From assembly GCA_021413925.1 (NCBI GenBank), contig JAIOPL010000002.1, positions 135,655 through 199,654 on the forward strand: 64,000 bases of DNA, written 5' to 3'. The stretch comes from Verrucomicrobiota bacterium (GTDB lineage: Bacteria; Verrucomicrobiota; Verrucomicrobiia; Chthoniobacterales; UBA6821). This document shows positions 1 to 64,000 of this stretch, piece after piece. Numbering within the stretch: the first letter of the stretch is position 1; each line of letters opens with the position of its first letter. The notes beneath the pieces are model-generated. The model was not told the DNA's origin, searched no databases, and saw only the letters and a program-made list of their open reading frames with translations. Both the position numbers and the translations under genes were made by a program.

Positions 1-568
1 AGTCCCCGGTGAGATCATGGAAGAGGTGGTACCCGATGGAGGCAATCGGAGGACCGGTGAGACTCTCCGCGATGGGTGATAGCAAGACCAGGGAGCCTAC
101 CCTCTCTGGGTGACGGGCCGCCAGTTGGAGGGCGCAAGGTGAGCCTTCCGAGACCCCAAGTACGGCACAACGGCGGACATTGAGACCTTGCAGGAGTGCG
201 TCAATGGCATCCGCCTGATCCGCCGCAGTCAGACCCGTGAGCAAGGGCGTGCGAAGGTAACCGGGCCGAGAGATCGAAATGATGCGGAAGCTGCGTTTGG
301 CAAGTTCCTTGCCAAAGGCCAAACCCTGATCATAGCCCCCGGGAGATCCGTGGATCACGAGCGCCGCCGGGCCATCACCCCGATCGGCAAACTCCATTTC
401 GCCCTGGGGTAGGAGCATTAGGCCGCTGCCAGCTTCGAGGTCAGCGAGACGCGTCTTCTTCCACTGAGTGAAGAATCCTGCCGTGCCCAGAAGCAGTAGA
501 GAGATCACCAACCATGTGATGATCAGCTGGAAGCCTGATCTTTTCCTCCGACGGTGACGGGAATGCAT
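1..568 (-). CDS. alpha/beta hydrolase, membrane-anchored (partial)
   Basis: The reading frame runs from an ATG at 568 off the left edge of the window, so only about 189 N-terminal residues are present. A basic start (MHSRHRRRKRS) and a hydrophobic stretch at about residues 13-32 suggest a signal anchor. An oxyanion-type HGSPGG motif is followed by the nucleophile elbow GVSEGS, both typical of the alpha/beta hydrolase fold; the catalytic Asp and His would lie in the missing part. The substrate cannot be inferred. No strong ribosome binding site precedes the ATG. It lies just downstream of tRNA-Ile2 on the same strand. Confidence 0.8.
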   Translation of the reverse strand, partial: MHSRHRRRKRSGFQLIITWLVISLLLLGTAGFFTQWKKTRLADLEAGSGLMLLPQGEMEFADRGDGPAALVIHGSPGGYDQGLAFGKELAKRSFRIISISRPGYLRTPLLTGLTAADQADAIDALLQGLNVRRCAVLGVSEGSPCALQLAARHPERVGSLVLLSPIAESLTGPPIASIGYHLFHDLTGD

Positions 569-609
569 GGGCAGCTGGGGAACTGTGGGAGCGTGATTCT
601 CGTGAGAAG

Positions 610-682
610 TAGGGGCACCTGGATTTGAACCAGGGACCAACCAGTTATGAGCCGGCTGCTCTAACCGCTGAGCTATACCCCC
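610..682 (-). tRNA. tRNA-Ile2 (anticodon CAT)
   Basis: The minus strand folds as a complete 73-nt cloverleaf. The acceptor stem closes with a G1:U72 wobble, the D arm is GCTC/GAGC, the anticodon loop is CTCATAA, and the T arm is CCTGG/CCAGG with loop TTCAAAT. CCA is not encoded. A CAT anticodon could be Met or Ile2. The short D loop AGCGGTTA and the TTGGTC variable-region context match the minor isoleucine tRNA (C34 modified to lysidine by TilS, reading AUA) better than elongator tRNA-Met. The Ile2 assignment is inference; the tRNA itself is clear. Confidence 0.88.
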
Positions 683-793
683 CTGTGAAAGTGAAAGATT
701 GGAAAGAGAATCTACAATCTATCCCCGATCATCGTCGCAGGTCATCCTCAAAATACCTCGCTCCCGCTCTGTTAAGGAAGCGCCGTCTTGGGA

Positions 794-1903
794 TCAGGGT
801 GCCGTGGAATAGTTTTTCGCCTCCGGGGGAGTAACGCAGTGGATTGCGACATGACTGATTTTTCCGCCGCGCCAGATAGTCATGGGGACGCTCTCTCCGG
901 CCGTCAGATAGAATGAGGCTTCAAGCAATGTGTCCGGTTGCGTGATCCGCCTGGTGCCAAGTGCTAGAATCATGTCTCCGGATTGCAATCCGGCAGCTTC
1001 GGCGGGGCTGCCCGGTTCCACGGCAGCGATCCGTGTGCTGGAGCTGCCCTCCGGAACGGCGGCTTCCTCCACCACCGCGCCAACCCATCCTTGGTGGAGT
1101 TGGCCGAAGCGGAGAAGATCCATATGGAGTTTTTCGATTGCTCCCGAAGGCAGGATTCGGCAATCGCCGGCCTGTGAGTTGCCGGCAAGGACCATTCCGA
1201 TCAGGTGTCCGTCGAGATCAAAGACGGGGGATCCAGCCTCACCCTCCGTGAGAAGGATTTTGGCCATGTGTTGAGGCACACGAAAGAAGTAGTCCCCCTC
1301 GTGGCTTTTTGTTCCTGTGATCATGCCGACCGAGATGGATGGATCTTCCTCCCTAGGATACCCGATTGCGATGGCCGGGGTGAAGGGATACGGCGTGGGG
1401 AGGGCTCGGGGAGAAAGGAAGTTTTCGCCGGAGTGAGGCATCTCCCCGATCAGTTTGAGAAAAGCGGTTCCGCTTCCTTCATCGAGGGCCAGGATTTTGC
1501 AGGGATATGCCTTTCCACCCTTCACGATCACGATGGAGTCCGATCCCTTGACCAGATCGGCCACTGTGCAGATCGTGCCGGTTGGATCGACGAAGAAGCC
1601 GGTTCCATTGAGTTCACCACGGGCATCAGTGCCGCGCACTCTGACGACTGCTCCTGTGCGTTGAATGCTTGCGCTGCTGATCGCCGAGGCAGCCCTGGAT
1701 GAGAGAGAAGGCGTTCCGGTTGACGTCCGTTTTAACTCTCCCGTTGCGCCGGGTGTGGAGGCAATGACTGATGAGGCGGATGAGGTGGATGAGGAGGAAA
1801 GGGAAAACGCGAGAAGGAAGAGGGGCAGCATCAGCAGCCTCTTCAGGTGCGCTGACGCTAAGGCGCGATCAGAGGCCAGATCAGAAACTGAGCGGCGATT
1901 CAT
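794..1903 (-). CDS. secreted trypsin-fold PDZ protein, HtrA/DegP-like pseudoprotease
   Basis: 369 residues: a signal peptide with its hydrophobic core near residues 22-36, a Ser/Ala/Thr-rich linker, a trypsin-like domain at about 82-265 and one PDZ domain at about 272-355 (GLQSGDMILALG). The overall layout is DegP/HtrA-like, but the catalytic positions appear lost. The usual TNAHVV is TVADLV (His to Asp116), the usual TDLAVLK is SGTAFLK (Asp to Gly145), and GNSGGP is GEAGSP (Ser to Ala223). It is therefore probably a peptide-binding or sensing protein in the periplasm rather than a protease (inference). It is the last gene of an ECF sigma / anti-sigma-like operon, and its start overlaps the preceding gene by 23 bp. 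An internal ATG at residue 25 is an alternative start. Confidence 0.85.
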   Translation of the reverse strand: MNRRSVSDLASDRALASAHLKRLLMLPLFLLAFSLSSSSTSSASSVIASTPGATGELKRTSTGTPSLSSRAASAISSASIQRTGAVVRVRGTDARGELNGTGFFVDPTGTICTVADLVKGSDSIVIVKGGKAYPCKILALDEGSGTAFLKLIGEMPHSGENFLSPRALPTPYPFTPAIAIGYPREEDPSISVGMITGTKSHEGDYFFRVPQHMAKILLTEGEAGSPVFDLDGHLIGMVLAGNSQAGDCRILPSGAIEKLHMDLLRFGQLHQGWVGAVVEEAAVPEGSSSTRIAAVEPGSPAEAAGLQSGDMILALGTRRITQPDTLLEASFYLTAGESVPMTIWRGGKISHVAIHCVTPPEAKNYSTAP

Positions 1904-2351
1904 GGTTCGCCGGTCGGGCTTGCAAGAGGTAAGAGGGAGGGAAGAGCATGGAACCCCCCTGAGGCTTGCTGGAGGTGGGCATCTCCACCCTTAGCGAGAC
2001 GGGCTGCATATTCTGAACGTTCTGAATAGTCACCGGCACTTGAGAATAGGGCACGGTTGGATTGTAGGAAACGGAATAGGCGCGGGGAGTCGCCTGCCTT
2101 GGTGTTTCGCGTATGATGGCAATACTGGCTATTACAGCGATCACTGCTGCCCCGGCAAAGGCCATTGCGGGCACCCTCAACTCGGAAAACAGGCCGGAGA
2201 GTCGCTCCAGAAGGAGCGTGGAGAGGGAGGGATTGAGGAGCTCGGCCCGTTGACGTCTGTGAAACTCACGCAGAAAATCCTCATAGTACCCTTCGGGAGG
2301 CTGTTCGTAGCGCTTGAGCTTGATGACCTTGTGCATTGGTTCGTGACTCAT
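1881..2351 (-). CDS. single-pass membrane protein, putative anti-sigma factor
   Basis: 156 residues with no family I can name from sequence. A charged N-terminal cytoplasmic segment of about 60 residues is rich in Arg, Glu and Tyr (EGYYEDFLREFHRRQR). It is followed by one transmembrane helix at about 62-82 (AFAGAAVIAVIASIAII) and a roughly 70-residue outer segment. Size, topology and position directly after an ECF sigma gene (29 bp gap) match transmembrane anti-sigma factors. No zinc-binding HxxxCxxC motif is present. It is followed by the overlapping PDZ pseudoprotease gene. The role is inferred from context only. Confidence 0.72.
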   Translation of the reverse strand: MSHEPMHKVIKLKRYEQPPEGYYEDFLREFHRRQRAELLNPSLSTLLLERLSGLFSELRVPAMAFAGAAVIAVIASIAIIRETPRQATPRAYSVSYNPTVPYSQVPVTIQNVQNMQPVSLRVEMPTSSKPQGGSMLFPPSYLLQARPANHESPLSF

Positions 2352-2381
2352 GGCGTATCTTTTCGGGTCAGTGATTCGTTA

Positions 2382-2978
2382 CTAGTTCCTCTTAAACTCA
2401 TGCAGGAAGTTTTGCAACTGGCGGTGTGCGTAAAAGAGTCGGGAACGGACTGTTCCCTCTGAGATCTTGAGGATTTTGGCGATTTCTGCATGGGGTACTC
2501 CTTGGATATCGAACATGGTCACGACGATTCTATGGTCATGAGACAGCTTTTGCATGGCGGTGTTCAATTTTTTTTGCAGTTCATGGATTGAAACCTCCTT
2601 GGTCGGGTCTCCATTGCTTGTTGCCGCGATGAAGTCCGGGTCGTTTTCGATGTTGCTGTCTGGATCGTTCAGGCTGGGATGCTGTCGGCGGTTGCGCTTC
2701 TTGAGGAAGTTGATCGTCATGTTTACGGCGATCGAGTGCATCCAGGTATAGAAGCTCGAGTTGCCCCGGAAGTTCGCCATCGAGCGGTAGGCCTTTGAAA
2801 AAATATCCTGCAGCAGATCGTTCGTGTCCTCGTGATTGGAGGTCATGTGATAGACGAGCCCGTAGAGCCGTGGCGTGTATTTGACGATCAGTTCGTCGAA
2901 AGCTCCCGGGTCACCCCCCTGGGTGCGCGCGACCAATTCCTTGTCATTATTGAGGGGAGTATCCAAGTCGGCGGTCAT
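2382..2978 (-). CDS. RNA polymerase sigma factor, ECF subfamily (RpoE-like)
   Basis: 198 residues from the ATG at 2978; an in-frame GTG at 2993 would add five. Sigma region 2 is clear: the YGLVYHMTSNHEDTNDLLQD stretch is region 2.1-2.2 and SFYTWMHSIAVN is the region 2.4 DNA-reading helix. Region 4.2 is a helix-turn-helix near residues 155-190 (HAEIAKILKISEGTVRSRL). There is no region 1 or region 3, so this is an ECF factor. It heads a three-gene minus-strand operon with a membrane anti-sigma-like protein and a periplasmic PDZ protein, an arrangement typical of envelope-stress signalling. It is probably released from the anti-sigma factor by an envelope signal (inference). Confidence 0.93.
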   Translation of the reverse strand: MTADLDTPLNNDKELVARTQGGDPGAFDELIVKYTPRLYGLVYHMTSNHEDTNDLLQDIFSKAYRSMANFRGNSSFYTWMHSIAVNMTINFLKKRNRRQHPSLNDPDSNIENDPDFIAATSNGDPTKEVSIHELQKKLNTAMQKLSHDHRIVVTMFDIQGVPHAEIAKILKISEGTVRSRLFYAHRQLQNFLHEFKRN

Positions 2979-3125
2979 GGGAGCACTCTTCACTTAACAG
3001 GAGCCGGGAAATCGTGGAAACGCTTTCCGAGGAAATTTTGGATATTTAGGATCATTCCGGTTTTTTTCTCTTTAGCATGTTTCCGCTTTGAACCTGACAT
3101 GGATTTTCCCTATACCACTTATTCC

Positions 3126-3872
3126 ATGACCAGTCCGGCCACCCCATCGAAAGCGGCGAAGAAATCCTGCGGCTGCTGCATCCCTCTTTTATCCAGTTCG
3201 ATCGGCCGCAAATGGATCGTCGCAATCACCGGCATCATCCTTATCCTTTTTGTCATCGCCCACCTGCTCGGGAATCTCTCCATCTTCCTCGGCCCCGAGG
3301 CCATCAATGCCTACGCCGCGAAGCTTCAGGACCTCGGCGCGCTCCTTTGGGTGGCCCGGATCGGCCTTCTGCTCGCAGTCTTTCTCCACATCTGGTTCAC
3401 GATTTCCCTCTGGCGTGAGAATCTGGCCGCCCGGCCGCAGAAGTATGCGGTGAAGAACGACCTTCAGACCACGGTCTACGCCCGTCTGATGCGTCTCTCC
3501 GGCCTGGTCGTCCTCGCCTTTGTCCTCTTCCATCTGGCCGAGTTCACCTGGCAGGCCTTCACCCCCGAATACAAGACCTGGGTCGATGAGCAGGGGCGAC
3601 ACGACGTCTACCGCATGGTTATCGCCGGGTTCTCCAGCCCCTTCGTGACCGGCTTCTATCTCCTCGCGATCGGCCTCCTGGCCATGCACCTGAGTCACGG
3701 CATCGCCAGTCTCTTCCAGACGCTCGGGATCACCACAGCGACGATGCGCCCGCTCTTCGAGAAAGGGGGCCGCGCCATTGCCTGGATCATTTTCGCCGGA
3801 TACGTCTCCATACCTCTTGCCGTCTTCTTCGGCATCCTCCGCTATATCCCCGCCTGCGCCCTCTGCCGCTAA
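3126..3872 (+). CDS. sdhC: succinate dehydrogenase cytochrome b558 subunit
   Basis: 248 residues from the ATG at 3126 (an ATG at 3099 is an alternative; the frame is open further upstream but overlaps the divergent sigma gene). Five transmembrane helices are visible, the first at about residues 25-50 (WIVAITGIILILFVIAHLLG). Intramembrane His residues in helices 1, 2, 3 and 4 fit the two-heme b558-type anchor used in Bacillus, epsilonproteobacteria and Verrucomicrobiota. It anchors SdhAB to the membrane and passes electrons to quinone. It is first in sdhCAB, 33 bp ahead of sdhA. A short cysteine pair (CGCC) lies near the N-terminus. Confidence 0.93.
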   Translation: MTSPATPSKAAKKSCGCCIPLLSSSIGRKWIVAITGIILILFVIAHLLGNLSIFLGPEAINAYAAKLQDLGALLWVARIGLLLAVFLHIWFTISLWRENLAARPQKYAVKNDLQTTVYARLMRLSGLVVLAFVLFHLAEFTWQAFTPEYKTWVDEQGRHDVYRMVIAGFSSPFVTGFYLLAIGLLAMHLSHGIASLFQTLGITTATMRPLFEKGGRAIAWIIFAGYVSIPLAVFFGILRYIPACALCR

Positions 3873-3905
3873 GGAATTCCCTAAACCCCACGACCTTTCA
3901 CGACC

Positions 3906-5819
3906 ATGATTCTTGATGCCAAAATCCCCGAAGGTCCGATTGAGAAGAAATGGACCTCGTTCAAGAACAACGCCAAGCTCATCAGCCCGGCCAACAAGCG
4001 GAAGTTCAAGGTTATCGTCGTCGGCACCGGACTCGCCGGTTCCTCCGCATCCGCCACACTTGCCGAGCTCGGCTATGAGGTGGAGACCTTCTGCTTCCAC
4101 GACAGCCCTCGTCGCGCCCACTCCATCGCAGCGCAGGGTGGCATCAATGCCGCCAAGAATTACCAAAACGACGGAGACAGCGTCTGGCGCCTGTTCTACG
4201 ACACGATCAAGGGAGGGGACTTCCGCGCACGCGAGGCGAATGTCTACCGCCTTGCCGAGGTCAGCGGCACCATCATCGACGAGTGCGTCTCCCAAGGTGT
4301 CCCCTTCGCCCGTGAGTACGGTGGCGAGCTTGCGAACCGCTCCTTCGGCGGCGCCCAAGTCTCACGCACATTCTATGCGAAGGGCCAGACTGGCCAGCAG
4401 CTTCTCCTCGGTGCCTACTCCGCTCTGAGTGCCCAGATCGGGCTTGGCCGGGTCAAGATGCATGAGAACTCCGAGATGCTCGATCTTGTCCTTGTTGATG
4501 GACACGCGAAGGGGATCGTCACCCGCGACCTCATTACCGGCGAGATCACCAGCCATGCGGCCGACACCGTCCTGCTCTGCACCGGGGGCTACAGCAACGT
4601 CTATTACCTCTCGACGAACGCCCGCGGGTCGAACGTCACCGCCACCTGGCGCGCCTACAAGCGGGGTGCCGCCTTCGCAAATCCCTGCTACACCCAGATC
4701 CATCCCACCTGCATCCCGGTCGCCGGCGACTATCAGTCGAAGTTGACCCTCATGTCCGAGTCCCTCCGCAACGACGGCCGCGTCTGGGTTCCTAAGGCCA
4801 AGGGCGATACCCGCGCCCCGAAGGATATTCCCGAGGAAGAGCGCGATTACTATCTTGAGAGGAAGTACCCCAGCTACGGCAACCTCGCTCCCCGCGACAT
4901 CGCCTCCCGTAGTGCCAAGGAAGCCTGCGACGAGGGCCGAGGTGTCGGCCCCGGAGGACTCGGCGTCTATCTCGATTTTGCGGATGCCATCAAGCGCCTC
5001 GGCAAGCACGCCATTCAGGAACGCTACGGCAACCTCTTCGAGATGTATCAGAACATCACGGGTGAGAATGCCTATGAGCGCCCTATGCGCATCTATCCTG
5101 CCCTCCACTACACGATGGGTGGACTCTGGGTGGATTATAACCTCATGAGCACCATCCCAGGCCTCCATGTGCTGGGTGAGGCGAACTTCTCAGACCATGG
5201 CGCCAACCGCCTTGGTGCCTCGGCCCTCATGCAGGGACTGGCCGACGGCTACTTCGTCATTCCGAATACCCTTGGCGAGTATCTCTCCACCCAATTTGGA
5301 AAGAAGATCTCGACCGACATGCCCGAGTTTAAGAAAACCGAGCAGGAAGTCCGCGAGCACGTGGAGAAGCTGCTTGCCGTGAAGGGCCGCGTCCCTGCCG
5401 ATGAGTTCCACCGCCTGCTCGGACTGATCATGTGGGATCAGTGCGGCATGGCCCGCAGCAAGGAGAGTCTGGAAAAGGCGATCGCCGAGATCCGCGCACT
5501 GCGCGAGCGCTTCTGGAAAGAAATCGCCGTTCCCGGCACAGGAGCCGATCTGAACCAGTCCCTCGAGCGCGCCGGTCGCGTCGCCGACTTCCTTGAGTTC
5601 GGCGAGCTGCTCTGCCTCGACGCCCTGACCCGTGAGGAATCGTGCGGCGGTCACTTCCGTGTCGAGCACCAGACGGCGGATGGCGAGGCCCTTCGCCATG
5701 ATGACAAGTTCGCCGAAGTCTTTGCCTGGATGTTCCAGGGTGAGGGGAATGCACCTGAACTCGTCAGGGAGCCTCTCCATTACGAGGCCGTCCACCTAGC
5801 GACCCGCAGCTACAAGTAA
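3906..5819 (+). CDS. sdhA: succinate dehydrogenase flavoprotein subunit
   Basis: 637 residues, the length usual for the b558-type enzyme. The FAD-binding [17 protein letters not shown] begins near residue 40. The segment [14 protein letters not shown] carries the His (about 72) that binds FAD covalently. Substrate-site elements [13 protein letters not shown] and the second FAD segment [17 protein letters not shown] are present. It oxidises succinate to fumarate in the TCA cycle on the cytoplasmic face of the membrane. It lies between sdhC and sdhB with short gaps. No Shine-Dalgarno sequence precedes the ATG; the leader is C/T/A-rich (CCTTTCACGACC). Confidence 0.97.
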
Positions 5820-5845
5820 CCAGCCCGTACGATCCCCATATTCTT

Positions 5846-6613
5846 ATGAGCACCATGCATTTTCATCTCAGACTCTGGAAGCAGGACTCCATCGCAAGTA
5901 AGGGCCGATTCGTCGAAATCGACGCCCAAGAGATTCCCTCCGAGTGCTCCTTCCTCGAGATGCTCGACATCGTGAATAACCGTTTCATTGCCGAGGGTCA
6001 GGAACCGATCGCCTTCGAGAGCGACTGCCGCGAGGGGATCTGCGGTACCTGCAGCATGGTCATCAACGGCGTCCCTCAGGGACCCGGCCGCGGAGCAGCC
6101 TGCCAGGTCTACATGCGCAAGTTTCAGAACGGCCAGACCATCACTGTCGAGCCCTACCGCGTCGATGCCTTCCCGATCGTGAAGGATCTCGTGGTGAACC
6201 GCAGCGCCTATGATCGCATCATCCGCTCAGGTGGCTTCATCAGCGAGCATACCGGTGGTGCTCCCGATGCCTCGACCTCATTGATTCCAAAACCCGTGGC
6301 CGACGCCGCCATGGATGCCGCCGCCTGCATCGGATGCGGAGCCTGTGCCGCCGCCTGCCCGAACAGCTCCCCCATGCTCTTTGTCGGTGCCAAGGTTACA
6401 CATCTTGGACTCCTGCCTCAGGGCCAGGCCGAGCGCAAGAGCCGTGCCCGCAACATGGTCCGCACCATTCAGGAGGAAGGATTCGGCAACTGCTCCAACT
6501 ACTACGCCTGCGAGGCCGTCTGTCCTGCGAATGTCCCGGCGAGCGTGATTGCGATGCTCAATCGGGAGTATATTCGGGGAGAGGTGAGCGAAGCCGTCGG
6601 CGCCATCGATTAA
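5846..6613 (+). CDS. sdhB: succinate dehydrogenase iron-sulfur subunit
   Basis: 255 residues. The N-terminal plant-type ferredoxin domain has [2Fe-2S] ligands C61, C66, C69 and C86 (CREGICGTC). The C-terminal domain has CIGCGACAAACP and a later CEAVCP, giving the ligands for the [4Fe-4S] and [3Fe-4S] clusters. It carries electrons from SdhA FAD to the membrane heme/quinone site. It starts 26 bp after sdhA and ends the operon; two alternative hairpins follow 14 bp after the stop. No Shine-Dalgarno sequence is seen before the ATG. Confidence 0.97.
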   Translation: MSTMHFHLRLWKQDSIASKGRFVEIDAQEIPSECSFLEMLDIVNNRFIAEGQEPIAFESDCREGICGTCSMVINGVPQGPGRGAACQVYMRKFQNGQTITVEPYRVDAFPIVKDLVVNRSAYDRIIRSGGFISEHTGGAPDASTSLIPKPVADAAMDAAACIGCGACAAACPNSSPMLFVGAKVTHLGLLPQGQAERKSRARNMVRTIQEEGFGNCSNYYACEAVCPANVPASVIAMLNREYIRGEVSEAVGAID

Positions 6614-6627
6614 AGGCTGGGTCTTTT

Positions 6628-6678
6628 AGCGCGGGGCGTTGTTGCCCTGCGCTTGCAGTGTGATTCACACAGCTGCGC
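6628..6678 (+). terminator. two overlapping hairpins downstream of sdhB
   Basis: Positions 6628-6653 form a 10-bp stem (AGCGCGGGGC / GCCCTGCGCT, one G-T wobble) with a six-base loop, starting 14 bp after the sdhB stop. A second fold at 6649-6678 pairs GTGTGA with TCACAC around one base and GCGC with GCGC at the ends; it shares 6649-6652 with the first, so the two exclude each other. No U-tract follows, so intrinsic termination is uncertain. The rest of 6679-6846 holds a T7 run at 6752-6758 and an imperfect inverted repeat (6766-6776 / 6786-6795), and no gene. Confidence 0.4.
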
Positions 6679-6846
6679 TTGGGCGCCTAGCACCGCATCT
6701 AAAATACCATCGCCCTGCAGCGGAAGGATAACCCTGCCTGCCAGATTCTCATTTTTTTAAGGACTCATTCGTTCTGAAGCGGTGCCAGAAGAATGAAGCT
6801 GGCATTTGCCCTTTCGCTCGCGTTTCTTTGGCGGTATAGCAAGGTC

Positions 6847-7146
6847 ATGTCCCTCGCCGAACTCAAAGAGATCCTTGCAGGACCGTGCAGTCGCCGTCCG
6901 GTAAAGAGCCTGAAGGTCTTTGGTTCTGTGGCTCGGGGAGAGTCCAGTGCGGGAAGTGATCTCGATTTACTAGTCCAGTTCGAGGAGATGCCGCCTGCGG
7001 AATATGCCAATCATTATTTTGGACTCCTCCATGAGTTGCAGGATGCCGTTGGTTCCAAAGTTGATTTGCTGACTCCCGGCAGTGTGACTCGGCCCTCCCT
7101 CCAGAGGAATATCCTCGAGCAGGGTATCAGTGTCTATGAAGCCTGA
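6847..7146 (+). CDS. MNT-domain nucleotidyltransferase, MntA-type antitoxin
   Basis: 99 residues from the ATG at 6847, preceded by AAGG; the frame is open to an ATG at 6793 but similarity begins at MSLAEL. The minimal nucleotidyltransferase signature is intact: GSVARGESSAGSDLDLLV, with both metal-binding Asp residues. In known pairs the MntA protein adds AMP to a Tyr of the HEPN toxin and so disarms it. It overlaps the downstream HEPN gene by 11 bp, the standard coupled arrangement. Alternative: a stand-alone KNTase-like protein, less likely because of the partner. Confidence 0.9.
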   Translation: MSLAELKEILAGPCSRRPVKSLKVFGSVARGESSAGSDLDLLVQFEEMPPAEYANHYFGLLHELQDAVGSKVDLLTPGSVTRPSLQRNILEQGISVYEA

Positions 7147-7411
7147 GCTTCGCGAGAATCTGGAAGATGCGCTGAAACATGGGCGCGAGATCTTGAAGTT
7201 CGTCTCAGGCCTGAAACTTGAGCAGTATTCCGAGGACGAGAAGACCCGTTTGGCTGTGGAGCGATCCTTTGAGATCATCGGGGAGGCTCTCAATCGCTCC
7301 TACAAACTGGATCCCGAACTCGTGGATGCCATCCCAAACTACCGTCAGATCATCTCCTTCCGGAACATTCTAGCTCACTGCTATGACACCGTGGAGGATA
7401 GGATTGTGTAG
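7136..7411 (+). CDS. HEPN-domain RNase toxin, HepT-type, C-terminally truncated
   Basis: 91 residues from the ATG at 7136 (GTG at 7130 possible). The helical HEPN fold carries the RX4HXY motif as RNILAHCY, which contains the RNase residues and the Tyr that MntA AMPylates. The frame stops at a TAG (7409-7411) exactly where the family has Trp. The next 20 codons, up to a TGA at 7472-7474, read GIIEESLPQLLTDLDKILLV, the normal family C-terminus. One G-to-A change (TGG to TAG) would explain this. The catalytic motif is retained, so the short product may be unstable, weakened or still active. Confidence 0.85.
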   Translation: MKPELRENLEDALKHGREILKFVSGLKLEQYSEDEKTRLAVERSFEIIGEALNRSYKLDPELVDAIPNYRQIISFRNILAHCYDTVEDRIV

Positions 7412-7483
7412 GGAATCATTGAGGAATCACTGCCTCAACTTCTGACTGATTTGGATAAAATCCTGCTCGTATGATCCTGTGAA

Positions 7484-8470
7484 TCAGAGCGCGAGCGGAA
7501 CGAAGTTCACGCTTACTGGCTTTTCACCCGGCTTCGGATCATCGTTCACGGTGACCTGGAGATAGCCGTAGGTGTTCTGCCTGTGGTCGAGTCGTATCAG
7601 TTCGTAGCCGTCATGAGCGCCGAAATAGGTCTTGTCGGGATAGAAGGGGGCTCCGGCCGTCCCGGCCACGATCTGGTTCAGCGCATAGTCAGCGGGCCAG
7701 CGCCAGTTGCGGATCTCCATCCAGTCATAGAAGTGATCATGGCCGACAAAGAAATACTCGCAGCCGTTGGTGCGTAGGAGTTCTAGGAATTTGTCACGGT
7801 CTGTGGGGTGCGCAGCCATGTTGTCTGCGTCGGGATGACATCCTGCGGTGAAGGCCTCCTCGTGGGCATAGACAAAGATGTTCTTCACGCCCTTGGCCTT
7901 CAGTTCCTTGAGGGCTGCTGCGAGGCCGACAAGATCGACCTTGTGAGGAGCGGCTGGATTGTACTGGTCGAGCGCAATCACTGCCGTCTCGGGATGGCCC
8001 GGGACGATATAGGAGTAGCTGAAGCCTTTTTGTCCGGGGAAGTAGCTGACCCTGTTGGAAGTCAGATCGGGTTCGAAGGCAGCCAGCCAGGCGGTTCCCT
8101 CGATATCCCCAAGCGTCTCGTGATTACCTCTTACAGGAAGGATGGTCAGGCCGGGAGCATTCGTGGCGACGAGTTTCTTCCAGTCAGCGAACTGTTCCGC
8201 GATCTTCTTAGGGATCCGCATAGTGTCTCCATAGACGAGATCCCCCGTGAAGAGTAGGAAAGCCGGCTTGGCGGTTGAGAGAGCCTGCATCAGCTTGGCT
8301 AGTGCCTCGGTGTGAATGCCGGTAGGATCGACCTTGTCCGCGCGCACATCCGTTCGGTCGTCTCCGGCCACGGCAAACGACCACGTGGCTGCAGGCATCT
8401 CCGAGATACCCAATACCAAGAGAGCAAAAGCACCTGCAAACGTCCGGAACAGTTTTTTTGTTCCTTTCAT
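7484..8470 (-). CDS. secreted calcineurin-like metallophosphoesterase
   Basis: 328 residues with a signal peptide (KKLFRTFAGAFALLVLG, probable cleavage after AAA near residue 29). Metal-binding motifs occur in order: AGDDRTD, FTGDLVYGD, RGNHE, YAHEEAF and GHDHFYDW. The fold is that of purple-acid-phosphatase-like and PhoD-like phosphoesterases. It probably hydrolyses a phosphomonoester or diester in the periplasm; the substrate is unknown. It lies 7 bp downstream of leuD on the same strand, so it may be co-transcribed although unrelated in function. Confidence 0.88.
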   Translation of the reverse strand: MKGTKKLFRTFAGAFALLVLGISEMPAATWSFAVAGDDRTDVRADKVDPTGIHTEALAKLMQALSTAKPAFLLFTGDLVYGDTMRIPKKIAEQFADWKKLVATNAPGLTILPVRGNHETLGDIEGTAWLAAFEPDLTSNRVSYFPGQKGFSYSYIVPGHPETAVIALDQYNPAAPHKVDLVGLAAALKELKAKGVKNIFVYAHEEAFTAGCHPDADNMAAHPTDRDKFLELLRTNGCEYFFVGHDHFYDWMEIRNWRWPADYALNQIVAGTAGAPFYPDKTYFGAHDGYELIRLDHRQNTYGYLQVTVNDDPKPGEKPVSVNFVPLAL

Positions 8471-8477
8471 GAAGGGT

Positions 8478-9089
8478 TTATTTTGTAGCGAGATACGGTA
8501 TCGCCGCGACGCGGGCCTTCACATCCTCAAGGCCATCGACGAGGTCGGCGATGGAATCCCAGCGGCCGTTCATGAGAGGCTCACGGGCATGTCCCGGGAG
8601 CGAGAACTCGGCTGCGAAATCGACATCATCGGTGGTCACTTTGCTCTCGGTGAGATCGATGGTGACTTGAATGGAGGGGTTCTTTTCGATGAGCGCCGCG
8701 AGATCGGCGATATCATTCTTGGACATCTTCACACAGGGGATGCCAAGTGTCGTCGAGTTGCCGAAAAAGATCTCGGCAAAGCTCTCTGCAATGATGGCGC
8801 GGAAGCCGTAGCGGTAGAGGGCCTGAGGGGCATGCTCCCGGGAGCTGCCACAGCCGAAGTTCGATCCGGAGATCAGGATGGTGGCTCCGTTGAATCGCGA
8901 ATCATCAAGGGCATGGAGCCTGCCTGCAGCCTTCTCGGCAAGCTTGGCGTCGGCAAAGGCGAACTCTCCAAGTCCGTCGAAGGTGACGCACTTCATGAAG
9001 CGGGCTGGAATGATACGGTCGGTGTCGATGTCATCGCCGGGGACGAAGACGCCGCGTCCGGAGATCTGAGTGATTTTTTCGAGGGACAT
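8478..9089 (-). CDS. leuD: 3-isopropylmalate dehydratase small subunit
   Basis: 203 residues (E. coli LeuD 201). The swivel-domain signature ISGSNFGCGSSREHAPQAL is present, as is the N-terminal GDDIDTDRIIPARF. With LeuC it isomerises 2-isopropylmalate to 3-isopropylmalate in leucine synthesis. It follows leuC on the minus strand but is separated from it by 211 bp, unusually far for this pair. The 79 nt immediately before its ATG contain no G in the sense strand and no Shine-Dalgarno sequence. Confidence 0.96.
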   Translation of the reverse strand: MSLEKITQISGRGVFVPGDDIDTDRIIPARFMKCVTFDGLGEFAFADAKLAEKAAGRLHALDDSRFNGATILISGSNFGCGSSREHAPQALYRYGFRAIIAESFAEIFFGNSTTLGIPCVKMSKNDIADLAALIEKNPSIQVTIDLTESKVTTDDVDFAAEFSLPGHAREPLMNGRWDSIADLVDGLEDVKARVAAIPYLATK

Positions 9090-9168
9090 GGAATGGGAAA
9101 GTAAGAATTATGAAGGATGAAGTATGAAAAGGGATGAGTGGAGAGGGATGAGTGGAGAGGGATGGTGG
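9090..9168 (-). promoter_or_regulatory. G-free 79-nt leader of leuD with a tandem 14-mer
   Basis: Every base from the leuD start codon back to 9168 is A, C or T in the sense strand; the given strand has no C. It includes two exact copies of a 14-mer at 9131-9144 and 9145-9158 (GGGATGAGTGGAGA on the given strand) and half a third copy to 9165. No Shine-Dalgarno sequence is possible here. An unstructured leader read through ribosomal protein S1 is the simplest explanation (inference). Similar G-free leaders precede hisA and eno in this window. Confidence 0.55.
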
Positions 9169-9291
9169 CAGCTCTTGGGCCGATTTTTCTAGATTTATTG
9201 GAATGTACGGACTTACGGGATACAGCGTGTTTTGCTCAAAGTTTAAAGGTTAGGAAATCAGGTTTTTCATACTTCATACCTCATCCTTCAT
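9110..9291. repeat. inverted repeat in the leuC-leuD spacer
   Basis: The left arm at 9110-9130 (ATGAAGGATGA then AGTATGAAAA) is the reverse complement of the right arm at 9264-9291, except that the right arm has seven extra bases (a second GTATGA-type unit). About 133 bp lie between the arms. The arms could pair in the leuC-leuD mRNA or mark an old small insertion. No transposase or target duplication is visible, and no promoter can be assigned with confidence in the enclosed AT-richer stretch (9180-9263). Confidence 0.5.
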
Positions 9292-9300
9292 CCTTTGCCT

Positions 9301-10710
9301 TTAGTTGATTCCGAAGACCTTGCGGGCGTCGCTTACTTCGCCGGTGAGAGCGGCGGCGGCGACCATGAGCGGACTCATGAGCATGGTGCGTCCGGTCGGA
9401 CTACCCTGGCGGCCCTTGAAGTTGCGGTTGCTGGAGCTGGCGCAGAGTTGGTCCCCGACGAGTTTGTCGGGATTCATGCCAAGGCACATGGAGCAACCGG
9501 CACCGCGCCACTCAAAGCCAGCCTCACGGAAGATCTCCGCCAGTCCCATCTTCTCGGCAACGGAGGCCACTCCCTGTGATCCGGGAACGACTATCGCCTT
9601 CACATGCGAGGCGACCTTGCGACCGCGGATATGCTTGGCAACTTCCTGGAGATCAGAGAGGCGTCCGTTAGTGCAACTGCCGAGGAAGGCGACATCGATC
9701 TTGATACCGATCGCAGGGGTGCCGGCAGTGAGCTTCATGTGCTCGATAGCCTCATGGGCGGTTGCGCGGTCCTTCTCGGGGAGGTCGTCGGGATTGGGGA
9801 TCGCCTCATCGATAAAGATCGCCTGTCCGGGGGTAATCCCCCAGGTGATGGTAGGGAGAATCTCCTCGGCCTTGAAATTCACGATGTCGTCGTAAACGGC
9901 ATCCTTGTCCGAGGCCACGGCCTTCCAGCGTGCGACTGCCGCATCCCACTCGGCTCCCTTAGGGGAGTAGGGGCGGCCGCGCAGATATTCGAAGGTGGTC
10001 TCGTCCGGGTTCACATAGCCGACGCGGGCCCCGCCCTCAATCGACATGTTGCAGACGGTCATACGTTCTTCCTGGGTGAAAGCGTCGAATGTCGAGCCTG
10101 CGAACTCGTAGGCGTAGCCGATGCCGCCGTTCACCCCGAGGTGACGGATGATATGGAGAATGACATCCTTGGAATAGACGCCGGGGGCGAGCTTTCCGTC
10201 GACATTGATGCGGCGGACCTTGGGCTTCCCGATTGCCATGGTCTGGGTGGCGAGGACGTCGCGCACCTGGCTCGTGCCGATACCGAAGGCGATCGCTCCG
10301 AAGGCTCCGTGGGTCGAGGTGTGGGAGTCACCGCAGGCGATCGTGGTGCCGGGCTGGGTGATCCCCTGTTCCGGACCTACGATATGGACGATACCTTGAT
10401 TCCCCGAAGGAAGGTCAAAGAAGGTGACTCCGCTCTCGGCACAATTCTTGCGCAGTTCCTTCACCATCGCATCGGCAAGCGGATCGGAGAAGGGTTCGGC
10501 GCGCTGATCGGTCGGGACGATGTGATCGACGGTCGCGAAGGTGCGGTTCGGATAGAGAACTTTCAGGCCAAGGTCACGTACCATGCCGAAGGCCTGGGGA
10601 CTGGTGACCTCGTGGATGAGGTGGGTGCCGATCAGAAGTTGAGTCCTACCGTCGGGGAGCGTGCGAACGGTGTGTTCCTCCCAGACTTTATCAAGAAGCG
10701 TTTTGCCCAT
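9301..10710 (-). CDS. leuC: 3-isopropylmalate dehydratase large subunit
   Basis: 469 residues (E. coli 466). The aconitase-family [4Fe-4S] cysteines are seen in [13 protein letters not shown] and in [13 protein letters not shown] (CxxC), and the active-site segment [13 protein letters not shown] is intact. It is the catalytic subunit partnering LeuD. It is divergent from icd with a 120-bp shared upstream region, whose sense-strand leader toward leuC is pyrimidine-rich and lacks a Shine-Dalgarno sequence. leuA and leuB are not in this window. Confidence 0.97.
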
Positions 10711-10731
10711 AGTCAGCCAAGGCTAGCGTGA

Positions 10732-13052
<2,321 letters not shown>

Positions 13053-13053
<1 letters not shown>

Positions 13054-13385
13054 TGGGCGAGCCCGCCTGCCCTGAGTGCACGATGGAGGAGGTGATCGCC
13101 CACCCCGACAAATGGGAGTGCGTCACCTGTGGCTTTGAATGGAATAAAGCCCCAGAGGAGGAAGTGCCTGATGGTCCACGCATCGTCAAAGATGCCTACG
13201 GGGTTGTGTTGGCTGACGGCGACTGTGTCGTCCTGATCAAGGATCTCAAACTGGGGGGCACCTCCGTTCTCAAGGGGGGATCCAAGTCCAAGCCCATCAA
13301 GCTAGGTGAGGGCGATCATGAGATCTCCTGCAAGGTCGATGGGATGTCCGTCGGCCTCAAAGCCTGTTTTGTTAAAAAGGCGTGA
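13053..13385 (+). CDS. PhnA/YjdM-family zinc-ribbon protein
   Basis: 110 residues. An N-terminal zinc ribbon is formed by C6, C9, C23 and C26 (CPEC...CVTC), followed by the PhnA C-terminal domain with DGDCVVLIKDLKLGGTS and the closing GLKACFVKKA. The family was named from the E. coli phn region but is not a proven phosphonate enzyme, and its function is unclear. The start codon overlaps the icd stop by one base, so translation is probably coupled to icd. Confidence 0.92.
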
Positions 13386-13591
13386 TTTTCACCGCCGCTA
13401 ATCTGTTTGGACAAGTTCTCTTCGGGGCGATCGGATTGGGGGCGTTCGTTTACGGGAAGAAGCAGTCCTCTTTCAAAACGATGCTACTGGCGGTTGCTAT
13501 CATGGGTTTCCCCTATGTGGTTTCCGAAACCTGGATGCTCTACGCGATAGGCGGGGTACTGACTTTACTCCTCTTTTTCTGGAAGGATTGA
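13382..13591 (+). CDS. small membrane protein, two to three helices
   Basis: 69 residues starting with GTG that overlaps the PhnA-like stop (GTGA). Hydrophobic segments at about 5-24, 31-45 and 50-66 (LYAIGGVLTLLLFFW), with a short basic loop YGKKQSS. It resembles small conserved inner-membrane proteins of unknown role found after phnA-like genes, but no family is certain. It is the third gene of the icd operon and converges on an AsmA-like gene 15 bp away. Confidence 0.75.
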   Translation: MIFTAANLFGQVLFGAIGLGAFVYGKKQSSFKTMLLAVAIMGFPYVVSETWMLYAIGGVLTLLLFFWKD

Positions 13592-13606
13592 TGAGACTTT
13601 GATGCG

Positions 13607-14356
13607 TTATTTGAAGAGTCCCGGCAGAGCCTTGTTGAGATCCTTACCGAGTTCTTGGGCGCCCTTTTGCTGAAGTTGCCGGAGGCCCTGCTTGGAGAGA
13701 GTGTTGATTCCTTCCTTTGCGGCCGCGTTGAGTAGCGGGGTAATGATTTGCATGGCGACATCGCGTGCCGAAACTCCGCTCCCATCGCTGCCAATATTCC
13801 GGAGGGTGATGTCTGGAATGGGAAGGGTTTGCTGGATCTTCTGATCCAAGGCACTGGCTGCCACATCAACCTTGGCGCCCGAGATCACGACTTCCTTGAC
13901 GATGAATTTCTTGGATGCTCCTGATGAGGAGCTGTTTTCCTCTTTTGATTTTGATGAGGATCCCGATTTGATGTTCTGGAGCAGTTTGCCGAGGTTGTTC
14001 CCAAAGGGAGTTCCGATCAGGGCCACCGCAGGATTACGGATGATGATCGAGTTCACGACGATGGTATCCTTCAGGATAGTCGACTTATCGACGCTTACCG
14101 CGATACTGCCGAGCTTCAGGGCGTAGGGTCCCTGGAAGCCCTCGGGATTACCGATGACGAAGCCGCTCAGTCTGCCGCTTCCCGAGAAGGGAGAGAGATT
14201 GGCCGAGGCGAGGCCGACATGGGTCTTGGTAATGGTTGGGCCGACGGTTTCGACCGCTTTTTTCACCAGCGTGTTCAGAGAGAAGTAGATATAGCCGACT
14301 CCGCCGATCAGGATCAGCAGAATTAGGGCTACGAATGAGAGGATGATTTTTTTCAT
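13607..14356 (-). CDS. AsmA-like membrane-anchored protein
   Basis: 249 residues. An N-terminal transmembrane segment (KKIILSFVALILLILIGGVG) precedes a beta-rich domain with AsmA/DUF748-like phrases (FSGSGRLSGFVIGNPEGF, VVNSIIIRNPAVALIG). A Ser/Lys-rich spacer lies near 125-145 and an amphipathic helix near the C-terminus. AsmA relatives act in outer-membrane lipid transport or biogenesis; the specific role here is unknown. It is last in the long minus-strand gene cluster, 45 bp after nth. Confidence 0.7.
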   Translation of the reverse strand: MKKIILSFVALILLILIGGVGYIYFSLNTLVKKAVETVGPTITKTHVGLASANLSPFSGSGRLSGFVIGNPEGFQGPYALKLGSIAVSVDKSTILKDTIVVNSIIIRNPAVALIGTPFGNNLGKLLQNIKSGSSSKSKEENSSSSGASKKFIVKEVVISGAKVDVAASALDQKIQQTLPIPDITLRNIGSDGSGVSARDVAMQIITPLLNAAAKEGINTLSKQGLRQLQQKGAQELGKDLNKALPGLFK

Positions 14357-14401
14357 GGGAAGGATTGGTCTATGGTTTACAGGATGGTTCCAGATGAATG
14401 T

Positions 14402-15055
14402 CTATTTTTGCAGAAATCGGTCCGGATTATCAATGCTCGGACAAAGACTACGCAGTTCACATTCCTTGCAGTCAGGATTACGAGCCTTGCAGCGGCGGCG
14501 TCCGTGCCAGATCAGCCAGTGGCTGAGGTCGGTCCAGGAATCTTGTAAAAACAGCTCCATGAGGTCCTGCTCGACCTTCACAGGATTGGTGTTTTTTGTC
14601 AGGCCGAGCCGCAGGGAAAGTCTGCCGACATGGGTGTCGACGACGACGCCCTCATTGATATGGAATGCATTCCCAAGGACGACATTCGCCGTCTTGCGCC
14701 CCGCCCCGGGAATGGCGGAGAGCTCTTCCATGGTAGAGGGGACTTTTCCAGCATGGCGTTCCACGAGGGCGGCTCCCATGCCGCGAAGTGACTTGGCCTT
14801 GTTACGGTAGAAGCCTGTGGAGCGGACGATTTCCTCGAGTTCTTCTTGTGGTATTACAGCGTAGTCTTTTGCGACCTTGCAGCGTTTGAAGAGTGCCTTG
14901 GTCACTATATTGACCCGGACATCGGTGCACTGGGCTGAGAGGATCGTGGCGACGAGGAGCTCCAGTGGGTTCTTAAAATCGAGTTCGCAGTGGGCATCCG
15001 GGTAGATCTTAGGAAGTTCCCGGGCCAGTTCCTCCGCGCGTTGTTTCCGTGTCAT
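14402..15055 (-). CDS. nth: endonuclease III
   Basis: 217 residues from the ATG at 15055; the frame is open further upstream into murI but family similarity begins at MTRKQRAEELAREL. The helix-hairpin-helix is at about 105-130 (LSAIPGAGRKTANVVLG), with the catalytic Lys in GRKTAN and the catalytic Asp in VDTHVGRL. The C-terminal [4Fe-4S] loop has the exact C-X6-C-X2-C-X5-C spacing. It removes oxidised pyrimidines from DNA and nicks at AP sites. It starts 13 bp after the murI stop. Confidence 0.96.
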   Translation of the reverse strand: MTRKQRAEELARELPKIYPDAHCELDFKNPLELLVATILSAQCTDVRVNIVTKALFKRCKVAKDYAVIPQEELEEIVRSTGFYRNKAKSLRGMGAALVERHAGKVPSTMEELSAIPGAGRKTANVVLGNAFHINEGVVVDTHVGRLSLRLGLTKNTNPVKVEQDLMELFLQDSWTDLSHWLIWHGRRRCKARNPDCKECELRSLCPSIDNPDRFLQK

Positions 15056-15068
15056 GATATTTGGAGCT

Positions 15069-15884
15069 CTAATTGCCCACCCGTCTGACCGAGAGAGAAT
15101 CGATCGTGAGAGCAAGGGACCTTTCCGCGATCCGAAGGAAACCCTCAGAGGAATCGGTGAGTAGGATATCAAGTCTCGGAGATAATTCTCTAGCGGGATC
15201 GGAATCCAGCAGTCCTTTGACAGCAAGGGCGCAGTTTTCCGCAGAATCAACAAGTGATACCTCGGGCCCGCAAATTCTGGCGATCGCTCCTTTCAGCAGC
15301 GGGTAATGGGTGCAACCGAGCACCAATGTATCGATGCCTTCCGCCAGCATCGGCACAAGGTAGCGGCGCAGGACGGCCTCGGTGATCTCGTCATCAAGCA
15401 GTCCTTCCTCGATCAGGGGAACCAAGAGGGGGCAGGCGATGGCATTGATGGTAAGCTCAGGATTGAGTCGAGCAATCGCCTTCGTATAGGCCTCGCTCGC
15501 AATGGTGGCCCGGGTTCCGATCACCCCGATCCTGCCGCTCCGTGTCGCCTTGACGGCGGCGGCGGCACCGGGCTCCAGCACGCCGAGCATGGGAATCGGA
15601 TAATTAGGGGCAATTGAGGGAACGGCCAGGGCGGAGGCTGTATTGCAGGCAACGACGATCATCTTGGCACCCTCGGCAATAAGCAGGTCGGAGATCTCAC
15701 GACTATAGCGCGTCACGGTTTCGGCGCTCTTGCCTCCGTACGGAACGCGTGCCGTATCCCCGACATAGAGGATTCGCTCCTGCGGAAGGGCGCGGCGGAG
15801 TTCCGAGACAACGGTCAGTCCGCCGATGCCGGAGTCAAAGACACCAATGGGTGCGGAGGTCGAGGGGCGTGATGATTCGGTCAT
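15069..15884 (-). CDS. murI: glutamate racemase
   Basis: 271 residues. N-terminal FDSGIGGLTV, first catalytic Cys in VACNTASA and second in LGCTHYPLL are all present. It makes D-glutamate for peptidoglycan. Its start overlaps the stop of the metal transporter permease by 4 bp (ATGA), so the two are probably translated together despite unrelated functions. The N-terminus has a short Ser/Pro-rich extension before the first beta strand. Confidence 0.96.
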   Translation of the reverse strand: MTESSRPSTSAPIGVFDSGIGGLTVVSELRRALPQERILYVGDTARVPYGGKSAETVTRYSREISDLLIAEGAKMIVVACNTASALAVPSIAPNYPIPMLGVLEPGAAAAVKATRSGRIGVIGTRATIASEAYTKAIARLNPELTINAIACPLLVPLIEEGLLDDEITEAVLRRYLVPMLAEGIDTLVLGCTHYPLLKGAIARICGPEVSLVDSAENCALAVKGLLDSDPARELSPRLDILLTDSSEGFLRIAERSLALTIDSLSVRRVGN

Positions 15885-16843
15885 GGCTTGGATTCCTTAT
15901 CCGAACTCTTTTCCGGAACCTGATGGTCGTGCCCCTGATGGCCTTCCCAGCGTTCCAGAGATTCTTCATGGTAGTGGCGACCTCTGATGAGTTTGAAAAG
16001 CACTCCGTATCGAGGAGAGAAGAGATACGCGGCCCCCAGAAACACGGCCATCAGCATCACGATACAGGGGCCCGAAGGAATATTGGCAAAGAAGGAGATA
16101 AAGAGTCCTCCCACAGCGCATATCATCCCGAGAAAAGCGCCGCCCCAGAGCATTCTGTTGAACGAATCGGTCAACAGGTAGGCCGTAGCTGCGGGTATGA
16201 TCAGAAGGCCCAGCGAGAGAAGGACTCCCACGGCTTGTAATGAGGCAACTAGACCTAGAACGGTCAGCGCCAGCAGACCCGTCTCTACCCATCGCACTCT
16301 GACACCAGAGGCCTGAGCTACCGCCACGTCGAACAGGGTCAGGAGCAGGGGACGCTGGAAGAGTACTAGGGTACCGAGCGTCAAGAAGGCTGCTCCGTAG
16401 GCAATCCAGAGGTCGCCATTACCGACACCCAGGATATTACCGAAAAGAAAATGGGTTAGATCGACCTTCACCTTGGCAAAACGGATCAAAACGATTCCGA
16501 GTGCGAAAGCGATGATGTAGAGCGAGGCGACGGCGGTCTCTTCCTTCAGGCGTGAGTTTCTGGCCATGACCTGTGCTCCCAGCGCCACGAAGAGGGCCGC
16601 AATCAATCCCCCCAGGAGCAGTCCCCCAGGGGAAAGGCCGACGATCATTGCTGCCACAGCAAGGCCCGGCAGGAGGGAATGGGAGAGCGCATCTGCCAGT
16701 AGGGCCTGGCGCCGCAGGATGATGAAAGTCCCGAGAAATCCGTTCGTGAATCCTATCAGTGCGCAGGAGAGAAGCGCTCGTTGCATGAACGAGTAGCCGA
16801 ACGGCTCAACCAGCAAGGAGAGAAAATGAGAAAACCAGTTCAT
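15881..16843 (-). CDS. metal ABC transporter permease (ZnuB/MntB family)
   Basis: 320 residues from the ATG at 16843, two bases after the ATPase stop; a longer start at 16894 would overlap the ATPase gene. About nine hydrophobic helices and the family stretches RRQALLADALSHSLLPGLA and QAVGVLLSLGLLIIPAATA identify the zinc/manganese/iron-type permease. The C-terminal tail is His-rich (RGRHYHEE, GHQGHDHQ), plausibly a cytoplasmic metal-binding tail. No substrate-binding protein gene is adjacent. The transported metal cannot be decided from sequence. Confidence 0.92.
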   Translation of the reverse strand: MNWFSHFLSLLVEPFGYSFMQRALLSCALIGFTNGFLGTFIILRRQALLADALSHSLLPGLAVAAMIVGLSPGGLLLGGLIAALFVALGAQVMARNSRLKEETAVASLYIIAFALGIVLIRFAKVKVDLTHFLFGNILGVGNGDLWIAYGAAFLTLGTLVLFQRPLLLTLFDVAVAQASGVRVRWVETGLLALTVLGLVASLQAVGVLLSLGLLIIPAATAYLLTDSFNRMLWGGAFLGMICAVGGLFISFFANIPSGPCIVMLMAVFLGAAYLFSPRYGVLFKLIRGRHYHEESLERWEGHQGHDHQVPEKSSDKESKP

Positions 16844-16845
16844 CG

Positions 16846-17604
16846 TCAGGAATGATAATGAGTCCCGGAGTAGATCGCCGTGCCATAGGCGCACTCTAGA
16901 TTTTGAGGACTGAGGGCTTCCGATGTGGGACCGCAGGCAACTAGCTCTCCGTTGAGTAGGATAGCAGTGTCGAAGAGGGACTCTGCTTCTGCCAGGGCAT
17001 GGTGTGAGACTAGCAGGAGTTTCCCCCGCTCTCGAAGAGTCCCTAGGGCGGATGCTAGGGCTGCTGCGCTGGTACGGTCGAGTCCAGCGAACGGCTCGTC
17101 GAGAAGGTAGAGGTCTGCCTCCTGGGCCCAGGCACGCGCGAGGAAGGCCCTCTGCTGCTGGCCTCCGGAGAGTTCCTTGATCTGGCGGCGTGCCAGCGGT
17201 GTCAGGCTGAAGAGTTCCAGAGCCTCCTCAACGGCCGTCTGATCGCGTTGGGAAAATGATCCAATAAGTCCAACCTGATGATAGCGCCCCATCTCGACAA
17301 GTCCGCGTACTGTCACCGGAAAGTCCCAGTCCACCGATTCTCGCTGGGGAAGGTAGGCGATGAGGGAGGCCGCTTGATCAAGGGCGATTCCTTCAATGAG
17401 GATGCGACCCGTTTCCGGATTTAACAATCCGGCAACAGATTTAAGAAGTGTCGATTTACCAGCACCATTCGGACCGAAAAGACCCACGCAGTGTCCCGAG
17501 GAAAGTGAGAGCGAGAGGTGATGGATCGCGGGAACCCGGTGATAACTCACCGTCAGATCCTCGATGCGGAGCATCGGCTCTCTCTCATGGTGCGGTGTGC
17601 TCAT
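16846..17604 (-). CDS. metal ABC transporter ATP-binding protein (ZnuC/MntA family)
   Basis: 252 residues. Walker A GPNGAGKST, signature LSGGQQQRAFLARAW, Walker B LYLLDEPF and the switch His in LLVSHH are all intact. The first ten residues include a HHERE stretch before the conserved MLRIEDLTVSYH. It powers the adjacent permease. Its start overlaps the preceding hypothetical gene by 4 bp (ATGA). Confidence 0.94.
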   Translation of the reverse strand: MSTPHHEREPMLRIEDLTVSYHRVPAIHHLSLSLSSGHCVGLFGPNGAGKSTLLKSVAGLLNPETGRILIEGIALDQAASLIAYLPQRESVDWDFPVTVRGLVEMGRYHQVGLIGSFSQRDQTAVEEALELFSLTPLARRQIKELSGGQQQRAFLARAWAQEADLYLLDEPFAGLDRTSAAALASALGTLRERGKLLLVSHHALAEAESLFDTAILLNGELVACGPTSEALSPQNLECAYGTAIYSGTHYHS

Positions 17605-18089
17605 GGCAGGAAGGACTCGGGAATGGAAAGGGTATCCTCCACGGTTTTCTGGCCCCAGAAGCTTTTTTCAAGCGGTGCCTGATAGCCATGAACCAGCACC
17701 TCGAGACGGAGGGCATGTGGTTCTTCGTCGCCCCAATCCGCGGAGATCAGCAGATCTTCACCTTTGGTTATCTCACTAGCAGTTCGGTATTCGCCCCGGG
17801 AGATCTGATCTTTCTCGGTGAGCAGTTTCCTTCCTGCCTGAGTGATCAGGCAATGCTGTGGTGAGGGGGCTGCATGGAGGAGCAGTGTGGCTCGTAGTGT
17901 CGGCCTCTTTCCCAGGTTCAAGAGATCAGAGGCATCCGGAGTAGAGGATGTGTGGGTCTCCGTTGAGCTTGCTATCGGCATCACTGCTTGCGGAGTGGCC
18001 CTGTGCAGTGTCAGGCGGCAAACCGGCCAGAGAACCGCCGCGAGCACAAGCAGAACGATAGCAAGTCGAAGCAGTGGTTTTCCCTTCAT
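17601..18089 (-). CDS. hypothetical membrane-anchored or secreted protein
   Basis: 162 residues of no family I recognise. An N-terminal hydrophobic segment (LLRLAIVLLVLAAVLWPVCRL) acts as signal or anchor, followed by a Ser/Thr-rich linker and an extracytoplasmic domain of about 110 residues containing LRATLLLHAA and HALRLEVLVHGYQ. It is translationally coupled to the metal ABC transporter genes, so a metal-related role is possible. It has no His-rich loop or overall resemblance to ZnuA-type solute-binding proteins. A 14-bp palindrome ends one base before its start codon. Confidence 0.65.
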   Translation of the reverse strand: MKGKPLLRLAIVLLVLAAVLWPVCRLTLHRATPQAVMPIASSTETHTSSTPDASDLLNLGKRPTLRATLLLHAAPSPQHCLITQAGRKLLTEKDQISRGEYRTASEITKGEDLLISADWGDEEPHALRLEVLVHGYQAPLEKSFWGQKTVEDTLSIPESFLP

Positions 18090-18090
18090 G

Positions 18091-18104
18091 AGTGAAGCTT
18101 CACT
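18091..18104 (-). promoter_or_regulatory. perfect 14-bp palindrome at start of metal transporter operon
   Basis: AGTGAAGCTTCACT is a perfect inverted repeat lying one base upstream of the ATG at 18089, in the 87-bp gap between hupE and the metal-transporter genes. Its placement would let a bound dimeric repressor block transcription or translation, as Zur, MntR or Fur-type regulators do. It does not match a consensus I can name. The assignment is inference. Confidence 0.4.
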
Positions 18105-18176
18105 TTACGGATACCTCCCCGAAAGGGAAAGTCCGTTGAGTCTTGTGATGACTCGGTCTTGGTCCGGTGATTAAAC

Positions 18177-18776
18177 CTAGAAATAGAAGTCGTAGACCGC
18201 AAAAGCGAGGAGGCAGAGTCCGGCGGTCCGCATCAGCATGGCAAATTTTTGATCCCGAAGGAGCAATCCTGCGCCCACACCACTGGCATGGAGTAGTGAG
18301 GTGACGATGATCATGCCAGCAAAGAACATGACAGGAAGAACTCCTGATGGCATCTCCGAGCCATGGATATAACCATGACAGAGTCCTGCTGCACCGACGC
18401 AGAGGGAGGAAATCAGCAGGGAAGGGCGCCAGGCCATACCCAAGGCCGCACCGAGCAGGACAATCGAAGCGAGGATGCCATGCTCGACAAAAGGTTGATG
18501 GACTCCGCAGAGGTCCAGGCCCATGGCGCCTCCAATCATCATGGAGCCGACGAAGGAGGAGGGGAGAAGCCAGAGGGCGCGACCGCCTATCTGAACGGCC
18601 CAGAGACCCACGGCCACCATGACAAGAAAATGATCAATTCCGGTCAGAGGATGAAGGAAACCCGCCCGAGCTACTCCCGCCATATCCTGAGAGTGGAACT
18701 GGGAAGGGTGGGCTGTTGCGGCAACTGCGGATCCGAAAAGACCTATGAGCAGCAGGAGGGGAAGATGGCGTTTCAT
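18177..18776 (-). CDS. HupE/UreJ-family metal permease-like protein
   Basis: 199 residues from the ATG at 18776 (a TTG at 18812 overlapping ftsH is the other option). A cleavable signal peptide ends near ATAHP. The family motif HPLTGIDHFLVM follows, then about six helices including CHGYIHGSEMP. HupE/UreJ proteins are nickel or cobalt transporters or accessory proteins. No hydrogenase or urease genes are present here. It lies just after ftsH and before a metal ABC transporter. Confidence 0.9.
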   Translation of the reverse strand: MKRHLPLLLLIGLFGSAVAATAHPSQFHSQDMAGVARAGFLHPLTGIDHFLVMVAVGLWAVQIGGRALWLLPSSFVGSMMIGGAMGLDLCGVHQPFVEHGILASIVLLGAALGMAWRPSLLISSLCVGAAGLCHGYIHGSEMPSGVLPVMFFAGMIIVTSLLHASGVGAGLLLRDQKFAMLMRTAGLCLLAFAVYDFYF

Positions 18777-18808
18777 GCGACTGAACCTGCTGAGGAGAAG
18801 AGGTAATT

Positions 18809-20872
<2,064 letters not shown>

Positions 20873-20916
20873 TGCGTGAAGCTATTGACTACATCAGATA
20901 ACACACCCTGCGGCCA

Positions 20917-21738
20917 ATGCAAACTGCACCCCTCACACCGGCCGATCGGCTTACTTTAACCGGGAAGGAAAACTTGGATCCATCACTGGTGGTTTCGATT
21001 CATGATGTCTCTACCGTGACCCGGGAACGGGTTGTCGAGATGCTTAAGGATCTTAAGACTGTGGGGGTGACTGTGACTTCACTACTTGTGATTCCGGACC
21101 ATCATCACAAGGGCAGGATCAATGCGGATCCAACGTTCGTGGAGTGGCTTCGTGAAGTCGCTGGACAGGGACATGAAGCAGTACAGCATGGATTTTATCA
21201 TCTGAGGCAGACGAAACAGGGCGAGGGTCTGGCGACTAAAATAATCACCCGTTCCTATACCGCGGGGGAGGGGGAGTTCCATGACCTGTCAAGGGAAGAG
21301 GCCACCGCACTGCTCCTTCAAGGTAAAGAGGCGCTTGAGGCATGTGGCATCACGCCTGTGGGCTTCATCGCCCCTGCCTGGCTACTTGGAAAAGAAGCCG
21401 AGTTAGCAGTCAGAAATATGGGATTCGACTACACGACCCGGATTGGTGAGGTTATTGACTGCAAGGATGACTGCAAAGAAGGACGATCATTCCGCGCCCG
21501 CAGCATGGTCTATAGTGTGAGAGCTCCGTGGCGCCGGGGAGTCAGTCTTCTCTGGAATGAGTTGCTTGCTAAGCGTCTAAAGTCGGCACCCCTGCTTCGG
21601 ATAGGGCTTCATCCCCCCGACTGGGATCATCAGTCGATCCGCGACCATGCGATTGCCTGTATCAAGAGGGCTGTCGAGAAACGCCAGGTCACAACTTACG
21701 CAAGATGGCTCGACCAATGGCGCGGTAGCGGACATTAA
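20917..21738 (+). CDS. DUF2334 polysaccharide-deacetylase-like protein
   Basis: 273 residues. The NodB-like fold is indicated by VVSIHDVSTVT (metal Asp), the VPD-type stretch LLVIPDHHHKG, HGFYHLRQ and GFIAPAWLLGKEA. DUF2334 proteins are putative sugar deacetylases; the substrate is unknown. There is no signal peptide, so it is probably cytoplasmic. It is followed after 21 bp by the PHP-glycosyltransferase fusion, which suggests a shared glycan or glycolipid pathway (inference). Confidence 0.87.
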   Translation: MQTAPLTPADRLTLTGKENLDPSLVVSIHDVSTVTRERVVEMLKDLKTVGVTVTSLLVIPDHHHKGRINADPTFVEWLREVAGQGHEAVQHGFYHLRQTKQGEGLATKIITRSYTAGEGEFHDLSREEATALLLQGKEALEACGITPVGFIAPAWLLGKEAELAVRNMGFDYTTRIGEVIDCKDDCKEGRSFRARSMVYSVRAPWRRGVSLLWNELLAKRLKSAPLLRIGLHPPDWDHQSIRDHAIACIKRAVEKRQVTTYARWLDQWRGSGH

Positions 21739-21759
21739 AGGATCCGTTGAATAAATCCC

Positions 21760-24156
21760 ATGGCGCTCGTCGACCTCCATCTCCATACCCGTCACAGCCT
21801 CCGCTCCCCTGAGTGGCTGCTGCGCCGCTTGAATGTTCCGGCGAGCGTTTCCGATCCGAAGCTCCTTCTTGAGCAGCTGCGCCGAGCCGGGATGGATTTT
21901 TTCACCTTCACGGATGATGACTCGATCGAGGGTTGTCTCGAGATCGCCCATCTTCCCGGGGTCTTTATCAGCGAGTCGGTGACGGCCGTTTTTCCAGAGG
22001 ATGGGTGCCGTGTTTCAATCCTGGTTTGGGGGATCACGGAGGGCCAGCACGCTGAGATCCAGGGGCTCAAGGCTAACATTTACGAGCTTCAGCAGTATCT
22101 CGTTCACCATGACCTCGCTCATGGTGTTGCCCAATGCCTCCATGGACTCTCCCACAAGCTGAGGCCGGTCCACTTGATGAAGCTGGCACTGCTTTTCCGA
22201 CACTTCGAGGGGATCAATGGCAGTGAAGGGGCCTTTCTTGCCAGCGTGACCCGCTATCTCTTCGGCCTCACCCCCTCCGACATTGAGCGGTTCACAATAA
22301 TCACCGGTCTTCAGCCGACCCATGAGGAGCCCTGGCGTAAGGTCTGGTTCGGCGGCTCAGACGATCATGGGGGGACGATTCCCGGCAAAACCTCCACGGA
22401 AATCCCTGAAGCCCGGGACGTTACCCAGCTGCTTCGCCACATCAGGGAAGGTCGTTGCGAACCGCGTGGAGACTCGGGCAATCCGCTCCGTGCCGCCCTC
22501 GACACCTATCAGGTTGCCTTCTCCTATGCTAAGAAGCGTCTTGACGGGCACGCCGCCTCACCAACCATCCGTCTTGTCGAGAAGGCCTTCGCCCGCTTCA
22601 TGGAGGGGAAGGATCCGACAACTTTTACCGCTGGGGAGAAATTCGCATTCCTGGCCCAAGGGATAGCCAGCGGCAAGATCTTCGAACTCGCCAATCCTGG
22701 TCCACGCTCGCTCTGGAAAGAGCTTTCCGGTGCCTTGAACGAGCCTGCAATGAGGGCGGAACTGACTAAAGAACTCGAGGGGGTCGAGGATACTAGCCGC
22801 AGGGCCTTCCTTATGGCGAACATGATGGCAAGCCGTCTTGCTTACCGCCTCACGATGCAGTTCCTCGAGCAGTTGATGGACGGACGCTTCCTCGAGAGTA
22901 TACAGATGGTTGGGCCCGTCATTCCGCTGGTGGCTCTGCTCAGTCCCTATCTTTACGCATTCCGCACACCTCCGCGTCACCGTCTGAGGGAAGCCTCCCT
23001 TGCGATGAAGGGTGCCATCGCTCCGGAGTTAGCCAATAAACGCCGGGCCTGGTTCACCGACACGCTTGACGATGTGAATGGCGTCTCCACAACGATCCAG
23101 AAAATGAGCGCCGCGATCGCCTCCAATGGAAAGGGGGTCGAGGTGATGGTCTCCCGCCACGAGGTCGATGTCCCCGGCATCCCGCTCAAGAACTTCCCTC
23201 CGATCGGAGAGTTCGAGTTGCCGGAATATGAGCTTCAGAAGCTGAGCTTCCCGCCGCTACTTCAGATCATCGATCATCTACAGACCGGCAATTTTACCGA
23301 GGTGATCATCAGCACTCCCGGCCCCGTGGGGTTGGCGGCCCTTGGCGCGGCGCGCGTGCTTGGTCTTCCCACGGCCGGCATCTACCACACTGACTTTCCC
23401 GAGTATGTCCGCATTCTGACCGAGGATGGACTGATGGAGTCGCTGACCTGGAACTACATGCACTGGTTCTATGCGCAGCTCGACATCATCTATGTGAATT
23501 CAGACCATTACCGTCAGTGCTGGATAGGCAGGGGAATTTCTCCTGAGAAGATCAAGATTCTACCCCGTGGTCTCGATACAGGCCTCTTCCATCCCGAGAA
23601 GAGAAAACTGGATTTCTGGAAGAAGCGCGGCCTCCGTGACGGCGAGGTTGGTGCCCTCTATGTAGGCCGGGTATCGCGTGAGAAAAACCTCGATCTCTAT
23701 GCCGCCGCGTTCCGGCGTCTGCTGGCTGCCGGGGTGAAGGTCCGTCCGCTGATCGTCGGCGATGGCCCGTACGCTGCGATGATGAAGGAGCTACTGCCTG
23801 AAGGAATTTACACCGGAAGCCTCCACAAGGAGGAGCTTGCAAGCGCCTATGCCTCGGCCGACTTCTTTGTTTTCCCCAGCACGACCGACACCTTCGGGAA
23901 TGTGGTCATCGAGGCTCAGGCCAGTGGATTGCCCGTGATTGTCTCCGATGTCGGCGGTCCGAAGGATCTTGTCGAGGATGGGGTCGATGGAAGGGTCACC
24001 AAGGGACTCGATCTTGACGCCCTTACCTCCGCAGTCAGGCAGTTGGTAGAAGATGAAGAGCTTCGCAAGCGGATGGGCGAAGCCTCGCGGGCAAGGGTTG
24101 CGGAAAGAGATTGGTCGGGTGCGGCTCGACTTTTCTGGGAAGGAAGCGAGGAGTAG
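21760..24156 (+). CDS. PHP-domain / GT4 glycosyltransferase fusion protein
   Basis: 798 residues in three parts. Residues 1-250 form a PHP-type phosphoesterase domain: DLHLHTRHS (HxH), FTFTDDDSIEG where the usual TDH is TDD, and GSDDHGG. Residues 250-430 are helical and unrecognised. Residues 430-798 are a GT-B glycosyltransferase of family 4, with TAGIYHTDFPEYVR, LPRGLDTGLFHP, LYVGRVSREKNLD and the donor-site PSTTDTFGNVVIEAQASGLP. The C-terminal half most resembles MgtA/SqdX-like glycolipid synthases. It could add a sugar and process a phosphorylated intermediate (inference). It sits in a two-gene unit with the DUF2334 gene. Confidence 0.9.
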   Translation: MALVDLHLHTRHSLRSPEWLLRRLNVPASVSDPKLLLEQLRRAGMDFFTFTDDDSIEGCLEIAHLPGVFISESVTAVFPEDGCRVSILVWGITEGQHAEIQGLKANIYELQQYLVHHDLAHGVAQCLHGLSHKLRPVHLMKLALLFRHFEGINGSEGAFLASVTRYLFGLTPSDIERFTIITGLQPTHEEPWRKVWFGGSDDHGGTIPGKTSTEIPEARDVTQLLRHIREGRCEPRGDSGNPLRAALDTYQVAFSYAKKRLDGHAASPTIRLVEKAFARFMEGKDPTTFTAGEKFAFLAQGIASGKIFELANPGPRSLWKELSGALNEPAMRAELTKELEGVEDTSRRAFLMANMMASRLAYRLTMQFLEQLMDGRFLESIQMVGPVIPLVALLSPYLYAFRTPPRHRLREASLAMKGAIAPELANKRRAWFTDTLDDVNGVSTTIQKMSAAIASNGKGVEVMVSRHEVDVPGIPLKNFPPIGEFELPEYELQKLSFPPLLQIIDHLQTGNFTEVIISTPGPVGLAALGAARVLGLPTAGIYHTDFPEYVRILTEDGLMESLTWNYMHWFYAQLDIIYVNSDHYRQCWIGRGISPEKIKILPRGLDTGLFHPEKRKLDFWKKRGLRDGEVGALYVGRVSREKNLDLYAAAFRRLLAAGVKVRPLIVGDGPYAAMMKELLPEGIYTGSLHKEELASAYASADFFVFPSTTDTFGNVVIEAQASGLPVIVSDVGGPKDLVEDGVDGRVTKGLDLDALTSAVRQLVEDEELRKRMGEASRARVAERDWSGAARLFWEGSEE

Positions 24157-24171
24157 GAAAAAAGCTGAAGA

Positions 24172-25449
24172 CTAAAGGCGGGGGAGAAGTTTTTCCACGA
24201 GTTCGCAGTTCCTTACCGTGGCTCCTTGGTGTGGTTTTAGGACGTTGTTGGCGGCGGCGATCATGCTCGTCCTTTTTTCTGCGTTGCTGAGCAGTGATCG
24301 GACGGAGTTGATTATCTCCTTTTGGTCATTCACGCGGATTGCGGCGCCCGCTTCGCAGAGTTGCGTTGCGAGGGGTTCGAAGTTGCCGGTATGCGGGCCT
24401 ATAAGCACGGGGACGCCGGCCTGCAGAGGTTCGATCATGTTCTGTCCTCCGTGATTTTCCGAGAAGGGAAGGCTTTTTCCTACGAACACGATCGTGGCTC
24501 TGGAATACCAGGAGTTCAGTTCTCCGGTGGTATCGAGCAAGAGTGGCTCCTCGGAAAGTTCAGCGCCTTCGGAACGAAGATGGCATGGGATTCCTAGTTT
24601 TTTCAACGTGCTGCGGATCTCGTTCCGTCGTTCGACATGGCGAGGGGTGATCATCAGACGCAGGTCCGGAAATTCCGTTTTCAGATCTAGCCACGCTGTG
24701 GCGATTTCGAGTTCCTCTCCCTCATGGGTGCTCGCAGCTAGAAAGATCGTATGAATGATGGGATCAGCGCTCCCGGAGGTAGTCGGGCCGTGCATTGAGT
24801 CATGTTTGATGTTTCCCGTCAGGTGGAGCAGTGCTGGCTTTATCCCCAGCGAGAGCCATCGCGCTTCATCCGCAGGATCAGTCAGTGTGATTAGGTCGAG
24901 CTGATTGAAGAAAGGAGCCGTGAAGGTGCGAGCCATGCGGAATCGTTTTTCAGAGCGTGGAGAAAGTCGTGCATTGAGCAGGGCGACTGGTATGCCGAGT
25001 TCTTTGCAAGTCGAGATGCGGTTGGGCCAGAGATCGGCCTCCACCATGAGGAGAGCCGATGGGCGGAGTCTCTTGATCAATCGTCGTGTGATGACAGGAA
25101 AGTCGATTGGATTGGCAATCGGCTCCAGCCAGTCGGAGGCCGATCGCTCAAGGATCGCGAGCCCTGTGGATGTCGTGGTGCTGATGAGGAAGCGTGATTC
25201 CGGATTCCGGTGGTGAAACTTTGAGGCGAATTTCAGCGCGATGCCGACCTCTCCCACGCTCACGGCATGGATCCAGATTCTTTGCTGACCGATCCGTGCC
25301 GCAGTTGCCCGATCGAAGATACCAAAGCGCTGGAGCGCCTTGTTCCCGTACCCGCCCCGTTTCCGGATGCGCACGAGATAACTAGGCAGAAGGATCAGCA
25401 GGATCGGTGCAAAGAGCAGATTATAGAGGAAGATCGATATCCTTCTCAT
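24172..25449 (-). CDS. waaA: 3-deoxy-D-manno-octulosonic acid transferase
   Basis: 425 residues from the ATG at 25449, which overlaps the rsmD stop by 4 bp (ATGA); the frame is open to 25566 but that would lie within rsmD. An N-terminal membrane anchor (LYNLLFAPILLILLPSYLVR) is followed by IWIHAVSVGEV with the catalytic Glu and the C-terminal donor-site stretch ENHGGQNMIEPLQAGVPVLI. It transfers Kdo to lipid A precursor on the inner membrane. It is evidence for a lipopolysaccharide-type outer membrane. Confidence 0.95.
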   Translation of the reverse strand: MRRISIFLYNLLFAPILLILLPSYLVRIRKRGGYGNKALQRFGIFDRATAARIGQQRIWIHAVSVGEVGIALKFASKFHHRNPESRFLISTTTSTGLAILERSASDWLEPIANPIDFPVITRRLIKRLRPSALLMVEADLWPNRISTCKELGIPVALLNARLSPRSEKRFRMARTFTAPFFNQLDLITLTDPADEARWLSLGIKPALLHLTGNIKHDSMHGPTTSGSADPIIHTIFLAASTHEGEELEIATAWLDLKTEFPDLRLMITPRHVERRNEIRSTLKKLGIPCHLRSEGAELSEEPLLLDTTGELNSWYSRATIVFVGKSLPFSENHGGQNMIEPLQAGVPVLIGPHTGNFEPLATQLCEAGAAIRVNDQKEIINSVRSLLSNAEKRTSMIAAANNVLKPHQGATVRNCELVEKLLPRL

Positions 25450-26042
25450 GATGCTCGGCGAAGGATCAGGATGCGGGACTCGCCGTAATTCCGATCGGAA
25501 AGGATCTCCCACGGGATTAAAGAGGTGGAGGGGGTGAGTGAGGGAAGGGGCTGCCTGCGTTCGCATTCGAGGATGAGGAGTCCTTCGACACCGAGTGCCT
25601 TTGGCATATTCGGATGACTAAGCAAGTTGTCGGCCAGATTGGTTACATCTCCGACCGAAGGTCTTGTATCCTTTAGGTAAGGAGGGTCGGCAAAGATGAG
25701 GTCGAATCCTTCTTCCTCAACATAGAGGTCCAGGAAACGAAAGGCATCCATCTGCTGAACGGTTGTAGGAAGTCGATCGAGTCGGGTCGATTGGAGATTC
25801 TTCCTGATAACGCCCGTCGTTGGCCCTAGGTGTTCCACGAAGGTTGCTGAGGCAGCTCCCCTGCTCAGCGCCTCAATACCAAGGGCGCCACTTCCGGCAA
25901 AGAGATCCAGAACACGCGCCTCGGGAACGCGTTCACCCAGAGAGGAGAAGATAGCTCCCCGCACCCGGTCCATCGTGGGTCTGGTATTTTTATCCGGTGG
26001 CTGAAGGGAGAGTCCTCCGGCCGAGCCTGCAATCACACGCAT
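25446..26042 (-). CDS. rsmD: 16S rRNA (guanine(966)-N(2))-methyltransferase
   Basis: 198 residues. MRVIAGSAGG, RPTMDRVRGAIFSSL, the SAM-binding VLDLFAGSGALGIEALSRGA and the catalytic FADPPYL are all in the family positions. It methylates G966 of 16S rRNA. It is translationally coupled to waaA downstream and lies 9 bp after an AsmA-like gene. Confidence 0.95.
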   Translation of the reverse strand: MRVIAGSAGGLSLQPPDKNTRPTMDRVRGAIFSSLGERVPEARVLDLFAGSGALGIEALSRGAASATFVEHLGPTTGVIRKNLQSTRLDRLPTTVQQMDAFRFLDLYVEEEGFDLIFADPPYLKDTRPSVGDVTNLADNLLSHPNMPKALGVEGLLILECERRQPLPSLTPSTSLIPWEILSDRNYGESRILILRRAS

Positions 26043-26051
26043 TCCTGATTC

Positions 26052-27515
26052 TTAGTGTGCCGGCTGAGGCATCGCCGGAGTCTGCTGCTGGGGTTGAGGT
26101 GCCGGTGCCTGGGGAGCAGGCTTACCGAAAAGACCCTGAAGGAGGCCGCCCAGCCCTCCCAGATTCCCGCCGAGATGAATGCCGGTGAGACGCTCGATAA
26201 GATCCGTCCTTGGATTGGAAGCTGGACCTGACACATGGAAAGTCACTTGGGAGTAACCCGGTTCGGGAGCCGGAGTCAGTTGTGATCCCAGCAGGCCATG
26301 CAGGCGTCCCGTGAGTTTTTCATTAAAGAGCAGTCGAGAGTCCAGATTGAGCTCTCCGGAGGGCTGGAGGGGGCCCTTGGCGGCAAGGATCAGGTTTGCC
26401 GAGCGCAGGAAGAGTTCGTCGATCACGACATGTCCCTGATCGATACGAAAAAGACAACGGCCCTCGGCGAGATTCAGGAGTTTTAGCTCATCGATATTGA
26501 GCAGCTGGCCGATTTGTTTCAAAAAAGCCACGGGTTCTATCGTGGCTTCTTTGCATCGAAGAGATCCCTTGCCTGTCATGGTGGCTCCGATTCCAGCTGT
26601 GCCTGCACACATGAGATCCCCGTCTATTTGTCCTTCTGCATTGGATGACCCAAGAGAGGCGTCTCCAAGTAATTTTCTCAGACTGGCTGCGGAGAGTTGG
26701 AGTGAGCAGTTATAGTCGGGTGAACTTGGGGGTAGGCCGCATCGGAGAGCACCGGTCAGGCGACCTTCACCCATTATTGCCGAGATATTTTGCAGCATAA
26801 GAGTAGCTCCCTTCGGTCCTGGTTCGGCTTCTGCATTTGCTGCAAGATCGTGGACAATCAGGGAGTCGCTGATGACGGCCGATGTCGCCATGATTTTCAT
26901 GCCTCCTTTTTCCTCATGTGCGTTCAGATCGTTGAGACGCAAAACCGGATGAGAACCTTCATCCAGAACGGAACACTCGCCGTGCTGGATAGAGAGGTGG
27001 GGGAGCCAGGAGGCAAGGTCGAGAGGGAGCGATGATTTCTTACTCTCAGATTCCTGGGGTTGCTTTGCAGGAGAGGAAGGTGTGTTGACCCCCATCGCAG
27101 AAGGTGTGGCAGTTAGTGTCTGGCTGAGGAGGGCAGGAAGTTTCGGCGCAGTTGTTGTGCTACTTGAGCCTAGTTTCAGGATGGCCGACGGGTGATTCAG
27201 CGAGATGGCTTCCGGCGCGAGCTCGCCCTTCAGCAGGTCAGCCCAAGAGATATATACCGTAAATGAATCGGCGGAGGCCATGGCAAGCTGTTCAGTCGGG
27301 GTCACGATGACTTTGCCAAGACGGATGCCGCCCGCAGGATTAAGGAACACGCTCTTGAAGGAGATCGGAGTGCCAAGGGCTGACGACAGGGTCGATCGAA
27401 TCCGATCCTGGATTCCTGGGAGTTGCAGGGTGAGATTCGCCGCAAAAAGCAGAAGCAGGAAAATCCCTAAAAGAATCGTTCCCATGAAAAGAAAGGGCTT
27501 GGCAATCGAACGCAC
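26052..27515 (-). CDS. AsmA-family-like protein with C-terminal repeat-rich tail
   Basis: 487 residues starting with GTG at 27515 (ATG at 27485 possible). An N-terminal signal anchor (FMGTILLGIFLLLLFAANLTL) precedes a long beta-rich periplasmic region. Its C-terminal part resembles the AsmA C-terminal domain, with KGSLRCKEATIEPVAFLKQI and KGPLQPSGELNLDSRL. The tail is low complexity in Pro, Gln and Ala. AsmA-like proteins span the periplasm and support lipid transport to the outer membrane. Start overlap with neighbours is absent; it is 36 bp from the divergent lipid kinase. Confidence 0.78.
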   Translation of the reverse strand: MRSIAKPFLFMGTILLGIFLLLLFAANLTLQLPGIQDRIRSTLSSALGTPISFKSVFLNPAGGIRLGKVIVTPTEQLAMASADSFTVYISWADLLKGELAPEAISLNHPSAILKLGSSSTTTAPKLPALLSQTLTATPSAMGVNTPSSPAKQPQESESKKSSLPLDLASWLPHLSIQHGECSVLDEGSHPVLRLNDLNAHEEKGGMKIMATSAVISDSLIVHDLAANAEAEPGPKGATLMLQNISAIMGEGRLTGALRCGLPPSSPDYNCSLQLSAASLRKLLGDASLGSSNAEGQIDGDLMCAGTAGIGATMTGKGSLRCKEATIEPVAFLKQIGQLLNIDELKLLNLAEGRCLFRIDQGHVVIDELFLRSANLILAAKGPLQPSGELNLDSRLLFNEKLTGRLHGLLGSQLTPAPEPGYSQVTFHVSGPASNPRTDLIERLTGIHLGGNLGGLGGLLQGLFGKPAPQAPAPQPQQQTPAMPQPAH

Positions 27516-27551
27516 CCGACCAACTTAGGTGTCCTGCAGCAATTGTGAAGT

Positions 27552-28448
27552 GTGAAGAATCTCCTCATTATCCTTAATCCGGCAGCCCACAGCAACAAGG
27601 CGGGGCGTCTTCCCGAACAGATCCGTGAGGTTTCCGGTGATGTGGAAATGCGCCTCAGTAGCATGCCGGGAGATGCGGAACTGATTGCGAGGAGTGCTGT
27701 GAAAGAGGGTTTTTCGACGATTGTCGCAGCGGGAGGTGACGGGACCATCAACGAGGTGATGAACGGAATCATCTCCGCAGGCGGGCAAGACGTAACGTTG
27801 GGCATTCTCCCCGTAGGCACCATGAATGTTTTTGCCGTTGAACTAGGAATCCCGCTGAATTCCCTGGAGAAGGCTTGGCAGATAATCATGACCGGAGAGG
27901 TGCGCTGCATCGATCTTCCAATCTGTTCCGCCGGGGGTGTCGAGCGCTGTTTTGTCCAGTTAGCCGGGGCGGGACTCGATGCCGAGGTCGTCAGGCGAAC
28001 CACGAGGGAATCAAAGAAAGCCTTGGGTCCTCTGAGTTATCTCCTTTCTCTTGCCCAGGTGGCCGGACAAAAACCGCCTCCCATCACGTTGAAAAGCCAT
28101 GACGGGGCATTGAGGAATGGATCGTTTGTGTTACTGGGGAACGGGCGTTTCTACGGTGGCCCGTTCACGATGTTCCGTCAGGGTTCTCAGGTTGACGGCC
28201 TGCTGGATGTTCTCGTTTTTCAGAGTCAAGGTCCCTGGGATCTTCTGCGATACATGCATGCCATTCTGATGGGGCAGCATGCGGAACTGAAGGACGTGGA
28301 GTATTTTCAGACATCGTCCCTGGAACTCTCTTCCGAAGAACCGGTCCCTTACGAACTCGATGGCGAGATGGTCGGCTATCTCCCGTTGACTATTTCCCTA
28401 CGGGCGGGCGCTTTTTCTGTTCTTGCGCCGGGGCCAATAGCAGGTTGA
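27552..28448 (+). CDS. diacylglycerol kinase family lipid kinase (YegS/DagK-like)
   Basis: 298 residues from a GTG at 27552. The N-terminal NPAAHSNKAG and the nucleotide-binding VAAGGDGTINEVMNG identify the DAGK catalytic domain; GILPVGTMNVFAVEL and ELDGEMVGYLPLTISL complete the two-domain fold. It phosphorylates a lipid such as diacylglycerol or a long-chain base. It is followed 19 bp later by a rhomboid protease gene. Confidence 0.92.
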   Translation: MKNLLIILNPAAHSNKAGRLPEQIREVSGDVEMRLSSMPGDAELIARSAVKEGFSTIVAAGGDGTINEVMNGIISAGGQDVTLGILPVGTMNVFAVELGIPLNSLEKAWQIIMTGEVRCIDLPICSAGGVERCFVQLAGAGLDAEVVRRTTRESKKALGPLSYLLSLAQVAGQKPPPITLKSHDGALRNGSFVLLGNGRFYGGPFTMFRQGSQVDGLLDVLVFQSQGPWDLLRYMHAILMGQHAELKDVEYFQTSSLELSSEEPVPYELDGEMVGYLPLTISLRAGAFSVLAPGPIAG

Positions 28449-28467
28449 CTCCACATCAATCGGGACA

Positions 28468-29106
28468 ATGGAACGCCTGCGCTGCTCTCCTGTCACCGCG
28501 ATCCTCTTCGGGATCAACCTGACGCTTTTCCTTTCGGAAGAGCTCTTCCGATTCTTTTTTGATTGTTCGCTCTTTCCTTATTTGGCGCTGAGTCGAGAGG
28601 GGTTGACGGGTGGGGGATGGTGGCAGTTGGTAACCCATGCGTTTCTTCATGGTAACCTGCTGCATTTCGTCGTGAACATGGTGGCGCTCTGGTTCACGGG
28701 TCCGCTCCTCGAGGAGCTACTCGGACCTCTCCGCTACCTTCTGCTTTATCTCGCGGGGGCTGTGTTCGGAGGGATCCTGCAGACCCTTGTGACACCAGGC
28801 AGCATTGATCTGGTGGGGGCTTCCGGATCGGTCTGTGCCCTCTTGGTGGGCTTTGGAACGCTCTTTCCAAACTTGCAGATCACCGCGCTTATTTTCTTCA
28901 TCATTCCCGTGAAAATGAAAGCCTCCACACTCGGTTGGCTTGTCATCGTGGCATCCCTGCTTTTCTGGCTCTTGGGAGTCGAGCGCCAGATCGGGCATCT
29001 CGCCCATCTTGGGGGAGGTATCGCAGGATTTGTGATCTGCTTGTTCTACAAGAAGCTGGGACTGGTGCGACAGATCTCCGAGCTCCCGCCGCCGCTACCT
29101 GACTAA
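28468..29106 (+). CDS. rhomboid family intramembrane serine protease
   Basis: 212 residues, six to seven helices. The oxyanion-side HAFLHGNLLHFVVNM, the catalytic Ser in VGASGSVCALL and the catalytic His in GHLAHLGGGIAG are all present, so it looks active. It cleaves transmembrane substrates within the membrane; substrates are unknown. Its stop codon directly abuts the stop of the convergent AI-2E gene with no bases between. Confidence 0.94.
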   Translation: MERLRCSPVTAILFGINLTLFLSEELFRFFFDCSLFPYLALSREGLTGGGWWQLVTHAFLHGNLLHFVVNMVALWFTGPLLEELLGPLRYLLLYLAGAVFGGILQTLVTPGSIDLVGASGSVCALLVGFGTLFPNLQITALIFFIIPVKMKASTLGWLVIVASLLFWLLGVERQIGHLAHLGGGIAGFVICLFYKKLGLVRQISELPPPLPD

Positions 29107-30414
29107 TCAGAGAGGCAATTCCACGATCATTGTAGAGGTCTTTTTTTCGACTGTCTTCTCGATGGTTCCCTCGATCTTCAGGGATTGCTTGACTGGTTGG
29201 ATGGGAGGAAGATCCCAGAAGTAGCGACGCAGGAGAACTTTCATCGTGGCAGTGAGGGGGACGGCAAGTAAGGCGCCGAGCAGACCTCCCAAGACGATCG
29301 TCCAGGCAAAGACCGAGATGATCACGGTCATGGGATGGAGGCCGACTGATTCGCCGATGATTTTCGGAGAGATAAAGATCCCGTCCAGATTGTGGGCCAC
29401 CAGAAAAACAATCAACACAAGGGTCGGATGCCATAGGTCCCCGTACTGAGCCAACGCAATCAGTAGTGCCGGGGCCACGCAGAGGACCATGCCGAGGTAG
29501 GGAATCAGGCAGAGGATCCCTACCATGAGTCCTATGAGGAAGGCAAAGTCGAGATGCACGATCAGGAACAGTGCCGTGCCAACAACAGCTCCATCGATCA
29601 TACTCACCAGCAGTTGACCGCGGAAGAAGTGGATCAAATAGTCATTGATCTCGTTGAAAAGCGAAACGATCTCCTCCTTGAGAGGGGAGGCCCGGAGAGG
29701 CAGGTAACGGCTCCAATTGGTTCCGATCTGCGGTGACTCTAGCAGGAAGAAGAAGAGAAAGACAGGAACCAGAATCAGGCTGAGCAGGAATCCAAGGATA
29801 CCGAAAACACCTCCGATGCTTTTTTGAAGAAAAGTCCCGGTAGCGGAGGCGATGGTCGGCAGTTTCTCCTGCATCCAGGCAAGGCCGTTGCTGGCAAGCT
29901 CGATGCCGTAGAGTTTGATACGGTCAGGCGTGAGATCCTCGAGCGGGAAGATTGGGATATGGGTGGCAACCCCGGCGGGCTTGATTGCTACTGTACTGGC
30001 TTTCAGAGCCGCCAGTTTCTGGAGTTCAGCGGCTGATTGTTTGGCCAGAGAGCTGATGCTTTCACTGTAGGCGGGGATGCGGCTGGCAAAGATGCTACCC
30101 TGATGCTCGAGGGCAGGGGCGATTGTGATGCCGATGAGTACCAGGCCTGCGCTGAAGAGAACAAAGACGATGACGACGGCCCAGGTGCGCGGGATTCTCC
30201 ATTTGCAGAGCAAACCCACGACGGGAGTCAACAGATACGCGAGCACGGCTGCGATCGCGATCGGTGTGAGGACCGGCTTCAAATAGCCACATGCGGAAAC
30301 GATGCTCCAACCTGCGAGTAGAATGACCGAGATGAATGCTAAGGCCGCCACGGCCGTCAAGGCTGCCCAGCAGACTTTCTTCTGAAAAGATGTGGGAAGT
30401 TCGGGGTAGGCCAT
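29107..30414 (-). CDS. AI-2E family transporter (UPF0118)
   Basis: 435 residues with about eight transmembrane helices. Recognisable family stretches are YLLTPVVGLLCKWRIPRTWAV, FFRGQLLVSMIDGAVVG, GLMVGILCLIPYLGMVLCV and ISPKIIGESVGLHPM. The family includes autoinducer-2 exporters and Na+/H+ antiporters, so the substrate here is unknown. It is 13 bp downstream of the 5-formyltetrahydrofolate cyclo-ligase gene. Confidence 0.93.
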   Translation of the reverse strand: MAYPELPTSFQKKVCWAALTAVAALAFISVILLAGWSIVSACGYLKPVLTPIAIAAVLAYLLTPVVGLLCKWRIPRTWAVVIVFVLFSAGLVLIGITIAPALEHQGSIFASRIPAYSESISSLAKQSAAELQKLAALKASTVAIKPAGVATHIPIFPLEDLTPDRIKLYGIELASNGLAWMQEKLPTIASATGTFLQKSIGGVFGILGFLLSLILVPVFLFFFLLESPQIGTNWSRYLPLRASPLKEEIVSLFNEINDYLIHFFRGQLLVSMIDGAVVGTALFLIVHLDFAFLIGLMVGILCLIPYLGMVLCVAPALLIALAQYGDLWHPTLVLIVFLVAHNLDGIFISPKIIGESVGLHPMTVIISVFAWTIVLGGLLGALLAVPLTATMKVLLRRYFWDLPPIQPVKQSLKIEGTIEKTVEKKTSTMIVELPL

Positions 30415-30427
30415 AAGTTACTAGCAA

Positions 30428-31030
30428 TTATCCTCTTTCTCCCAGTTTGTCCAATGTGCTCCCGGCCCGATAGATCTTTCGAGGGGTGACAACTAAGTCC
30501 ATCGGGATGTCATCACTGCCGCATGGTACCTCAGCCACGATCTGCCAATCCCAGGCAAGTCCTGCCTTGATACCCCGAAACTCTGGGTGTCCAAGCAGGC
30601 GGTCGTAGAATCCTTTCCCCCGTCCGAGTCGTCCGCACTTCGGATCAAATGCCAATCCCGGTATCAAAGCCAGATCGACCTCGGAGAGTGCAGCTCGATC
30701 CCAGCTTTCGGGATCCGGTTCGTTAATGCCGTAGGACCCAGTAGTCCAGCGGCTTCTGGGGCTCATCCTGTAGATTTCCAAATGATCCCCTTCAATCCTT
30801 GGAAAGAAAAAGGAATATTCCGGAGCGGCGCTGATGAGCTCCATGGGATCGGGTTCCCACTGGATAGGAGAGAAGAGGAGGACGGAAGAGGAAGTTTTCC
30901 AGACATCCAGCTTGAGAATATTTTCCACAAACGAAGCCTCGGCTTCGAACGGTAAAGGCAAAAGCAAAGATCTCTCATCAGAGATCTTTTTCATCCGCTC
31001 ACGTAGCCTTTGCTTTTCAGCAGTTCTCAT
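30428..31030 (-). CDS. 5-formyltetrahydrofolate cyclo-ligase
   Basis: 200 residues. The N-terminal basic LRERMKKISDERS and the C-terminal signature LIPGLAFDPKCGRLGRGKGFYDRLL (binding ATP and folate) define the family. It converts 5-formyl-THF to 5,10-methenyl-THF. The gene is divergent from a metallo-beta-lactamase-fold gene; 31 bp separate the starts. In E. coli the homologue (ygfA) lies beside 6S RNA; no 6S-like structure is visible here. Confidence 0.93.
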   Translation of the reverse strand: MRTAEKQRLRERMKKISDERSLLLPLPFEAEASFVENILKLDVWKTSSSVLLFSPIQWEPDPMELISAAPEYSFFFPRIEGDHLEIYRMSPRSRWTTGSYGINEPDPESWDRAALSEVDLALIPGLAFDPKCGRLGRGKGFYDRLLGHPEFRGIKAGLAWDWQIVAEVPCGSDDIPMDLVVTPRKIYRAGSTLDKLGERG

Positions 31031-31061
31031 CCACTCTTTCTATGACATAAACGAGGCGACC

Positions 31062-32033
31062 ATGGTCAAAAAACTTCTAAAGCAAGGAACCGAGAATATC
31101 AGGAAGAGGGTTGCTATGCAGACCAAACCAAAGCCGCAGTCCAAGTCGAAACCTGAACACCATGTCTCGATGAAGCTCGGGGAGGGATGGCATAAGCGCA
31201 ACTTCCTCACCGAGGTCATCATTCCTTCGCTCTTCTCGGCGAGGGAAGTTGTTTCCTTCACGACAAAACTGCCGGATCTCTCAGCAGGAGAGCTTGCCAT
31301 CACGTGGATCGGTCATGCCTCCTTCCTTATCCAGACTCCCGAACATTCCATCCTGATCGATCCCAACTGGGCCAAATGGCTGAAGGTCATCAAGAGGCTT
31401 AAGGAGCCGGGGCTTGAGATCCACGAACTTCCTGCGATCGATCTGGTTCTTGTTAGTCATGCCCACTTCGATCATCTCGACAAGAAATCCCTCCGGGCCG
31501 TGGCGGCTGATCAGCCCATCATCGTGCCCGAGCATGTCGGTGATCTTGTCAGTGGTCTCGGCTTTAACCGCGTGCAGGAGCTGAAGCGTTGGGAGAGCAT
31601 GGAGCTCGGTTCGCTGAAGATCACCCTGACCCCGGCCCACCACTGGGGTGCCAGGATGCTGCATGACAAGCACCGTGGGTTCGGCGGATTCCTGATCGAG
31701 TATGCCGGACGCACGATCTTTCACTGCGGCGACAGTGCCTGGTTTGAGGGATTTGCTCAGATTGGAGAGCGTTCCAAGATAGACATAGCACTACTCCCGA
31801 TCGGAGCCTACGACGCTCCGACCGGGCGGGATGTTCACATGAATCCCGAAGAGGCACTGCGTGCCTTCACTGCTCTCGGAGCCGAGATCATGATCCCGAT
31901 GCACTACGGCACCTTCCGGCTAGGATTTGAACCGATGGAAGAGCCTCCCGATCGCTTGCTAGGTCATGCCCGCTCGCTGGGAATCGATGAAAAAATTCGG
32001 ATTCTTAAGGAAGGCGAACCTGCCGTCTTTTAA
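31062..32033 (+). CDS. metallo-beta-lactamase-fold hydrolase (NAPE-PLD/UlaG-like)
   Basis: 323 residues from the ATG at 31062, which has a GAGG sequence 5-8 bases upstream; the frame is open far upstream into the divergent gene. A Lys-rich N-terminus is followed by AITWIGHASFLIQT and the metal motif SHAHFDHLDKKSL (HxHxDH), with later ligands in TPAHHWGAR, HCGDSAW and PMHYGTF. It resembles N-acyl-phosphatidylethanolamine phospholipase D and UlaG-type lactonases. The substrate is undetermined. Transcription probably ends at the hairpin at 32102-32141. Confidence 0.9.
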   Translation: MVKKLLKQGTENIRKRVAMQTKPKPQSKSKPEHHVSMKLGEGWHKRNFLTEVIIPSLFSAREVVSFTTKLPDLSAGELAITWIGHASFLIQTPEHSILIDPNWAKWLKVIKRLKEPGLEIHELPAIDLVLVSHAHFDHLDKKSLRAVAADQPIIVPEHVGDLVSGLGFNRVQELKRWESMELGSLKITLTPAHHWGARMLHDKHRGFGGFLIEYAGRTIFHCGDSAWFEGFAQIGERSKIDIALLPIGAYDAPTGRDVHMNPEEALRAFTALGAEIMIPMHYGTFRLGFEPMEEPPDRLLGHARSLGIDEKIRILKEGEPAVF

Positions 32034-32101
32034 AACTCACAGGGATAAAGGGGATAAAGGGGATGTGATCAGCTCTAGGAGTTTTCTTTTCTCCTCGAAA
32101 C

Positions 32102-32141
32102 AAAAAGGCGTTGGACTCATTTCTGAGCCAACGCCTTTTTT
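32102..32141. terminator. bidirectional intrinsic terminator
   Basis: A strong stem pairs AAAGGCGTTGG and CTCA with TGAG and CCAACGCCTTT around a TTTC loop, with one bulged A. It is flanked by an A-run on the left and a T-run on the right, so it works for the plus-strand hydrolase gene and the convergent minus-strand cyclophilin gene. Just upstream, 32042-32066 has repeated GGGATAAA-type units with no clear role. Confidence 0.88.
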
Positions 32142-32188
32142 ATGAATTCCTAAAAGTCTAAAAGACTCCAGTCTTCAGTCTATCCGGC

Positions 32189-32776
32189 TTACTTGGAGAG
32201 CGCCTTGTTCCAAACAGCGATCTGCGCGGACTGCGCAGCGAAGAGAGACTCGGGTGAATCGACGATCTCGATACCGGTAATCTTGTCGCCCTGTTTGATG
32301 GCATTTACAACCTCCTGGTCCTTTGGTCCATCGACGGCGCCGAAGATGGCATGCTTGCCGTCAAGCCATGGGGTCGGGACATGGGTGATGAAGAACTGAC
32401 TGCCGTTGGTGCCGGGTCCGGAATTGGCCATTGAGAAGAGACCGCCGCGGTCGTGCTTGAGACCGGGAGCGAACTCATCGGCGAATTTATAACCGGGACC
32501 ACCCATACCGGTACCAGTCGGATCGCCACCCTGGATCATGAAGTCAGGGATGACGCGGTGGAAGGTGATGCCGTCATAGAAGCCGCGGCGGGCGAGATTC
32601 AGATAGTTCGCTACAGTGATCGGGGCCTTGCTGGCATACATGGTCGCATGGATATCTCCCTTGGATGTGTGGAGGGTGATGCGGATGTCCTTGACGGGTT
32701 CGGCGGGGTTTGCGGCTCCGGCAATACCGGGGGCCATGCAAAGAGTGGTGGAAAGGGCGAAAAGTGTCTTTTTCAT
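32189..32776 (-). CDS. cyclophilin-type peptidyl-prolyl cis-trans isomerase, exported
   Basis: 195 residues. A signal peptide ([20 protein letters not shown]) is followed by the cyclophilin domain, with [19 protein letters not shown] (catalytic Arg), [20 protein letters not shown] and [10 protein letters not shown]. It catalyses proline isomerisation in the periplasm. The gene converges on the terminator at 32102-32141 and is divergent from the amidase gene. Confidence 0.95.
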
Positions 32777-32803
32777 TGGACTTCTATTGGGTAGCAGAGA
32801 GGG

Positions 32804-33772
32804 GTGCCAAAGAAAGCCAAAACACCCAAATCTTCAAAAGCTTCTAAAGTTTTGCGGAAAAACTCCCGAGCGTCCTCGGTTCCCAAGGACACGATCACCG
32901 TGGGCTTGGTCCAGATGCGTTGCGTCAGTTCTGTCTCGGAAAATCTTAAGACCGCCATCCGTCTGATTCGGGAAGCTGCCAAGAAAGGGGCTAAGGTGGT
33001 CTGCCTGCCGGAGCTTTTCCTGAGCGAGTACTTCTGCCAGAGCGAGGATCACGACTATTTCAAGCTGGCCGAAGTGATCCCGGGACCAACCACGAAGTCG
33101 CTAGGCAAAGTGGCAAAGGAGCTGGGTGTAGTGATCATGGCCTCTCTCTTCGAGCGCCGGGCGCCGGGCCTCTATCACAACACGACGGCCGTCATCGAGG
33201 CCGACGGCAAGTATCTCGGTAAGTACCGGAAGATGCATATTCCCGATGATCCGCTTTTCTACGAGAAGTTTTACTTCACGCCGGGTGATCTCGGTTTTCG
33301 CAACTGGAAGACCAGTGCGGGTGATCTGGGTGTACTCATCTGCTGGGACCAGTGGTATCCCGAGGCGGCACGCCTTACGGCCCTGCAGGGTTCGGAGGTG
33401 ATTTTCTATCCAACCGCGATCGGCTGGCATCCCTCGGAAAAGGAGCAGTATGGGGAGAATCAGAAAGCCGCCTGGCAACTCGCCCAGCGTGCCCATGCAT
33501 TAGCCAACGGCTGCTATGTCTGCGGAATCAATCGCATCGGCCACGAGAACCCTGTGGCTTCTGCAGGAGGGGAGGGGTTGGAGTTCTGGGGAGGGACTTT
33601 TGTCGCCGCGCCTAACGGACAGATCATCGCCGAGGCTCCGGCTGACAAAGAGATGGTCCTTGTTGTCGATCTCGACCGCCAGTTCATGGATACTCAACGA
33701 ACTCACTGGCCTTTCCTACGAGACCGCCGGATCGATGCCTATGGGGGGATCGAAAAGCGCTTTATCGATTAA
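32804..33772 (+). CDS. aguB: N-carbamoylputrescine amidase (nitrilase family)
   Basis: 322 residues from a GTG at 32804 preceded by AGAGAGG. About 28 basic, Lys/Ser-rich residues precede the conserved domain. The nitrilase triad is visible: Glu in [13 protein letters not shown], Lys in [20 protein letters not shown] and Cys in [15 protein letters not shown]. The motif [14 protein letters not shown] is typical of AguB, which makes putrescine from N-carbamoylputrescine. Agmatine deiminase is not in the window. The M14 peptidase gene follows within 6 bp. Confidence 0.92.
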
Positions 33773-33777
33773 TTCGA

Positions 33778-34566
33778 TTGAAGAAAGCGATAGCCAATAC
33801 CGATCCGCTGCCTGATCAGGTGCGGGATTACCGTCTCCTGATGGAGCGGTGGCTTACGCTCGTGAACCGGATTCCCTCACTCGATCTCTCGGTGTATGCA
33901 GAGGCGGAGGGCTATCCCCTGATGGTTGTCCGTTCGGAACGTCATGACCCGAAGGTGCCCTCTGTCTATCTGTCTGCCGGCATTCATGGGGATGAACCAG
34001 CCGCAGTTGAGGGATTGATCCGCTGGGCAGAGACCTCTCTCGGGAAAGTTGCATCCTGGAACTGGATGATCTTTCCATGTCTCAACCCATGGGGGCTGGA
34101 GCGGAATATCCGCTTTGATGCCGAGAACCGCGATCTCAACCGGTTCTATGATTCAAAGAAAGTTCCCCAGATTGTGGCCCAGCTTTCCTTAATGAAGGGG
34201 AGCCGCTTTGATGTGGCTGTCACTCTGCACGAGGACTACGACGCACGAGGTTTTTATCTTTACGAGGTGGCTGCCAAGCGTCCCCATTGGGGCGAATTGC
34301 TTTGCGCCGAACTCATCTCCGTGTTGGACGCTGATCCACGCCGCAAGATAGACGGTCATTCCGCTCGTAACGGTCTGATTAGGCGCAAAATCAAGCCAGA
34401 TATGATGAAGGGGCATCCCGAGGCTTTTTGCCTGCATTTTCAGCATGCAGCGAGGACCTTCACTCTGGAGACGCCTTCTGAGGAATCTCTCGGCCGGCGT
34501 GTTCGACTTCAGGAGCGCTTCCTTGCCTCGACGGTCAAAAAAGTGAAACTGGGTATGGTTTCCTGA
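33778..34566 (+). CDS. M14-family zinc peptidase or amidase
   Basis: 262 residues from a TTG at 33778; an ATG at 33841 is the first alternative. Zinc ligands are seen in SAGIHGDEPAAVEGL (HxxE) and in the later VTLHEDYDARG; the general-base Glu is in TLETPSEES. It resembles the carboxypeptidase / succinylglutamate desuccinylase-like branch of M14, which also includes murein-peptide amidase MpaA. Substrate unknown. It is 5 bp after aguB and likely co-transcribed. Confidence 0.85.
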   Translation: MKKAIANTDPLPDQVRDYRLLMERWLTLVNRIPSLDLSVYAEAEGYPLMVVRSERHDPKVPSVYLSAGIHGDEPAAVEGLIRWAETSLGKVASWNWMIFPCLNPWGLERNIRFDAENRDLNRFYDSKKVPQIVAQLSLMKGSRFDVAVTLHEDYDARGFYLYEVAAKRPHWGELLCAELISVLDADPRRKIDGHSARNGLIRRKIKPDMMKGHPEAFCLHFQHAARTFTLETPSEESLGRRVRLQERFLASTVKKVKLGMVS

Positions 34567-34593
34567 GAAAAAACAGATAAGTTAAATTTTTTG

Positions 34594-35733
34594 ATGAAGC
34601 GCATTAATTCTTCCCTGCTTTGCCTTCTGGTTGTGACCTCCGTGGCGGTGACCTTGAGGGCCGACCTCATCACCCTCAAGGATGGAAGGAAAATCAAAGG
34701 TGAGATCCTGAGCGAGAAACCTGATGCCGTTCTGATAGAGTATTACGTCACCCCGACGATCAAGGATCAGAAGGTCTATTCTCGCGATAATATTGATCGC
34801 ATGGTCGTGACTCCCGCTGACGAGAAGGCCTTCCTGGCGATCGGGAATCTGGCCACACCCGACACGGTCCTTGACACAGTATTCTACGACCAACTCATCG
34901 ATAAAAAGATCCCGGAGTATCTAGGGCGCTACCGCTATTCGAAGCATCTCGCGGAGCTTCGTGAGGACCTCCGTGCTCTTGAAGCGGAACGTTCCAGAGT
35001 GCGCCGCGGAGACCGCAGAATCAACGGATTCTGGATCACCGCTGCCCAGATCGCAGCGGATCCTTATCAATCGGGGGCGAAGATCAAGTTTGCCGAGATT
35101 AAGGAATTGGCCGCGACGAACGATTGTGTGTCTTCGCTACAATCCTATGAAATGCTTGAGAAGGAATTCCCGGGGGCGGAGGTCATGCCAGATGCCATCG
35201 AGCTGGCCCAGATTCAGATCGATCAACTTCAGGAAAAACTCGCCATTGCGAAGACCAACTTCGAAATCATCGATAAGCGTCGCCAGAAAGCCATTGCTCT
35301 GGCCCCTGCGGACCAGGCTAGGGAGATCAATGATGCTCTGAATAACGAGAAACTTGCGGCCACTAATGCCCTGGCGACTGCAACCGCCGACGGTTCTAAG
35401 TTCTTCCCTATCTTCCAGAACAGCAAGGAGTCCATGGACGCTCTCCAGACACTGATCACGGCCGAAAAAACTCGCCTCACAGCCCTCCAGAAGATCCCGA
35501 TGACGGAGGGGTTGGCCGCCTCAAGTCAATGCGCCAGACTTGTCTCCGAGGGAAAGCTCAAGGAGGCGCAGGACCTGTTGACTAAATCTCAGACCCTTTG
35601 GCCAGCAAACATTGAGAACACCCGGCTCAAGCTCCGGTTGGATGATCTTGCCAAATCCCTGGCTGCTTCCACCGCTGCGGCTGCAGTCGCAGCCCAAGCA
35701 GCAGCAGCAGCTCCTAAAAAACCGACTCCGTAA
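34594..35733 (+). CDS. hypothetical secreted protein with Sm-like N-terminus and coiled coil
   Basis: 379 residues from the ATG at 34594. A signal peptide (SLLCLLVVTSVAVTLRA) is followed by DLITLKDGRKIKGEILSEKP, which resembles a short beta-barrel found in other exported proteins. A helical region with probable coiled coils spans about 105-350, ending in an Ala-rich tail (SLAASTAAAAVAAQAAAAA). No family is recognised and no catalytic motif is seen. It lies between the M14 gene and hisB on the same strand. Confidence 0.72.
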   Translation: MKRINSSLLCLLVVTSVAVTLRADLITLKDGRKIKGEILSEKPDAVLIEYYVTPTIKDQKVYSRDNIDRMVVTPADEKAFLAIGNLATPDTVLDTVFYDQLIDKKIPEYLGRYRYSKHLAELREDLRALEAERSRVRRGDRRINGFWITAAQIAADPYQSGAKIKFAEIKELAATNDCVSSLQSYEMLEKEFPGAEVMPDAIELAQIQIDQLQEKLAIAKTNFEIIDKRRQKAIALAPADQAREINDALNNEKLAATNALATATADGSKFFPIFQNSKESMDALQTLITAEKTRLTALQKIPMTEGLAASSQCARLVSEGKLKEAQDLLTKSQTLWPANIENTRLKLRLDDLAKSLAASTAAAAVAAQAAAAAPKKPTP

Positions 35734-35759
35734 CCGACACCTATCACACCCGTTAAGCC

Positions 35760-36356
35760 ATGACCGACACAGTCCGCTCCGCATCCCTCGATCGCAAGAC
35801 TACTGAGACAGAGATCACCCTCCATATCTCACTCGATGGCGAAGGGAGATCCTCCGTCCGAACCGGCATTCCGTTCTTCGACCACATGCTGACCCTGTTT
35901 TCCCGTCACTCCCTCATTGATCTGGATATCGAGGCGAAAGGAGACATCGAGGTCGACTATCACCACACCGTGGAGGATGTCGGATTGGCACTCGGAGCCG
36001 CTTTAACGAAGGCTCTCGGTGACAAATCGGGGATCCGACGTTATGGCAGTGCCTATGTTCCGATGGATGAAGCCCTAGCCCGTGTTGTGGTGGATTGCAG
36101 CGGACGACCCTACCTTGCCTACGAGGTGCCGCGCGGCGTTGAGGCGATTGGACTCTTTCCCTTCCAGCTCGTCGAGGAGTTCCTGCGTGCATTCAGCGTA
36201 CAGGCTGGTCTGACGCTCCATGTTTCCATTTTGGCCGGACGTGATGCTCATCACATGGCGGAGGCGATCTTCAAGGCGCTGGGACGCGCCCTCGATGTCG
36301 CGGTTTCCCGTGATGACCGGGTGAAGGGAATCCCCAGCACCAAGGGCGTGCTGTGA
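35760..36356 (+). CDS. hisB: imidazoleglycerol-phosphate dehydratase
   Basis: 198 residues, the monofunctional form. Metal-binding motifs are FFDHMLTLFSRHS, DYHHTVEDVG and AGRDAHHMAEAIFKA. It dehydrates imidazole-glycerol phosphate in histidine synthesis. Its stop overlaps the hisH start (GTGA), and hisA follows, so hisB-hisH-hisA form a unit; hisF and the rest of the pathway are elsewhere. Confidence 0.97.
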   Translation: MTDTVRSASLDRKTTETEITLHISLDGEGRSSVRTGIPFFDHMLTLFSRHSLIDLDIEAKGDIEVDYHHTVEDVGLALGAALTKALGDKSGIRRYGSAYVPMDEALARVVVDCSGRPYLAYEVPRGVEAIGLFPFQLVEEFLRAFSVQAGLTLHVSILAGRDAHHMAEAIFKALGRALDVAVSRDDRVKGIPSTKGVL

Positions 36357-36979
36357 GTAAGCCGCCGCTTCTCGGTCTCGTCGACTACGGCAGTGGTAAT
36401 CTCCGCAGCGTCCAGCGTGCTATCGAGCATGCCGGTGGTGAATGCATCCATGTCCAGAGCGAGGCCGACACGACGAACTGTGCCGCCCTGGTGGTTCCCG
36501 GTGTCGGCTCTTTCGGGGATTGTGCACGCCAGCTTCGGGAGACGGGGCTCTGGGAAGTGATCAAGTCTTGGATCGGTACCAACAAGCCCTATCTCGGCAT
36601 CTGCCTGGGCTACCAGCTTCTCTTCGACTCGAGCGAGGAATCGCCAGGTGTGGAGGGCCTCGGCGCTCTTCGTGGGAAAGTTGTCCACTTTTCCAAGTCC
36701 TCGGGACTCAAGATTCCCCATATGGGATGGAATCAACTGCACATCCACAAACCCTCGGATCGCCTGATGACGGGTCTGGTTGAGAATCCCGATTTCTACT
36801 TCGTCCATTCCTACTACCCGGTTCCCGAGGATGATGAGGTCATCACTTCCACCTGTACCTATGGAGTGGAATTCGCAGCCAGTGTCTCTAAAGGCAACCT
36901 GAGCGCTGTTCAGTTCCATCCGGAGAAGAGTCAGGAGCTTGGATTGTCCATGCTCAGGAATTTTATCTCCTCCCTCTAA
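36353..36979 (+). CDS. hisH: imidazole glycerol phosphate synthase, glutaminase subunit
   Basis: 208 residues from a GTG overlapping the hisB stop by 3 bp. The class I amidotransferase triad is present: Cys in YLGICLGYQLLF, and His and Glu in VQFHPEKSQ. LVDYGSGNLRSV and HMGWNQL are typical of HisH. It supplies ammonia from glutamine to HisF. It is followed by a G-free 49-nt leader and hisA. Confidence 0.97.
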   Translation: MSKPPLLGLVDYGSGNLRSVQRAIEHAGGECIHVQSEADTTNCAALVVPGVGSFGDCARQLRETGLWEVIKSWIGTNKPYLGICLGYQLLFDSSEESPGVEGLGALRGKVVHFSKSSGLKIPHMGWNQLHIHKPSDRLMTGLVENPDFYFVHSYYPVPEDDEVITSTCTYGVEFAASVSKGNLSAVQFHPEKSQELGLSMLRNFISSL

Positions 36980-36980
36980 G

Positions 36981-37029
36981 ATACCTCTTCACTTTTCCAC
37001 CTTTTACCTTTCACTTTCCACTTCACAAA
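36981..37029 (+). promoter_or_regulatory. G-free 49-nt leader of hisA
   Basis: The 49 bases directly before the hisA ATG contain no G and consist of repeated CTTTTCCACC, ACCTTTCACTTTCC-like units. There is no Shine-Dalgarno sequence. The same feature precedes leuD (79 nt) and eno (39 nt). It looks like a deliberately unstructured ribosome landing site, possibly bound by ribosomal protein S1 (inference). Confidence 0.5.
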
Positions 37030-37743
37030 ATGCTCCTTTATCCCGCCATTGATCTCATGGATGGTCAGGTTGTCCGTCTGGAACGCGGCCTTGCCGCAAA
37101 AAAAACAATCTACAGTGATGATCCTGTCGCCATGGCATTAAAGTGGGAGGCTGCCGGGGCCGACTGGATTCACTTGGTGGATCTCGATGCCGCCTTTGAA
37201 GGAAAGAGCCGAAATCTGGACGTCATTCGTGCGATTGCCCAGGCTGTCACTGTGCCTTGCGAACTCGGTGGAGGGATGCGTGATGCAGGATCGATCGAGG
37301 CGGGCCTAGCCACCGGAGTTCGCAGGGTCATCATCGGAACCAAAGCGGCCGAACCTGGTTTCTTGGCAGAAGCTGCAGGTGCCTTCGGGCCTTCGCAGCT
37401 AGCGGTGGGTATTGATGCCAAGGAGGGAAAGGTGGCGGTGAAGGGATGGGTGGAGACGATGGAGATGACTGCCCTAGATCTTGCCCGTGAGGCTGTGAAT
37501 GTCGGGATCCGAACGATCATTTATACCGACATCGCAACAGACGGAATGCTTCAGGGGCCCAATCTTGCAGCCATGCGCGAGATGGCACTCACTGTTCCCT
37601 GCGACCTGATCGCGAGTGGCGGGGTGTCGGGCCCGGAAGATCTCCGTCAGCTCGCCATGATTCCTGGGATCCATGGGGCGATCATTGGACGCGCGCTGTA
37701 CGAGGGACGGATGCCTGAGGATCTACGAAGTATCCTGAAGTGA
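37030..37743 (+). CDS. hisA: phosphoribosylformimino-5-aminoimidazole carboxamide ribotide isomerase
   Basis: 237 residues, a TIM barrel with LLYPAIDLMDGQVVRL (catalytic Asp), the phosphate loops LGGGMRDAGSIEAGLATG and IASGGVSGPEDL, and the second Asp in IYTDIATDGML. It performs the fourth step of histidine synthesis. It ends the hisB-hisH-hisA unit; a perfect 11-bp hairpin follows 25 bp after the stop. Confidence 0.97.
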   Translation: MLLYPAIDLMDGQVVRLERGLAAKKTIYSDDPVAMALKWEAAGADWIHLVDLDAAFEGKSRNLDVIRAIAQAVTVPCELGGGMRDAGSIEAGLATGVRRVIIGTKAAEPGFLAEAAGAFGPSQLAVGIDAKEGKVAVKGWVETMEMTALDLAREAVNVGIRTIIYTDIATDGMLQGPNLAAMREMALTVPCDLIASGGVSGPEDLRQLAMIPGIHGAIIGRALYEGRMPEDLRSILK

Positions 37744-37767
37744 TCGAGATGGAGCTCGGGAGCCTGC

Positions 37768-37795
37768 AGACTATAGCTCAAAATAGCTATAGTCT
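37768..37795. terminator. perfect 11-bp hairpin between hisA and cybC-like gene
   Basis: AGACTATAGCT pairs perfectly with AGCTATAGTCT around a CAAAAT loop. It lies between two convergent genes. The stem is AT-rich and the following T content is modest (TTCATTTAAT), so termination is plausible but not certain. A separate 12-bp palindrome CTGCTTAAGCAG lies at 37810-37821. Confidence 0.55.
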
Positions 37796-37840
37796 TCATT
37801 TAATGAGCGCTGCTTAAGCAGTCTGATCGAAAAATCGGCA

Positions 37841-38257
37841 CTAGTCCTGCTTGAACTTGGTGTGCCCCTCTTTCTTGATCGGGCCAACGGCCGACAGAAG
37901 AGTTTTTGCCTGATCGTATTTCCCAGTGCTCACGGCCTCCTCGATCTGATTGAAGGCGGCGGAGAGTTTGTCGATCTGAGCCCTGTAGTCAGCCAGAAAC
38001 CTTTCCCTATCAGCTTGTGGAACCGAGGCAGCCTTGCGTGGATCCAATCCCTTGGCGTCGGAAGCGGCCTGCTTGAGGGTCTCCATCAGCGTGACACTTG
38101 ACTGCTGCTTCGCTGGATCGGCGATCTGTCCGGAGAGCTGTTTCATGCTCCTGGCCATGATCTGCATCTGCTTCTCAAGCGGTGTGTCTTCGTCGGCGCG
38201 GAGTGAGAACACCAAGGTAATCAAGGAAAAGGAAAGGAGAAGGTTGCGGATTTTCAT
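37841..38257 (-). CDS. periplasmic cytochrome b562-like four-helix protein
   Basis: 138 residues with a signal peptide ending near LRA. The mature part aligns by eye with E. coli cytochrome b562. LEKQMQIM matches LEDNMETL, placing a Met at the axial-ligand position 7, and the C-terminal GHTKFK matches YHQKYR, placing a His at the second ligand position 102. Spacing and helix pattern (about 105 mature residues) agree. It may bind non-covalent heme in the periplasm; function in electron transfer is unproven in the family. It converges on hisA. Confidence 0.72.
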   Translation of the reverse strand: MKIRNLLLSFSLITLVFSLRADEDTPLEKQMQIMARSMKQLSGQIADPAKQQSSVTLMETLKQAASDAKGLDPRKAASVPQADRERFLADYRAQIDKLSAAFNQIEEAVSTGKYDQAKTLLSAVGPIKKEGHTKFKQD

Positions 38258-38301
38258 AAGATGATGATGTGATGGGGAAGAGTGAAAGGATTCGGAAGAA
38301 A

Positions 38302-40890
38302 TTAGACCACCACGATATTTACCAAGCGTCCTGGGACGACGATCACTTTCTTCACTTCCTTGCCTTCTAGGAGCTCTGCGAGCGCCAGATCCGCAAATGC
38401 AGCCTTCTCCACGCTCTCCTTATCGGCTCCCGTTGGAACTGTCAGATGGCCGCGAACCTTCCCATTGATCTGGACCGCATAGGTAATCTCGTCAACGACG
38501 AGATACTCTTCATTCCATGCGGGCCATGCCGACTGAGAAGCGAGACCTCCGAATCCCGAAAACTTCGCCGAGAGGCGAGACCAGAGCTCCTCAACTAGGT
38601 GAGGGGCGAAGGGACTCAGCAATGGCAGGAAGAGACGGAGAGCCCCTAAGGGGCGGGGCTTCGCGTTCGTGAACTCGTTCGTGAAGATCATCATCTGCGA
38701 GATCGCCGTGTTGAAACTGAGCGACTCGATGTCTTGAGTGACCTTCTTGATTGTGGTATGCAGGACGCGGCGTTGGATTGAGCTTAACTCCTGCTCCGCG
38801 AGATCGTCGGAGAGAACCCAATTCCTCTCCTGATCCTCCGTCATCGCCATGCGCCAGACGCGGGCAAGGAATCGGTAGACCCCCTCGACACCGGTCATGC
38901 TCCACGGCTTCCCATGCTCCAAGGGGCCCATGAACATCTCGTAGAGTCGGAGCGAGTCGGCTCCGTATTCGGTGACGACCGAGTCGGGGTTGACGACATT
39001 ACCACGGCTCTTCGACATCTTCTGGCCGTCATCTCCGAGGATCATCCCTTGGTTGACTAGGCGTTGGAACGGCTCCGGGGTGCTGAGTTGTCCGAGATCG
39101 AAGAGAACCTTGTGCCAGAAACGGGCATAGAGCAGGTGCAGCACCGCATGCTCGGTACCACCCACATAGAGATCGACTCCACCGGGAGCGCCTGTTCCAC
39201 CCATCCAGTACTGCTCGGCTGCTTTGGCGACAAAGCGCTCAGAGTTCTTCGGATCGCAGAAACGCAGGTAGTACCAGCAGGAGCCTGCCCATTGGGGCAT
39301 CGTGTTCAGTTCCCGGCGAGCGGTTTCGGAATATCGGACCCAATCGACGGCCTTTGATAGCGGAGGCTCGGCGGTTCCAGTCGGTTTGAAATCCTCCATC
39401 GCAGGGGGTTCCAAGGGAAGTTCACTAGCGTCGAGTGGACGGTGGGTGCCGTTCTCCCAAACGATAGGGAAGGGCTCTCCCCAGTAACGCTGACGGGAAA
39501 AGAGCCAGTCGCGCAGCTTATAGGTGATAGTGCCCTTGCCGAAGCCTTGCTCTTCAAGCCAGGTGATCATCTTTTGTTTGGCTTCCGGCGTGCGCAGCCC
39601 GTCGATCTGACCTGAATTCACAACTATGCCTTTCCCACTAAAACAGACTTTTTTTCCATCTGAGGCGCCATCGGCAGCTTCATCGGGAAGGACCACCTCA
39701 CGGATGGGGAGGCCAAAGGTGACTGCGAACTCATGGTCGCGCTCGTCATGGGCAGGGACTGCCATGATGGCGCCCGTCCCGTATCCGGTAAGGACATAGT
39801 CTGCAATCCAGACGGGGATCTTCTCGTTGTTGACCGGATTGATGGCAGAGATCCCGAGAGGTACTCCTGTCTTCTCCTTCGCTAAGTCGGTCCGCTCGAG
39901 ATCGCTTTTGGAGGAGCAGGCTTTCTTGTAGGCTGTGACAGCTTCTGCCTGGGCGGCAGCGGTAATCTTCTCAACGAGCGGATGCTCCGGAGCCAAGACA
40001 AGATAGGTGGCGCCAAAGAGGGTTTCGGGCCGGGTTGTGAAGACAGTGACTGTTTGCTCCAGTCCCTCAACGCCTTCGAGGCCCTCTAGTCCGAAGTGTA
40101 CTTCGGCGCCCTCGCTTCGACCGATCCAGTTGCGCTGAAGCAGCTTGATCGATTCCGGCCAGTCAAGGCCGTCAAGATCCGCGATCAGACGCTCCGTGTA
40201 GGCCGTGATTCGAAGCATCCACTGACGCATCGGACGGCGCTCGACCGGGAACCCTCCGACCTCACTCTTGCCATCCACGACCTCCTCGTTGGCCAGCACG
40301 GTTCCGAGTTCGGGGCACCAGTTCACCGGTTTATCAGAAACAAAGGCCAGTCGGACGCTGTCAGGATCCTCACCCGTGTAGGTGGAGATCGGTTCCGCGC
40401 GATTCGTGGTGGGGTTCACCCAGGCATTGTAGAGCTGGAGGAATATCCACTGGGTCCATCGGAAGTACTCCGGATCCGTCGTGCTGATCTCGCGCGACCA
40501 GTCATAGCTGAACCCAAGCGACTGGAGTTGGCTGCGGAAGTTATCGATATTCCGCTGGGTCGTGATCCGGGGATGTTGCCCCGTTTTGATCGCATACTGC
40601 TCGGCAGGAAGACCAAAAGCATCCCATCCCATCGGATGCAGCACATTATCACCCTTCAGTCGGTGATAGCGGGCGAGAATGTCGGTGGCCGTATACCCCT
40701 CGACATGGCCTACATGGAGACCGTCTCCGCTGGGGTAGGGAAACATATCGAGCACGTAGTACTTCTTGGCATCGGCGCGGAAACTCGGATCTCCAGGATT
40801 TGCAGCACAGAAGGCTCCGGACTCCAGCCAATGCTTCTGCCAACGGGCTTCGAATTCGGGAAAGGGATAGTTCTTGCGGGTAACGGACAT
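38302..40890 (-). CDS. leuS: leucyl-tRNA synthetase
   Basis: 862 residues (E. coli 860). The class I HIGH-like motif is HVGH in [14 protein letters not shown], the editing domain occupies about 230-430 and the KMSKS motif is in [12 protein letters not shown]. The C-terminal [14 protein letters not shown] anticodon/tRNA-binding domain is present. It charges tRNA-Leu. It is divergent from rdgB with only 17 bp between start codons, leaving no room for a T-box leader. Confidence 0.98.
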
Positions 40891-40907
40891 CTGGTTCGAA
40901 GTAGGAA

Positions 40908-41552
40908 ATGTTTATGGAATCCGAAAACATCCCTTCCGCCAAGCCGAGTCAGCACGAAAAACCAGAGATTCTTCTGGCCACCCGAAACAAGCATAAGACC
41001 CGGGAGATCCAAACCATGCTCGGGGAGGGGGTCATCGTGACCGATGTGACCTTGCACGCACATCTGCCAGAGATCGAGGAAACGGGCATTACCTTTGAAG
41101 AAAACTCCAAGCTCAAGGCCGAGGGGATCTCACGTCATGTGTCAGGAATCGTTTTAGCCGATGACTCTGGGCTCGAAGTCGATGCCTTGGAAAGGGAACC
41201 GGGAGTCTACTCTGCGCGCTATGCCGGACCCGGATGTACCGATGAGGCAAATACCGCACTGGTGCTCAAAAAGATGAAAGGATTCCCCGATGAGGTCCGT
41301 ACGGCGCGGTTTCGTTGCGTGCTGGCAGTGGCCGAGAACGGTGTGACCCTTGCAACCTTCGACGGAACCGTGGAAGGAATTCTCGCCCATGAAGTGAGGG
41401 GAGAGGGTGGATTCGGCTACGACCCAATCTTCATGCCGATTGGTTACAAAGAGTCCTTTGGGGAGCTTTCATCCGAGATCAAACATAGCATGAGTCACCG
41501 CAGTAGAGCGCTTGCACAGTTCCGAGAGTGGTGGCAGAAGAGGGGCATCTGA
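40908..41552 (+). CDS. rdgB: XTP/dITP pyrophosphatase (RdgB/HAM1)
   Basis: 214 residues (a second ATG at 40914 is possible). About 18 residues precede the conserved [42 protein letters not shown] and [13 protein letters not shown] follow. It removes deaminated purine nucleoside triphosphates from the pool. The DUF1622 gene starts 3 bp after its stop. Confidence 0.96.
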
Positions 41553-41555
41553 TTC

Positions 41556-41963
41556 ATGGAAGCTTCCGACACATATTCCAATGTTCTGGGTTTGATTGTA
41601 CATATCGCCGACGGGATCGGCGTGGCTGTGCTAGTAGCAGGACTCTTGCTTGCGGCATTCCTTGCCCTGCGGACATGGCACAAGACGGGCGACGGAGCCA
41701 AGGCCTACTCCGTGCTGCGGCGTACGCTCGGCGGTGGAATCCTGGCCGGTCTGGAGGTCTTGGTGGCCGGTGATTTGATTAGGACCGTAGCAGTCGATCC
41801 GACCATGAATAATGTGATCATTCTCGGGGTGATCGTCCTGATCCGGACATTCCTTTCATTCTCTCTGGAGATCGAGATCGAGGGAACGCTCCCATGGCAT
41901 CGTGCTTTCACGCAATCGGGCGTTTCCGTGATCACCGATGCCGTGAAGAAGTCGCGAGAATAG
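41556..41963 (+). CDS. DUF1622 family membrane protein
   Basis: 135 residues with three transmembrane helices: VHIADGIGVAVLVAGLLLAAFLA, LGGGILAGLEVLVAGDLIRT and VIILGVIVLIRTFLSFSLEIEIEG. The LRRTLGGGILAGLEVLVAGDLI and RTFLSFSLEIE segments define DUF1622. Function unknown. It is co-oriented with and nearly touches rdgB. Its TAG stop is 4 bp from the ancestral end of the convergent VapC frame. Confidence 0.9.
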   Translation: MEASDTYSNVLGLIVHIADGIGVAVLVAGLLLAAFLALRTWHKTGDGAKAYSVLRRTLGGGILAGLEVLVAGDLIRTVAVDPTMNNVIILGVIVLIRTFLSFSLEIEIEGTLPWHRAFTQSGVSVITDAVKKSRE

Positions 41964-42008
41964 AGTCTAGGGAATAACTTTCAGTCCGACTGCCTTAGCC
42001 AAGCCCCG

Positions 42009-42407
42009 CTAACGCTTGTCAAAGGTGAGCAAGGTCTTTGCCCCGCCCTCAAGGGCTACAGCCACATGCACCAGATCGATCGTTCGTTGGCCATCCTGCG
42101 AGGAGTATCTTTCGCTCAATTCATCTGCTCCCCGGAGAACATCCGGCCAGTCGATGGGTGAGTGAACCAGCAGTCCTTCCTTAAGATCCTCCTCAATACG
42201 ACGGAAGGCCGCTTTACGCTCATCCTGATTGATAAGTCCTTTTGCCGCTATATTCCGGAGGGCATTTCTGACTTCAATCCGGTGAAGTGCCGTGAAAACC
42301 AGCGGGCTTGCCAACTTGCTCATGATGGAACAGGCCTCGGCACTGTTCGAGTCATTGCAGACAAGTGATACTAGGAAACTGGAATCGGGATAGTAGGCCG
42401 ATAACAT
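42009..42407 (-). CDS. PIN-domain RNase toxin (VapC-like), C-terminally truncated
   Basis: 132 residues. PIN acidic residues are visible: Asp8 in YPDSSFLVSL, Glu in HRIEVRNAL and Asp in RTIDLVHVAVAL, plus the Asp of LLTFDKR. The frame stops at TAG (42009-42011) right after TFDKR. The family continues Q-x-x-LA..., and the next 13 codons here read RGLAKAVGLKVIP before a second TAG at 41967. A single C-to-T change (CAG to TAG) explains it. All four acidic residues are kept, but the last helix and strand are lost. It follows its antitoxin by 5 bp. Confidence 0.88.
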   Translation of the reverse strand: MLSAYYPDSSFLVSLVCNDSNSAEACSIMSKLASPLVFTALHRIEVRNALRNIAAKGLINQDERKAAFRRIEEDLKEGLLVHSPIDWPDVLRGADELSERYSSQDGQRTIDLVHVAVALEGGAKTLLTFDKR

Positions 42408-42412
42408 GGCCT

Positions 42413-42652
42413 TCAGTCCCTGAGATCAGACCAGATTTTCGTGCTTTCCCTTATCGAGATGCCTTTTCCCAGAGGTGGGTGATCCTTGAAACGGGCCTTC
42501 CAATCAGCGGTAAGGAGTTTTTTAGGCGTGGCTGGAGAGAGCGTAGCAAAGACTGATCCATGACGCGTGATGGAAACCAATTCTCCACCCTCGATCCACT
42601 TCGCCACATCGGCGAAGTGATTCCTGAGGTCACGAATGGAAGCTGTTTTCAT
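42413..42652 (-). CDS. Phd/YefM-type antitoxin
   Basis: 79 residues. MKTASIRDLRNHFADVAKWI followed by GELVSITRHGSVFATLSP is the DNA-binding Phd/YefM fold; the C-terminal part would wrap the PIN toxin. It represses its own operon in known systems. The ATG lies two bases after a perfect 17-bp operator-like palindrome, and the promoter spacing predicts an almost leaderless mRNA. There is no Shine-Dalgarno sequence. Confidence 0.9.
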   Translation of the reverse strand: MKTASIRDLRNHFADVAKWIEGGELVSITRHGSVFATLSPATPKKLLTADWKARFKDHPPLGKGISIRESTKIWSDLRD

Positions 42653-42653
42653 G

Positions 42654-42689
42654 TGATACAGATTGTATCACGCGATAAATGAAATGCAA
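42654..42689 (-). promoter_or_regulatory. promoter and palindromic operator of the antitoxin-toxin pair
   Basis: On the minus strand a -35-like TTGCAT (42684-42689) and a -10 TACAAT (42662-42667) are separated by exactly 16 bp. The -10 lies inside a perfect inverted repeat, TGATACA-N3-TGTATCA (42654-42670). A Phd dimer bound here would cover the -10 box and start site. A start 7 nt downstream of the -10 would be at about 42655, only 3 nt before the ATG. Confidence 0.7.
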
Positions 42690-42719
42690 GGGGTGGAGAA
42701 GGGGGTAGGATTTCAACAA

Positions 42720-43217
42720 ATGAGACGCTTGATTGATTTCTGGGCATTACTCTCAATCGTCGTCGTCTTTGGAGGTGCGCTTCTTGGCGGCGTGGGATGG
42801 TTTCTCCATCAGGGCAGGAAATTCAGGGAGCAAAAAGAGAAGCTACTCACCGAACTTCATGATCAGTTGGAGAAAAACCCGGCGATCGAACGCGCTGTGA
42901 CGTTCTTGAAAGGATCAGACTTCGAGAAGAAGTTGGAACATCTCCTTACACCCGAAGCGCTATTAATCACGGAAGCAGAGGTTGCTCTCAAACGAGACCT
43001 CGATGCACTCTTCGGATTGCTAAACCGCATCGCCCAAGCTGTCTCGATCACCAAAATCCTTACCCGTGAAGAGACTGAGGTCTTTAGCTGGTACTTCCGG
43101 TTACTTCAGCATCACCCGATCTTGAGTCAGTACTTCTACAACTCCGGATTCCTGGATCTCTGGGACTTCGCCCAGTCCTGGATGGAAAAGTTGAGTGGAG
43201 ACGAGACTGAGATTTAA
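42720..43217 (+). CDS. hypothetical membrane-anchored protein
   Basis: 165 residues from the ATG at 42720, with an AGGA sequence about 9 bases upstream; ATGs at 42663 and 42684 are alternatives. One N-terminal transmembrane helix (FWALLSIVVVFGGALLGGVGWFL) is followed by a charged coiled-coil-like segment (KFREQKEKLLTELHDQLEKN) and a helical domain. No family is recognised. It is divergent from the Phd/VapC pair, whose operator lies about 50 bp upstream, and converges on prfB. Confidence 0.68.
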   Translation: MRRLIDFWALLSIVVVFGGALLGGVGWFLHQGRKFREQKEKLLTELHDQLEKNPAIERAVTFLKGSDFEKKLEHLLTPEALLITEAEVALKRDLDALFGLLNRIAQAVSITKILTREETEVFSWYFRLLQHHPILSQYFYNSGFLDLWDFAQSWMEKLSGDETEI

Positions 43218-43220
43218 AAA

Positions 43221-44373
43221 CTAAAGATCGTCGTCGGAGTCGTTGCTTGTCCCCTTCTTCACGCCGCGCAGTTTCGCCTCAATGAAGGGGTCGATTGCTC
43301 CATCCATGACCTCCTGTACGTTGCCTGTTTGAACGCCAGTGCGGTGGTCCTTGACCATCTGATAAGGCTGAAAGACATAGGAGCGGATCTGACTGCCCCA
43401 GGCGATCTCACCCTTCTCGCTGTACTGGCGGTCGATTTCTGAGCGCTTCCTGTCGGCTTCAAGTTGGTAGATCTTAGCCTTGAGCAACTGGAGAGCCTGT
43501 TCACTGTTTTTTCCCTGACTCCGCTGTGCCTGACAGGCAACGACAATTCCCGTGGGTATGTGGCGAAGGCGGACGGCGGTTTCCACCTTATTGACGTTCT
43601 GTCCTCCTTTGCCGCCTGAGCGGAAGGTGGAGCGTTCGATATCGGCAGGGTTGATCTCGATGGGGGCGTCCTTGATCTCGGGCGTCACATCGATGCTGGC
43701 AAAGGATGTGTGGCGGCGCTTTGCGGAGTCAAAAGGAGAAATGCGGACAAGACGGTGGACGCCGCGTTCGGCTTGGAGGTAGCCGTAGGCAAAATCTCCC
43801 GTCACTTCGAGGGTCACTGACTTGATGCCTGCTTCATCACCCTCCTGGATATCGACAACGCTGGCGGTGAAGTCACTGCGCTCGATCCAGCGCTTGTACA
43901 TGCGCATGAGCATGTCAGCCCAGTCGCACGATTCGGTGCCACCCGCCCCCGAGTTGATGGTGAGGTAGGCATTGCTTTTGTCGAACTCTCCGGAGAGGAG
44001 TTGCTGGAGTTCGAATCTTTCGATCTCGCCGGTCAGTGCATGGAATTCCTTGAAGACTTCGTCCGCGGCCTGAGCCTTCGCGGCGGGGTCGGGATCCTCC
44101 ATGGCCATTTCCTTGAGGATCTCAAGATCACCGACACGCAGCTCCAACTGTCCAAGTGGGCCGAGTTTTGCCTTGATGGACGAGACCTTTTCCATGTCCC
44201 TCTGGGCCGACTCGCGGTTATCCCAGAATCCCGGTTCCGTCATGCGGCCTTCGATGGCCGCGAGTTCAGCGGCTAATGCGGGAGCGTCAAAGAAACCTCC
44301 TGAGCGAGCCGAGACGATCGGCAAGCCCGGAGGCATCCAGGGTGGTTAGGTCGATCTGAGATTCGGAAGACAT
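43221..44373 (-). CDS. prfB: peptide chain release factor 2, with programmed +1 frameshift
   Basis: The gene starts at the ATG at 44373, runs 28 codons, meets an in-frame TGA (44289-44287), then continues in the +1 frame for 355 codons, giving about 383 residues. The shift site is CTT TGA C preceded at the standard spacing by AGGAGG, as in E. coli prfB. RF2 hallmarks in the second frame are SPF (in [15 protein letters not shown]) for stop recognition and GGQ ([13 protein letters not shown]) for hydrolysis. It releases peptides at UAA and UGA, and low RF2 favours the shift, giving autoregulation. The C-terminus has a short acidic extension (NDSDDDL). Confidence 0.97.
44286..44301 (-). promoter_or_regulatory. 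prfB: prfB programmed +1 frameshift signal
   Basis: The minus strand reads AGG AGG TTT CTT TGA C. The internal Shine-Dalgarno AGGAGG is three bases before the slippery CTT codon, which is followed by the slow TGA. The peptidyl-tRNA slips from CTT to TTT and the next codon read is GAC (Asp). This is the canonical arrangement. Confidence 0.96.
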
Positions 44374-44432
44374 TGGTAATGAAGGATCAAACCTGAAAGA
44401 TGAAACCTGAAAAAGAATAAAGGGAGCGGGTA

Positions 44433-44593
44433 ATACCAATGACCATCAGAAATAACACTCTACGGCTGGTTCTTTTGGCGTGTGGCAGTGTCGTCATCGC
44501 TCTGGTTACCTGAAGGTAGCCATCACTCTTCCTCCGTGCCACCCACCAAAACTCCTTCGCCGCTAAAGTGCCATTTCTACCTGTTATTGGTAT
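44433..44593. repeat. 161-bp imperfect palindrome, MITE-like element
   Basis: The ends are perfect inverted 8-mers (ATACCAAT and ATTGGTAT). The two halves match as reverse complements along nearly the whole length, for example AGAAAT/AGAAAT at the ends, TTTTGGCGTGTGGCA/TTTTGGTGGGTGGCA in the middle and GGTTACCT/GGCTACCT at the centre. The symmetry centre from the ends (44513) agrees with that of the core (44512.5). No coding frame is present. It lies in a 350-bp gap between prfB and the ftsB-like gene. The remaining 44594-44723 holds no gene, only a weak hairpin (44701-44720) after the ftsB-like stop. Confidence 0.72.
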
Positions 44594-44723
44594 AAGGATT
44601 GATTTGGAGTTAAAAATCCTCCGAGGGAAAAATTATCGAGCTTAGCGTCTATTGGCTTTAACTCCCTTCAGGTCTCAGCTTTCAAGTTTCACCCATCGAA
44701 GGGACCTGCTTTGCAGCCCCTTC

Positions 44724-45077
44724 TCAGGAGTGCGTTTTGGCGCTGCTCAGGCGGAAGATCGTCTCGCCATCTTTCATGAGATCAAGGCGATCGCGCGCAA
44801 TCATCTCGAGATACTCTTTGTCGGTCTGGAGCAAATGAACCTCCTTCTCGTGCTCAGCGGTTGATTTCTTCAGCTCTTCGAGGCGTGCAGTCTGGCCTGC
44901 GAGATCATGCTTCATTGAGGAGAGTCGGGTCCACTCTGGATAGAAGGTGAATCCGGCAATCAGTAAGGCACAGACAACGATCAAACCAAAGACGACGCGC
45001 ATCGCTGTCGGAAGGAATTCCGACTGCGAGCGGCGACGCGAATTTGAATTCGTTTGGATGACGTGACTACCCTGCAT
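44724..45077 (-). CDS. FtsB/DivIC-like septum formation initiator protein
   Basis: 117 residues from the ATG at 45077. A short basic cytoplasmic N-terminus (RRRSQSE), one transmembrane helix (VVFGLIVVCALLIAGFTFY) and a periplasmic coiled coil (DLAGQTARLEELKKSTAEHE) are followed by the family phrase DKEYLEMIARDRLDLMKDGE. It is expected to join the FtsL/FtsQ complex at the division septum. It follows eno by 10 bp. Confidence 0.88.
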   Translation of the reverse strand: MQGSHVIQTNSNSRRRSQSEFLPTAMRVVFGLIVVCALLIAGFTFYPEWTRLSSMKHDLAGQTARLEELKKSTAEHEKEVHLLQTDKEYLEMIARDRLDLMKDGETIFRLSSAKTHS

Positions 45078-45087
45078 CAACGATTTA

Positions 45088-46413
<1,326 letters not shown>

Positions 46414-46442
46414 CGGTTCAAGAAAGTGTTGCGCCCGAAGTT

Positions 46443-48314
46443 CTAGGAGGTGGTTCCCTCAGTGGATCCGAGGGCGGCTAGGTCGGTAAAGGGTTCGATC
46501 GAGACTATTTTCATGGAGCGGGTGCCCTTGTCTGCTGGGAGATCGATGACCTCGCCGATCTTTTTACCGAGCAAGGCTTTGCCGATGACGGCCTGATAGG
46601 AGACCCAGCCCTTATCGGGAACCCCGTCCCAGGCTCCCAGGATGCTGTAGGTTTCAGCGGATCCGCCTTTCGATTGCTCCACGGTCACCACGGAGCCAAT
46701 GGAAACGGCTGAGGTATCGACATTCTCGAAGTTCGTGCCGCGGGAGTTATTAAGCATGAGCTCAAGCTCTCCCTTCTGACGGTTGAGAACTGCTTGCTGC
46801 TCCTTGGCCGACTTGAACTCGAAGTTCTCGCGCAGATCCCCGTAGGAACGGGCGGTGGCGATGTCGCGGATATTCTGGGGAATAAGTACCTTCTCGATGT
46901 GCTCTAGCTCCTCCTTGCGACGCTGAAGGCTGGCCCAAGAGACGACGAGACTCTCGGCGCGCTCGGAGGGTGCCTCCTGATCCCCAGTGACCAGAGATTC
47001 GAGTTCGGGATGGATTTTAAGGATGCGGGCCAGCAGGGAGCGCCTATTCAGATCCGCAAAGACGGGGCTGAGCATGATCTTGCGGAAGGCCTGACGTGCT
47101 GAGTCGCGCTCGGCCTTGCCAAGGAGGTCGGCCACGAGATCGCGATCCTCAAAGAGGAACTCCTCAAGGCGCTTGCTCTTGATATCGGCGTGGAGATCAG
47201 CCTCCATGGCCGCGAGAATGGCGGCGAAGAGTTCCTCGTCGATGAGTTCGGGGAGCGTCTTGGAGCGATCCTTGCAGAGCCAGAGGACATAGTCGGAGCT
47301 GGCGGAGCGCTCACGAATCAAGCGACGGGTATGTTCTGCAAAAGCCTCACGCTTTCCCTGGGCCACGAAGAGTTTGAAGATCTCGCCGCTCAGGCGGGGC
47401 TCGGAGGTGCGGGTGAGACGGAGCACCTTCTCCTCCCAATTCTCGGGGAAGGCGATTGGGAAAGCCTCGAGGACTCGCCCATACTTGGCGGCTGGGATTT
47501 CTGCGAAGATTTCGGTCAGCTTGGCTGGTGAATCGGCTAGGAGTGACGCGATGCTGGCCGCCTCGGGCCCTGGCTTTAGGGATTCGTGCTTGGCGCAAAT
47601 CTCGTCACGGATGATCAGAAGCTCGATCGCCTTGGCGGCGTGGATCCTGCCGCCTCGCTTGGCTGCCTCTTCAACCTCGGTGGCTAGGGAACGGAGTTCC
47701 TCCACTTCCTTGGCGAAGTCGTTGAGTGATTTGAGTGCCGTGTCGAGAGCCGCGACCTGCTCCTTTGGGTGGCGTGCCGCACGGAACTCGCCGATCAGGC
47801 GTTCGTGAGGATTCTGGGAGGTCTCCTGGAGGACAATCGGCTCCCCTTTCTTTGTCGGAATTAGGAAGTGACCGTCGGTCTTGAGTTTCTTCTTGGCGGC
47901 ATCAAACCACTTCTTGAAGCCAGTTGCATCGAAGACGGAAGGAACCATCGTTGCCGCGATCTCGTCGGCTGTCGCCTGGCCCCCGTGATCTGCAAGAATC
48001 GAACGGACGAGCCCTACCGGGTCGGAAGCAGCCTGATCCCGGACTGCTGCGGCATTGGTCGCCGCCCGTGCGAGGATATGCTCCGAAGGGATGTGGGTGA
48101 GGGTCTCCGCGGCATACTGGAGCTGCATCGGGTGTCCCTTCTTGGTGCCGAAATCAATCGTGATCTGGCCCGTGATCAATTCCCAACCGGCGATCTTGCC
48201 AAATCCCCAGCTGCGGTGGGTGCAGAAGGCCCCGGGAGAGAGTTTGGAAAGGGCTTCGGCGGCGGCGGCGGTGATTTTACCGGCGTCGATGTAGGGATTT
48301 AGGTCTTCGATCAT
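46443..48314 (-). CDS. GreA-family transcription elongation factor with ~460-residue N-terminal extension
   Basis: 623 residues, against about 158 for ordinary GreA. The last ~160 residues are a full GreA: coiled coil with acidic tip (ARSYGDLRENFEFKSAKEQQ) and the FKBP-like C-terminal domain (KGWVSYQAVIGKALLGKKIGEV, with typical end VIDLPADKGTRSMKIVSI). The acidic tip residues that stimulate RNA polymerase transcript cleavage are kept. The N-terminal part begins with a small barrel-like segment (CTHRSWGFGKIAGWELITGQ) and continues as a long helical region of unknown role. It lies 68 bp upstream of eno. Confidence 0.9.
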   Translation of the reverse strand: MIEDLNPYIDAGKITAAAAEALSKLSPGAFCTHRSWGFGKIAGWELITGQITIDFGTKKGHPMQLQYAAETLTHIPSEHILARAATNAAAVRDQAASDPVGLVRSILADHGGQATADEIAATMVPSVFDATGFKKWFDAAKKKLKTDGHFLIPTKKGEPIVLQETSQNPHERLIGEFRAARHPKEQVAALDTALKSLNDFAKEVEELRSLATEVEEAAKRGGRIHAAKAIELLIIRDEICAKHESLKPGPEAASIASLLADSPAKLTEIFAEIPAAKYGRVLEAFPIAFPENWEEKVLRLTRTSEPRLSGEIFKLFVAQGKREAFAEHTRRLIRERSASSDYVLWLCKDRSKTLPELIDEELFAAILAAMEADLHADIKSKRLEEFLFEDRDLVADLLGKAERDSARQAFRKIMLSPVFADLNRRSLLARILKIHPELESLVTGDQEAPSERAESLVVSWASLQRRKEELEHIEKVLIPQNIRDIATARSYGDLRENFEFKSAKEQQAVLNRQKGELELMLNNSRGTNFENVDTSAVSIGSVVTVEQSKGGSAETYSILGAWDGVPDKGWVSYQAVIGKALLGKKIGEVIDLPADKGTRSMKIVSIEPFTDLAALGSTEGTTS

Positions 48315-48373
48315 GAGTGCGCGGAGTCTAGAGAGACCCGTGCTTTTAAGAAAGGAGATTCAAGTGAAAAGAC

Positions 48374-49027
48374 TTATTCTGAATCGTTCTGCAAACTCTT
48401 CGCCAGATGATCGCAGAGCGTTTCGCGGTCCGCTAGATGCGTGAGTTGGCCTGATTTTGAAAGCACACCGAATCCTTCGCCGTAGGAGGGACCATTGACG
48501 ATGCAGATATCGGTGTCGCATTGATGAAGTTGAGTGATTCCCGCGGCCACGGCTACCTCTTGGTCGCCAGAGGCTTCAAATTTCCACCCAGTGATCATGG
48601 CCGAGGGGAACCAGCCTCGCATGAGGGGGAGAAGTTTAGGGGTCGGCTCCAAGGTGAGTGTAAGAGAGCCTTTGGAGGTTGGGATTTTTCCCGTTCCCGC
48701 AGAGGGCAGGAAAAAGTCACTCACGGCAGCCGCATGGAAGACCCCGGTGATTGGGTGCTTTTCGGCCGAAAGATTCTCCAAAACGGCTTTCAGATCTGCA
48801 GTGCTGACAAACGGAATGACCTGTTCGCAGTGCTTTAGGAGCTCGGTGGATTCGGCCGTCGAGCCGACTCCCCTCAATGCGATTACGGAGTGACCGGATT
48901 CAATAAGTCGGAGTGCCAGCAGGGTGCCGAGATTTCCGGTCGAGCGGTTACTGATAAGACGCATAGCGTCAAGAGGCTCTTGTGTTGGGCCGATGGTGAC
49001 GAGGAGAGTGGGATTCTGTGTTTTCAT
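48374..49027 (-). CDS. stand-alone phosphopantothenoylcysteine synthetase (CoaB domain)
   Basis: 217 residues corresponding to the CoaB half of the usual CoaBC fusion. ISNRSTGNLGTLLALRLIESGHSV, HAAAVSDFFLP and the phosphopantothenate-site KIPTSKGSLTLTLEPTPKLL are recognisable. It joins cysteine to 4-phosphopantothenate in CoA synthesis. A CoaC partner is not in the window. Its start overlaps the hydrolase stop by one base (TAATG), the last gene of a five-gene minus-strand run. Confidence 0.85.
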   Translation of the reverse strand: MKTQNPTLLVTIGPTQEPLDAMRLISNRSTGNLGTLLALRLIESGHSVIALRGVGSTAESTELLKHCEQVIPFVSTADLKAVLENLSAEKHPITGVFHAAAVSDFFLPSAGTGKIPTSKGSLTLTLEPTPKLLPLMRGWFPSAMITGWKFEASGDQEVAVAAGITQLHQCDTDICIVNGPSYGEGFGVLSKSGQLTHLADRETLCDHLAKSLQNDSE

Positions 49028-50037
49028 TACTCCGATTCGGACATTACGGGATGGTTCATGAATTGCTCTGATTCTTGGAGAGCGCTTCTCATGGCATCAT
49101 AACCGAAGTGCCCCTGATCGACCTGCCGGTATCTGGCTCCTCCCCAGGAATCACAAAGGCTTCTGAGGGATGCTGGAGAGGAAAGTCGGTCATATTTCCC
49201 TCCAATGATCGTGATGCGATCCGGTGGGGTGAGGGGAGTAAGCCGTGCTGGTGAACTCAGATGAGCATGTCGGTCGAGGGCTTCCGGATGGATGTCGTTG
49301 CGCTTCAGAAAACCGGCCATCATGCGGCTGGCTGGGCTTCCGAAGGTTGCATAATTCACGTCAGCCACGGGCTGCATCAGAACACTGAAATCGGTTTTCT
49401 CAAGCGACAAGGCTAGCGAGGCAACCCAAGCTCCATAACTGGTCGCGAGCAGGGCGATCCTCCGCGATCCCCGCTGACGTGCCCAGGCCATCAGCTGACG
49501 TAGCTCAATGACCGATTGTCTCAGGGTCTCCGCGTTTCTGATAAGGTCGGCAGTGATCGTCAGGGCGCCATTGGCATATCCCCTCGGTCTCCTACTGTAA
49601 TGGAAGGGCAAATGAGGAAACAGGACATTCCAACCCTGTTTGTTGAAGCGGGATGCGATCCTCCGGTAGCCGTAATCATTGGCCGACATGAGCGCATGCA
49701 TGAGGATGATCGTAGGTGCTCCATGCGGTGTCTTTGGGTTAGCCGTTTCAAAGAGGTGAGCACAGGCAGTGTTATTCTCAGGATATTTTTCTGGTCGTGG
49801 CGTCTTCCATGAGAGGCGGTGGCCATCCCGCCTCCAGTCGGGCGGGGTTAATGTCCGGTTTTCATCTGGTGTTGCGTAGTAGCTCTGGTGATCGTGTTCT
49901 TGGCATTCCAGCAGATATTCCTCCAACCGTTCGCGAGTGACTGCATGGTGGCGAAGACGCCATTGTGCGGTGTTCATTAGGGCGCACATGATGGCATCCA
50001 TGCCCGCATGGGCGGTGCGGTTGATCAGTGATCTCAT
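49027..50037 (-). CDS. alpha/beta hydrolase family protein
   Basis: 336 residues without a signal peptide. The fold is indicated by TIILMHALMSANDYGYRR, the nucleophile Ser in LLATSYGAWVASLAL (elbow AxSxG rather than GxSxG), the Asp in IIGGKYDRLSS and the His in QVDQGHFGYD. It resembles the ABHD18-like or DUF2048-like branch; substrate unknown. It overlaps plsC by 4 bp (ATGA) upstream and coaB by one base downstream. Confidence 0.8.
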   Translation of the reverse strand: MRSLINRTAHAGMDAIMCALMNTAQWRLRHHAVTRERLEEYLLECQEHDHQSYYATPDENRTLTPPDWRRDGHRLSWKTPRPEKYPENNTACAHLFETANPKTPHGAPTIILMHALMSANDYGYRRIASRFNKQGWNVLFPHLPFHYSRRPRGYANGALTITADLIRNAETLRQSVIELRQLMAWARQRGSRRIALLATSYGAWVASLALSLEKTDFSVLMQPVADVNYATFGSPASRMMAGFLKRNDIHPEALDRHAHLSSPARLTPLTPPDRITIIGGKYDRLSSPASLRSLCDSWGGARYRQVDQGHFGYDAMRSALQESEQFMNHPVMSESE

Positions 50038-50774
50038 GGATGGATTCCCTTTCTAGCCTGCGGGGTCTGGGGAAGATCCTCTTCGGAGAGGTTGAAACGG
50101 GCTACGGCCTCCTCCTTGAGCGAAATGAAAGCCTTCGAGAGATCCGCCGCGAAGCGCTCTCTGACTCCTGGTTGCCGGGCATCCTCTTTTGGCGGTTCAA
50201 TGGTATCCCCAATGATCAGATAAATGGTGGTTCGACGGAGCCAGTTGTCCGGTTTGTAGAGGAGATCGCTCCCAATTAGGGCGCAGGGAACAACGGGTGC
50301 TCCCGAGTGGATGCTGAGCATGGCAAGGCCCGGCTTCATGGCGGCCCCGTTCAAGATTGACCACTCCCCAGCCCTTATGCCCCCTTCTGGAAAGATCCCG
50401 ATCACCCGCTCATCGGCGAGTCGATGGAAGGCCTGCCGAAGCGCCGTGCGGTCAGTTCCGCCTCGGTCGACGGGAATACAGTTCAACCAAGTGAAGACCC
50501 TCGCCGACCAGCCGGCTCCGAAGAGCTCCCTCATCGCCAGCCAGTCGAGACGACGTGGAAAAAAACCACTCAGGATGGCGGGATCAAAGTGGCTGATATG
50601 ATTGGAGGCCATGATGAGAGAACCTCGGCGGGGAACTGGAGCCAGTTCGACGACCTTCACCTTGCAGGTCAACGAGTAGAGGATCCTGCAACCCGTGATG
50701 ACGAGCCAATGAAACAAGGTGCGAAATGCCCGTTCGAGAAATAAACCGCACGAGTGGGGAATCCTCTCTCTCAT
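50034..50774 (-). CDS. 1-acyl-sn-glycerol-3-phosphate acyltransferase-like (PlsC family)
   Basis: 246 residues from the ATG at 50774 (a GTG at 50801 would add nine). An N-terminal membrane segment (LFHWLVITGCRILYSLTCKV) precedes the catalytic HX4D motif in ASNHISHFDPAIL and the acceptor-binding FPEGGIR. It acylates a lysophospholipid or related lipid at the inner membrane. It lies 61 bp after the uracil-DNA glycosylase stop. Confidence 0.9.
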   Translation of the reverse strand: MRERIPHSCGLFLERAFRTLFHWLVITGCRILYSLTCKVKVVELAPVPRRGSLIMASNHISHFDPAILSGFFPRRLDWLAMRELFGAGWSARVFTWLNCIPVDRGGTDRTALRQAFHRLADERVIGIFPEGGIRAGEWSILNGAAMKPGLAMLSIHSGAPVVPCALIGSDLLYKPDNWLRRTTIYLIIGDTIEPPKEDARQPGVRERFAADLSKAFISLKEEAVARFNLSEEDLPQTPQARKGIHP

Positions 50775-50835
50775 CCTAGCTGATGGCGTGACGGGATTCA
50801 CCGGGCTGATGAAGCACTATCGGTTCCCTCTGACC

Positions 50836-51681
50836 CTAGGCCTTCTCGAGGAAGTAGCCTTGCTGCTTCGTACTGATAGGGCGACCAAGCTTTTCAAGGA
50901 CGAGCAGCATGTCCTCCCAGACTTTCCTCTTCTCGGCGAGAGTCTGATTTCTCAAGAGATAGGCGGGGTGGTAGGTCGGCATGAGCGGCACTCCCTGATA
51001 GTCGAGCCATTTGCCGCGGACATCACGCATCGTGCAGGGTTCTCCCAGCAAGCCTTCGACGGCGGTCAGGCCGAGAGCGACAATGACCTTGGGTTTGATG
51101 AGTTCAATCTGTTGTGTCAGCCACGGAAGGCATGTGGCCATCTCTGCGGGTTTCGGTTTTCGATTGCCGGACTCTCCTGCCGGCATGTCGGGTCGGCATT
51201 TCAGAATATTGGCGATGAAGATGTCATCGCGGGTATACTCCATGGCCCCAATGATCTTGGTAAGCAATTGACCGGCCTTGCCGATGAAGGGTTCGCCACG
51301 GAGATCCTCTTCTTCACCCGGTGCCTCCCCGACGAAGAGGAGCTCCGCGAAGGGATTGCCGACACCGTAGACCACCTGGGTGCGGCTGGTCACGAGGTGG
51401 GGACAGCGCGTGCAGGTTAGGATGCTTTTCTTCAGGATCTCCAGCTTGGCAAGGCGTCCATCGTCCTTAACTGAAACAATCGGGGTGACGGGATGTGATG
51501 GCTTGATCGTTTCCCTAGCGGTTTCCGTGGGTTTTTCAAAGGAGGGGGGGAGCGAGATTCTCAGATTTTCAAGGCTTGTCCTGGTGGCCTTGGGTTTGAC
51601 GCGCAGATTCTTGGTCATGGACTGGAGAATGGGTAGGGTTGCGTCCAAGGCTTCCTGAAAACCGTCTGATGTCGCACTCAT
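50836..51681 (-). CDS. uracil-DNA glycosylase, family 4 ([4Fe-4S])
   Basis: 281 residues. About 85 poorly conserved residues precede the domain. The CTRCPHL segment and a later C-rich region provide [4Fe-4S] ligands; the active-site FVGEAPGEEEDLRGEPFIGKAG and the C-terminal MPTYHPAYLLRN identify family 4/5 UDG. It removes uracil from DNA. It overlaps rluD upstream by 4 bp (ATGA). Confidence 0.94.
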   Translation of the reverse strand: MSATSDGFQEALDATLPILQSMTKNLRVKPKATRTSLENLRISLPPSFEKPTETARETIKPSHPVTPIVSVKDDGRLAKLEILKKSILTCTRCPHLVTSRTQVVYGVGNPFAELLFVGEAPGEEEDLRGEPFIGKAGQLLTKIIGAMEYTRDDIFIANILKCRPDMPAGESGNRKPKPAEMATCLPWLTQQIELIKPKVIVALGLTAVEGLLGEPCTMRDVRGKWLDYQGVPLMPTYHPAYLLRNQTLAEKRKVWEDMLLVLEKLGRPISTKQQGYFLEKA

Positions 51682-52610
51682 GCCCGAGATGATGACTTTG
51701 AAGCCGGTAGGGGAACGAGATCAAAATCAGAGGGAAGTGGAGCTTCACAGCAGAGTGGTTCACCGGTGCGGGGATGCTGGAACTCAAGTTTCCATGCATG
51801 AAGGAGATGGCGTTCGAAGCGGTCTCGTTTTCCGTAGAGGGGATCTCCTGCGATCGGGTGTCCCAGACTCTGAAGATGGACACGGATCTGGTGGGTTCGC
51901 CCTGTGTGAGGCATGCAAGCAATGAGCGTCCAGCCGTCACGCGTGGAGAGAAGCTCGTAGTCTGTCACGGCATCCCGTCCCGAGGGGGCCCGACGGGGCG
52001 TCATCTTCTGCCGCTGAACCGGGTGACGGCCTATCGCCAGATCGATGGTTCCCTTCGCGTGGCGCGGCCTTCCCCGGATGATGGCAAGATAAGTTTTCTT
52101 CACCTGACGGTCGGCGAACGCCTGGGAGAGCGCCGCATGGATCTGATCGTTCTTGGCTACGACAATGCAGCCGCTGGTTTCCTTGTCCAGACGATGGACA
52201 ATACCTGGGCGATGCTCCTCGGAACCCGCCGAGAGGGAGGCTCCGTGATACAGGAGGGCATTGACGAGAGTGCCATCCTCATGGCCAGCGCCTATATGCA
52301 CGACCATGCCGGCCGGCTTGTTGACCACGAGGAGATCCTCATCCTCATGCAGGATTTCTAGGGGGATGTCCTCGGCTCTGGCTCCTGCTGGTGGCTTCGG
52401 CGGCTCCTCCTCGACTCGAAAGAGATCGCCCGGCTTCACCTCTTCATTGTTTTTGACTGGTTCTCCACGCAGGGTAACTCTTCCCGATTTCACAAGGGAC
52501 TGGATCTTGGAACGCGAAAAATGAGATAGATGGCGGACCAGGACCATATCGACCCTCTGGTGGCTATCCTCGTCGGATGCAGTGATTTCGTGGACAATGG
52601 GTTCGGTCAT
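51678..52610 (-). CDS. RluD-family rRNA pseudouridine synthase
   Basis: 310 residues from the ATG at 52610; longer starts to 52715 would overlap the divergent kinase gene. An S4 RNA-binding domain (RVDMVLVRHLSHFSRSKIQ) precedes the catalytic domain with GIVHRLDKETSGCIVVAKN, where Asp is the catalytic residue, and HTGRTHQIRVHLQSLGHPI. It makes pseudouridine in 23S rRNA (probably the RluD sites, inference). It heads the operon rluD-udg-plsC-hydrolase-coaB. Confidence 0.95.
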   Translation of the reverse strand: MTEPIVHEITASDEDSHQRVDMVLVRHLSHFSRSKIQSLVKSGRVTLRGEPVKNNEEVKPGDLFRVEEEPPKPPAGARAEDIPLEILHEDEDLLVVNKPAGMVVHIGAGHEDGTLVNALLYHGASLSAGSEEHRPGIVHRLDKETSGCIVVAKNDQIHAALSQAFADRQVKKTYLAIIRGRPRHAKGTIDLAIGRHPVQRQKMTPRRAPSGRDAVTDYELLSTRDGWTLIACMPHTGRTHQIRVHLQSLGHPIAGDPLYGKRDRFERHLLHAWKLEFQHPRTGEPLCCEAPLPSDFDLVPLPASKSSSRA

Positions 52611-52691
52611 GGGTGTTGCGGCTGGGTCACGGGTGAGTTTCCTGATCCGAGTCGCTTGAAGGATGAGGGTTTCCGCCATTAGGGTCAATGG

Positions 52692-53708
52692 ATGTCGTCG
52701 GCCACCCCAGAGCATTCCGAGGAACCATGTCCCTCCTGCGGGGTGATACTGGATACCGCAGGGGAACCCAGTTTCTCCATGGTTCGCTGTCCCCGATGCT
52801 GCTCCGAAGTTAGGGTCAGGAGAAGGATCGGCCCGTATGAGCTCCTGGAAATCGCGGGTCGGGGTGGAAGCGGTCGGGTTTTCCGGGCGCGTTGTGTAAC
52901 GGAGAATGCAGGGGTAGGTGACGTGGCACTCAAGGTGCTCGAAAGATCAGCTCCCGATTACGAGGAACATCTGGTGATGCTTCGTAATGAGGCGGTTTGC
53001 GCCCGATTGCTGGATCATCCCGGGGTTGTGAAAGTTCTCAACTTTGAGGAAGACTCGTCCGGGGCGCGTCTGGTGATGGAGTTCATGGGGGGAGGCTCTC
53101 TCCATGAACGAATCGGTCCGTCGGACTCAGCTTTAAGTCGGCTCGACGAGGGAAGTGTCCTTAGGGTCGGAATTGAGATTCTCGATGCTCTTGCGGCAGC
53201 TGAAGCCCAGGGCATCGTGCACCGTGATCTCAAACCCGCCAATATTCTCTTTACCGATGACGGAAGCGCCAACTTAGGGGATTTCGGTCTTGCCCGTAGC
53301 ATTGCTGCACAGCCCGTTGCTCAGTCCCATCTTCTCGCCACTCCTGATTATGTGGCTCCCGAGATACTGGAGGGTCTTCCCGGTGATTTTCGCTCCGATC
53401 TCTATGGGCTTGGATGCTGTCTCTACCATGCGCTGACTTCCGCTCCCCCTTATCAAACGGAAGGGCTCTCAATACCGGAGTTGCTGGATCTCAAGTCAAA
53501 ACCTATTTCCCTTTCTGGGATGGACGCCTCCCCGACTACGAGAAAGCTCCTGGCCAAAATGACCGATCCCAATCCCGGGAAACGCTTCGCTTCTCATGCC
53601 CAGGCACATAGGGAAATGCTCGCCGCCTTCGGTGCGCGAGAACGAAAAGTGAGGGGGCTCGGGGAGTTGATGAGAAATCTTCTCACGGGTAGGATTCATA
53701 AACGCTGA
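52692..53708 (+). CDS. serine/threonine protein kinase with N-terminal zinc ribbon
   Basis: 338 residues. Cysteines 13, 16, 33 and 36 (CPSC...CPRC) form a zinc ribbon, directly followed by a complete Hanks-type kinase. It has Gly loop GRGGSGRVF, VAIK-like ALKVL, HRDLKPANIL, DFG in GDFGLARS and APE in YVAPEIL. All catalytic residues are intact. No transmembrane segment or sensor domain follows, so it is probably cytoplasmic. The degenerate cyclase-like gene lies 96 bp downstream on the same strand and may be functionally linked. Confidence 0.94.
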   Translation: MSSATPEHSEEPCPSCGVILDTAGEPSFSMVRCPRCCSEVRVRRRIGPYELLEIAGRGGSGRVFRARCVTENAGVGDVALKVLERSAPDYEEHLVMLRNEAVCARLLDHPGVVKVLNFEEDSSGARLVMEFMGGGSLHERIGPSDSALSRLDEGSVLRVGIEILDALAAAEAQGIVHRDLKPANILFTDDGSANLGDFGLARSIAAQPVAQSHLLATPDYVAPEILEGLPGDFRSDLYGLGCCLYHALTSAPPYQTEGLSIPELLDLKSKPISLSGMDASPTTRKLLAKMTDPNPGKRFASHAQAHREMLAAFGARERKVRGLGELMRNLLTGRIHKR

Positions 53709-53804
53709 AGCGTTTCCCTTGATTACCACTGTTCTTACTGAAAATGTACCTACCCGTGCGCAATCATCCGTCTCCATCACAACAACAAGGCTGACACGAT
53801 TGAT

Positions 53805-55082
53805 ATGAGGCTGCTGAAATCATTCCTGATCCTCCTGTTTGCCACTGCAACGGTCGTTGTTCTTCTTCATCTTGTTGGCGCATTTGTTGGTGCCGGGACC
53901 GTGTGGCAAAACCTGATTCATGCCGCATCCCTGCATCCCTCTGCAAATGGACTGCCATTGCTTCCGCTGATTCTGGCGTTGCTTCTTGTTCCCGCTTCCC
54001 TCTGGATTGGCATCGGATCCAGCCTGAGAGAAATGATGCTGCTAGCGCTTGCGGCTCTACTACTCCTGCTGGGAGGTTCGCTCGTAGCCTCCCTTTACAA
54101 CTCGTACCTGAATCCTGTGCCGTGTATCGCGGCCCTCCTTCTTTCAGTGATTGCGATTGCTCTTTTCCGAAGAACCGAGGCGGGATCCAGAGAGCCCGTA
54201 CTGCGGCGTCTTTTTGGTCAGCGACTAAGGCCCGAGATCTTCCGGCAACTTGTCGAAGGGGAATTGTCCGTCGATTTTCCCGGCGAGATGCATGAAGCCT
54301 CTGTGATTGTCTGCTCTGTCCATAACCATGTCGAACTCATGGAGGTGCTGAAGCCGGAGGATTATGTCGCTTTGATGAATCTCTACTTACGGACGGCCTC
54401 CGACTTTCTGGTCGATATCGGCGGTTACCTTGACGAGTGCTCAGGTGAGAGTATCCGGGTCGTCTTCGGAGTCCCGCTCCCGCCCTCGGGAGTTCTCAAC
54501 CATGCGGCAAAGGCTGCCCGTGCGGCAATCGATCTGGTGTCGCGGCTCGAAGAACTCAATCGTGAATGCGACAACCGCTGGCAGCAGCGCCTGGATTTTC
54601 GCATGGGGGTGAACTCGGGGCCCATGATCGCTGCCGCCTACGGGGGTGCCAGATTGGGGCGTTACAGCGTTTCGGGCCCTGTGGTGGATTTTACACGTCA
54701 TCTCTCCGCGGCCTGCGCTCAGTATGGATGCCGTATTCTGAGCGGTCCGTTATCCTATGAGATGGCTTCTGAAACCGTGGAGGGCCGCCCCATTGATCTT
54801 CTCCAGCGTGCCGGCAGCCGCCGCCGCGTCGAACTCTATGAGTTTCTTGCCCCGAAGAACTCTCTCTCTCCTGAGAGGGAGCGCAGTCGCGACCAGTTCT
54901 GGAAGGGGGTTATTCTTTTCCGTGAGCGCAAGTGGGAAGAGGCAATCAAGGTCTTCGCCTCGGCGCGGATTCCAGGCATACCGGACAGGGTGCTGGATTA
55001 TTATCTGGAGCGCGTCGAGAGGGCCCGCCGCGGCGACGATGAACTGACGCCCGAGCAGGCGTTGCTGGCGGAAGCGGTCTGA
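53805..55082 (+). CDS. membrane protein with degenerate class III nucleotide cyclase domain
   Basis: 425 residues. Three to four helices occupy about residues 5-122. A cyclase-homology domain spans about 155-340, shown by GGYLDECSGESIRVVFGVP, FRMGVNSGPMIAAAYG and RLGRYSVSGPVVDFTRHL. The catalytic residues are altered: first metal Asp to Ser171, second metal Asp to Glu215, substrate-selecting Lys to Glu211, and the Asn/Arg pair of the VNxAAR motif to Asp295 with Arg out of register. It is probably not a cyclase; it may sense or bind a ligand. A helical tail with tetratricopeptide-like character (EEAIKVFASARIPGIPDRVL) ends the protein. Confidence 0.85.
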   Translation: MRLLKSFLILLFATATVVVLLHLVGAFVGAGTVWQNLIHAASLHPSANGLPLLPLILALLLVPASLWIGIGSSLREMMLLALAALLLLLGGSLVASLYNSYLNPVPCIAALLLSVIAIALFRRTEAGSREPVLRRLFGQRLRPEIFRQLVEGELSVDFPGEMHEASVIVCSVHNHVELMEVLKPEDYVALMNLYLRTASDFLVDIGGYLDECSGESIRVVFGVPLPPSGVLNHAAKAARAAIDLVSRLEELNRECDNRWQQRLDFRMGVNSGPMIAAAYGGARLGRYSVSGPVVDFTRHLSAACAQYGCRILSGPLSYEMASETVEGRPIDLLQRAGSRRRVELYEFLAPKNSLSPERERSRDQFWKGVILFRERKWEEAIKVFASARIPGIPDRVLDYYLERVERARRGDDELTPEQALLAEAV

Positions 55083-55089
55083 TTTAGGC

Positions 55090-55713
55090 TCACTGATCGT
55101 CGGGATCGACGGTGCCGATAGCCCTCATTCCTTTTTTGGAAAGTTCAAAGAGTTCCGTGGAGACAGGTTGAGGCGAGATCAGATAGTCGTCGTGAATCGC
55201 CTGGATCATCTCTGGAAGTCGGTTTGCCAGCTTGGGGAAAACGTAGATTTTAGTGCGGGATGGTATGGCCACAATCAACTCTGGCCCGAAGATCGCACTG
55301 AAGCGGCGGAGAAATCCGGGATTAAGGATGCAGGATGCAAGTCTTGGATCGTCCAAACTCATCACCGCCGCCTGGATCACCTGATGGGCGTCGCGCACCA
55401 TCAGCGGGTTCAGGGTGGCCATCAGAAGGGAAGTGTCCTCCCGGGATTCCTTCAGGAAGAGATCCCAAGCTTCCTGTGACCTCCCGGCATCCGACCCCAG
55501 GGGGGTCACTTCGCTGTGTATGCTGACGTGGGCGGGAAAGAGCAGGGTTCTTTTCGACCCAGGAAGAAAACGGTGAATCGGCGGACGATCAAAGTAACCT
55601 CCCAAGAGCAGGGCCGGAGTCTCCTTTTTGTCGCTTCCATGAAGCCGGTGAGATGCTCCCAGGAAAACTAGTATACACAGCAGCAAGACTGGAATCCCCC
55701 GTGGGAACGACAA
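55090..55713 (-). CDS. hypothetical exported protein
   Basis: 207 residues if started at the TTG at 55713, which gives a good signal peptide (GIPVLLLCILVFLGASHRLHG); the frame is open to an ATG at 55815, which would overlap ruvA. The mature part has no recognised domain. It includes LFPAHVSIHSEVTPLGSDAG and a helical C-terminal half. It converges tail-to-tail with the cyclase-like gene (7 bp apart). Confidence 0.6.
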   Translation of the reverse strand: MSFPRGIPVLLLCILVFLGASHRLHGSDKKETPALLLGGYFDRPPIHRFLPGSKRTLLFPAHVSIHSEVTPLGSDAGRSQEAWDLFLKESREDTSLLMATLNPLMVRDAHQVIQAAVMSLDDPRLASCILNPGFLRRFSAIFGPELIVAIPSRTKIYVFPKLANRLPEMIQAIHDDYLISPQPVSTELFELSKKGMRAIGTVDPDDQ

Positions 55714-55756
55714 GCTCTGGTCTTTAACGGCTAAGATGGGTAGAAAAATGGGTATT

Positions 55757-56365
55757 ATGATCACTTTTGTCGAAGGGATACTGGAAGATGTGCTTCCGAA
55801 CCAAATCGTCGTCAATGCTGGTGGAATCGGCTATCAGATTCTCATCCCCTTATCGAGTTACAGCAAACTCTCCTCCACGGGAGCCAGAGTTCGGGTGCTG
55901 ACCCATCACCATGTGCGCGAGGATGCTCAGATCCTCTACGGTTTTTCCTCCTCCGAAGAGCGCGACCTTTTCCGTCTACTCATGGCTCATGTCTCAGGTA
56001 TCGGCCCGAAGCTAGCCCTCGCCATCCTGAGTGGGATGGAAGTCGGACATTTCAAATCGGCCGTGGTCACTTCCGATATCGCGGCGATTTCGAAGATCTC
56101 CGGAGTTGGAAAGAAAACCGCCGAGCGGGTCGTGCTGGAACTCAAGGACAAGCTCGGAGTGGCTGCGGAATGGGAGGCGGCAAGCCGTGGAAATGCACCA
56201 TCGGGCATCGAGCGCCATCTCCACGATGCCGTGCTGGCCCTGATATCGCTTGGGTACAAACAGGTCGATGCCCACAAGGCTGTGAAAGCCGTGATGACCA
56301 AGCTTTCGGCCGATTCCTCCGCCGAGGATGTGGTGCGTGAGGCACTCAGGAATCTTCTCTCGTGA
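55757..56365 (+). CDS. ruvA: Holliday junction branch migration protein RuvA
   Basis: 202 residues from the ATG at 55757 (MITFVEGILEDV), matching the family start and E. coli length 203; ATGs at 55736 and 55748 are upstream alternatives. OB fold, two helix-hairpin-helix motifs (GIGPKLALAIL, GVGKKTAERVVLEL) and the flexible C-terminal RuvB-binding domain are all seen. It binds Holliday junctions with RuvB. ruvB and ruvC are not adjacent. The next gene overlaps its stop by 4 bp. Confidence 0.96.
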   Translation: MITFVEGILEDVLPNQIVVNAGGIGYQILIPLSSYSKLSSTGARVRVLTHHHVREDAQILYGFSSSEERDLFRLLMAHVSGIGPKLALAILSGMEVGHFKSAVVTSDIAAISKISGVGKKTAERVVLELKDKLGVAAEWEAASRGNAPSGIERHLHDAVLALISLGYKQVDAHKAVKAVMTKLSADSSAEDVVREALRNLLS

Positions 56366-57693
56366 TGGCCCTCACCCCCACGACGAAACCTGCTCCAGTC
56401 GCGCTTGAGGAACTGCGTCGCCGTGTTCCGGAGGGCGAACTCTTCGCCGGGAAGGAATGGCGATGGGCTCCTTCGCCCTACAGTCTGGATGCCAAACTCG
56501 CCCGAGAGCTTGAATCCATGGGCCACCGTCTACTCCAGTTCGCAGAGGCCTGCGATCTCCTTTACAGGCAGAGCGTCGACGGGCGTCAACCCTCTTGGAT
56601 CGCGGAGCTTCTCGATCGGGGAAAGCCTCCAGAGGTTGTTGCGCTTGGCAGGAATTCCGCCTTCCGTGGCCAAATTGCTCGGGTGATCAGACCCGATCTC
56701 ATCCTCACGGAGGAAGGATTCTCGATCTGCGAACTCGATCAGATCCCCGGGGGGATCGGCCTCACCGGATGGTTGAATGAAACCTACGCATCCTTCGGCT
56801 TCGACGTGCTCGGAGGCCCTGAAGGGATGCTCGAAGGATTTTCCTCGTTGCTACCTGGGGGAGAGATCGTTGTTTCCGAGGAGGCTGACACTTACCGACC
56901 CGAGATGGAATGGCTGGCTGCGCGTCTCACCAGAATGAGCCTGGAACGGGGAGGAAATCTCCTTTGGAAAGTTGCTGATACCTCTTCACGCGATGAATGG
57001 AGTGGCAATATTTACCGCTTCTTCGAGATGTTCGATCTTCCCAATGTGCCTTGCGCTGAGAGCCTCTTCCATAATGCCTGCCAGGGACGTGTCTCTGTTA
57101 CCCCTCCGCCCAAGGCGCAGCTTGAGGAGAAACTTTGGATGGCACTCTTCTGGATGGCTCCGCTCCGTGAGTTCTGGATGCGTCAGCTCGGTGAGCGTGG
57201 AATGCAATCCTTGCAAAAGTGGATCCCCTATACCTGGGTGCTCGATCCATGCACGCTTCCCCCGAACGCTGTCTATCCACGGCTTGAGATTCAGAATTGG
57301 AAGGAGTTGGGAGCCTTCAGCCAGAAAGCCCGTGATCTCATCATCAAGATCAGCGGGTTCGACGGCCGTGCCTGGGGTGCGAGGGGCGTCTCGCTAGGAT
57401 CCGATCTGCCGCGTTTCGAATGGGAAGCAGTGATCGAGCGTGCGTTACAGGAGTTCCCGGAACATCCCTACATCCTTCAGGAATTCCGTCATTCTATCCT
57501 CACAGATCAAACTCTCTACGATGCCGACGGGAACCTCACCACGATGAAGGGGCGCGCGCGCCTGAGCCCCTATTTCTTTGTGAACGACGGAAAAGCCACG
57601 CTTGGGGGTATGCTTGCCACGGTATGTCCTGCCGATAAAAAAATCCTACACGGGATGAGCGACGCCGTGATGGTTCCTGTTGTGGCGGGCTGA
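56362..57693 (+). CDS. uncharacterised protein, ATP-grasp-like fold suspected
   Basis: 443 residues with no signal peptide. RPDLILTEEGFSICELDQIPGGIGLTGW resembles the acceptor part of circularly permuted ATP-grasp ligases of the glutathionylspermidine-synthase kind. The C-terminal KISGFDGRAWGARGVSLGSD and PYILQEFRHSIL resemble ATP-grasp nucleotide-binding strands. The similarity is by eye and weak. A peptide-ligase role is speculation. It is translationally coupled to ruvA (ATGA overlap) and precedes cfa. Confidence 0.72.
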   Translation: MMALTPTTKPAPVALEELRRRVPEGELFAGKEWRWAPSPYSLDAKLARELESMGHRLLQFAEACDLLYRQSVDGRQPSWIAELLDRGKPPEVVALGRNSAFRGQIARVIRPDLILTEEGFSICELDQIPGGIGLTGWLNETYASFGFDVLGGPEGMLEGFSSLLPGGEIVVSEEADTYRPEMEWLAARLTRMSLERGGNLLWKVADTSSRDEWSGNIYRFFEMFDLPNVPCAESLFHNACQGRVSVTPPPKAQLEEKLWMALFWMAPLREFWMRQLGERGMQSLQKWIPYTWVLDPCTLPPNAVYPRLEIQNWKELGAFSQKARDLIIKISGFDGRAWGARGVSLGSDLPRFEWEAVIERALQEFPEHPYILQEFRHSILTDQTLYDADGNLTTMKGRARLSPYFFVNDGKATLGGMLATVCPADKKILHGMSDAVMVPVVAG

Positions 57694-57829
57694 GTGAGGG
57701 AAAGCCGCCCGGCTAGATCTTAGATCTCAGGTCACAATCTAAGCGTTCTGATTATGGACGCGATGAGTAAGAAAGTGGCACCGTTTCTGCATGCACACGC
57801 TCGCAAAAAGGGAGGGGCTGATAACGCAG

Positions 57830-59098
57830 ATGTCTATTGGAAATCGAAATTCTCTGCATCAGAAAGGGAATGAAAGTCGAGGCAAGGGGCTGCTTGATCC
57901 TGTTCTCCGGGGATTGATACGGCACGGTTCTCTGCGAGTCATTGACTGGAGAGGATCTTCGGTCACCTATGGTGATGGTCAGGGAGAGGAGATTGTCATC
58001 CGGATTCATGATCAGAAAACCGGATGGAGGCTACTTCTTGATCCGCAACTCGAGGCCGGCGAGGCCTACATGGAGGGGCGACTGACAATAGAACAGGGGA
58101 CGCTCCATGACTTCCTCGATCTGCTCTTCCGTTCGATCGGGCTGAAAGCATTGAACTACCCGATGAGTGGAATCACGGAACGACTGCGCGATCTCATGCG
58201 TGGTTTTCACCAGTTCAATCCGGCTTCACGCTCGCGAAGGAATGTGGCTCACCACTACGATCTCTCGGATAATCTCTACGCGCTCTTCTTGGATGCCGAC
58301 AGGCAGTATTCCTGCGGCTATTTCGCGACCGGTGAGGAGACATTAGAGGAGTGCCAGGAGCTCAAGAAACTTCATATCGCAGCGAAGCTGCTGCTTCGCC
58401 CCGGTGACAAGGTGCTTGATATCGGATCGGGATGGGGAGGACTGGGGCTGACGCTTGCCGGAAAGTTCGGTGCCGATGTGACGGGATTGACGCTTTCGAC
58501 TGAGCAGCATGCTCATGCCAATCTCCGCGCCTTCCATGCAGGGTTGGCCGATCGTTTGCGATTCGAGATGCGGGACTACCGTCATGAGGCGAGCAGCTAT
58601 GACAGGATCGTCTCTGTCGGAATGTTCGAGCACGTGGGGGTGAATCATTACGGGGAGTTTTTTCGCAAGATCTCGGAGTTGCTGAGAGAGGATGGTGTCG
58701 CGCTGATTCACTCCATCGGCAGGCCGGAGGGGCCGGGACATACGAATCCCTGGATCGCTAAACACATTTTTCCCGGAGGTTATTCCCCGGCGCTTTCCGA
58801 AGTCCTTCCTGAGATCGAGAAAGCGGGGTTGTTTGTAACAGACATCGAGATCCTGAGGATGCACTACGCCGACACCCTGCGGCTCTGGCGCAAACGCTTC
58901 GAGTCGCGAAGGGAAGAAGTCCGAGGCCTTTATGACGAGCGGTTCTGTAGGATGTGGGAATTCTACCTGGTCACCAGCGAGCTCAGCTTCCGGCATCAGG
59001 GGCAGATGGTCTTCCAGATCCAGTTGGCCAAGCGTCCGGATGTTGTCCCCATCACGCGGGACTACATTCACAGCTTTGAGGCCGAAAATAGCGATTAG
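57830..59098 (+). CDS. cfa: cyclopropane-fatty-acyl-phospholipid synthase family methyltransferase
   Basis: 422 residues from the ATG at 57830, with GGAGGGG 13-19 bases upstream; an ATG at 57791 would add 13. An N-terminal lipid-binding domain is followed by NVAHHYDLSDNLYALFLD, YSCGYF, the SAM motif KVLDIGSGWGGLGLTLA and the catalytic MFEHVG. It adds a methylene bridge from SAM to unsaturated acyl chains in membrane phospholipids. The stop overlaps the convergent lpxK stop by 4 bp. Confidence 0.95.
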   Translation: MSIGNRNSLHQKGNESRGKGLLDPVLRGLIRHGSLRVIDWRGSSVTYGDGQGEEIVIRIHDQKTGWRLLLDPQLEAGEAYMEGRLTIEQGTLHDFLDLLFRSIGLKALNYPMSGITERLRDLMRGFHQFNPASRSRRNVAHHYDLSDNLYALFLDADRQYSCGYFATGEETLEECQELKKLHIAAKLLLRPGDKVLDIGSGWGGLGLTLAGKFGADVTGLTLSTEQHAHANLRAFHAGLADRLRFEMRDYRHEASSYDRIVSVGMFEHVGVNHYGEFFRKISELLREDGVALIHSIGRPEGPGHTNPWIAKHIFPGGYSPALSEVLPEIEKAGLFVTDIEILRMHYADTLRLWRKRFESRREEVRGLYDERFCRMWEFYLVTSELSFRHQGQMVFQIQLAKRPDVVPITRDYIHSFEAENSD

Positions 59099-60309
59099 GA
59101 AGCCGCGCTCACCAGGCCTTCGGCCGCCTGACGGAGTTCCTCTCCGTTTGTCTCGGAATCCTCGATGACAGGATGAGGCGGGTGGAGGAGTTGGTTAAGC
59201 ATCCGATCCCAATGCTCCTGGCCCTTAATGATTTCAATCTCGATTCTCAGGTAATGAATCGGAATTTCCTGGTTCAGCAGGTGGGGCATCCGCACGGCAT
59301 CCTTCTCCGTGGTGATGATGCAGGAGATGCCGCGGCGCGTGCAGCGTTTGATGAAGCGGTCGAGTTCTCGTTTCGAGTAGCGGTGATGGTCAGCAAAGCT
59401 CTGGGTCAGCTCCAGAGAGACACCGAGCCGGCGAAGTCCCTGCTCGAAGCTCTCTGGTGAGGCAATGGCGGAGAGAGCTGCGGCCTTGAGGCCTTGCAGA
59501 GAGGAGACTGGGATTTTCTTGCCGCTCGAGAAATCCTGAAGTTCTACCGGACGGTGCCGACATTCAATGATGGCGGCTGTTCTGTTATGGAGCCTGATGC
59601 GGCGGTAAAGTTCAGAGAGATCACTTCCGTCGCATTTGGTGATCAGGATATGAGTGGCCCGTCTTAGGTGAGAGGGTGGTTCGCGCAGTGTGCCTCGGGG
59701 AAGAAGATACTCGTTACCGAAGGGGGCCTCCCGGTCAATTAGGACAAGGTCGAAGCGACGTTGCAGGCGGAGGTACTGGAGCCCGTCATCAAGGATCAGC
59801 AGGTCGCTTCCTAATTGAGCGATGGCATGGCGTCCGCATTCGACGCGGTCTTTATCAACCACCACTGCGACCCCTCGAAGGTTCTTTGCCAGCATGAAGG
59901 GCTCGTCACCTGCATTCTTGGAATCCAGTAGGAGAGCCCCTCCTTCGGAGACGACACGCACAGGGGAGGTGTCGTTCCCAGGGATCCGTCGGCGCGTGCT
60001 TTTGTATCCTCTGCTGAGAATTGCAACCTTCCTTCCGCGCATCGAGAGCTCTCGGGCGAGTTTTTCAACGACCGGGGTCTTTCCTGTACCGCCAACCGTA
60101 AGATTACCGATGCTTACCACGGGGCATCCAACCTGGTGCGGTCTCAGTATATTGGAGTAGTAGAGTCGGATTCTGACGGAGACAATGGCGAGATAGAGGA
60201 AGGAAAGCCCACGAAGAACGATTCGGAGTAGGCCTGCTCTTTTTCCGGCCCTCCTCTCCAGGATGACATCGACGGCAAACTGTTCGAGTCTGTCGAGTAG
60301 CTGCCTCAT
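59095..60309 (-). CDS. lpxK: tetraacyldisaccharide 4'-kinase
   Basis: 404 residues, somewhat longer than E. coli LpxK (328). Membrane-proximal N-terminus, then VSIGNLTVGGTGKTPVV (Walker A), a DD motif in LILDDGLQY, and FADHHRYS near the C-terminal half. It phosphorylates the 4' position of the lipid A precursor. With waaA it shows a lipid A pathway. Its start overlaps the thrB stop by one base (TGATG), an unusual pairing. Confidence 0.94.
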   Translation of the reverse strand: MRQLLDRLEQFAVDVILERRAGKRAGLLRIVLRGLSFLYLAIVSVRIRLYYSNILRPHQVGCPVVSIGNLTVGGTGKTPVVEKLARELSMRGRKVAILSRGYKSTRRRIPGNDTSPVRVVSEGGALLLDSKNAGDEPFMLAKNLRGVAVVVDKDRVECGRHAIAQLGSDLLILDDGLQYLRLQRRFDLVLIDREAPFGNEYLLPRGTLREPPSHLRRATHILITKCDGSDLSELYRRIRLHNRTAAIIECRHRPVELQDFSSGKKIPVSSLQGLKAAALSAIASPESFEQGLRRLGVSLELTQSFADHHRYSKRELDRFIKRCTRRGISCIITTEKDAVRMPHLLNQEIPIHYLRIEIEIIKGQEHWDRMLNQLLHPPHPVIEDSETNGEELRQAAEGLVSAAS

Positions 60310-61169
60310 CAGGATTTGACGATCCTGGCCCCTTTGTTGTCGGCGGCGACAATGGCTATCTTGGCACCCTTCGGTGCAGCTGCGCGCATTGAAGCAGCGA
60401 TTTTTTTTGCAGAAACGGCATCAGGGGCAAGGCAGCAGATGGTCGAACCTGAACCGCTAAGCCATCCTCCAATGGCTCCGGCCTGCTCACCCGCTGTGAC
60501 AACCTCTCCGAGGAAGGGTACGAGCTTGGCGCGGTAGGGTTGGTGAAGACGGTCGCCGAAGGCTCCCCGTAGCAGTTCGTATTTCCCGGTAGCGAAGGCA
60601 GTCGCGATCACGGCTGCATCCGCCGCATTAGCTGCCGCATCGCCGATACTGATCGACTTGGGCATGACCTTGCGCGCGTCGGGAGTGGCTACCTCAAAGT
60701 CCGGGATGAGGAGAACAAAGCGGAGTTTTGCCGAGACCGGCAGGCGGATGGGATCGAGATGAGAGCGGGCAATCGTGAACCCTCCAAACATAGCGGGAGC
60801 CGCATTGTCAGGGTGTCCCTCCAGTTCCGCACAGAGGCGATAGATACCGAGGCGTGAGAGAGGATTGCCGCAGAGGGCATTGAGTCCCATGAGGGTGCCG
60901 AGACGGACCGTGACGCTGCTTCCCAGGCCTCGCGCCTGGGGGACGCTCCCCTTGATTTTCCAGGAGAATGGAAAGGGTGTGAGTCCGCTCCCGAGGAAAA
61001 AGCTTTTTCCCGTGGCCTCCACCATCGCGGGTGAGGCAGCCATCTTTTGCGCAGCAGTGATCGTGACGAGATTTGCCACATCCAGAGCCAATCCAAACGA
61101 ATCGAATCCCGGACCCAGATTCGCCGTAGTGCCTGGGATGGAGACCGTGACGGAAGTTATGAGTTTCAT
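60309..61169 (-). CDS. thrB: homoserine kinase
   Basis: 286 residues of the GHMP kinase family: N-terminal VSIPGTTANLGPGFDSFGLALD, the ATP loop QARGLGSSVTVRLG and C-terminal GGWLSGSGSTICCLA. It phosphorylates homoserine for threonine synthesis. It lies 15 bp after tRNA-Ser(GCT) on the same strand and overlaps lpxK by one base. Confidence 0.95.
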   Translation of the reverse strand: MKLITSVTVSIPGTTANLGPGFDSFGLALDVANLVTITAAQKMAASPAMVEATGKSFFLGSGLTPFPFSWKIKGSVPQARGLGSSVTVRLGTLMGLNALCGNPLSRLGIYRLCAELEGHPDNAAPAMFGGFTIARSHLDPIRLPVSAKLRFVLLIPDFEVATPDARKVMPKSISIGDAAANAADAAVIATAFATGKYELLRGAFGDRLHQPYRAKLVPFLGEVVTAGEQAGAIGGWLSGSGSTICCLAPDAVSAKKIAASMRAAAPKGAKIAIVAADNKGARIVKS

Positions 61170-61183
61170 CCTTTCGGTAATGG

Positions 61184-61271
61184 CGGTGAGGGAGGGATTC
61201 GAACCCTCGGTACCCTTTTGGAGTACGGCGCTTTAGCAAAGCGCTGCTTTCGACCACTCAGCCACCTCACC
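61184..61271 (-). tRNA. tRNA-Ser (anticodon GCT)
   Basis: An 88-nt cloverleaf with acceptor GGTGAGG/CCTCACC, discriminator G, anticodon stem GCGCT/AGCGC with loop TTGCTAA, a long class II variable arm (GTACTCC...GGGTAC) and T arm GAGGG/CCCTC. The long variable arm and GCT anticodon identify tRNA-Ser for AGC and AGU. CCA is not encoded in place. Confidence 0.97.
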
Positions 61272-61424
61272 TTGATCGCTCTGTAGATTGATGAAGCACT
61301 CCGTGATGGTCAATCGGAAAGCGCCTCATGATTGCACTCGCAAAGCCGCTTTCGTTTGTTAAATTGCACCCGCCGATTTCATGGTCTGTCCTCCCCCAGC
61401 ATTGTCTCTTGATCGGTCCATGCT

Positions 61425-62696
61425 GTGAATTCACCCTTATCTCTCGATTCCCAAGATCATCCGGTCACCACCCGAAAACTACCATGGAGCTCATGGATCG
61501 CTTCCCGAAAGCGCCAAGTGGCTTTCTGGATTTTGATCATTGCTGCGGGTGTGCTTCTGACGCATCTGATCGATGGGCATCTGGCGCAGGAATCGGAGGG
61601 GAGTGTCGGGATTATTCGCTCCGGAGCCTGGGGAGATCTTGAGGAATGGGACATTCGTATCGAGCAACCGCAGGAATATGCTGGCTTCGAGAAGACCACT
61701 GCCGATGGTCCGTTCTGGAGCTTTGGCGCCACGACTCGCCAAGCCGTCCATGACCTCCTGATCGGCAGCGGTTGCACCGAAGAACAATCATCCAGCCTGC
61801 TTGCGAAACGGATGGAGGGTATGGGAGCAATCTTCATCCTGAAGCCTGATTTTGAAACCGTTCTCAATCTTCCCCCAGAAGTCCGCTCCAAGCTCTACCT
61901 GCAACTCGCCCGGAATCCGGCAAACCGTTTCCAGGAAACACCCTATTTTATACCCAACGGCGATGTTGACAAATTTTTCGACACCCATCATTTCTCGGAT
62001 GAAAAAGCGAAGGGCATCATGAAGCGCCTGCTTTATCAACGGAACGGATTCACCTACTTCAGCGATCCTGAGTCAGTTATCAAGGGACTCGATTCCGATC
62101 AGGAGCGAGGTGATTTTCTCAGGAGCCTGACGAGTCAGAATGCCATACTAGCTCGACTTCTCATCCGATCCGACTCCGATATCGATAAGCCCCTTAACTA
62201 CTGGGCCCTCTCGATGCCAGGAGTATTGTTGAAGGATCTGAAGCCGCTGTTCGAGTCGCAGAAACGGCTTCCCCACGGCGGATCTCTCAGTCTGCTCTAT
62301 GCCCTGCCTCCGATAGCTCGTGACAGACTTTACACCTCTCCGTTGCCCCCATCGGATGGGGATCCCAGGATACCCGACTGTCATTGGACGGCACTTAATT
62401 TTTTCAGCCTTACACCGGATCCTCGCATGAGTGATAACGGCTTTGCGAGTCGCTTCATCACCGATCACTATTATGAGATTGCCAAGCCGAGTACCGCCGG
62501 AGATCTGGTTCTTCTACTGAATTCATCCGGAGGGGTCATCCATTCGGCTGTCTATCTCGCCGATGACGTGGTCTTCACCAAGAACGGCATCAACTATGCC
62601 CAACCCTGGATCCTCATGCATGAGAGGGATCTCGTCGGTACATTTTCCGCGATCAGTCCGGTGAAAGTCGCCTACTTTCGCCGAAGGGGGATGTAG
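61425..62696 (+). CDS. membrane-anchored protein with NlpC/P60-like C-terminal domain
   Basis: 423 residues from a GTG at 61425; no other start lies before the membrane segment. One transmembrane helix (FWILIIAAGVLLTHLI) precedes a large unrecognised middle part. The C-terminal ~120 residues have a papain-like layout: Cys in IPDCHWTALNFF, then PSTAGDLVLLLNSSGG, and His in VIHSAVYLADDVVFTKNG, as in NlpC/P60 peptidases. It may cleave peptidoglycan peptides in the periplasm (inference). It stands alone between tRNA-Ser and dgkA. Confidence 0.78.
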   Translation: MNSPLSLDSQDHPVTTRKLPWSSWIASRKRQVAFWILIIAAGVLLTHLIDGHLAQESEGSVGIIRSGAWGDLEEWDIRIEQPQEYAGFEKTTADGPFWSFGATTRQAVHDLLIGSGCTEEQSSSLLAKRMEGMGAIFILKPDFETVLNLPPEVRSKLYLQLARNPANRFQETPYFIPNGDVDKFFDTHHFSDEKAKGIMKRLLYQRNGFTYFSDPESVIKGLDSDQERGDFLRSLTSQNAILARLLIRSDSDIDKPLNYWALSMPGVLLKDLKPLFESQKRLPHGGSLSLLYALPPIARDRLYTSPLPPSDGDPRIPDCHWTALNFFSLTPDPRMSDNGFASRFITDHYYEIAKPSTAGDLVLLLNSSGGVIHSAVYLADDVVFTKNGINYAQPWILMHERDLVGTFSAISPVKVAYFRRRGM

Positions 62697-62749
62697 CGCC
62701 TTTTCTGTAATGGAGAAGTCTTGATAGTAGTTGGGTTTAAAAACCCGGG

Positions 62750-63112
62750 TCAGGGAAGATGATTTCTGAAGACAATGACAGCGACGGCAACCGAGATCAG
62801 TGCGGTGATTAGTACTCCGCCGGCAGCGACATCCTTGGCCTTGCCGATCCGCTCCCTCTGCTCGAGTGAAACCTCATCGGCTAGAAACTCCAATGCCGTG
62901 TTGAGAGCCTCCGCCATCCAGACCATGCCGATGCAGAGTAGGATGGCCACCCATTCCCATCGCCTAAGATGGAGAATCTTACCCGCAATCAGCACGGCCA
63001 CGGTTGCCAGAGCGTGGAGCTGGGCGTGGGGCTGGGTTAGCAAGAGAACCTTCAGACCATTGAATGCATAGCCGAAGCTCCGGATACGTGCTTGGAGGAA
63101 TCGGGTAATCAT
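62750..63112 (-). CDS. dgkA: diacylglycerol / undecaprenol kinase (DgkA family)
   Basis: 120 residues, three transmembrane helices. The family signature AEALNTALEFLADEVS is followed by GKAKDVAAGGVLITAL. It phosphorylates diacylglycerol or undecaprenol in the inner membrane. It is 17 bp downstream of the ABC-F gene. A short hairpin (GGGTTT AA AAACCC, 62733-62746) lies just past its stop and may be a weak terminator. Confidence 0.95.
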   Translation of the reverse strand: MITRFLQARIRSFGYAFNGLKVLLLTQPHAQLHALATVAVLIAGKILHLRRWEWVAILLCIGMVWMAEALNTALEFLADEVSLEQRERIGKAKDVAAGGVLITALISVAVAVIVFRNHLP

Positions 63113-63129
63113 GGCTTAGAGCTTGGAGA

Positions 63130-64000
63130 TTAGACTAAGGATTCGGCCGACTCCTCTTTTTCCTCTTCTGCAGCAGGAAGTGAAGCCGAGAGAGTTTCCC
63201 ACTCCTCCATCACCGAGCTGAGGCGTTCCTGAATCCCGGCCAGTTCGCGGTTAAGCTCAAAGGCTTTTCCTCCCGAGTTTTCCAGTTCCATGACTAGTTC
63301 CCGCTGACGAGTCTCTAGTTTAGTGATGTTCTCTTCTGCGGTTTTGAGACGTGCCTGCTTCTCCCGGATGATTTTATTGGCCGCTTTTCTGGCCTCGGCT
63401 TCGGCGCGACGCTGTTCCTTGATCTCCTTGAGTCCCATCTTCACTCGTGGTGCTGCTTCCTGAGTTCCTGAAGTCTCCGGACGGTAATCTCCTGGGGCGA
63501 CAAGTGCCGCCCGCTCGGAGAGAGCCCCTGATTTTTCGAGGTAGTACTGATAATCACCCGAATAGGAGGTGAGCTTGCCCGCGCTGATATGCAGGACCGT
63601 GGTGGCCAGGGCCCTGATGAAGTGCACGTCGTGGCTGACAAAGAGGAGGGTTCCCTCGTACTGGCTCAGAGCGCCGATCAGGGCGTCGATGCTAGGCATG
63701 TCGAGGTGGGTTGTCGGTTCGTCCAGGAGCAGAAGGTTGGGCGGGTTAAGCAGCAGCTTAACCAGAGCCAGGCGGCTCTTTTCTCCTCCGCTGAGCACTC
63801 CTACCGGCTTGAAGACATCATCCCCACGGAACAGGAAGGATCCCAGAATGGTACGGACTGTCTGTTCCGGAACCGGAGTCTGGGTCTCCATCGCCTCGGC
63901 AAGAACGGTCCTCTTCACATCCAGCATCTCGGTGCGGTGCTGGGCAAAGTAGCCGATCGAGAGGTTATGGCCAGGAGTGACAGTGCCGGCTTCCAGTGGG
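63130..64000 (-). CDS. ABC-F family ATPase (partial, C-terminal half)
   Basis: The frame is open to the right edge, so the N-terminus is outside the window; about 289 residues are seen. The second ATPase domain has the signature LSGGEKSRLALVKLLLNPP, Walker B LLLLDEPTTHLD and the switch LLFVSHD. The C-terminal domain is a coiled coil (LKTAEENITKLETRQREL), as in Uup/YheS-type proteins. ABC-F proteins act on the ribosome or DNA and do not transport. No transmembrane segment is seen. Confidence 0.93.
   Translation of the reverse strand, partial: PLEAGTVTPGHNLSIGYFAQHRTEMLDVKRTVLAEAMETQTPVPEQTVRTILGSFLFRGDDVFKPVGVLSGGEKSRLALVKLLLNPPNLLLLDEPTTHLDMPSIDALIGALSQYEGTLLFVSHDVHFIRALATTVLHISAGKLTSYSGDYQYYLEKSGALSERAALVAPGDYRPETSGTQEAAPRVKMGLKEIKEQRRAEAEARKAANKIIREKQARLKTAEENITKLETRQRELVMELENSGGKAFELNRELAGIQERLSSVMEEWETLSASLPAAEEEKEESAESLV

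Follow-up and report, generated by a model that had tools for sequence, protein, structure and literature searches.

Why should a bacterial gene be preceded by a long tract without a single G that ends exactly at its start codon? The question is raised by hisA of a verrucomicrobial bacterium that is most closely related, among named organisms, to freshwater Spartobacteria / Chthoniobacterales MAGs. The window, meaning the whole stretch of 64,000 nt that was analysed, corresponds to G000:C2:135655-199654 in a draft genome (G000) of 2.4 Mb and 95.5% completeness. The in-depth analysis covered 1.02 Mb, or 43% of this one genome, taken as stretches, with gene starts computed by a home-made caller that uses a hexamer coding score and start-codon type and is blind to upstream sequence. 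A search for plasmid similarity gave no match, and an Rfam search of the window returned two tRNAs only, the leaders matching no RNA family. The features of the window that bear on the question are the following:

36981..37029, plus strand: hisA leader, 49 nt without G, heptads CTTTTAC / CTTTCAC / TTTCCAC, adjoining the ATG at 37030
37030..37743, plus strand: hisA (TIGR00007, 237 aa)
36353..36979, plus strand: hisH, upstream neighbour of hisA, with its TAA stop at 36977-36979 followed by a G at 36980
35760-36356: hisB, first in the hisB-hisH-hisA run, in which hisA is third
9090..9168, minus strand: leuD leader, 79 nt without G, CATCCCT / CTCCACT and then TTCATCC / TTCATAA heptads
8478..9089, minus strand: leuD (3-isopropylmalate dehydratase small subunit)
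9263..9296, plus strand: reverse-orientation heptad arm directly after the leuC stop, complementary to the leuD leader
46375..46413, minus strand: eno leader, 39 nt without G, AACTTCC / ATCTACC / CACTCCT heptads
45088..46374, minus strand: eno (enolase)
38258..38292, minus strand: leader of a cytochrome b562-like gene (37841-38257), 35 nt without G
10728..10758, minus strand: milder leuC leader, 31 nt without G, separated by 17 nt from the ATG at 10710

The gap between hisH and hisA is 50 nt long and its last 49 positions are free of G, so the leader fills the gap. The original prediction of a G-free hisA leader was thus confirmed up to the ATG, as were, by their coordinates, the tracts of 79 and 39 nt that it had assigned to leuD and eno; the cytochrome gene leader had escaped it. 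Milder versions had also been claimed for icd, leuC and sdhA, and this claim holds for leuC, where the 31-nt run is accompanied by five G within the last 45 nt before the ATG. Besides hisA, leuD, eno and the cytochrome gene, four genes of the window, leuC included, have at most five G in their last 45 nt.

Chance origin had been considered very unlikely, and the counts within the 1.02 Mb bear this out. The ATG is preceded by a G-free run of 35 nt or more in 26 of 490 genes, where 0.4 are predicted under independent positions and within-sequence shuffles give 3.7, with a maximum of 6 among 50 shuffles. With the threshold lowered to 30 nt, 34 of the 504 genes with room carry a G-free run abutting the ATG (6.3 in within-sequence shuffles), and tracts of that length before the same 504 starts are C-free in no case, A-free in one and T-free in one. 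When runs were collected from either strand, 24 of the 45 that reach at least 40 nt, and five of the six that reach at least 60 nt, end exactly in ATG. Of the runs that reach 35 nt or more, gaps between co-directional genes hold 43 on the sense strand vs 9 on the other, and stop-stop gaps hold 0 and 2 per strand, about as many as shuffled sequence, with no enrichment. The genome scan that had been named beforehand as a possible refutation thus did not refute the claim, as it tied the runs to ATG and not to stop-stop gaps. Leaders of 25–35 nt or more are found in only 5–8% of the genes with room, so most genes start without one.

The annotated leader genes are mostly housekeeping genes with no common pathway, and include leuD, trpS, pgk-like, rmlA, pyrE, alaS, purU, ubiX and RNase E/G together with eno, argF, argJ, hflX, ppa-like, a HU-like protein and others. 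Their effective codon number is lower than that of other genes (45.5 vs 47.9, p = 0.002), and this stronger codon bias gives a weak hint of higher expression; the association with expression level that had been suggested is weakly supported to this extent.

The absence of a Shine-Dalgarno (SD) sequence before hisA is general within the 1.02 Mb set, in which no SD peak was found at any upstream position. Core SD words occur at −20 to −4 in 102 of 862 windows, fewer than the 132 and 152 counted in control windows placed farther upstream. The 16S gene is absent from the MAG and the 16S end was therefore read from congeners, where the anti-SD GGATCACCTCCTTTCT is intact. Positions −35 to −1 contain 18% G and 30% C, a fall and a rise respectively that leave G+C at 48.3%, close to the 49.4% of more distal positions in these gaps, so that only G drops. 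The long G-free leaders are one tail of this genome-wide depletion of G without an SD peak. The avoidance continues into the coding sequence, as third-position G in codons 2–6 amounts to 8% in leader genes and 15% in other genes, vs 27–28% deeper inside. Immediately before the start, C is strongly favoured, accounting for 48% of bases at −1 and 42% at −2 (861 starts, 1.02 Mb).

Predicted folding follows the same gradient. The segment from −40 to +20 has a predicted folding energy of −1.7 kcal/mol in leader genes and −8.9 kcal/mol in other genes, and 60 nt inside genes reach −15.4 kcal/mol. The hisA leader with the first 20 nt of hisA is predicted to have no structure (MFE 0.0).

The second regularity of the leaders, which the original prediction had missed, is a period of seven. 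Among 45 G-free leaders, identity between positions gives z = 8.6 at lag 7, 7.7 at lag 14 and 5.3 at lag 21, and lag 7 is the best lag in 16 of the 34 leaders of at least 30 nt; many leaders are thus degenerate heptamer arrays. The units CTTTCAC, ACTTCC and CATCC, originally read as shared by the leaders, are not one motif and belong instead to several different 7-nt repeat families. A single shared motif was rejected, given at least four G-free heptad families (TTCATCC/TTCATAA, CTTTCAC/CTTTTCA, CTTCCAT/AACTCC and ATTACCC) and further families with G (TTCAGGT, TTTAGCC and CTCGACC). A fixed spacing between the last unit and the ATG was also rejected, since TTCATCC shows a loose preference only, for 8–10 nt. 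Intergenic arrays as a whole number 47 at lag 7, clearly more than at any other lag, followed by 22 at lag 8 and 19 at the harmonic lag 14. About 20 tandem CGACCTT copies at L095:16935-17113 lie at the end of contig G000:C6 and likely caused the assembly break there.

The repeats invite the explanation that the leaders are neutral, that is, slippage-prone DNA which piles up in gaps and acquires its link to start codons as a by-product of where the gaps lie. The period itself and the sharing of families among many gaps are in keeping with this, as is the over-representation of heptamer repeats in many bacteria (PMC4692102). Thirteen of the 47 lag-7 arrays point elsewhere than to a start codon, the TTCAGGT family is frequent near stop codons too (17 vs 30), and reverse-oriented copies are present in stop-stop gaps and downstream of stop codons. 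Arrays of opposite orientation that point outward at both ends of a gap were seen at L058:17267-17463, L080:14432-14548, L084:2867-3039 and in the leuC-leuD gap, two of these examples being stop-stop gaps. Against neutrality stands the strength of the strand and position bias, with sense vs antisense counts in the 60 nt before starts of 38 vs 6 for TTCATCC, 21 vs 4 for TTTCACT and 25 vs 2 for CAGGTTT. The G-free runs moreover end at ATG without enrichment in stop-stop gaps, G avoidance extends to synonymous sites inside the gene, and some leaders lack heptads altogether, as in G026, a genome taken for contrast, whose leaders have no period. Neutral accumulation is an improbable account of the leaders, though the likeliest of the three alternatives to a translational role considered here.

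Comparison of orthologues separates the units from the property that they share. In 14 congeners the hisA leader is invariably rich in pyrimidines immediately upstream of the ATG, but its units differ, with CTTTCAC in the nearest species and AACTCC/CTCCTAACT, TTCAGCT or TTCATCTC elsewhere; in several of them, one or two G lie close to the ATG. Enolase is 99% identical between G000 and G009, and the two eno leaders consist of unrelated heptads, AACTTCC-like and CCCAATA-like respectively. Closely related species can carry different heptad families before one and the same gene, while position, strand and poverty in G are largely kept. This turnover, too, had escaped the original prediction. Tails of 10 nt or more without G were found in 83% of the orthologues of G000 leader genes vs 19% for other genes, the former figure coming from 30 sequences of six genes, mostly hisA, some of which are two stretches of one genome and so not independent.

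To measure the spread of the pattern, 35 G-free bases followed by ATG were counted against the mirrored pattern. The ratio is 5.5-fold within the genus (546 vs 99 in 16 genomes), and the excess continues in the sister genus (429 vs 142 in six genomes), the rest of the order (602 vs 182 in 36 genomes) and the other orders of the class (2547 vs 839 in 73 genomes, 3-fold). Other classes of the phylum gave 5066 vs 4102 in 161 genomes, of which 14 stand out, a phylum-wide count that is blurred by AT-rich genomes in which long G-free runs are common anyway. Twelve Firmicutes, alphaproteobacterial and archaeal genomes gave 2808 vs 2778 (1.0). The leader class had been proposed for this lineage; its tie to start codons stands, and its limitation to the lineage does not, since the pattern runs through the taxonomic class. 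Very regular heptad leaders before ATG were also seen in other classes of the phylum, in G246 (ACTCACC), G307 (ATATTCA), G225 and G200, and G172 has very regular leaders of period 8, built from octads; the units differ from genome to genome, and the G246, G307 and G172 examples were chosen by eye from the listing.

Taken together, these observations point to leaders that act in the mRNA as SD-independent docking sites for the ribosome, a reading to which a probability of roughly 0.6 is assigned on the strength of sequence comparison. The ribosome-recruiting class of the original prediction is thus upheld in its tie to start codons, by the scan, the shuffles and the congeners alike, and recruitment by the tract is, we infer, the best explanation of that tie. 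RNA before the AUG that lacks G, while retaining C, would form no internal G-C or G-U pairs, so the 30S subunit would meet an unfolded platform, rich in pyrimidines, that stops at the first AUG. The most likely contact of the tract would be ribosomal protein S1, which is encoded in the genome with six domains in a 606-codon frame at G000:C4:173229-174722. Heptad repeats probably give birth to, lengthen and replace such tracts, and selection would then retain those that are poor in G on the mRNA strand and abut the start codon. The leader of leuD need not be open, as it is predicted to be able to pair with the arm that follows leuC. The leuC-leuD gap (9090-9300) folds with the arms paired at a predicted −37.6 kcal/mol, vs −27.9 ± 3.8 kcal/mol for shuffled sequence, and such pairing could hide the leuD leader.

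Cold-shock proteins, proposed elsewhere as binders of heptads (PMC4679880), were rejected as candidates, no such gene having been found in G000. A search of the whole genome for a cold-shock-domain protein (PF00313) gave no match at 95.5% completeness of the MAG, and nine of 14 control genomes did match. The lack of PF00313 is unusual for a free-living bacterium, unless the gene is hidden in the missing 5%.

A simpler possibility is that any unfolded sequence suffices at a start, freedom from G being one way to achieve this in a G+C-rich genome, with S1 and pyrimidines irrelevant. Predicted folding that is far weaker at starts than inside genes, non-leader genes included, agrees with this, as does a similar role of structure in Flavobacterium (PMC6847099). 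C-free tracts, however, would be about as unstructured, and their absence before the 504 starts shows that an unfolded state alone does not account for the leaders; C is, in addition, enriched before starts. Structure avoidance by itself is for these reasons unlikely, and slightly more so than neutral repeats. Least probable of all is a G-less initially transcribed or promoter-proximal tract concerned with start-site choice, pausing or R-loop avoidance. An asymmetry between DNA strands could originate at transcription, but the leaders are found more often on operon-internal genes (15 of 111) than on first genes of divergent pairs (7 of 197; p = 0.002), a distribution that argues against promoter function. 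They also occupy short gaps, for example that between hisH and hisA, end exactly at the AUG and are continued by G avoidance within codons.

An extension of the docking reading would make the period itself functional. Each heptad would then be an equivalent site for a repeated RNA-binding surface, be it the S1 domains or an unknown protein, any loosely G-poor heptamer would work, lineages would freely exchange cassettes and the number of heptads would tune translation across Verrucomicrobiae. This extension is speculative and, at present, doubtful.

The leaders have parallels among known systems. Cyanobacterial short tandemly repeated heptanucleotides (STRR) are arrays of heptanucleotides in intergenic DNA. 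The leaders resemble these and the GGGAATC-type heptamers as intergenic heptanucleotide arrays, inverted pairs included; to our knowledge, neither of the two has a one-strand tie to start codons. The GGGAATC-type heptamers of Xanthomonas and Nostoc form such arrays in intergenic DNA (PMC4692102).

The closest parallel is found in marine Beggiatoaceae, where TAACTGA direct repeats lie upstream of start codons, a translational role has been proposed and S1 or Csp suggested as binders (MacGregor 2015, PMC4679880). These too are heptamer direct repeats that are mostly intergenic, face forward and end a few nt from the start codon, with SD missing, the anti-SD intact and housekeeping genes among the targets. 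Of the sampled intergenic TAACTGA sets of Microcystis, only six of 22 point to a start codon (PMC4679880). In contrast to the single TAACTGA unit, many units are in use here, TAACTGA having 0 tandem copies and 37 copies in total in 1.02 Mb. The units of the leaders studied here are furthermore G-free, their family is swapped between orthologues within the genus, and the cold-shock-domain protein that could correspond to the proposed Csp binder was not found; neither family swapping nor a G-free rule is described for Beggiatoaceae in the available part of PMC4679880. The leaders match the TAACTGA repeats in kind, but are not members of the TAACTGA family.

SD-independent initiation in Bacteroidetes likewise combines a lack of SD with an intact anti-SD and weakly structured starts, and S1 has been proposed there (PMC3155529, PMC6847099, PMC9976891). 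Bacteroidetes, however, show a drop in G+C (PMC3155529) and A-rich positions, whereas the starts of the present genome are preceded by a loss of G only and a gain in C, together with heptads and long tracts free of G. Akkermansia and other SD-scarce Verrucomicrobia share the phylum, low SD use and a conserved CCUCC anti-SD, and the passages of that paper that were consulted make no mention of G-free or heptad leaders (PMC10783764). No description of a G-free leader class in Verrucomicrobia was found in the literature covered, which excludes most subscription journals.

How start codons are chosen in bacteria without SD signals is an open question, and it is on this question that the leaders bear. 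The lineage offers a clear and countable signature, with no G, many pyrimidines and a period of seven, in a G+C-rich genome. Because one heptad family has naturally taken the place of another before nearly identical genes, experiments can tell apart the roles of structure, pyrimidines, S1 and the repeat period, and the signature could help to correct start-codon annotation in a large and poorly cultivated group.
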